This document shows positions 1 through 32,763 of a DNA stretch of 32,763 nucleotides, piece after piece. Every line of letters starts with the position of its first letter. The stretch's first letter is position 1. The notes beneath the pieces were generated by a model. That model was given only the letters and a program-made list of their open reading frames with translations, was not told the DNA's origin and made no database searches. Both the position numbers and the translations under genes were made by a program. The stretch is from a bacterium (GTDB lineage Bacteria; Patescibacteriota; Minisyncoccia; Phycocordibacterales; VMGT01): contig JAHFLU010000005.1 in NCBI GenBank assembly GCA_023264615.1, positions 1 through 32,763 on the forward strand, written 5' to 3'.

Positions 1-1962
1 GATAAGACCTTGGCGGATCGCATCCATCTTTAGACGAAGTGCTCGTATGAAGTCTGTCATGGCCTGTGCCAAGATGTTTGTACCTTCGATATCAATAGTT
101 ACGCCATCGTAACCGTGGATTGCAATATGCTCGGCGATGTTATTGATAAAGTCTGTTCTATTGATCATAACAGCAACGGTAATATCTTCGATATTCTGAT
201 CTCCACCGGCAATACTGAATGTCGCTAACTTGCCCGCTGCATGAACATTTTTGACGAACGCACTTTCTTCTATGGGAGACATCCCCATGAGCACGCCGCT
301 TGCGGAAACGGGCAATACAAAATAGGTTATTTCCGATGCATCATTGAGCGGAAGATTTTTTAAGGCTGCTGTATTCCAGTTGATAGCATTGAGCATGATA
401 TATTTTTCTGCTGTTGTGTCAGGCGGCGATGTTGGGGTTGGTTCAGGCGTGGGAATAGGGGTTCCCGTGCCCTCTTTTATATATTCAGACATATTGAATG
501 CGTCGATCTGAAGAACACCGAGTGATTTTAATACGTGAAAAAGAGTGAACTTACTTGCGTTTGTAGGTGTCGTGACTTGGATTGCAGAGGAAGTCCACGA
601 GGATGCTGCAGGAAGCGAAGCAATATGGCGGTATTCAATGTTGCTGTCAGAAGTCGTGAAGCGTGCGAGGAGGTCGGTTGGCGTGTTCGCTTTGTACAAA
701 TGAGACAAGTCATACGTTTTTCCGCCCGTTACAGGAACGTCTTCAAAATACCACTTTGCGTCACCATCGGTGTATGAAGTTATCTCGACTTTTGCCGCTT
801 TCGATCCGTCAGCTCCGGCGACAGGGTAGGTGAATGTGCGCTTGTTGGTACCCCACCCGCCACGGAACCAATTGAGAGGATCTCCGCTTGCACCGGTGGT
901 CTCAAGAGAAGGGTTTTTGATAAGGTTTGAAGGTGGCGGAAGTGGCGGAGGTGTTACGAGCAGGGGAGGCAGCGTCGTTGGTGCCATTGTAAATGAGTCT
1001 ATTTCAAGAGAGCCAGGGGAGTAGAGGATATGGAAAAGTGTCATAGATGTAACGTTTGCTGGAATAGTGATGTCCACCGATGACGTACTCCAATTTGATG
1101 CTTCCGGAAGCATCTTTTGATATTGGTACTGTATACCGTTTGGCCCCTTGAATCGGGCGGTCAATTCAGTCATGCGCGTCGCGCGGTACGTATGTGAAAT
1201 GGTATATTTTGTTCCTGGTTTCACGGGGACATCCTCAAAGTACCACTTTACATCGCCGCTTGTACGCGATGTCATTTCGACTTTTGCCGCCTTGCCACCA
1301 TCTTTGCCGAGGGTTGGATAGATATAGGTTCCATCGTTCGTACCCCAGCCGGCGCGGTGCCAATATTGCGGATCGCCATGAGTACCCACTATTTCAAATG
1401 AGGGGTTTTGTATAAGGTTTGTGGCCACTGCAGCAGCAGACATGTCGGTACCCCCTGTTTCTTCAATGGCAGGAGCTATTGCAGGCTGGAAAGGGGTTTC
1501 AGGCTCTGGCTGAAATGTTGTTTCCGGTTCTCCAAAAAGTTCCGTATCGGGGGAGTGGAGTGTGCCGCATGACGGGATATTGACAGCAATGGTTGGCGAC
1601 TCGACACCATGCCTATTCGACCCTCCTGCGATAATCTGATATTGATACATGTCGGGAGTGGTGGGGAACGTGGTATCAGTAAACGTAGTTTGTTCGAGAT
1701 TTTCTCCGACAGTACTCCACAAACCGTCTTCTTCCCCCATGCGCATAAGCGTATATGATTCCGCACTCTCGGTGTTTGTCCACGAAACGTCTGCATGCGG
1801 ACCTGTTTCTTCGCAAAGAACACGGACCGAAATCATCGGTTGTGTTGTTGCTCTTCGTGTGTCTAGGGTATCTTGCAGTGTTGCCCCTTGCGATTGATTG
1901 ACTGAAATATTTACAAAAAGAGCCAAGCAAATGCTGGCAAGTAATAGATAGCGCTGTAGCAT
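1..1962 (-). CDS. Secreted modular protein (partial, C-terminus off window): signal peptide, FN3-like domain, two tandem CBM-like domains, Pro/Thr linker, GH18-like domain (YDGVTIDIEG)
   Basis: Manual reverse-strand translation from ATG at 1960-1962 is open for 654 codons to the window edge, so it is missing from the ORF track. N-terminus MLQRYLLLASICLALFVNISVNQSQG is signal-like. Two homologous ~150 aa blocks start NLIQNPSFEIVGTHGDPQYW and NLIKNPSLETTGASGDPLNW. Confidence 0.82.
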   Translation of the reverse strand, partial: MLQRYLLLASICLALFVNISVNQSQGATLQDTLDTRRATTQPMISVRVLCEETGPHADVSWTNTESAESYTLMRMGEEDGLWSTVGENLEQTTFTDTTFPTTPDMYQYQIIAGGSNRHGVESPTIAVNIPSCGTLHSPDTELFGEPETTFQPEPETPFQPAIAPAIEETGGTDMSAAAVATNLIQNPSFEIVGTHGDPQYWHRAGWGTNDGTYIYPTLGKDGGKAAKVEMTSRTSGDVKWYFEDVPVKPGTKYTISHTYRATRMTELTARFKGPNGIQYQYQKMLPEASNWSTSSVDITIPANVTSMTLFHILYSPGSLEIDSFTMAPTTLPPLLVTPPPLPPPSNLIKNPSLETTGASGDPLNWFRGGWGTNKRTFTYPVAGADGSKAAKVEITSYTDGDAKWYFEDVPVTGGKTYDLSHLYKANTPTDLLARFTTSDSNIEYRHIASLPAASSWTSSAIQVTTPTNASKFTLFHVLKSLGVLQIDAFNMSEYIKEGTGTPIPTPEPTPTSPPDTTAEKYIMLNAINWNTAALKNLPLNDASEITYFVLPVSASGVLMGMSPIEESAFVKNVHAAGKLATFSIAGGDQNIEDITVAVMINRTDFINNIAEHIAIHGYDGVTIDIEGTNILAQAMTDFIRALRLKMDAIRQGLI

Positions 1963-2134
1963 GGTTGTTGTTCTGTTAGAATTTTTCTCCCGATAATATT
2001 TTCCCATTCAAATACTTTACTATACCGAAAGTGCTCTGAAACTAGCCGCTCTTCCAAAAGTATGTTGCTCTTTGTGAAAAACTTGAAATACCTCTATTTT
2101 GCGTCACTTGAAAAAGAAAATTTTTTGTACAGTG

Positions 2135-2788
2135 CTATTGTACATAGGGAAAAAGGTCTGATATGGGCGAAATATCGTCGAGCGTTGCAATTTCAATGTG
2201 TGGAAATACAGGTACTTGTGTATAGTACGGGCTATTTTTCCGGCGTATGCGGAATGTTGCCACATCTTCTCTATTGAGCCCGCTCTCGCGGATTGCATCG
2301 AGTTCAGTCGCTTTATCATCAATAAAGATACAAGGAGCACCATATCGTGCGAGCAACTGTTTCAATACACCGGATTTGTTATTCACGGTATCGAGAACGA
2401 ATATATCATCGTGCGGAACGTTGGCAATCTCAACTTTCTTTTTCTGAAATTCAGGTGTACCGACAGTAACAATGTAGATGGGAATGTTTGCCGCTTTCCA
2501 CATTGCCATTGCTTTCGCAGCTTCGGGATAACAGGTGACAGATGAGTGAAGCCATAAAACGACATCTCGTGCAATCGCTTCTTTATTGAGCGGCTCTGTT
2601 ACATACTCTTGTGCGACACGGAAGAGTCCTTCTGCAGAAAGACCGTGTTCTTTTTTGGTGCGTTCGTAAATCTCTCCTATTTTGCGCAGTGGAATACCAT
2701 TTTTGCGAAGTATGCGGAAAAGTACTTCTCTGCCGCCGCGGTGGTATGCAATGGTGTGGTCAAAATCAATGGCAATAAACTTCTTCAT
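2135..2788 (-). CDS. HAD-like hydrolase
   Basis: N-terminal DFDHTIA (HAD motif I DxDxT), late FIDD motif. Start overlaps the upstream CDS stop (ATGA). Confidence 0.75.
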   Translation of the reverse strand: MKKFIAIDFDHTIAYHRGGREVLFRILRKNGIPLRKIGEIYERTKKEHGLSAEGLFRVAQEYVTEPLNKEAIARDVVLWLHSSVTCYPEAAKAMAMWKAANIPIYIVTVGTPEFQKKKVEIANVPHDDIFVLDTVNNKSGVLKQLLARYGAPCIFIDDKATELDAIRESGLNREDVATFRIRRKNSPYYTQVPVFPHIEIATLDDISPISDLFPYVQ

Positions 2789-3756
2789 GATTTCTCAAAA
2801 ATTTGCATCAGGGTTCTCCCCAGTACCCGTTCATTGTGGCGTACCGGATTGCGTTCGAGGAGATCACCCTTTTTGGTGTTGTGGAGCGAATTCAACAAGA
2901 GGCGTTTGGGAATGTATGACGTATTCTTTATACCGTCAAATTTTACAAATGCGCGGTCATTTGCAACAAACGGCGCTGCGTGGGCACCTTTCGGTACTTT
3001 TGTATTATAAATCGTGTAATCAATGTTGCAGCGCAGAAGTTCCTCGAGTTTTTGCCGGAATGTTGCGACGTTCCAGCCAGCCGTGTGATTTTTCGTGGTT
3101 ACAAGATTGCAGACGTGGATCTTGACTGCGGAACTTTTTTTGATATTTTTTTGGATCCCAGGAACAAGGAGTGCAGGAACGATGCTCGAGTACCAGTCAC
3201 TGGGGGCAAATATAATTGCGTTTGCATTGCGGATCGCTCTCTCGGCCTGTGGGTTGGCGCGAGGGAGAGGATCAAGTTCAAGGCGGACATGTAAGGGAAG
3301 GGTCTCTTTGTGGATAGTACTTTGTCCGCGGATTGTTTTTTTCCCGATCCGCGCAATAAGAGTTGCTTTTTGCAGTGTCGTTGGATGTATCATACCCCGT
3401 GTATGGAAAAGTGTGCATGCATGGAGAAGTGCCTTTTCAAAACTCGCATGTTCTTTTTCAAGAGCGGCGAGCAGTATATTACCGACGTTGTGGCCGGCGA
3501 GAGTGCCTTTGGTGAACCGGTATTTGAGAAGACGTTCCGCGCCCGTCTTTTGATCAGCGAGCGCGATGATACATTGTCGTACGTCTCCCGCGGGCAGAAC
3601 ACCAAGTTCACGGCGCAAAATGCCGGTGGAGCCGCCGTCATCCATCATGGCAGGGAGTGCCGTGAGATGCAGGGGATATTTGCGGAGTGCGCGAAGGACG
3701 AGGGCGGTTCCTGTGCCTCCACCGATAACGACGATATTTTTGATGTTTTTTGCCAT
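2785..3756 (-). CDS. YvcK/CofD-like protein (gluconeogenesis factor family)
   Basis: MAKNIKNIVVIGGGTGTALVLRALRKYPLHLTALPAMMDDGGSTGILRRELGVLPAGDVRQCIIALAD. The ORF extends to 3846 but start at MAKN (3756) fits family N-termini. Confidence 0.88.
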   Translation of the reverse strand: MAKNIKNIVVIGGGTGTALVLRALRKYPLHLTALPAMMDDGGSTGILRRELGVLPAGDVRQCIIALADQKTGAERLLKYRFTKGTLAGHNVGNILLAALEKEHASFEKALLHACTLFHTRGMIHPTTLQKATLIARIGKKTIRGQSTIHKETLPLHVRLELDPLPRANPQAERAIRNANAIIFAPSDWYSSIVPALLVPGIQKNIKKSSAVKIHVCNLVTTKNHTAGWNVATFRQKLEELLRCNIDYTIYNTKVPKGAHAAPFVANDRAFVKFDGIKNTSYIPKRLLLNSLHNTKKGDLLERNPVRHNERVLGRTLMQIFEKS

Positions 3757-3840
3757 ACAATCATTGTAACAATGTGGAGATACGAAAGGGCACCCCACCC
3801 GTTGGCATGGTATCCTTTTGAAAGAAAGGAAAAATAATCT

Positions 3841-4398
3841 ATGCACAAGAATATCATTGGTGTTGTTGGAAGAAAACTTTCGGGCAAAGGAACATTTGGC
3901 GCGCTGTTCTCGGAAATCTGCGCTGATAAAAAAGTGGCACGCATGAGTTTTTCAGATGTTCTCCGAGATACACTGGTCGCGTGGGGTCTTCCCCTGACAC
4001 GGCATAACCTACAGCGGCTTGCGATTATCATGAATGATGAATTTGGCGAGGGGACCCTTACGCACGCGGTTCTCCTGCGGGTGGAAAAAGTTGATGCGGA
4101 TATAGTTATTCTTGATGGTATCCGCTGGCCCTCCGATCGGAACATGTTGCGGCAGAAACCAGGATTTCGCATGGTTTATATTATGGCGGATAGTGCTGTC
4201 CGTTATGCCCGCAGAAAAGCAGGACAGAAAGCAGGAGAGGCTGAAGTATCATTGCAGCAGTTTGAGGAAGAAGACAACGTGCTTACGGAGCAGTTGATTG
4301 AAGAAATCGGGGAGAGCGCCGATTACGTGATAGAAAACAATGGGACCGAAACAGAATTCCGCGAACGTGTACATGAGCTGTTTAGAAAAGACTCTTAG
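3841..4398 (+). CDS. P-loop nucleotide/dephospho-CoA kinase-like protein
   Basis: MHKNIIGVVGRKLSGKGTFG (Walker A-like GRKLSGKGT) and VILDGIRWPSD. Confidence 0.6.
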   Translation: MHKNIIGVVGRKLSGKGTFGALFSEICADKKVARMSFSDVLRDTLVAWGLPLTRHNLQRLAIIMNDEFGEGTLTHAVLLRVEKVDADIVILDGIRWPSDRNMLRQKPGFRMVYIMADSAVRYARRKAGQKAGEAEVSLQQFEEEDNVLTEQLIEEIGESADYVIENNGTETEFRERVHELFRKDS

Positions 4399-4401
4399 AA
4401 A

Positions 4402-4432
4402 TATGCCGTATCATTCAAAATGATACGGCATA
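4402..4432. terminator. Bidirectional hairpin terminator between convergent genes
   Basis: TATGCCGTATCAT-tcaaa-ATGATACGGCATA, 13 bp perfect stem. Confidence 0.8.
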
Positions 4433-4437
4433 CTGTA

Positions 4438-5949
4438 TTATATCTGCTCTATACGCTGTTTAAATTTGAGCAGATTGAGTGGCTCCTCAAGAGACAAGAG
4501 CTCGGTGCTTGTGTGGAGAGCAATGCTCCGTGGGAAAAGACCTTTCTTAATGATAGGGAAGAAACACAAAAGCATGAGTATGGTCCAGACGGTGTTAACA
4601 TAGAGGAAATAGGGAGAAAGAGTAGGACCATTATATGAAATATACCAAAGAAGAGCACCTGCATTAACGAGTACATACAGAAGATGCGGCAAGATACGCT
4701 TGATTTCAGTGTCCATGCTGGAGAATTTTTCAGTGACGCGGTAGCGCATGTCATTTGTGCATACCGCTTTCATGAGTGCGTGCAAGTATATAAATGAAAG
4801 TGCGCCCCAATATTGTGTGGAAACAAGCGAATTGCCATTAAGTCTATAGAAAAAAACAAGAAGTAAAGAAATGAACGTAACGCGAAAGTAAAGATACTGC
4901 AGCTCGTTTGCCACCATGTGCACGTTAAAAAAAAGCGCAATTGCAGGAAGGAGGAAAAGTGTTGCAACACCGAGCGCTGGCACGATGTATGCCCAGGCCA
5001 TTTCTGTATAGTGCATTTTTTGCCTAAACGAGAGGCCGGGCTCTAGAAAAGGTGATTTTTTAATGAAAAGGCGCAATGTATCAAGTGCCCATGTGCCGCG
5101 CTGTTTGTAGATCATAGGAATATCGAGAGGGGCGGTGCCGATGGTATAGGCTTTATTAATGTAGATGCTTTTCCAACCCCGAGAGTGAAGAACGTAGCTT
5201 GTATAGAGGTCTTCAACGATATTCCATGTTTGGAAGCCGCCGATGCTCAGAAGTGCGGTTCTCCGATAGAAGACGCCAGAGCCGCACGATATTGCGGCAT
5301 TGTCGGCATTCTTGCCTGCCTGCGCATGTTGGTAAAAGGCAATGTCATGGTTGAAGTCATTTATCGGAACATCAAATTGTTGACGGGTTGATATGATCGC
5401 TATGTTTTTGTCATTTCTGAAATATCCAAGCAGATCCTCTGCGATATTTGATGTTGCCACTTGGTCGGCATCAAGTACGAGGACGTACATTCCCTTTGAA
5501 TGTGCAAGGCCTGCGTTTAGGTTGCCAGCTTTTCGGTCGACTTTTTCATGACGGGAAATGTATGTGGCGCCATAAAATGCCGCTATCTTTTGCACATCTT
5601 CCCGCCCACCGTCATCGAGGATATACAGTTTTTTGTTTTGGTAGTTGATTTTTGATGCTGCTTCTACGGTGGGAGTAAATATCGAGAGAGGCTCATTGAC
5701 AACGGTTACAAAAATATCGAGCGATCCTTTTGGTGCCTGTTGGGTTCGAAATGTATGATCTTGCGTCCAATGATTGAAAATGAAGAGAAGAGCCGTAGAA
5801 CTCATGAGCATTTCGCAGACAAAGAGAATACCGCCAAAAATACCTTGAACCTGTCCGAAAAGCCAAAAGCTATATGCGCCAGTGGCGGCAACAATGGCTA
5901 TGCTAAGGGTTTTTGATACCGGATCCATAGTTTTTTTAAAAAGCCTCAT
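4438..5949 (-). CDS. Membrane glycosyltransferase family 2, cellulose synthase/BcsA-like
   Basis: VLDADQ (DxD), VEDLYTSYVL (ED), QRGTW (QxxRW-like), multiple TM segments. ORF opens at 6006; start at MRLFKK (5949) favoured. Confidence 0.82.
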   Translation of the reverse strand: MRLFKKTMDPVSKTLSIAIVAATGAYSFWLFGQVQGIFGGILFVCEMLMSSTALLFIFNHWTQDHTFRTQQAPKGSLDIFVTVVNEPLSIFTPTVEAASKINYQNKKLYILDDGGREDVQKIAAFYGATYISRHEKVDRKAGNLNAGLAHSKGMYVLVLDADQVATSNIAEDLLGYFRNDKNIAIISTRQQFDVPINDFNHDIAFYQHAQAGKNADNAAISCGSGVFYRRTALLSIGGFQTWNIVEDLYTSYVLHSRGWKSIYINKAYTIGTAPLDIPMIYKQRGTWALDTLRLFIKKSPFLEPGLSFRQKMHYTEMAWAYIVPALGVATLFLLPAIALFFNVHMVANELQYLYFRVTFISLLLVFFYRLNGNSLVSTQYWGALSFIYLHALMKAVCTNDMRYRVTEKFSSMDTEIKRILPHLLYVLVNAGALLWYISYNGPTLSPYFLYVNTVWTILMLLCFFPIIKKGLFPRSIALHTSTELLSLEEPLNLLKFKQRIEQI

Positions 5950-6017
5950 GAAAAAGGCTGTGGTAAAATAGTGCTTTTTGGAAACGAAAATGTCAAACAA
6001 GACCATGCATGGGAGCG

Positions 6018-6026
6018 TGGTATGAT
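6018..6026 (+). promoter_or_regulatory. Extended -10 element (TGGTATGAT) 9 nt upstream of the ComEC-like start
   Basis: TGG at 6018-6020, TATGAT at 6021-6026, ATG at 6036. No SD possible. Confidence 0.45.
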
Positions 6027-6035
6027 GAGATTCTT

Positions 6036-6893
6036 ATGGAATTTCGTGAAAATAAGGGCTCTATTTATGCAATTCTCGTACTTCTTTTCGTAACTATCGG
6101 TATTTGGTACGCTGTTCTGCTTGAAAACCCCAATAGAGAACTTACTGTTGCTTTTCTCGATATTGGTCAAGGAGATGCAATATACATTGAAGCCCCGAAC
6201 GGTAATCAAGCACTCATTGACGGAGGTAATGGAAAAACAGTACTCGCTGCACTCGGAGAGGTGATGCCGCTGTACGACAGATCTATTGATGTGGTGATTG
6301 GTACACATCCGGATCAGGATCATATCGGTGGTTTGCCGTTTGTACTTGAGAAATATGAGGTCGGTACATTTTTTGATCCCGGTGTTCAAAAAAAGTTAGG
6401 CAGCTATGATGCTTTACTTTCGGCAGTGCGCGAGAAACATGTTACGTATGTGCATGCGCGGCGTGGGCAAAAAATAATTCTTGATGACGGTGTTTTTCTC
6501 ACAATTTTGTTCCCTGATCGTAATTTGCCCTTTGTAGAAACAAATACTGCTTCAATAGTAGCAAAACTTTCCTACGGCAAGACCTCTTTTCTCTTTACGG
6601 GAGATTCACCGAAGAATATCGAACACTATTTAATAACGCTCGATGCTGCAGCGCTCGACACTGATGTTCTCAAGGTAGGACACCACGGATCACACACTTC
6701 TTCGGGTGAAAAATTTCTTAAAGCAGTCAGCCCTACGATTGCAGCGATATCTGCGGGTAAAAATAACCGCTATGGACACCCCCACAAAGAAGTTCTTGCA
6801 GGTCTTGCAGCGATTGGAGCGAATGTGCTCAAAACATACGAGAGAGGAACAATAGTCCTTTTCTCGGATGGGTCAAAGATTGGCTTAAAATAA
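6036..6893 (+). CDS. ComEC/Rec2-like metallo-beta-lactamase-fold hydrolase with one N-terminal TM segment
   Basis: TVAFLDIGQGDAIYIEAPNGNQALIDGGNG, THPDQDHIGG (HxxxDH), KVGHHGSHTSS. ORF track start 6009. Confidence 0.88.
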   Translation: MEFRENKGSIYAILVLLFVTIGIWYAVLLENPNRELTVAFLDIGQGDAIYIEAPNGNQALIDGGNGKTVLAALGEVMPLYDRSIDVVIGTHPDQDHIGGLPFVLEKYEVGTFFDPGVQKKLGSYDALLSAVREKHVTYVHARRGQKIILDDGVFLTILFPDRNLPFVETNTASIVAKLSYGKTSFLFTGDSPKNIEHYLITLDAAALDTDVLKVGHHGSHTSSGEKFLKAVSPTIAAISAGKNNRYGHPHKEVLAGLAAIGANVLKTYERGTIVLFSDGSKIGLK

Positions 6894-6924
6894 GGCTATT
6901 TTTGATTTTTCCACAAAGAAATCC

Positions 6925-6952
6925 TTGACAGCGACCACAGAGGTGCTATAGT
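6925..6952 (+). promoter_or_regulatory. Sigma70-type promoter upstream of the RlpA-like gene
   Basis: TTGACA (6925-6930), 16 nt spacer, TATAGT (6947-6952) with TGC before the -10. Confidence 0.7.
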
Positions 6953-6987
6953 CAAGGCTACAACTGAATACATGAGATAATCATTAT

Positions 6988-7024
6988 GGGAAGAAAAGGG
7001 GACCCTCCACTTTCTTCCTTTTTT
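6988..7024 (+). terminator. Rho-independent terminator/attenuator-like hairpin in the RlpA-like gene leader
   Basis: GGAAGAAA ... TTTCTTCC followed by TTTTTT, between the promoter and the ATG at 7056. Confidence 0.5.
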
Positions 7025-7055
7025 GTTTGAGACCCATTCATTCAGTTAAAAAATC

Positions 7056-7697
7056 ATGAAACAGAAGACGATAGTATTGGAGCAGATACTTCCTGTCTAC
7101 ATTGCGATCGAACTTGCGGCCGTCGCGCTGTCGGTTTCCGTTATATTGTGGTTTGTTCCGTTTTGGAGCGAACTTACAAATCGTGGAGCTGTAAGCGAGC
7201 GTTCTTTCATTTCCTCGCTTCTTTCAATCGAGAAAGTTAAGAGCGTGAATCTTTCCTATTATGGCAAGGAATATAGAATCGAAACGGCGGCTGACAACCT
7301 TGCGCAGTTTGCAGAGCTCAATCCATTCATTTACCGCTACGGTACAGAGGATGAGTTACGCAAGGTGTCGTTTGAAGATGGGGGGCATGTTGTATTGCCT
7401 CTTGATCAGTATGAGATTGGTATGGCGAGCTGGTATGGGTCGTATTTCCAAGGACGTTCGACGGCAAGCACCGAGCCCTATGACATGTATGGTATGACGG
7501 CTGCACACAAGGAATTGCCACTTGGTACGGTCGTTCGTGTAACAAACCTTGATAACATGAAGCACGTAATTGTCCGTATCAATGATCGGGGTCCGTATGT
7601 TGGCGATCGTATTATTGACATGACATACGAGGGTGCTCGCCAACTAGGCTATGTTGGGACCGGACTTGCAAACGTGCTTATTGAGGTTGTCGAATAA
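7056..7697 (+). CDS. RlpA-like double-psi beta-barrel protein
   Basis: GMASWYGSYFQGRSTASTEPYDMYGMTAAHKELPLGTVVRVTNLDN...VRINDRGPY..RIIDMTYEGARQLG, N-terminal TM. Confidence 0.88.
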   Translation: MKQKTIVLEQILPVYIAIELAAVALSVSVILWFVPFWSELTNRGAVSERSFISSLLSIEKVKSVNLSYYGKEYRIETAADNLAQFAELNPFIYRYGTEDELRKVSFEDGGHVVLPLDQYEIGMASWYGSYFQGRSTASTEPYDMYGMTAAHKELPLGTVVRVTNLDNMKHVIVRINDRGPYVGDRIIDMTYEGARQLGYVGTGLANVLIEVVE

Positions 7698-7805
7698 ATA
7701 ATAGCGTATTGAAATAAAAATATATGACGTAATAACAGCAAAAAGGGGCAAAAGGGGTGAAATTATCAGTTAGGTATACACCAATGTACAACCATAACGA
7801 CGACT

Positions 7806-8156
7806 ATGATTTCATCAAAAACGAGAAAACTCTTCAGGTTAAGCATGCTTCTCACGATTGCGTCCGCGTTATCGATATTGCTCGCAACATTGCCCCTACT
7901 TTTACTATTACCACATATATATGTAACGATAGTTCTGATTGTCTTTGTCAAAACTCTCCTTATATTCTCCGTTATGGACTATAGTTTGAGTGTTTGGGAG
8001 GCACGGCCGCTTACAAACCTTGCCACCGAATGCAAAAAACTCTACATCGATATCGCAGAACCCGTAAAAGGTCTTTATGTGTCTGTACACCCTGGAAGTC
8101 TCGCTGTTTTTAACGAGTTTGTTGTCTATGTGCTAACCTTCCCCGGACTTACATAG
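7806..8156 (+). CDS. Hypothetical small membrane protein
   Basis: 116 aa ORF with two hydrophobic segments; no recognised family. Confidence 0.5.
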   Translation: MISSKTRKLFRLSMLLTIASALSILLATLPLLLLLPHIYVTIVLIVFVKTLLIFSVMDYSLSVWEARPLTNLATECKKLYIDIAEPVKGLYVSVHPGSLAVFNEFVVYVLTFPGLT

Positions 8157-8172
8157 AGGGGATAGACAAAAG

Positions 8173-8181
8173 TTATCCACA
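8173..8181 (+). promoter_or_regulatory. Perfect DnaA-box 9-mer TTATCCACA
   Basis: Exact match; lies 10 nt upstream of a -35-like TTGACG. Confidence 0.35.
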
Positions 8182-8190
8182 GGGATCTTC

Positions 8191-8218
8191 TTGACGCCAT
8201 ATGTATCGCTGCTACACT
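8191..8218 (+). promoter_or_regulatory. Putative promoter of the structured intergenic RNA
   Basis: TTGACG (8191-8196), 16 nt spacer, TACACT (8213-8218) preceded by TGC. Confidence 0.5.
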
Positions 8219-8221
8219 TAG

Positions 8222-8600
8222 ACCCAAGTGGACGTGGGTTCACTTATTTGTTCTTTCTGATAGTAAAAAAAGGGTTTCCTACCGAGAATGCACGTTTATG
8301 TGCGTACTCAATGGTAGGAGAACATTGGGCAGAAGTTGTGTGAAAGGATTACTTTGTGTTTTAACAGAGCAATCTCTAAACGCCTTTCTGTTGTGCCTAA
8401 CGTTCTTCTACTATTCGAGCAGCAGCCGATCACTGCCCAGGGACTGAATATCTGTCGCTAACTCATTCTGTGTTGAGAAATCCACATAAGAATGATGCCA
8501 GAAATGGCAAAGACATTATTCGCCACCCGGAGAATGGTAGTTAAGACGCTAAGATCGATCGAAATCTTAGTAACACAACGATATTTTCCTCGTTCTGAGT
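8222..8600 (+). ncRNA. Candidate structured RNA of unknown family
   Basis: Many stems: TCCTACC(8277)/GGTAGGA(8313), TGGGCAG(8326)/CTGCCCA(8433), GAAAGG(8342)/CCTTTC(8383), CATTCT(8464)/AGAATG(8489), TGCCA-GAAA-TGGCA(8496-8509), CTAAGAT(8549)/ATCTTAG(8564). No ORF of 60 aa or more in the track. Confidence 0.5.
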
Positions 8601-8637
8601 TTATACCCTTTTTCTCAAAACAAAGAAGATAACGTTT

Positions 8638-8700
8638 GGGCGTTATGCTTTGTGTGCCTCTGCGATGTATGCAGGGACCTACAGAGCATAACGCCCTTTT
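8638..8700 (+). terminator. Terminator-like hairpin in the leader of the ClpP-like gene
   Basis: GGGCGTTATGCT (8638-8649) / AGCATAACGCCC (8685-8696), 12 bp, followed by TTTT. Confidence 0.6.
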
Positions 8701-8774
8701 GTATATTGGTGTATTTATGGTATTGTCACGGTTGGTTGATTTGGAAAAAAGGTGACTCGTGAAAGGAGGTACTC

Positions 8775-9389
8775 ATGACCTCTGAAGAAACCCTCTCGCG
8801 TTGTTTTGACCGCAGGATATTGCTTTGTGATGAAACGGTTAGTGATCCTTGTGTCAGCCGTCTTCGTATTGGGTTTATTAACCTTAACCTTCTCGAGAGT
8901 GTACGGCCGATCCGTTTTTATATCGATACGCGTGGAGGCGATGTCGACGAGGTTCTGCGCCTAATTTCCACAATGGATACGATTGATGCGCCTATCATTG
9001 GTCTTGTCGACGGACGCTGCGACATGCTCGGCATGTCGCTTCTGCAGAGCTGTGACATTCGTTTTGCGACCCGCTTTGCAGAGTTTAAATTCGAAAAAAT
9101 TTCTTCAAGTACGTCCTTTCGCTATGCCGGTCAGGACCATGGTGAAAGACATACGCTCTACGGTAAACATCTTCAGCAAAGACAAGAAAAGTTAGACAGG
9201 GTTATTGTCGGAAAGAGGGAAGGTGCTGGCCTGCGGAGTTTGCGGCTCAAGGAATTTTATGAGCAGTATGCAGTTGTCTGCGGTGAAGATTTGGCAGGGA
9301 GCGGCTTTATTGATGAAATCGTGGATTCAAGTGGCTGCTGGGCAGGCGAAGATGTCATGCTCCCTGGAAAGATTGGTTTCGGGCGGTAA
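8775..9389 (+). CDS. ClpP/crotonase-superfamily protein with degenerate protease active site
   Basis: IRFYIDTRGGDVDEVLRLISTMDTIDAPIIGLVDGRCDMLGMSLLQSCDIRFATRFAEFKFEKI. Strong SD AAAGGAGGT before the ATG. Confidence 0.7.
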   Translation: MTSEETLSRCFDRRILLCDETVSDPCVSRLRIGFINLNLLESVRPIRFYIDTRGGDVDEVLRLISTMDTIDAPIIGLVDGRCDMLGMSLLQSCDIRFATRFAEFKFEKISSSTSFRYAGQDHGERHTLYGKHLQQRQEKLDRVIVGKREGAGLRSLRLKEFYEQYAVVCGEDLAGSGFIDEIVDSSGCWAGEDVMLPGKIGFGR

Positions 9390-9398
9390 GGATACGAG

Positions 9399-9431
9399 AA
9401 ACGCTGTGCATCATTGTGATGCACAGCGTTT
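9399..9431. terminator. Bidirectional hairpin terminator
   Basis: AAACGCTGTGCATCA-ttg-TGATGCACAGCGTTT, 15 bp perfect. Confidence 0.8.
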
Positions 9432-9441
9432 GCAATTGAGA

Positions 9442-9948
9442 TTATTCTGTCCGTTTCACGCCGTACGTTATTTGGTGTTGTGTTACATTCACAACTTTCA
9501 GTACAAGCGCGGCATACGGCCGTAAATCAATATCCCCATAGTTTAAATGTGGTATTTTTTTGTATAGAGATATGGGCATGGTTTTCGGATCACTGTTTTT
9601 TACCATAAAGGCAAGAAAATCATTGTGCGCGCCGTCTCGCCAGCCGATCCAAACAGTTACCGTTTCATCTTGAAACAAAATCTCCCCAAATATCGTGGTA
9701 GTCACTTCAAAAGAGTGTTCTGTCTCCGTTTTGTATGCAGTGTAGTCTACCTCCATTTTTGTCGTGATGATTTGAAAGGTGAAGAATATGCACCCAAGTA
9801 AGCCAGCGAGAAAGCAGAACATACCCCACTGTACCCTTGGGAAGTACGTAATCATCCCTATAAATGAAAGGATTACAACGAACACAGAAACAATAAGCCC
9901 ACTCCAAGCAGGGGTGAGGTTTTGTAAAAACAACATGATACCTTCCAT
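9442..9948 (-). CDS. Hypothetical membrane protein
   Basis: 169 aa ORF with two N-terminal TM segments and a polar C-terminal domain. Confidence 0.6.
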   Translation of the reverse strand: MEGIMLFLQNLTPAWSGLIVSVFVVILSFIGMITYFPRVQWGMFCFLAGLLGCIFFTFQIITTKMEVDYTAYKTETEHSFEVTTTIFGEILFQDETVTVWIGWRDGAHNDFLAFMVKNSDPKTMPISLYKKIPHLNYGDIDLRPYAALVLKVVNVTQHQITYGVKRTE

Positions 9949-10084
9949 CAAAACCCCCTCTTCCTATGAGAATTTTCACAATTTTTCCTTACTTGTAAGG
10001 ATATACCACTATAAAAGTATTGAAGTCAATAAAATTAGACAGTTTTAATGTATTTTTGATGGTTATTTTTGATACAAAAAATAT

Positions 10085-10127
10085 ATTTTGTCAGAATTAT
10101 TGACAAAATGATATAAAACGCTATCAT
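10085..10127 (+). promoter_or_regulatory. Promoter with overlapping operator-like inverted repeat upstream of the TrmB-like gene
   Basis: ATTTTGTCA (10085-10093) / TGACAAAAT (10101-10109); TTGACA -35 (10100-10105), 16 nt, TATCAT -10 (10122-10127); ATG at 10136. Confidence 0.6.
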
Positions 10128-10135
10128 ACTGGAAC

Positions 10136-10870
10136 ATGAATCCATTTTCAGAAACACTCCAAGGGCTTGGTTTGAATGAAAAAGAAGGCGCTCTCTATAT
10201 AGCTTTTCTCGAATTGGGAGAAGTGCGTATTGCAAAAGCAGGAGCCCGGGCAGGGTTGAAACGCCCGACGGCGTATCTTGTGGTCCAATCCCTTGAGAAA
10301 AAAGGTTTTGTCACGCATACGACGCGTGGTGCCAAGCATTATTTTTCTGCGGTGCATCCGCAAAAGCTTGTAACAGAAGCAGAATTACGAGTGCGGGAGA
10401 TTAAAGGGCTGGCGCCGCAACTTGAGGCGCTTTTATATGACGCAGGTGAAAAACCGCGATTTTCGTTTTACGAAGGACGTGAGTTACTCGACAAAGCGTA
10501 TGATGACTGGTTCATATCAAAAGGAGAAGGTCTTTTTATTGGTACGCTTGAAATATCAGCAGAAATATTTCCCCGGACGTTTCAAAAGTACCAACACATG
10601 ATTTTTTCAAAAGATTTTTGCGTGCGGGAACTTCTTGCTGATACTGAAGAGGGCAGGAAGCATGCGGAGCGTTCGCGAAGCGAATTTCACGATTTGCGTT
10701 TTATTCCCAAAGAACATACACCATTTGAAGTTGATATTGGTATTCATGGCAAGAGGGTTCTTATAACGTCCGTAAAAAAAGAATTTTTTACGGTACGTAT
10801 TGAAAGTCCCGAAATTAGCCACGCATTCCGCGTTATGTTCGAGATGATGTGGCAGTCTGCACTACGCTAA
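10136..10870 (+). CDS. TrmB-family-like transcriptional regulator (winged HTH)
   Basis: LQGLGLNEKEGALYIAFLELGEVRIAKAGARAGLKRPTAYLVVQSLEKKGFVTHTTRGAKHYFSAVHPQKL. Confidence 0.8.
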   Translation: MNPFSETLQGLGLNEKEGALYIAFLELGEVRIAKAGARAGLKRPTAYLVVQSLEKKGFVTHTTRGAKHYFSAVHPQKLVTEAELRVREIKGLAPQLEALLYDAGEKPRFSFYEGRELLDKAYDDWFISKGEGLFIGTLEISAEIFPRTFQKYQHMIFSKDFCVRELLADTEEGRKHAERSRSEFHDLRFIPKEHTPFEVDIGIHGKRVLITSVKKEFFTVRIESPEISHAFRVMFEMMWQSALR

Positions 10871-10897
10871 ATTTGTTAGATAGGCTTTATATAGGGG

Positions 10898-10926
10898 ACA
10901 CCGTGCATCATTGTGATGCACGGTGT
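10898..10926. terminator. Bidirectional hairpin terminator
   Basis: ACACCGTGCATCA-ttg-TGATGCACGGTGT, 13 bp perfect. Confidence 0.8.
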
Positions 10927-10929
10927 ATG

Positions 10930-12003
10930 TTACCTTATAACGCTATATATTGGATCTGAAACACTAATCGCTGCAGAGGGCGGATAGGGAATATACAGTA
11001 ATGTGTCAACTGCTTGATTTTCAGAACGTTTGAGGAAATTTTCAAGTGCTCCTCGGAACATCTTGCGCTTTATATCGTAGCGCTCTTGCGGCGTAAGGCT
11101 ATAGAGAAGATCGTCCGCACTTCGCATACTTTGTTCGAATGTGGCTTCGGCGATAACTGCGCGTACAGTTTTTGTTACGAGCTCCTGCATGACAGTCTGT
11201 GCTGCGTTCTTGTCAATTTCATCACTTCTTCTGTCAAGTTTCGTAAAATGCATCTTTGCATATTCGGGTGAAAAGATGAATGTGATGGTAAAAGTGACAA
11301 GCGCATCTTTTTTTTCGAACTCGACATATTTGTTGATCGTTGTCGTGAACTGATCTTTGTAGAAGAAAGCATGCTGCCAGACGCTTGGCTTATGCTTTCC
11401 TATGTATGGCTCGTCTCGATATTGAACGACAACAGGAACGATCTGACTGGACGAGAAATTGCTTTCTGGTGTTACGAGGTTTGTTGCGTGCGTGCCGTAT
11501 ACAGCAATGTATTCTTTCGATGGATTGAAGACGAAGAGCGTGGTACAGAGGAGTATCCCGATACCGTGAAGAGGAAAAACATAACCGGCGATACGGCGGT
11601 TTTCCATACCGTATGCGATGCCGGCGACAATGCTTACGACAGCGGTAAAACCTATAAGCGCGAGAAAGTTTGCGCCAAGGTCATACAAGATACAAAAAAC
11701 AATACCCCAAAGAGTAGCGAGGCCAAAGAATATCCATCCGTAATTGAGACCTCTGACATAATTATGCGTGATGGCTTCTTTGCTGTGTTGCCAGTATCTT
11801 AATACGTGCATGAGTTTTCTCCCATTCAAAGTTGGATCTTCAAATATCGAGCGGGTAAAAAGCAATTCTGGGAAAGATCTAACCATATAATAGGCTTGAT
11901 GTACAGTTTTCCTGAAGTTGTGTTTTGCGAATAAAGTTATACACAGGAATTTTTTGACAACAAAAAAGACGGAAGTATCGTAGTAATCAGGAAGCTCGTT
12001 CAT
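10930..12003 (-). CDS. Hypothetical multi-TM membrane protein
   Basis: 357 aa ORF with several central hydrophobic segments. Confidence 0.6.
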   Translation of the reverse strand: MNELPDYYDTSVFFVVKKFLCITLFAKHNFRKTVHQAYYMVRSFPELLFTRSIFEDPTLNGRKLMHVLRYWQHSKEAITHNYVRGLNYGWIFFGLATLWGIVFCILYDLGANFLALIGFTAVVSIVAGIAYGMENRRIAGYVFPLHGIGILLCTTLFVFNPSKEYIAVYGTHATNLVTPESNFSSSQIVPVVVQYRDEPYIGKHKPSVWQHAFFYKDQFTTTINKYVEFEKKDALVTFTITFIFSPEYAKMHFTKLDRRSDEIDKNAAQTVMQELVTKTVRAVIAEATFEQSMRSADDLLYSLTPQERYDIKRKMFRGALENFLKRSENQAVDTLLYIPYPPSAAISVSDPIYSVIR

Positions 12004-12171
12004 AACCGCATACTATTATCCAGAAGATGGGATTATATGGCGCTTTGGTCCAGATCTCATGCCAACCTGCCCGATATGTTTCGGGTGCTGGTGGAAACCG
12101 GAGTACTCCGAAATGAAGTCGGGGAATGATGATGTGTATGCGCTTATCGGACGTACTATCGCTTCTTTGTT

Positions 12172-12197
12172 GCCCCATGTGCTATGTGGGTTTTTTT
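12172..12197 (+). terminator. Intrinsic terminator upstream of metK
   Basis: CCCCAT-gtgct-ATGTGGG followed by TTTTTTT. Confidence 0.55.
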
Positions 12198-12305
12198 ATT
12201 TGAAGCTTTTGTTTACCAGTACTTGTTCTAAGTATATGAAAAGTGCCTGAATGCAACGTTTGTGTAATGGCAGATCTTATTATTTTATTCGAACTTTTTC
12301 TTTTT

Positions 12306-13397
12306 ATGCTGTACAAAAGTGATACATATACAGTAGAAAGTGTTACATCGGGTCACCCGGATAAAGTATGTGACCAGATTTCGGATGCGATTCTCGATGC
12401 TTGTCTGGAACAGGATCCCTATAGCCGTGTTGCGGTGGAGACCTTTGGTAGTCATGGATTACTTGTTATTGGCGGAGAAGTTACGACAAAAGCGAACGTG
12501 GATTATGAGCGCATTGCCCGTGATCTGTATCGTTCAATTGGATATACAGATCGTCTCAAAGTAATCGTGCATGTGGCAGAGCAGTCGGGAGATATCGCAC
12601 AGGGGGTTGATACCGGAGGTGCTGGTGACCAGGGGATTATGTATGGATACGCAACGGATGAGACATCTGAATATTTGCCGAAAGGGGTTGTACTTGTGCA
12701 CAATCTGACGAAGGGACTTGAGTACTTGCGGAGAAAGGAGGGTGTGGCATGGCTGCGGCCCGATGGCAAAGCACAGGTGACCGTTGTGGATGGCGAGTTT
12801 AAAACGATCCTTGTGAGCTGTCAGCACGTTCAAAATGTGTCGCAGAAAGAAATTCGCGAGACACTTATTGAGCGTCTCATTACACCTCTTGTGGGTTCGA
12901 TTACTGGAATAGAAGTTTTGGTGAACCCTACAGGCTTGTTCGTGCAGGGAGGGTTTGCAGCGGATGCAGGACTCACGGGGCGTAAAATCATCGTTGATAC
13001 CTACGGAGGTTTAGTTCCGCATGGAGGAGGAGCGTTTTCGGGGAAAGATGCGACAAAAGTTGATCGCTCTGCGGCGTATATGTCGCGGTTTGTTGCGAAA
13101 CAATTTGTTGCCGAAGGTTTGGCAAAAGAGTGCCTTGTTTCCGTTGCGTATGCGATCGGCAGGGCAGAGCCGGTCATGGTAGAAGCGTTGAACGAGAAAG
13201 GAGAAAATATTTTTAAAAAGTCTTCACAAACATACGATTTTCGCCCGCGGGCGATTATTGAGCGTCTTGGTTTGCGGCGTCCAATCTTTCGTAAAACAGC
13301 TGCTTATGGGCACTTCGGCAAAAAAGGGTTGCCCTGGGAAGCAATCGAAGTTGCTCCAGCAAAAGAAAAAGAGAAAAGTTTCTCTTTTTCTTTCTAG
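12306..13397 (+). CDS. metK: S-adenosylmethionine synthetase
   Basis: YTVESVTSGHPDKVCDQISDAILDACLEQDPYSRVAVETFG, GAGDQGIMYGYATDET, GGGAFSGKDATKVDRSAAYMSR. ORF track opens at 12243; start MLYKSD chosen. Confidence 0.95.
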   Translation: MLYKSDTYTVESVTSGHPDKVCDQISDAILDACLEQDPYSRVAVETFGSHGLLVIGGEVTTKANVDYERIARDLYRSIGYTDRLKVIVHVAEQSGDIAQGVDTGGAGDQGIMYGYATDETSEYLPKGVVLVHNLTKGLEYLRRKEGVAWLRPDGKAQVTVVDGEFKTILVSCQHVQNVSQKEIRETLIERLITPLVGSITGIEVLVNPTGLFVQGGFAADAGLTGRKIIVDTYGGLVPHGGGAFSGKDATKVDRSAAYMSRFVAKQFVAEGLAKECLVSVAYAIGRAEPVMVEALNEKGENIFKKSSQTYDFRPRAIIERLGLRRPIFRKTAAYGHFGKKGLPWEAIEVAPAKEKEKSFSFSF

Positions 13398-13398
13398 G

Positions 13399-13443
13399 AC
13401 TAAAACAAACCGTGGACGTTGTGCGTCCACGGTTTGTTTTAGT
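13399..13443. terminator. Long perfect hairpin terminator
   Basis: ACTAAAACAAACCGTGGACG-ttgtg-CGTCCACGGTTTGTTTTAGT, 20 bp. Confidence 0.85.
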
Positions 13444-13445
13444 AT

Positions 13446-14501
13446 TTACGATTTCCAGAATTTTTTGGTCATACGCCAGCCATTTTTTGCAACATAGAGG
13501 AGAATGACGAGTATGACTGCGTAGTAAGCAAGTTGTATGAGGAGCGAGAGAATCCCAACCGTCATTTGCTGGATTGTACCATTGAGTTCCTCTGCAAAAG
13601 CGCGAAGCCGTATAACCCAGGAATCGGTAATATCTTCAAAATCGAGGACTTTTTGTTCATAGACTGAAATATTGAAAACGGTGTAGTTGAGGTGGTCGAG
13701 TTGGTCAGAATATGTACGTTCGATCTCTCTTATTTGATTTTGTACGTTAACACGTTCCGCAGTGAGTCGCTCGATGATTGCTATTTTGCTGTCAATAATT
13801 TTAGCGAGACTCTCCGCGTCTTTGTCTGCAGCTGCAATACGGCTGATTTCATCATATGCGCTCAATGCTTGTTCAAGGGTTGACTCTATAGAAGCGAGTT
13901 TTTTTGTTAGGATTTCAGTCTCGTTCATCAATCCCGTAATCGTGCGCTTGATTGTATGGGTGTTTGCGTTGAGTGTTTGAGGATCAAGATTCTTAATAAT
14001 GGAGAGAATTTCCCCTGCCTTATTATTCTGTACTTTGAATGTATAGCTGCACCCCGTTTCTGATTGATTCGAGGTTTCAAAGATGACATCCGTTCTCGTT
14101 TTCAATGCGAGAATTGATGCACATAGTTGTTCGCTGTTTCTGCGGACTTTGATGGATGCGTTGTACGAGGTGATCTCATATGCTTCAGCATCGCTGCCGG
14201 GTGTTATATCTCCATATATATACGGGGGAGGAAAGGGAATCGGAAATTGTTGCGATAGAAACATTGATTTTGCGTCACTTTCGAAATTCGGAGCAAAACT
14301 CGGTGCTGATTCTGCGACGCCGTAGGAAGTGTTGTAGCCGCGATAGGCATTGTACCCCATGTTGTTCATGCCCATAGTACCCAGGAACACCATTTTAAGG
14401 ATGCTAAGCGCAACAGCCGCAATAAGGAGCAGGAGACCGGAGAGCAACATTTTTTTTCTCGTTGGCATTTGTTCAAAGTGCAGGTTTTTTATGAATTGCA
14501 T
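13446..14501 (-). CDS. DUF4349-like membrane protein
   Basis: N-terminal TM (MLLSGLLLLIAAVALSIL), YNASIKV.., long coiled-coil, C-terminal TM. ORF opens at 14705; MQFIKN start (14501) favoured. Confidence 0.6.
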   Translation of the reverse strand: MQFIKNLHFEQMPTRKKMLLSGLLLLIAAVALSILKMVFLGTMGMNNMGYNAYRGYNTSYGVAESAPSFAPNFESDAKSMFLSQQFPIPFPPPYIYGDITPGSDAEAYEITSYNASIKVRRNSEQLCASILALKTRTDVIFETSNQSETGCSYTFKVQNNKAGEILSIIKNLDPQTLNANTHTIKRTITGLMNETEILTKKLASIESTLEQALSAYDEISRIAAADKDAESLAKIIDSKIAIIERLTAERVNVQNQIREIERTYSDQLDHLNYTVFNISVYEQKVLDFEDITDSWVIRLRAFAEELNGTIQQMTVGILSLLIQLAYYAVILVILLYVAKNGWRMTKKFWKS

Positions 14502-14659
14502 AGATGTGGAGAAATAGTAAATAGTATATGCATATTGTAACAGGGAATTGTACACAATACGTGCGTATAACTGTGTAAAACGTGTCATGGACGTTGGGGT
14601 CGAAGTATGGTTATATGGTGCGAGACCAAAAACTCGCACATTGTTTCGGAGGTTCTTTT

Positions 14660-15361
14660 GTGGATCAAGCATTTTTAAGAAATGTGGGAAAAAATTTGGC
14701 AGCACTTGCTGATGAAGACAAGATTGCTACGCTCTATCGTGAGAGCACCATAGAGTATATCGGCTTGGTGAAGGATGTGGTTTCGCACCTTGAACTTACC
14801 TTGGGAGAGGCGATCGGCCAGTCGAAAATACAAAACACACAGCAGCTTGAGAAGTTGCCCTACCGTGCATGGCTGGGACGTCTTTATCAAGGTCTCAGCG
14901 ACATGACGAAGATTGCCTCTGGACTACAGACTGTTTTTGACACCCTGACCGCGGTCATGAATGAGGCTATCAAAGGCTGGAATATTGTTGCGGCTACAAA
15001 CCTCGCATGTTTCAGGACTGGTATGAATGTTTCTATTCCTGCTGGTGCACATGGTGTTCTGACAGGGGAAATAACTATCTATACCGGCGGTATCGATATT
15101 TTTGCGGGACGAAAACTGGCACTGAATACAGAAAAGCTCCGGCAACTTCTGCAAGATTGCTCCGAGTTTGCGATTACCCACGATCAGGCTTCCTCCTACT
15201 GGGATAGTACTTCGCAATTGACGGGTGACCACTTCATCGCGTCTCGACTTGCCTTTTATGTACACTGGCTTGACGATATTGATGTTCCTGAACTGGTGTC
15301 TCGTCGGCCGATCTATATGCCCGGGCTTGCAATTTTTGACAAGCAGGAAATAGAGTGTTAA
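14660..15361 (+). CDS. Hypothetical protein
   Basis: ORF 14582-15361; GGAGG SD at 14649-14653 precedes GTG at 14660 (VDQAFLRNVGKNL). Confidence 0.55.
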   Translation: MDQAFLRNVGKNLAALADEDKIATLYRESTIEYIGLVKDVVSHLELTLGEAIGQSKIQNTQQLEKLPYRAWLGRLYQGLSDMTKIASGLQTVFDTLTAVMNEAIKGWNIVAATNLACFRTGMNVSIPAGAHGVLTGEITIYTGGIDIFAGRKLALNTEKLRQLLQDCSEFAITHDQASSYWDSTSQLTGDHFIASRLAFYVHWLDDIDVPELVSRRPIYMPGLAIFDKQEIEC

Positions 15362-15389
15362 TATTTTTGCAGCGAAAAGGAGGCTGTAT

Positions 15390-15767
15390 ATGGCACACGA
15401 GACTGCTTTACGGGTAGCCAGATACATAGAGGCTGCTCAAGCAATTACAGAAGAACGTCGTCTGTACTACTTTGGCAATGCGTATGAACCGAAGCCAGAT
15501 CAACCATTTTGTGGGTGTGCACTCGGAATGCTTTTTTTGGGAAAGTTTCTTAATCGTCGAGGATTCACGAAAAACGCAGTCAAGGCGTTTCGAAAGAAGT
15601 GCCAACGTGGTAGAGTGAAAGTGCCTGTTGCTCATGTGATAGCGAGATATGCTCATATTCCAGAGAAACTTGCATATGCGATTGAGAAAATGCACCTTAG
15701 AGAGGAGCGCGGTTGTCAAGAGATTATCGAGGGCCTTCAAAGCGGTGCGCTTGACGAGCTCTGCTAA
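15390..15767 (+). CDS. Hypothetical protein
   Basis: 125 aa ORF with strong SD AAAAGGAGG, 28 nt after the upstream stop. Confidence 0.6.
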   Translation: MAHETALRVARYIEAAQAITEERRLYYFGNAYEPKPDQPFCGCALGMLFLGKFLNRRGFTKNAVKAFRKKCQRGRVKVPVAHVIARYAHIPEKLAYAIEKMHLREERGCQEIIEGLQSGALDELC

Positions 15768-15770
15768 AGA

Positions 15771-15805
15771 AACGTCTACCATTTCATCATGAAATGGTAG
15801 ACGTT
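15771..15805. terminator. Bidirectional hairpin terminator
   Basis: AACGTCTACCATTTCA-tca-TGAAATGGTAGACGTT, 16 bp. Confidence 0.8.
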
Positions 15806-15809
15806 CTAT

Positions 15810-16052
15810 TTAAATCACCCCTGCTTTTTTGAGTGTCGCATAAGCACCATTCTTATTGATGGTCTTGAGTGCCTGTGTGGAGAGGGTGAGGGCCAGGGTT
15901 TTATTTAATTCCGGAATGAAAATTCTCTTTTTCTGGAGATTTGCCCGGCGGCGCTTTTTGCCGGTCGGGTTAAACTGCGTAGCACGGGTTCGGTTGCTAT
16001 ACCCGCCCGCCATTTTTGTGCTTTTGCCTGTAATAACGCAACTTTTAGACAT
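15810..16052 (-). CDS. rpmB: 50S ribosomal protein bL28
   Basis: MSKSCVITGKSTKMAGGYSNRTRATQFNPTGKKRRRANLQKKRIFIPELNK. Confidence 0.88.
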   Translation of the reverse strand: MSKSCVITGKSTKMAGGYSNRTRATQFNPTGKKRRRANLQKKRIFIPELNKTLALTLSTQALKTINKNGAYATLKKAGVI

Positions 16053-16083
16053 AACAGACAAATGGTATCATAGATAGCAATCT

Positions 16084-16695
16084 ATGCAAATTGTCGATAT
16101 ATTTGCGATTGCAATTGTGCTTTTTTCTGCTGTTGCGCATGAAGTTGCGCATGGGTACACAGCAAACAAACTGGGCGATCCGACAGCCCGGCTTGCGGGC
16201 AGGATAACGCTCAATCCGGTAAAGCATATTGATCCGATCTGGTCAGTCTTTCTTCCTGTGGTTCTTGCTCTTTCAGGGGCTCCACTGTTTGCGATGGCAA
16301 AACCGGTGCCGGTTAATGTGTACAATTTGCGTGGAAAGTGGGCGGAAGCGATTGTTTCTGCGGCAGGACCTTTGACGAATCTGGCACTCGCGATTTTCTT
16401 TGGCCTTATGATTCGAATTATATTTGCACACGTTTTTCTTCCCGTAACGCTGGTGCAAGTGAGTGCAATCATTGTGCTCATGAACATTCATCTTGCACTG
16501 TTTAACCTCTTGCCAATCCCACCACTTGATGGTTCTCACGTATTATTTGCACTTTTGCCCTACAAATACATAGCTGTCCGTCACTTCTTTGAGCGGTATG
16601 GATTCATTCTTCTTATTTTGTTTATTTTCTTTTTAAGCGATGTATTGGTGCCTATTGCGTCTTTTTTGTTTAGTATGATTACAGGGCTTCGGTAG
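16084..16695 (+). CDS. Site-2 protease/M50-family membrane metalloprotease
   Basis: HEVAHGYTANKLGDPTARLAGRITLNPVKHIDP (HExxH) and NLLPIPPLDGSHV; multiple TMs. Confidence 0.9.
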   Translation: MQIVDIFAIAIVLFSAVAHEVAHGYTANKLGDPTARLAGRITLNPVKHIDPIWSVFLPVVLALSGAPLFAMAKPVPVNVYNLRGKWAEAIVSAAGPLTNLALAIFFGLMIRIIFAHVFLPVTLVQVSAIIVLMNIHLALFNLLPIPPLDGSHVLFALLPYKYIAVRHFFERYGFILLILFIFFLSDVLVPIASFLFSMITGLR

Positions 16696-16707
16696 TATCA
16701 AAAGAAA

Positions 16708-16737
16708 AACAGTGGACACTTTTATGTGTCCACTGTT
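16708..16737. terminator. Bidirectional hairpin terminator
   Basis: AACAGTGGACAC-tttat-GTGTCCACTGTT, 12 bp. Confidence 0.75.
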
Positions 16738-16754
16738 GAGGCAGGAAAGATTCC

Positions 16755-18011
16755 TTATGCTGTTGCTGCCTGAAGTTGATCAGCCATCAGGAATTTTTGA
16801 AGAATAGGATAGACTTCGTCGCGGTTTTGAATGGTCTCGACGACCAGATGCTCGCGGTTTGTGACCACTTTGTCATTTTTGACCTCACTAAGCGCGACCT
16901 GAAGTGAACTAAGTGCAGATGGGGTCTGGCCCATCCAGCCATAGAAACTGGCATCGTCTCGGTACCGGATTTCTCCGTAACCGACCATATTAGCGAGCAT
17001 GAGGAGCTCGACCGTCAGCTGCTTACATACGGCATTATCGTTCGGGAGGTTATCACCATCCGAGAAAAAAAATATGTACGTGCTCCATACTTCAGGCTGA
17101 TGGTATTGCCTAATGTGGTCGACTGTGAGCCGGAGGGCAGATGAGCAACGCGTTCCGCCACTATTGCTTAGTGTGAAAAAGTCTGCCTCTGGGACAACCT
17201 GCGCTTCGGTATCGTGCGCAATAAAAACAGTCTCAACGTGTTGATACTTGATGCGCAGGAAAGTGACCATCCAGAAGAAGAATGCCCGTGCGATAAATTT
17301 CTTGCTGGTTGTCATTGAGCCGGAACGGTCCATGAGCATATAGACTGCCGCATTCGCATGCATTTCAGGTCTTTCATCCCATGCACGAAAACGCAAATCC
17401 TGCTCGTTCCATGTGCCGATGCTTTTTCCCGGAGGAAGGTCCTTTCGTGCGGCATGCCGTTTAGCATTTTCAATGAGACTTCTTTTTTTAGCAAAATTAG
17501 CCCATGCGCCCCTTCTTCGTAGGTCAGTCCATTCGGTATGGACATGTTTGATCTGTTTCCGAGGCTTTTGTTCAAGCCAGGGCAGTTTCATATCTTCGAG
17601 CATGTAACGGGCGATGTCTTGAAAAGGCACATTGGCCTCATACGTATTTTCTCCTGGCTGGTCGCCCGCTAAACCATCGCCTGACCCTTGTCCGTCTCCT
17701 TGACGCCTGCCGAGGATATCGCCTATTTGTCCGTCTCCTTGGCCGACACCGCCCTGCGGGTTGCCATTGCGGAACCGGTACTGGTCAAGATAGCGTAAGG
17801 GGATACGAACGCGACGGTTGCCGTCAGAGGTGATAATGTCTTCCTGGCTAATGATTTCTCGCAGATTTTTACGAATGGCGTCTTCTACGCGCTTGTCATG
17901 CTGATGTGCATCCTGGTCGCCTCGTCTGCGAAGATCCCAGCCGTCACTGTGCTGAATGATTGATGATAGGGTGTGTGGTTGTACCAGTTCCGGCATTGCT
18001 ATACTCCTCAT
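16755..18011 (-). CDS. YeaH/YhbH family (DUF444) VWA-domain protein
   Basis: DLRRRGDQDAHQHDKRVEDAIRKNLREIISQEDII...VRIPLRYLDQYRFRNG..VGQGDG; MLMDRSGSM (MIDAS DxSxS); FFFSDGDN. Confidence 0.85.
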   Translation of the reverse strand: MRSIAMPELVQPHTLSSIIQHSDGWDLRRRGDQDAHQHDKRVEDAIRKNLREIISQEDIITSDGNRRVRIPLRYLDQYRFRNGNPQGGVGQGDGQIGDILGRRQGDGQGSGDGLAGDQPGENTYEANVPFQDIARYMLEDMKLPWLEQKPRKQIKHVHTEWTDLRRRGAWANFAKKRSLIENAKRHAARKDLPPGKSIGTWNEQDLRFRAWDERPEMHANAAVYMLMDRSGSMTTSKKFIARAFFFWMVTFLRIKYQHVETVFIAHDTEAQVVPEADFFTLSNSGGTRCSSALRLTVDHIRQYHQPEVWSTYIFFFSDGDNLPNDNAVCKQLTVELLMLANMVGYGEIRYRDDASFYGWMGQTPSALSSLQVALSEVKNDKVVTNREHLVVETIQNRDEVYPILQKFLMADQLQAATA

Positions 18012-18202
18012 TATTCAAAATTATGGAGAACAAGCCCAAAATAGGTTATGGTCTATTTTGAATACACAGCTGCGACTTTACCAAAGTAAACCGATGTATC
18101 TATAGGTAAATTGCAGTATATACAGAACAATGTCAAGCAGATTTAGGTGTTGGCAGTGTTTTATGAAAATGGAGGAAAAAGGGGAAATAATGATGGCGTG
18201 GT

Positions 18203-18218
18203 AAGCAAGCGCTTGCTT
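18203..18218. repeat. 16-bp perfect palindrome upstream of rpsL (possible operator)
   Basis: AAGCAAGCGCTTGCTT. Confidence 0.5.
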
Positions 18219-18293
18219 GCAATGTATGGGGGAACATAGTAGAGTGGTGGCTACATTCTGTATGGAGGCGTAGGGTCTGTTTTGCGTATATAT

Positions 18294-18701
18294 ATGTCTA
18301 CAATCAATCAACTCATACGAAAGCGGCGAAGCCGACCAATCCGAAAATCCAAGGCGGTTGCTTTGGGACGCGGGTTTAATACGCTCAAAAATCGCCCGGT
18401 ATATTACCCTGCCCCTTTTAAGCGCGGTGTTTGTACGAAGGTGACGACGACGACGCCGAGGAAACCAAACTCTGCTATCCGTAAGATTGCCCGCGTGCGT
18501 CTGACAAATGGGATGGAGGTAACAGCGTATATTCCAGGAATGGGACATGCGCTGCAGGAACACTCCGTAGTAGTATTGCGCGGCGGCCGCGTGAAAGATA
18601 TTGGTGTGCGCTATACAATTGTACGCGGCGTACTTGATACGACCGGCGTTGAAAACCGCAAGAAGGCGCGTTCACGCTACGGTGTCAAGAAAAAGAAATA
18701 A
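18294..18701 (+). CDS. rpsL: 30S ribosomal protein uS12
   Basis: [15 protein letters not shown]...[67 protein letters not shown]. Confidence 0.96.
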
Positions 18702-18709
18702 ACCTTACT

Positions 18710-19180
18710 ATGCGAAGAAAACTTAAAAAGAAAAATATTGTTCAACCCGACTATACATGGAACTCTGCAAAAGTTTCTAAACTGATCAATTATTGTATGG
18801 AAGAGGGGAAAAAGGCGACGGCAACCCGCATTGTCTACAGTGCGTTCGACATTATAAAGGAGAAAGCGAAGACGGAAAATCCTGTAGAAATATTTGAAAC
18901 GGCAATGAGAAACGTCGGGCCGCTTGTCGAGGTACGCTCGCGTCGCGTTGGCGGAGCGAACTATCAGGTGCCTCGTGAAGTGCGCCCTGAACGACGTCAG
19001 GCTCTGGCACTACGCTGGATTGTTGCCGCTGCCCGCAGCAAGAAGGGCGTCAAAATGCACAAGAAGCTTGCAGATGAAATTCTTGCAGCAAGCAACAACG
19101 AAGGCGAAGCAATAAAGAAGAAGGATGCGGTGCACAAGATGGCGGAGTCGAATAAGGCATTTGCTCATTTCTCCTGGTAA
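18710..19180 (+). CDS. rpsG: 30S ribosomal protein uS7
   Basis: [15 protein letters not shown]...[33 protein letters not shown]. Confidence 0.96.
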
Positions 19181-19190
19181 AAGAAAGATA

Positions 19191-21332
19191 ATGGAACGGG
19201 ATTATCCACTGGCAAAGGTTCGAAATATTGGCATTATCGCCCACATCGATGCGGGTAAGACGACGACATCCGAGCGTGTTCTCTACTACACGGGCGTTTC
19301 GCATAAAATTGGCGAGGTACACGAGGGGGAGGCAACGATGGACTGGATGGAGCAGGAGCGGGAACGCGGTATAACCATTACTTCTGCTGCTACGACTTGT
19401 TTTTGGGCCCCATCGGATGATTCAAAGAATGAGGCAAAAAAACACCGCATCAATATTATTGACACCCCCGGACATGTGGATTTTACGGCTGAAGTGGAAC
19501 GATCTCTTAAAGTGCTCGATGGTGGTGTGACGGTTTTTGACGGGGTTGCGGGTGTTGAACCGCAGTCGGAAACGGTGTGGCGGCAAGCGGACAAATACCA
19601 CGTGCCGCGAATCTGTTTCATTAATAAGCTTGATCGAACAGGAGCCTCGTTTGACTTTTCTTTTAAAACAATTGTTGATCGTTTAACGAAAAGTGCGGTA
19701 CGCATGCAGATTCCTATCGGCGAAGAGGGAAACCATATCGGCGTTGTCGATCTTCTTAAAGTGAAAGGCTATCTCTTTGAAGGGAATATGGGTAATGAAA
19801 TCAAAGAAATTGAGGTCCCTTCTAATCTTGCCGCAGATGCAAAGAAATATCGCGCGGAGCTCGTCGAGAAGATTGTTGAGAACGACGAGGTGATGATGAA
19901 TGACTACTTGGAAGGCAAAGAGCTCTCGATTGCGGATCTGAAAAAAACACTGCGTAAGGCGGTCATTGCGAATCAAATTGTTCCGGTATTTTGCGGCTCC
20001 GCGCTTAAAAATATCGGAGTACAGCTTGTTCTTGATGGCGTGATTGACTACCTTCCGTCACCGCTTGACATACCGCCCGTGAAAGGGACTGATCCGAAAA
20101 CAGGCGTGGAGATGGAGCGAAAAGCGGATGATAATGAGCCGCTCGCTGCGCTCGCGTTTAAGCTGCAGACTGACCCCTTTGTCGGCCAGCTGACGTATTT
20201 CCGTGTGTATTCGGGCACGGTCGAAAGCGGTTCATATATTTATAATTCTACAACAGGGGATAAGGAGCGGCTCGGCCGTATTCTTCGCATGCACGCTAAT
20301 CATCGGGAAGAGGTAAAGAAAGTATTTGCGGGAGAAATCGCTGCTGCTGTAGGACTTAAAAATACGAGGACATCTGATACGCTCTGTGATCCCGAGCACC
20401 CGATTATCCTTGAGAGGATCGTCTTTCCCGAGCCGGTCGTGTCCCTACGTATCGAGCCAAAAACAAAAGCGGATCAGGAAAAGATGGGCATTGCACTCAA
20501 TAAACTGGCATCTGAAGATCCAACATTTCGCGTGACATCTGATCCAGAAACTCTTGAAACGGTGATTTGGGGCATGGGTGAGTTGCACCTTGACATCATT
20601 GTTGACCGAATGAAGCGAGAATTTGGTGTCCTTGCAAATGTTGGGGCACCGCAGGTTGCATATCGCGAGACTATTACAGGCGAAGCAGAAGCGGAGTGTA
20701 AGTATATCAAGCAAACAGGTGGCCGCGGCCAGTACGGCCATGTGAAGCTTCGCGTAAAGCCGCTTGAAAAAATTACAGAAGACACAAAAATTGCAAAGAA
20801 TACGAAACGTTCAGAAGGATTTGAATTTATCAACAGTATTAAAGGAGGGCTCATTCCACAGGAGTTTATTCCGGCAGTTGAAAAAGGTGTTAAGGAGGCA
20901 ATGACTCGAGGAGTGCTCGCAGGGTACGCGATGGCTGATATTTCAGTCGATCTTTTCTATGGTTCATACCATGATGTTGACTCATCGGAAATTGCATTCA
21001 AAATCGCGGGTTCGCAAGCGTTTCAGGATGCAGCGAAGCGTGCACGCCCCGTTATTCTTGAACCAATCATGAGTGTAGAAGTCGTTACACCCGATCAGTT
21101 TATGGGTGACGTGACGGGGCATTTAAGTTCCAAGCGCGGACAGATTGAAGGGATGGAGAATCGCGGTATGGTACGTGTTATTAAAGCGAAGGTGCCGCTT
21201 TCGGAAATGTTTGGCTATATTACGACACTTCGTTCAATGACGGAAGGGCGTGCACAATACACAATGGAGTTTGACAGCTATGCTCCCGTTCCGCAAAATG
21301 TCGCGCAGACGATTATTGCGGCGAGGGTGTAA
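19191..21332 (+). CDS. fusA: Elongation factor G
   Basis: [57 protein letters not shown] track opens at 19125. Confidence 0.97.
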
Positions 21333-21349
21333 TCTCCTAAATTGATACG

Positions 21350-21400
21350 AAAATGCCGCAAAACTATATCTCGATAAGAGATATAGTTTTGCGGCATTTT
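21350..21400 (+). terminator. Strong terminator after fusA
   Basis: AAAATGCCGCAAAACTATATCTC-gataa-GAGATATAGTTTTGCGGCATTTT, 23 bp. Confidence 0.85.
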
Positions 21401-21450
21401 GTGGATAGTTCTCTGTCCAAGAGATGAAAGCGGTGGTACTGTATTGTAAT

Positions 21451-21831
21451 ATGGCGGACAAGAAAAAAATTCTGCTTGTGGAAGATGATAGTTTTATGAT
21501 GAAAATTCTTGCAGAGAAGTTAAGCAGGGGCGGCTTTGAGATACAAACAGCAGATGATGGGGAGGAGTGTTTGAAAAAGCTTGAAACATACAAGCCTGAT
21601 ATCATCCTGCTTGACATTATCATGCCTCGGATTGACGGCTACGAAGTACTGCACCGACTGAAAGAATCATCTGTGTGGAGAGATATTCCGGTTATCGCTC
21701 TCTCAAATCTGGGCCAAAAGGAAGAAATAGACCATGCGCTCGAACTTGGTGCGAAAGCTTTTATGGTGAAAGCGAATTTTACGACAGGGGAGATTATAGA
21801 AAACATCAATAAATTCTTGCAGGAAAAATAA
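21451..21831 (+). CDS. Single-domain (CheY/Rec-only) response regulator
   Basis: KKKILLVEDDSFMMKILAEKL...PDIILLDIIMPRIDGYEVLHRLKE...PVIALSNLGQKEE; no output domain. ORF track opens at 21424. Confidence 0.9.
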   Translation: MADKKKILLVEDDSFMMKILAEKLSRGGFEIQTADDGEECLKKLETYKPDIILLDIIMPRIDGYEVLHRLKESSVWRDIPVIALSNLGQKEEIDHALELGAKAFMVKANFTTGEIIENINKFLQEK

Positions 21832-21840
21832 GAAGACACT

Positions 21841-23049
21841 ATGGCAATAGCAGCAGGAGTTGGTACAAGCAAGAATAAGAATGCATCCCGGGCCGGGTAC
21901 GAAGCCGCTAAGGTTGCTTTTGATGCATGCGATGGATCTGGAGCGCGCTTTGTTATGGCTTTCGCATCACCGAAGTTTGACCAGCGAGAGCTTATCCAAG
22001 GGATTAACGAAGCAACGGGCGGAATACCCCTTGTTGGTTGTTCTACTGCAGGCGAAATTACGAACGAAGGATCAACGACTGGATCAGTTGCTGTGATGGT
22101 AATTTGTTCCGATACGATTGCATTTCATACAGGTCTTGGCAAGGATGTTAAAAAAGGGGCGCGTGATGCAGGACGGGCGGTGGCGAAAGAGGTGGAAAGA
22201 AAGGCAAAAGATACTGGTGCTGAACTTCAGGTGTTTGTTATGCTTCCGGATGTTCTTACAGGAAACGGTGCAGACTCTGTGCGCGGTGTACTTGACGTTC
22301 TTGGCGAGCATTTCCCTGTTGTCGGCGGTGCCCCGGGAGATGATTTTCTTTTCAAACAGACTTTTGAATATAAGGATAGCGAAGTTACATCCGGTGCGAT
22401 TGGAGGTGTTGGCCTTTCGGGAAAGTTTTCTGTTGGCATTGGTGTTCGGCACGGCTGGATGCCCATTGGTCTTCCGATGAAAGTGACAAAATCAGAAGGG
22501 GCAGTGCTCTATATGCTCGACGACAAACCGGCGATCAAAATATATGAAGATTATTTTGGATCGCAGGCGGCAGAACTTCGAAAAGAGCCGCTTGCACGCA
22601 TGGCGATCACGTATCCAATCGGTCTTAAAATTCCCGACTACGATGACGAATATCTTATTCGCGATCCCATTACTGTTGATGATCAAGGGGCGATTACCTG
22701 CGCGGCAGAGATACCCGAAGGGGCAGAAGTGCGCCTCATGATCGGCAGCAAAGAAAAAGCAATTGATGCGGCGAAAGAGGCGGCACGCCATGTGATGAGT
22801 GCATTTGACGATCATGCTCGGCCAAAGTTTGTTTTTATGTTTAATTGCATTGCGCGTGAAAAACTCTATGCACAGGATGCAAACGAAGAAATTGAGGCAG
22901 TTCTCAATATCATTGGTCGAGATACGCCGCTTATCGGTTTCTATACCTATGGCGAGCAGGCGCCACTTGGTGGCGAATTCAAAAATCGTGCACAATGCAA
23001 TACTCGCTTTTATAATGAAACGATGGTGCTCTTTGGGGTCGGCGAGTAA
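21841..23049 (+). CDS. FIST-domain (FIST N + FIST C) sensory protein
   Basis: FVMAFASPKFDQRELIQGINEATGGIPLVGCSTAGEIT; FVMLPDVLTGNGADSVRGVLDVLGEHFPVVGGAPGDDF; FNCIARE...IGFYTYGEQAP. Confidence 0.85.
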   Translation: MAIAAGVGTSKNKNASRAGYEAAKVAFDACDGSGARFVMAFASPKFDQRELIQGINEATGGIPLVGCSTAGEITNEGSTTGSVAVMVICSDTIAFHTGLGKDVKKGARDAGRAVAKEVERKAKDTGAELQVFVMLPDVLTGNGADSVRGVLDVLGEHFPVVGGAPGDDFLFKQTFEYKDSEVTSGAIGGVGLSGKFSVGIGVRHGWMPIGLPMKVTKSEGAVLYMLDDKPAIKIYEDYFGSQAAELRKEPLARMAITYPIGLKIPDYDDEYLIRDPITVDDQGAITCAAEIPEGAEVRLMIGSKEKAIDAAKEAARHVMSAFDDHARPKFVFMFNCIAREKLYAQDANEEIEAVLNIIGRDTPLIGFYTYGEQAPLGGEFKNRAQCNTRFYNETMVLFGVGE

Positions 23050-23091
23050 CAGCCTTTTGCTGTAGACTGAACGTTGTATGTTTACTGGCGT

Positions 23092-24084
23092 ATGAAGAAG
23101 TTTCTTTTTTTGTTTACTGTTCTCGTGTTTATTACTGTTCTCCTGTTTTTGTATAGGCAGCAGATGGTAGTTCATATGTTGCGGACATACCGTGTGGGAA
23201 TCCCGAAACCGCTTGCATCGCTTGTGCCGGCATTCGAGGGGTTTAAGAGAGGTATGCGTGAGCGGGGATATGAAGAGGGAAGAAATATTTCGTACACGAT
23301 TATCGAAGAGGGGGCGAATGAAGCTGAAACAAAAGAAAACCTTGCTACGTTTGTTCATACACGGCCGGATCTTATCTATACGCTTGGCGTGAATGCATCT
23401 CGGGACGCCAAAGCAATTACGGGGACCATTGCACCCGATCTTCCCGTACTTTTTGCGGTTGTTTCAGATCCGGTTGGCAACGGACTTGTTGCCGATTTGC
23501 AGAGTTCGGGGAATAACCTCACGGGTGTTGCTGCCGGCAGCGATATTATTGCTGCAAAACGTGTTGAGCTCTTTCTGGAACTTGTACCAGGCACGAAGCG
23601 AATCATTTTCCCGTGGAATAATGCATTAACGACAGGCATCGAGCATGTGCGTGAAGTTGTTGCGGCAATGCAGGGTATCGAGCTTGTAGAGCGGGAAGTA
23701 CGAAATGAAGCTGAAATAGATGCATATCTGTCCACATTTGTTTCGCAGCCGGGCGATGCGCTTTTCCGGGCGCCGGATAGTATCGTTGCACGTCGCGTGA
23801 AAGAGCTCTCTTTGTGGGCGATTGAGCACAAAGTGCCGATGGTGGGCACAAACTATGATGATGCAGTTCTTGGGGCTCTTGCGAGCTACGGGGCTAACTT
23901 TGAGCAGATTGGTATACAATCGGCGGAGTTTGCCGACCGTATTCTTAAAGGCAGCAAACCGAAAGACTTACCAGTGACGTATCCGGCGCGTTATGAATTC
24001 GTGCTGAATACGGAGACGGCAGAAAAACTAGACATGACGTTTGGACCGGATGCACTAGTCAATGTTGATAAATATGTTCCCTAG
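23092..24084 (+). CDS. ABC_sub_bind (TrpX/DUF534-like) substrate-binding protein with N-terminal TM/signal
   Basis: RVGIPKPLASLVPAFEGFKRGMRERGYEEGRNISYTIIEEGAN...PDLIYTLGVNASRDAKAITGTIAPDLPVLFAVVSDPVGNGLV...NNLTGVAAG. ORF track opens at 23074. Confidence 0.85.
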   Translation: MKKFLFLFTVLVFITVLLFLYRQQMVVHMLRTYRVGIPKPLASLVPAFEGFKRGMRERGYEEGRNISYTIIEEGANEAETKENLATFVHTRPDLIYTLGVNASRDAKAITGTIAPDLPVLFAVVSDPVGNGLVADLQSSGNNLTGVAAGSDIIAAKRVELFLELVPGTKRIIFPWNNALTTGIEHVREVVAAMQGIELVEREVRNEAEIDAYLSTFVSQPGDALFRAPDSIVARRVKELSLWAIEHKVPMVGTNYDDAVLGALASYGANFEQIGIQSAEFADRILKGSKPKDLPVTYPARYEFVLNTETAEKLDMTFGPDALVNVDKYVP

Positions 24085-25810
24085 AGAGCACAAGGAATCA
24101 GGGCGACTATTTGCATCAATGCGGGAATACAGCGGGCTTTTTTTTGGGATTCTTTTGCTTTTTGTTTTTACCATACTGTGGTTTGTTCCAACAGCCTTGA
24201 CAATCCGAAAATCGGCATCAACCCTCGCGCGCGAGAGTGCCCGTCGTGTAGGCTCAAATATTGAGTCAACGATGCACCGTAGTGCGGATGCGATTGCTTC
24301 CGCCGCAGAAGAAGTTGGCATAACACCCGACCGCTATGAATTTATTCTCAAACGATTGCTTGGAAGCGAAGACGGACTCCAGAGCGTTTCTCTGATTGGG
24401 ATGGATGGAAGTGAAATGTTTCATTTGGATCGCATTGCCGTACATAAGGAAAACATGCCGCTTCCGCAGCCTGCGGTTGCAGTTGTTAGAAATGCGCTTG
24501 CGGGCGAAGCGGGGATTGGGGAAATATTTTTCTCCGACATTCTTGAACCGAGAACATATCTTGCCGCTCCGGTTCGTACGATTGGCAAGGTGAAAGGAGT
24601 AATTGTGGGTGAGTTTAACCTTCGGCCGCTTATATCGTTTTTGCAGGATACATCGCTTCCGGAAGGGCATATATATGTTGTCGACAAAAATGGCTTTCAG
24701 ATACTCCATCCGGAACTTTCTGAATTCTTGCGCCATCCGAACTATTTGTCGCGTGGAATTGTACAGAAAGTAATTACTGAACGCAGGGTTATGGACGGTC
24801 TCGGTGCCCTTGATGGATACAAGAATGATAACGGGGTTACGGTTTTTGCTGTGGGTATGCCACTTGATGTCGGCGGATGGAGTATTTTTACAGAACAGCC
24901 GCAAAGTATCGCTTTTGCGAGTGTATGGCAGACTCTTTTTATTGCTTTAGGTATCATCGTTTTCGGAGCACTTGCTCTGATTCTCCTTTTTCGGAACCAC
25001 CGTTTTCTTGTTGGCTCGAATATCAAACTGAAGGAAATGCTTGTTGACCTTGATAATTCTGGTAAAATGCTTGTCCGGCGGGATCTCGATTTGTCGCGTG
25101 CGAATGCTCGTCTTTTGGAACTTGATGACATGAAGTCGCAGTTCGTCTCGACGGCTGCGCACCAGCTGCGTACACCACTTACGGTGCTTAAGTGGTCGCT
25201 CAACGAACTTTTGGAGGGGGATTTTGGATCGCTGAAAAAGAACCAGAAAGAATTACTTACCGATGTTGTGGCTGCGAACAAGCGCCTGATTAATCTCGTT
25301 AATGATCTTCTTGATATAGCACGACTGGAGGATGATCAGGGCGGGATGAAGATGGAACGGCAAGATATTGCTACCGTGATGAAAAATGTGATTAGCCAAT
25401 TTCAAAAGGTGCTGAAAGAAAAGAATATCAAGTTTTCTTTTGAGCATCCGCGTGATTCTCTCTATGTTGTTTTAGATAAAGAAAAGATGGGTATCGCTCT
25501 GTATAACCTTATCGACAATGCGATAAAATATACATTACCAAAAGGATCGATCTTGGTTACTCTCGTTGGCGTAGACAAAGAAATTCATATTTCGGTTAAG
25601 GATACAGGGATTGGTATTCCCGAGGAAGAGAAAGAACGGATATTCAGCAAATTTTTCAGGGCGCACAATGCCATGCTCATGGAAACGTATGGTTCAGGTC
25701 TGGGACTTTCAGTTGTGAAAGATATAGCAGAAAAGCACCACGGCTCTATCGCATTCAGGAAAAATGAAGGAAGCGGAAGCACTTTTATACTGACAGTACC
25801 CGCGGCGTAG
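24074..25810 (+). CDS. Sensor histidine kinase with extracytoplasmic dCache-like domain, HisKA and HATPase_c
   Basis: Two TMs flank the sensor region; KSQFVSTAAHQLRTPLTVLKWSLNEL (H-box), NLIDNAIKYT (N), DTGIGIPEEEKERIFSKFFRA (G1/F), GSGLGLSVVK (G2). Overlaps the preceding CDS. Confidence 0.92.
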   Translation: MFPREHKESGRLFASMREYSGLFFGILLLFVFTILWFVPTALTIRKSASTLARESARRVGSNIESTMHRSADAIASAAEEVGITPDRYEFILKRLLGSEDGLQSVSLIGMDGSEMFHLDRIAVHKENMPLPQPAVAVVRNALAGEAGIGEIFFSDILEPRTYLAAPVRTIGKVKGVIVGEFNLRPLISFLQDTSLPEGHIYVVDKNGFQILHPELSEFLRHPNYLSRGIVQKVITERRVMDGLGALDGYKNDNGVTVFAVGMPLDVGGWSIFTEQPQSIAFASVWQTLFIALGIIVFGALALILLFRNHRFLVGSNIKLKEMLVDLDNSGKMLVRRDLDLSRANARLLELDDMKSQFVSTAAHQLRTPLTVLKWSLNELLEGDFGSLKKNQKELLTDVVAANKRLINLVNDLLDIARLEDDQGGMKMERQDIATVMKNVISQFQKVLKEKNIKFSFEHPRDSLYVVLDKEKMGIALYNLIDNAIKYTLPKGSILVTLVGVDKEIHISVKDTGIGIPEEEKERIFSKFFRAHNAMLMETYGSGLGLSVVKDIAEKHHGSIAFRKNEGSGSTFILTVPAA

Positions 25811-25830
25811 GTTTTTAATTGCGTATTCCG

Positions 25831-26082
25831 ATGATTAAAAAAGCAACACTCCACCCTTCCCGCATTGGCTGCCCTTCGCTTCCCGGAACGATGAAAGGAA
25901 TTGTTATGTCGATAGGCGGAGTTAAGGATGTCGCCATTGTATATGAGGAGCGTTCGCTTTTGGTGACGTTTGATGATGCGGCGACCTCGGTTGAAGCGAT
26001 TGTTAAGAAAATTGGGGAAGAGACAGGAATTGCAATGGGTAGCGACATACGTGGAGGAGAGGATAGGGGAGCGACATGCTAA
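25831..26082 (+). CDS. HMA-like (heavy-metal-associated fold) small protein lacking CxxC
   Basis: RIGCPSLPGTMKGIVMSIGGVKDVAIVYEERSLLVTFDDAATSVEAIVKKIGEETG resembles HMA pattern. ORF track start 25819. Confidence 0.5.
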   Translation: MIKKATLHPSRIGCPSLPGTMKGIVMSIGGVKDVAIVYEERSLLVTFDDAATSVEAIVKKIGEETGIAMGSDIRGGEDRGATC

Positions 26083-26111
26083 CAAAAGTGGCTACATGCA
26101 AGAAAAAAAGA

Positions 26112-26139
26112 GCGGGCCCGTTGCAGATAACGGGCCCGC
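26112..26139. terminator. Bidirectional hairpin terminator
   Basis: GCGGGCCCGTT-gcagat-AACGGGCCCGC. Confidence 0.75.
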
Positions 26140-26159
26140 ATGCTGCGCGCGCGGGAATA

Positions 26160-26573
26160 CTATTCGATACCCGTCATATTGAGAACTCCGCCAGCCATGC
26201 GGAATGCAGTTTTGATGATCTCTGCTATGAGCTCGTCCGGTGTATCGCTGCCGTATCCATCGAGAGGAACGCCGTTAAAGTTAAACCCAGTTTCAGAAAC
26301 GATCTTTTGAGAATATGCGGCGAGCAGTGTCGGAATGTCAGTGACTGACAAGTGCTCGATGTCATATTGCAGACGCTGTCCTGCTTCACCATAGTATAAG
26401 TCATGCAGACGGATGCCCCGCTGTGCGAGAGCGACGGGGTCAATATCGGAGTGTTCATAGAGTTCGAGCGCAAGATCGTGTTTTCCATTTGCCGCAAGAA
26501 AATTTGCTTGTGTTCGAGCGTATTGCTTAATTGGTACGACTAACTTCGCGCGGTCAAGGGGTGACAGAGCCAT
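26160..26573 (-). CDS. Hypothetical protein
   Basis: 139 aa ORF; SD AAGGAGA upstream of MALSPLDR. Confidence 0.55.
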   Translation of the reverse strand: MALSPLDRAKLVVPIKQYARTQANFLAANGKHDLALELYEHSDIDPVALAQRGIRLHDLYYGEAGQRLQYDIEHLSVTDIPTLLAAYSQKIVSETGFNFNGVPLDGYGSDTPDELIAEIIKTAFRMAGGVLNMTGIE

Positions 26574-26739
26574 TAGCAAGTCTCCTTTTGCGCTTGCTGT
26601 GGTTGTTTAAGGCGAATGATCCGCACAGAAATTTATCACGCGTATACGTGTGTGTCAAGACACTCGATCGCTGTTTATGTGGTTAGAAGTAGCAGACAAA
26701 ACCTTATTGCGGCGGTCGAACAGTCCTTGAAAGGAAAGT

Positions 26740-27303
26740 ATGTTTCCTATCATTTGTGTCGGTGGCCCGACGGGCGCTGGCAAAGACACGATTGTGACGG
26801 AATTTCTGCAGAAGTATCCGAAGTATATCCGTATACCGAGGACAACAACTCGTGCGCCCCGCCCGCATGAAATTTCCGGCATTCATTACTACTTTCTCGA
26901 AGAAGCAATCTTTGATGCAGATGTAAAGAATGGCGTCATTTGTTCTATTGATCATTTCTGCGGCGCAAAGTATGGCATTGATATGCACAAGATCGAGAAG
27001 GCTGTAAGCAACGGCAGACATATCATTGGTGTTTTTGGCGTTTGCGCATACGGGTTGCGGGCAGCGTATGCACACGGCGCACTGCTCATATACATTGCCG
27101 CACCACTCGATCTCTTGGAAGAGCGCCTTGCCTTGCGAGGAGATCCTCCGGCGGAAATTAAGGAACGTATTGTTGCTGCGAAGCAGCAGCTTCAGGACGA
27201 GCCTTCCCAGTTTGACTATGTAATCGAAAATATACAATCGATTACCTGGGCTGTAGATGAGCTTTTTCGGGTTATTTCTTTTGCAACCAGTTTCTTTCCG
27301 TAG
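26740..27303 (+). CDS. Guanylate kinase-like protein
   Basis: ICVGGPTGAGKDTIVTEFLQKYPKYIRIPRTTTRAPRPHEISGIHYYFLEE; AKYGIDMHKIEKAVSNGRHIIGVFG. Confidence 0.75.
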   Translation: MFPIICVGGPTGAGKDTIVTEFLQKYPKYIRIPRTTTRAPRPHEISGIHYYFLEEAIFDADVKNGVICSIDHFCGAKYGIDMHKIEKAVSNGRHIIGVFGVCAYGLRAAYAHGALLIYIAAPLDLLEERLALRGDPPAEIKERIVAAKQQLQDEPSQFDYVIENIQSITWAVDELFRVISFATSFFP

Positions 27304-27320
27304 GCCTCTCGGGAGTCACA

Positions 27321-27352
27321 AAAACCCTGTTCGTCGTTACGAACAGGGTTTT
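27321..27352. terminator. Hairpin terminator
   Basis: AAAACCCTGTTCGT-cgtt-ACGAACAGGGTTTT. Confidence 0.8.
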
Positions 27353-27374
27353 GTTCGATTGCGCACCCAAAAGA

Positions 27375-27402
27375 TTGACTATTTTCAGCTATTTGTTAGT
27401 AT
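27375..27402 (+). promoter_or_regulatory. Putative tuf promoter
   Basis: TTGACT (27375-27380), 16 nt, TAGTAT (27397-27402) preceded by TGT; implies a ~180 nt leader. Confidence 0.5.
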
Positions 27403-27586
27403 TCCTTGTACCGCATGTCAATGCGTTTTTATGCATGAAAACTCCACAGACGGGCGTTATATCCGCGTCCCTGTCGGGGATTATTATTAGGATAGATGAT
27501 ATTGTGTGATGTAGTTATGAAAGTTGAGCCATTCTCGTGCGCTCAATCTTCGTAAGTACGGAATGCAGTCGTTAATACTAACTACT

Positions 27587-28777
27587 ATGGTAGATTTTGA
27601 CAGATCAAAGCCGCATGTAAACGTGGGAACAATCGGCCACGTTGACCACGGCAAGACAACGCTTACCGCAGCAATTTTGCATACGCTTAATCTTGCGGGT
27701 AAGGAAGTAAAACTGCGCCGCGTCGACGAAATCGACAATGCGCCAGAAGAGCGGGCGCGAGGAATCACAATCGCTCTTTCCCACAACGAGTACTCGACAG
27801 ATGCCCGCCACTATGCGCACATCGATGCGCCCGGCCATGCGGACTACATCAAGAACATGATTACGGGAGCAGCGCAGATGGATGGTGCGATTATTGTTGT
27901 TGCTGCAACAGACGGTGTGATGCCACAGACGCGAGAACACATCCTTTTGGCAAAGCAGGTGGGTGTACCGAAAATCGTTGTCTTTCTCAACAAAGTAGAT
28001 ATGGTTGACGATCCTGATCTCATTGACCTTGTGGAGGAGGAAGTGCGCGAACTGCTCACGAAGTACAATTTTGACGGTGCAAACGCTCCGGTCATCCGCG
28101 GCTCTGCACTGAAGGCTCTCGAGGCTAAATCCGTGGACGACGAATGGGCAAAGAAGATTCTTGAGCTTACGAATGCACTTGATACATATATTCCGGTTCC
28201 GGAACGTGCCGTTGATGCGCCATTTCTCATGCCCGTAGAAGACATTTTCTCGATTGAAGGCCGTGGTACTGTGGTGACTGGCCGTATCGAACGTGGGAAG
28301 GTCAAAGTTGGTGAAGAAATCGAAATTGTCGGGATGAAGCCAACGGCAAAGACTATTGTGACGGGTATTGAAATGTTCAACAAGTCGCTTCAGGAAGGAA
28401 TCGCAGGTGATAATGCAGGTATTCTTCTGCGCGGTGTGAAAAAGGAAGATGTTCATCGTGGCCAGGTGCTTGCGAAGCCTGCATCAGTAACACCGCACAC
28501 GGACTTTGAGGCTGAAGTATATGTTTTGAGCAAAGAAGAAGGAGGCCGCCATACGCCGTTCTTTAACGGCTATAAGCCGCAGTTTTACATTCGTACAACA
28601 GATGTGACGGGCGAGGCGACGCTTCCTGAAGGTACGGAAATGGTGATGCCGGGAGATACTGTGAAGCTTAAGATTAAACTTATCGCACCTGTTGCACTTG
28701 AGGAAAAGCAGCGCTTTGCTATCCGCGAAGGAGGTAAGACTGTTGGTGCAGGTGTTGTAACGCAGATCTTCGCATAA
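27587..28777 (+). CDS. tuf: Elongation factor Tu
   Basis: [77 protein letters not shown] track opens at 27524. Confidence 0.97.
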
Positions 28778-28794
28778 GATATTAAAGAGAAGCT

Positions 28795-29154
28795 ATGACA
28801 GAAGAATCGACAACAAAGAAAAAGCGAGGGCCGAAGAAGGAGGAGGTTGCCCAGAAGCTTCGGATCCGCGTCCGTGCGTATGAGCATAAGATTTTGGATG
28901 CCTCGGTACGGCAGATCATGGACACTGCTCTCCGTTTTGACGCTACTGTTCTTGGGCCGATTCCGTTGCCAACTGAAATCAAAAAATATACTGTTAATCG
29001 TTCATCATTTGTCTACAAAGACGCGCGTGAACAGTTTGAAATGCGGGTATCGAAACGATTAATTGACATCATTAATCCGTCACCGAAAGTCATTGAGGCT
29101 CTCACCAACCTGATATTGCCATCCGGTGTGAACATTGATGTAAAGATGACATAA
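28795..29154 (+). CDS. rpsJ: 30S ribosomal protein uS10 with basic N-terminal extension
   Basis: KLRIRVRAYEHKILDASVRQIMDTALRFDATVLGPIPLPTEIKKYTVNRSSFVYKDAREQFEMR. Confidence 0.95.
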   Translation: MTEESTTKKKRGPKKEEVAQKLRIRVRAYEHKILDASVRQIMDTALRFDATVLGPIPLPTEIKKYTVNRSSFVYKDAREQFEMRVSKRLIDIINPSPKVIEALTNLILPSGVNIDVKMT

Positions 29155-29262
29155 CGGATTCATCCGATAGTGAGAAGGTCGTATACTTTCTCACGCATTT
29201 CTCTACTTTATTGTTGGAGGAATGCGCGAGGAGGTATACGTTTGCTATATATATTGACCAAC

Positions 29263-29883
29263 ATGAAGTACATACTTGGGAAAAAAGAGAACATGACGCA
29301 AATTTTCGATGAAGCCGGCGTCGTACACTCTGGTACGCTTATTACAGCGGGGCCTGTTACGGTTACCCAGATAAAGACTGTCGATACAAAGGATGGTTAT
29401 GGTGCGGTGCAAGTAGGTTTTGGGAAAAAAGATCTCAAAAAAATGAACAAGGCGATGGCGGGGCACCTCAAAGGCATTTCCGGATTTAGCGTGATCCGTG
29501 AATATCGCGTAGATGATGTTTCAGGCATAGAAAAAGGCACAGAACAGACCGTCTCCCAGTTTGTTGTTGGAGATGTGGTCCGTATTTCTGCAACATCGAA
29601 AGGCAAAGGCTTTCAAGGTGTTGTGAAGCGTCACGGTTTTCATGGAGGTCCTCGATCTCACGGACAGAAACATTCTGAACGGGAACCGGGATCCATTGGT
29701 GGTGGTGGCCGAGCAGGTGGCCGTGTTATCAAGGGTATGCGCATGGCTGGACGCATGGGTGGTGACCGTGTTACGGTAAAGAATCTTCGTGTTCTTGCAA
29801 TTGATGCAGAGAGTAATCAGATGATCATTAGTGGCGCGGTTCCGGGACGTCGCGGTTCGCTCGTCGAAATCCGAGGCGTGTAA
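29263..29883 (+). CDS. rplC: 50S ribosomal protein uL3
   Basis: MKYILGKKENMTQIFDEAG...GFQGVVKRHGFHGGPRSHGQKHSEREPGSIGGGGRAGGRVIKGMRMAGRMG. ORF track opens at 29170. Confidence 0.95.
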   Translation: MKYILGKKENMTQIFDEAGVVHSGTLITAGPVTVTQIKTVDTKDGYGAVQVGFGKKDLKKMNKAMAGHLKGISGFSVIREYRVDDVSGIEKGTEQTVSQFVVGDVVRISATSKGKGFQGVVKRHGFHGGPRSHGQKHSEREPGSIGGGGRAGGRVIKGMRMAGRMGGDRVTVKNLRVLAIDAESNQMIISGAVPGRRGSLVEIRGV

Positions 29884-29897
29884 TTTTTATAAGGATC

Positions 29898-30578
29898 ATG
29901 GAAGCAACGGTTTACAATCAAAAAGGAGAAAAGAAGGGGGTCGTGACCTTGCCGGAGGCTGTTTTCGGTGTTCTCTGGAATGGCGACCTTGTGCATCAGG
30001 TAATGACGGCAATGGAGGCGAACGCACGTACGCCGATTGCACATACAAAAAACCGTGGTGAGGTTTCAGGCGGTGGCAAAAAACCCTGGCGCCAGAAAGG
30101 GACAGGGCGTGCACGTCACGGCTCTACTCGGTCTCCAATATGGGTTGGCGGCGGTGTGGCACATGGTCCGCGTAATGACAAGAATTACAATCAGAAGATC
30201 AATAAAAAGATGCGTGCAAAAGCTCTTTATACCGCGCTTTCACAGAAATTTAGGGATAATGAGATTCTTTTCGTGGATGAACTCTCACTTGGCGGTAGGG
30301 CGAAAGAAGGGAAGCAAGTTCTCTCGGATCTTGCAAAAGTGAAAGGCTTTGAGATGCTTGCAACGAAAGAGACGAACGCTGCGCTCATTGCGCTTGACGC
30401 GGATGTTGTCGGAACGACACGCGGCTTTCAGAACTTTAGAAATGTGATGACGATGCTTGCGATGGACATGAATCCAGTACGCCTCCTTACCTATAAATAC
30501 TTGATCGTGACGAATCCCGAGAAATCGGTTGCAGCGTGGAGCGCTCGTATGGGGGGCAAGAAAAGCGTAAACACATAG
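29898..30578 (+). CDS. rplD: 50S ribosomal protein uL4
   Basis: EVSGGGKKPWRQKGTGRARHGSTRSPIWVGGGVAHGPRNDKNY. Confidence 0.95.
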   Translation: MEATVYNQKGEKKGVVTLPEAVFGVLWNGDLVHQVMTAMEANARTPIAHTKNRGEVSGGGKKPWRQKGTGRARHGSTRSPIWVGGGVAHGPRNDKNYNQKINKKMRAKALYTALSQKFRDNEILFVDELSLGGRAKEGKQVLSDLAKVKGFEMLATKETNAALIALDADVVGTTRGFQNFRNVMTMLAMDMNPVRLLTYKYLIVTNPEKSVAAWSARMGGKKSVNT

Positions 30579-30592
30579 ACGAGAACCATACT

Positions 30593-30982
30593 ATGGCTAT
30601 TTTACATATACAACGAAAGAAAAAAGATGAGGGAAGTGTGGAGAAGAAAAAGACTTCCATGCCCGTGAAGGTGCGTTCGAAGGCATCGCCTGTGGATGTT
30701 TCTCGTATTGAGCAGATGCCTGTGCTTAAAAGCCCGCGTATTACTGAAAAGGTCTCACAGCTTATGGAATTGAACGTCTATACATTTAATGTGTTTAGCT
30801 CGGCAACGAAAAATGAAGTCAAGCGGGCGGTATTTGCCCGTTACAACGTGATGCCCGTGCATGTCAACATGGCAAAGGTTGTATCAAAGAGGAGGTTTAC
30901 CCGCGGTAAGATTGGCCGCACAGCACGTGGCAAAAAAGCATTTGTGTATCTCAAAAAAGGAGACAAGATAGAAATCATGTAA
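30593..30982 (+). CDS. rplW: 50S ribosomal protein uL23 with N-terminal extension
   Basis: LKSPRITEKVSQLMELNVYTFNVFSSATKNEVKRAVFARYNVMPVHVNMAKVVSKRRFTRGKIGRTARGKKAFVYLKKGDKIEI. ORF track opens at 30536. Confidence 0.9.
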   Translation: MAILHIQRKKKDEGSVEKKKTSMPVKVRSKASPVDVSRIEQMPVLKSPRITEKVSQLMELNVYTFNVFSSATKNEVKRAVFARYNVMPVHVNMAKVVSKRRFTRGKIGRTARGKKAFVYLKKGDKIEIM

Positions 30983-30985
30983 AAC

Positions 30986-31837
30986 ATGAAAAGCTATAAA
31001 CCAACAACAGCATCGCGGAGGCAAATGACGAATGTATTTTTCCGTCAGTTTTTGACTGTTGCTCAACCGCACAAACCGCTCGTATCCGGTTTCCGTCGTG
31101 CGAATGGCCGCAACAATGCCGGTCGCATCACCGTCCGTCACAAAGGAGGGGGGCACAAGCGCCGCTACCGTGATGTTGACTTTATCTACAATAAGAAAGA
31201 TATTCCGGCAAGGATTGAGAGTATCGAATACGATCCGAACCGCTCCGGCTTCATCGCTCTTGCGCTTTATGCAGACGGTGAGCGCCGCTACGTGCTCGCG
31301 CCCCGCACGCTTGCCGTTGGCGCTACATTTGTTGTTTCGACAAAAGCACCTATTCTTCTAGGGAATCGTACAACCCTTAAAAATATTCCGCTTGGTACAT
31401 TTATTTACAATATTGAACTGAAACCGCTCGGTGGAGGCCGCCTTGCGCGCTCCGCAGGCAACTACGCAGAAGTGGTGGCGCAGGAAGGTGGGTATACACA
31501 TATAAAGATGCCATCAACCGAGATTCGTCGTGTTTCCGACCAGGCGTGGGCGTCTATCGGCGAAGTCTCAAACCAGGAGCATCGGCTCACGAACTACGGT
31601 AAAGCAGGCCGTTCGCGTTGGAAGGGTATTCGCCCGACGGTCCGTGGTTCTGCGATGAATCCGGTCGACCACCCGCACGGTGGTGGAGAGGGTCGCTCTG
31701 GCCGCGGACGTCGCCGCGCAGTCTCCGCGTGGGGCAAACCAACAGGTAAGGGACACAAGACCCGTCGTGCTAAAAAGTATTCAAACGTACTCATCGTTTC
31801 TCGCCGTAAAGTCGGCAAGAAACGCAATCAGGTATAG
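30986..31837 (+). CDS. rplB: 50S ribosomal protein uL2
   Basis: GRNNAGRITVRHKGGGHKRRYRDVDF...RGSAMNPVDHPHGGGEGRSGRGRRRAVSAWGKPTGKGHKTRR. Confidence 0.96.
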   Translation: MKSYKPTTASRRQMTNVFFRQFLTVAQPHKPLVSGFRRANGRNNAGRITVRHKGGGHKRRYRDVDFIYNKKDIPARIESIEYDPNRSGFIALALYADGERRYVLAPRTLAVGATFVVSTKAPILLGNRTTLKNIPLGTFIYNIELKPLGGGRLARSAGNYAEVVAQEGGYTHIKMPSTEIRRVSDQAWASIGEVSNQEHRLTNYGKAGRSRWKGIRPTVRGSAMNPVDHPHGGGEGRSGRGRRRAVSAWGKPTGKGHKTRRAKKYSNVLIVSRRKVGKKRNQV

Positions 31838-31876
31838 TTTTTAAAAACATCTCCACCGTGGAGATGTTTTTAAAAA
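31838..31876. terminator. Strong hairpin terminator after rplB
   Basis: TTTTTAAAAACATCTCCA-ccg-TGGAGATGTTTTTAAAAA, 18 bp. Confidence 0.85.
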
Positions 31877-31949
31877 TACGCAGCGAAATAAAGAGGTCCT
31901 ACCTTGCTTTTTGTGCTGCACGTGCAGGTTGAATGTACCTTACGAGAGG

Positions 31950-31978
31950 TTGACATAACTAAATTAACATGCTATGTT
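31950..31978 (+). promoter_or_regulatory. Promoter of the orphan gene downstream of rplB
   Basis: TTGACA (31950-31955), 17 nt, TATGTT (31973-31978). Confidence 0.65.
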
Positions 31979-32028
31979 GAAACACGGCAGTAGTCTATTG
32001 AATCTATGGTCTAAGAAGGAGATAAGAC

Positions 32029-32454
32029 ATGAAGCCGTTGGCTGTGGTGTGTACTGTATTGATGGATAGAATTATACGTAATTGTGATACCGTTTCCTGC
32101 GCACTCATTCGTGAGGATTGTGCAGAGAAAAACGGGAATAAAATTTGGGAGCGAGAGGTTCAAATTAATGTTGCTCAAGGAGTGACATTGAGTATCTGTC
32201 AAAAAACTACGGAAGTTGTGTGTCATGGAGATCTCGAAATATCGACTCACTTTATAGCGACCATTGCTTCCTCAGAAATTTCCTGGGGGGAGACGGGAAA
32301 GGTGGTTATCGTCTGCTCGGGTGACATCGAGACCGAGGTGAAAGATCTGTACCATGCATGTCTTGGCCGTCTTGGATTGGATAGAAATGTGTGGCGGAAA
32401 TACCATTTTGACGCCATTGCGACACTTTATCAGATCGTTGTATCACCGAAATAA
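32029..32454 (+). CDS. Hypothetical protein
   Basis: 141 aa ORF with strong SD AGAAGGAGATAAGAC-ATG. Confidence 0.6.
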   Translation: MKPLAVVCTVLMDRIIRNCDTVSCALIREDCAEKNGNKIWEREVQINVAQGVTLSICQKTTEVVCHGDLEISTHFIATIASSEISWGETGKVVIVCSGDIETEVKDLYHACLGRLGLDRNVWRKYHFDAIATLYQIVVSPK

Positions 32455-32459
32455 CTTTT

Positions 32460-32487
32460 CGCCGCCCTCTCGTATGAGAAGGCGGCG
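32460..32487. terminator. Hairpin terminator between convergent genes
   Basis: CGCCGCC ... GGCGGCG with inner CTC/GAG. Confidence 0.7.
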
Positions 32488-32538
32488 TTCGTTCTTTCAA
32501 AGAAAATAATCACTGTGCGGACGGCGGAGCGTTGTTTG

Positions 32539-32763
32539 TTATGGGAACCAGCGCGTGTTTCTGTTCTTGAGGATTTGCGTGAGAGTATCTCTATCCCAGA
32601 GCCCTTTTGTCTCAGAGAGAATAGGATACATGAACGAGTCAGTATTATTGCTGTGTTCCACATGGAAAAGATGTGCGATGCCGTGTCGTAAGACGGTGAA
32701 AAGTGCCGGTTCGCCGACTGAAGAGATAAGATTGTAGTGAAAATCGGTATTGTATATGAGAAC
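32539..32763 (-). CDS. Partial hypothetical protein (C-terminal 74 aa; N-terminus off window)
   Basis: Manual translation of the reverse strand from the window edge: VLIYNTDFHYNLISSVGEPALFTVLRHGIAHLFHVEHSNNTDSFMYPILSETKGLWDRDTLTQILKNRNTRWFP*. Convergent with the terminator at 32460. Confidence 0.6.
   Translation of the reverse strand, partial: VLIYNTDFHYNLISSVGEPALFTVLRHGIAHLFHVEHSNNTDSFMYPILSETKGLWDRDTLTQILKNRNTRWFP

Follow-up and report, generated by a model that had tools for sequence, protein, structure and literature searches.

From the anatomy of its parts, the five-gene cassette described here is best read as a FIST kinase system of the NosP-NosK kind, with an added outside input resembling that of LuxP-LuxQ. 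Comparison of its relatives points to an inherited unit of receiver (RR), FIST protein and histidine kinase (HK), often with a small HMA-like protein, and a solute-binding protein (SBP) of family PF04392 appears to be the exchangeable part of the cassette. We consider it probable that these genes encode a multi-input two-component system, in which a FIST-kinase core takes SBP input at the dCache domain of the kinase and the receiver acts by contact. Some elements of the design have counterparts in other systems; what is new is the combination of a swappable outside sensor with a private HMA-like protein.

The window, the whole 32,763-nt stretch of DNA analysed, belongs to a 1.03 Mb assembly. 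As a preliminary description had proposed, the five genes all lie on the forward strand (Table 1), between fusA upstream and tuf downstream. The spacings given there also hold, with 9 nt between RR and FIST, 42 nt between FIST and SBP, and an overlap of SBP and HK, which measures 23 nt; HK and HMA are 8 nt apart. Pfam supports the proposed identities, with a sub-threshold match in the case of the HMA-like protein, whose homologues begin at the likely start given in Table 1. Both of the strong hairpins said to bound the cassette are present. The T-run of the downstream one is on the minus strand, so that it seems to terminate genes of that strand and not the cassette. Rfam and tRNA searches of the window gave no matches. 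The fusA and tuf genes, usually adjacent, are separated by signalling genes in the window (19125-28777) and at locus L023. Between the cassette and tuf, the window also holds a 139-aa ORF without Pfam match (26160-26579, minus strand) and a divergent guanylate-kinase-like gene (26740-27303, plus strand); in the congener there is no room for either.

Table 1. Genes of the cassette and flanking hairpins, in window coordinates.
Feature	Position	Strand	Description
RR	21451..21831	+	single-receiver response regulator, 126 aa; Response_reg 2e-25
FIST-FIST_C protein	21841..23049	+	402 aa; FIST 1e-44, FIST_C 3e-37
SBP, PF04392 (TrpX-type)	23092..24084	+	330 aa; ABC_sub_bind 2e-42
Sensor histidine kinase (HK)	24062..25810	+	dCache_1 46.0 bits (cut-off 45), HisKA, HATPase_c
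HMA-like protein	25819..26082	+	HMA 21.9 bits (cut-off 24.8); likely start ATG 25831
Hairpin, 20-pair stem	21353..21397	.	between fusA and cassette; probable terminator
Strong hairpin	26112..26139	-	T-run on minus strand

According to Pfam, the response regulator comprises a Response_reg domain alone, which agrees with the earlier statement that the only cognate regulator lacks an output domain. Its acidic pocket, phospho-acceptor Asp, Ser and Lys are all present by inspection, and it is 81% identical to the congener's RR and 63% to that of a Kaiserbacteria locus. Relatives of the cassette usually have two receiver domains. The FIST protein is cytoplasmic, with no transmembrane (TM) segment. 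Its GVRHGW motif is conserved in the lineage, with the His kept in most relatives, and a search of its sequence against the PDB gave no match. A single N-terminal helix anchors the SBP in the membrane; the protein lacks a lipobox Cys and matches the NCBIfam TrpX model; solved relatives in PF04392 are 3lkv, 6hni and 3lft. The kinase comprises a TM helix (24-42), a dCache domain (48-277) and a second TM helix (292-310), followed by HisKA and HATPase_c. Eleven HisKA kinases are encoded in the window genome, which is kinase-rich for the group; five of the 11 matches lie on a single contig (G000:C55).

The preliminary description had looked to co-occurrence in related genomes, and the order RR-FIST-SBP-HK(-HMA) does recur in several families of the class. 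RR-FIST-SBP-HK is found in the window and at L023, L072, L081 (with a decayed SBP), L085, L089 and L093, and FIST-SBP-HK at L073 and L095. The congener G001 reads fusA-[274-aa gene]-RR-RR-FIST-SBP-HK-HMA-tuf, the 274-aa gene being nucleotidyltransferase-like by inspection. The family member G002 carries RR-FIST-HK on the opposite strand between fusA and tuf (L036) and SBP-HK-HMA on a separate contig, and FIST is thus not always co-encoded. Among 384 sampled genomes of the class, mostly MAGs, PF04392 occurs in 34 and FIST in 36; they occur together in 12, against about 3 expected (Fisher p = 1e-5). When neighbourhoods were fetched and scored, a kinase lay within three genes in the same run at 33/46 SBP loci and 43/51 FIST loci. 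Both adjacencies exceed chance, which predicts about 3% (5 kinases per genome) to 8% (12 kinases per genome) if genomes are taken to hold about 900 genes each and the loci to be independent. The 13 SBP loci without a kinase in that range include four at contig ends, as well as others, such as L025 and L080, where a kinase lies further along. Neighbour genes were called by our own ORF selection and labelled with profiles, and their start sites are therefore rough.

A common layout of SBP loci in the class begins with one to four SBPs, followed in turn by a dCache kinase and a two-receiver protein; some such loci continue into NMT1-like SBPs and another dCache protein. At L070 (12560-16782), L067 and L088, two to three NMT1-like SBPs lie behind the SBP-kinase-receiver set, together with a dCache membrane protein that lacks a kinase part. 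Three to four tandem PF04392 genes precede a single dCache kinase and a protein with two receivers at L068, L091, L096, L098 and L102; such arrays could possibly serve as a multi-ligand sensor. At L030 (9182-11026) the SBP is fused behind a PorA-like (PF11271) domain in a 614-aa protein, and the protein at L100 (1151-3064) is of similar length (637 aa). The SBP gene is split at L079 (8975-9842), and at L081 (4668-4850) it is decayed with the rest of the cassette intact.

A tree of 71 kinase cores contains one clade of 22 (support 99/100) that takes in the nine FIST+SBP kinases without exception and all cassette kinases accompanied by an HMA-like gene, together with FIST kinases that have no SBP. 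The FIST tree has a matching clade of 21 (support 97/96), made up of 18 loci from the kinase clade plus L033, L097 and L152, short contig stretches on which no kinase was found beside FIST. At L085 and L158 the kinases fall inside the kinase clade and the FIST proteins outside the FIST clade, and over about 20 loci the two trees largely agree. Within the kinase tree, no fewer than five changes are required to account for the FIST+SBP label. Cassette SBPs fall on three separate branches of the SBP tree, which argues for repeated exchange of the outside sensor. Thus, since the FIST and kinase trees match and the SBP branches are scattered, FIST and kinase mostly travel together while the SBP is exchanged. 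The slot between FIST and kinase is empty at L163, L165, L166 and L170-L173; elsewhere it is occupied by an anchored SBP_bac_8 protein, an unrelated SBP (L133), an anchored protein with a weak, Cache-like dCache match (L162) or a 5TMR-LYT protein (L149). FIST genes followed by a gene for an ATP-binding or PAS protein also occur on plasmids in other phyla, and the pairing is therefore not special to Patescibacteria. The papers on sensing in these bacteria that were covered by a term search make no mention of FIST, and no text was found that pairs ABC_sub_bind with a histidine kinase.

The small protein encoded behind the kinase carries the motif HPSRIGCPSLPGTMKG, in which CxxC is lost, and a C-terminal Cys. 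The family motif is HPSRIGCPSxPGTMKG, the CxxC loop being reduced to GCPSxP with one Cys, and the C-terminal Cys is invariant in nine aligned sequences. Its AF2 model (pLDDT 78) predicts a ferredoxin-like HMA fold, for which the best Foldseek match is MerP (1osd; TM 0.87 by target length, rmsd 1.3). In a profile search of 286 genomes, five matches scored 156-166 bits and the window protein 136, all in cassettes, and a divergent, truncated cassette copy scored 74. The next-best match reached 34 bits; from there down the matches are short HMA-type proteins or HMA stretches within long proteins, the latter probably P-type ATPases judging from their length. An ordinary copper chaperone was rejected because CxxC is lost and the gap in score to true HMA domains is sharp (136-166 against 34 bits or less in the sample of the class, the truncated copy aside). 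A collection of 84,980 species gave 13 credible loci, all directly behind a kinase that itself lies behind a FIST gene, and all from Patescibacteria or from MAGs named only 'bacterium'; a Verrucomicrobia match (L174) was discarded as a 16-residue chance match. The gene is missing from the FIST-SBP-HK loci L085, L093 and L095. By these comparisons the HMA-like protein forms a distinct private family, found only directly behind this kinase lineage; perhaps, as a guess, it is a thiol- or metal-responsive modulator.

The cassette might instead consist of two independent two-component modules that are merely neighbours, namely a FIST-RR pair served by a kinase elsewhere and an SBP-kinase-HMA module. 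In favour of this, G002 does encode both parts separately (L026, L036, L033), and the window genome has its 11 HisKA kinases. The arrangement seems improbable, as this kinase lineage is coupled to FIST and follows the same phylogeny whether or not an SBP is present, and RR-FIST-HK-HMA runs with 4-nt overlaps and no SBP at L163, L170 and L172. A scavenging or transport role, in which the SBP works through a non-canonical or shared permease and its adjacency to the kinase reflects co-regulated uptake, would fit the habit of Patescibacteria to scavenge from their neighbours. It would also fit the PF04392 proteins of known function, which are transporter subunits, and the TrpX match of the window SBP. 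Against it, PF02653, which we take to be the permease family expected to partner TrpX-type SBPs, was found above cut-off in none of the 38 SBP-bearing genomes searched, the window genome having only a 20-bit fragment that stays under the cut-off and the 37 others none; it was found in 12 of 14 control genomes. A role in a PF02653-type ABC importer was rejected on account of this absence, and the earlier description of the SBP as an orphan is to that extent borne out. No ABC genes adjoin the SBP in the window. Across the class SBPs adjoin dCache kinases or dCache membrane proteins, and in the cassette the SBP gene sits between two signalling genes, in a slot filled elsewhere by other sensors. 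We thus regard uptake as quite improbable and favour an SBP that informs the kinase.

The output step is a separate matter. The preliminary description had suggested that signalling ends in protein contact, for example with pili, and this agrees with five SBP or FIST kinase loci in which pilB follows the receiver gene on the same strand (L022, L030, L079, L133 and L145, the last with a 61-aa ORF in between); beside the window cassette itself there is no pilB. About 0.5 such loci would be expected, given 5 T2SSE genes in 900. In four of the five, Pfam confirms T2SSE with MshEN, and the pilB of L145, called by our own profile, coincides with a T2SSE match. Four of the five lie outside the window's kinase clade; the fifth, L133, belongs to it and reads RR2-FIST-SBP_bac_8-HK-HMA-RR-pilB-pilC. 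In family f123 a divergent pilB also lies near SBP arrays, but on the other strand, and it was for this reason left out of the operon evidence. This adjacency, which includes a locus of the same kinase clade, supports type IV pili as the output and favours direct action. The lone receiver might also hand its phosphate to a regulator elsewhere, giving a transcriptional or second-messenger output. A receiver without output domain would suit such a relay, as would the MshEN domains of the linked PilB proteins, since MshEN domains bind c-di-GMP in other bacteria. The NosP systems of Proteobacteria end in c-di-GMP enzymes (PMC12570481, PMC8846402). The cassettes examined showed no regulator with an output domain, and we hold a relay of this kind to be rather unlikely.

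For the window system we infer a ligand, SBP docking, phosphotransfer and a pilus output, as follows. The anchored SBP, with no role in transport, would sense a small molecule outside the cell and dock on the dCache domain of the kinase, in the manner of LuxP with LuxQ and TorT with TorS. In the cytoplasm, the FIST protein may influence the kinase encoded next to it, much as NosP does NosK/NahK. The inherited core would also include one or two stand-alone receiver domains and, often, the HMA-fold protein encoded directly behind the kinase. Once phosphorylated, the receiver, which has no DNA-binding output, would act by protein contact, most likely on the type IV pilus machinery. The split sensor proposed earlier gains from comparison: SBP-dCache kinase pairs without FIST and FIST-kinase pairs without SBP both exist, and the two are joined in the window and in other families, with the PF02653 permease absent. 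More tentatively, the FIST-kinase-receiver(-HMA) core could be a plug-in platform of Patescibacteria into which unrelated sensors of the outside are swapped (binding proteins of PF04392 and SBP_bac_8, Cache proteins and 5TMR proteins), and whose kinase integrates an outside ligand with FIST and HMA cues and sets type IV pilus activity toward host cells.

Tiny, probably symbiotic bacteria of this kind have few kinases (PMC10805038). A conserved unit in which ligand-binding proteins of the outside are tied to a kinase and, through neighbouring genes, to pili provides concrete proteins for testing, and the cassette may bear on partner sensing in such probably host-dependent cells. It suggests that orphan binding proteins in these genomes are sensors and not transporters, and the private HMA-fold family is a candidate kinase partner.

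Among known systems, the closest to the core is the NosP-NosK-NosR operon, which includes a receiver protein and in which control of the kinase by the FIST protein is proven biochemically (PMC12570481). As in NosP-NosK/NahK-NosR/NarR, a FIST-FIST_C gene adjoins genes for a HisKA kinase and for a receiver protein, and the joint inheritance of FIST and kinase expected of such a system shows here in the 43/51 FIST loci and the largely matching trees. The window FIST protein has both FIST domains but scores far below the equivalog cut-off of the NCBIfam NosP model NF041558 (92.2 against 450 bits). Unlike NosK, the window kinase has an extracytoplasmic dCache domain and an SBP as putative partner; in addition, the receiver lacks a c-di-GMP domain, and an HMA-like gene follows the kinase. 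Binding proteins activate kinases through the kinases' sensor domains, LuxP-LuxQ and TorT-TorS being solved pairs (PMC6321045). These share with the window a binding protein beside a transmembrane kinase with an extracytoplasmic sensor domain and no dedicated transporter. The window SBP differs from the LuxP and TorT families in belonging to PF04392 and in its N-terminal anchor helix, and the kinase differs from LuxQ and TorS in being non-hybrid and tied to FIST as well. TrpX-type ABC SBPs are of the same family, PF04392, but the window SBP is coupled to a kinase, with no ABC genes adjacent and no PF02653 found in the genome. The HMA metallochaperones MerP and CopZ share the predicted fold of the HMA-like protein, which is set apart from them by its single Cys in GCPSxP, its extra C-terminal Cys, its score below the Pfam cut-off and its place solely behind this kinase lineage. 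By its anatomy, the window system thus resembles a merger of the NosP-NosK and LuxP-LuxQ/TorT-TorS types.
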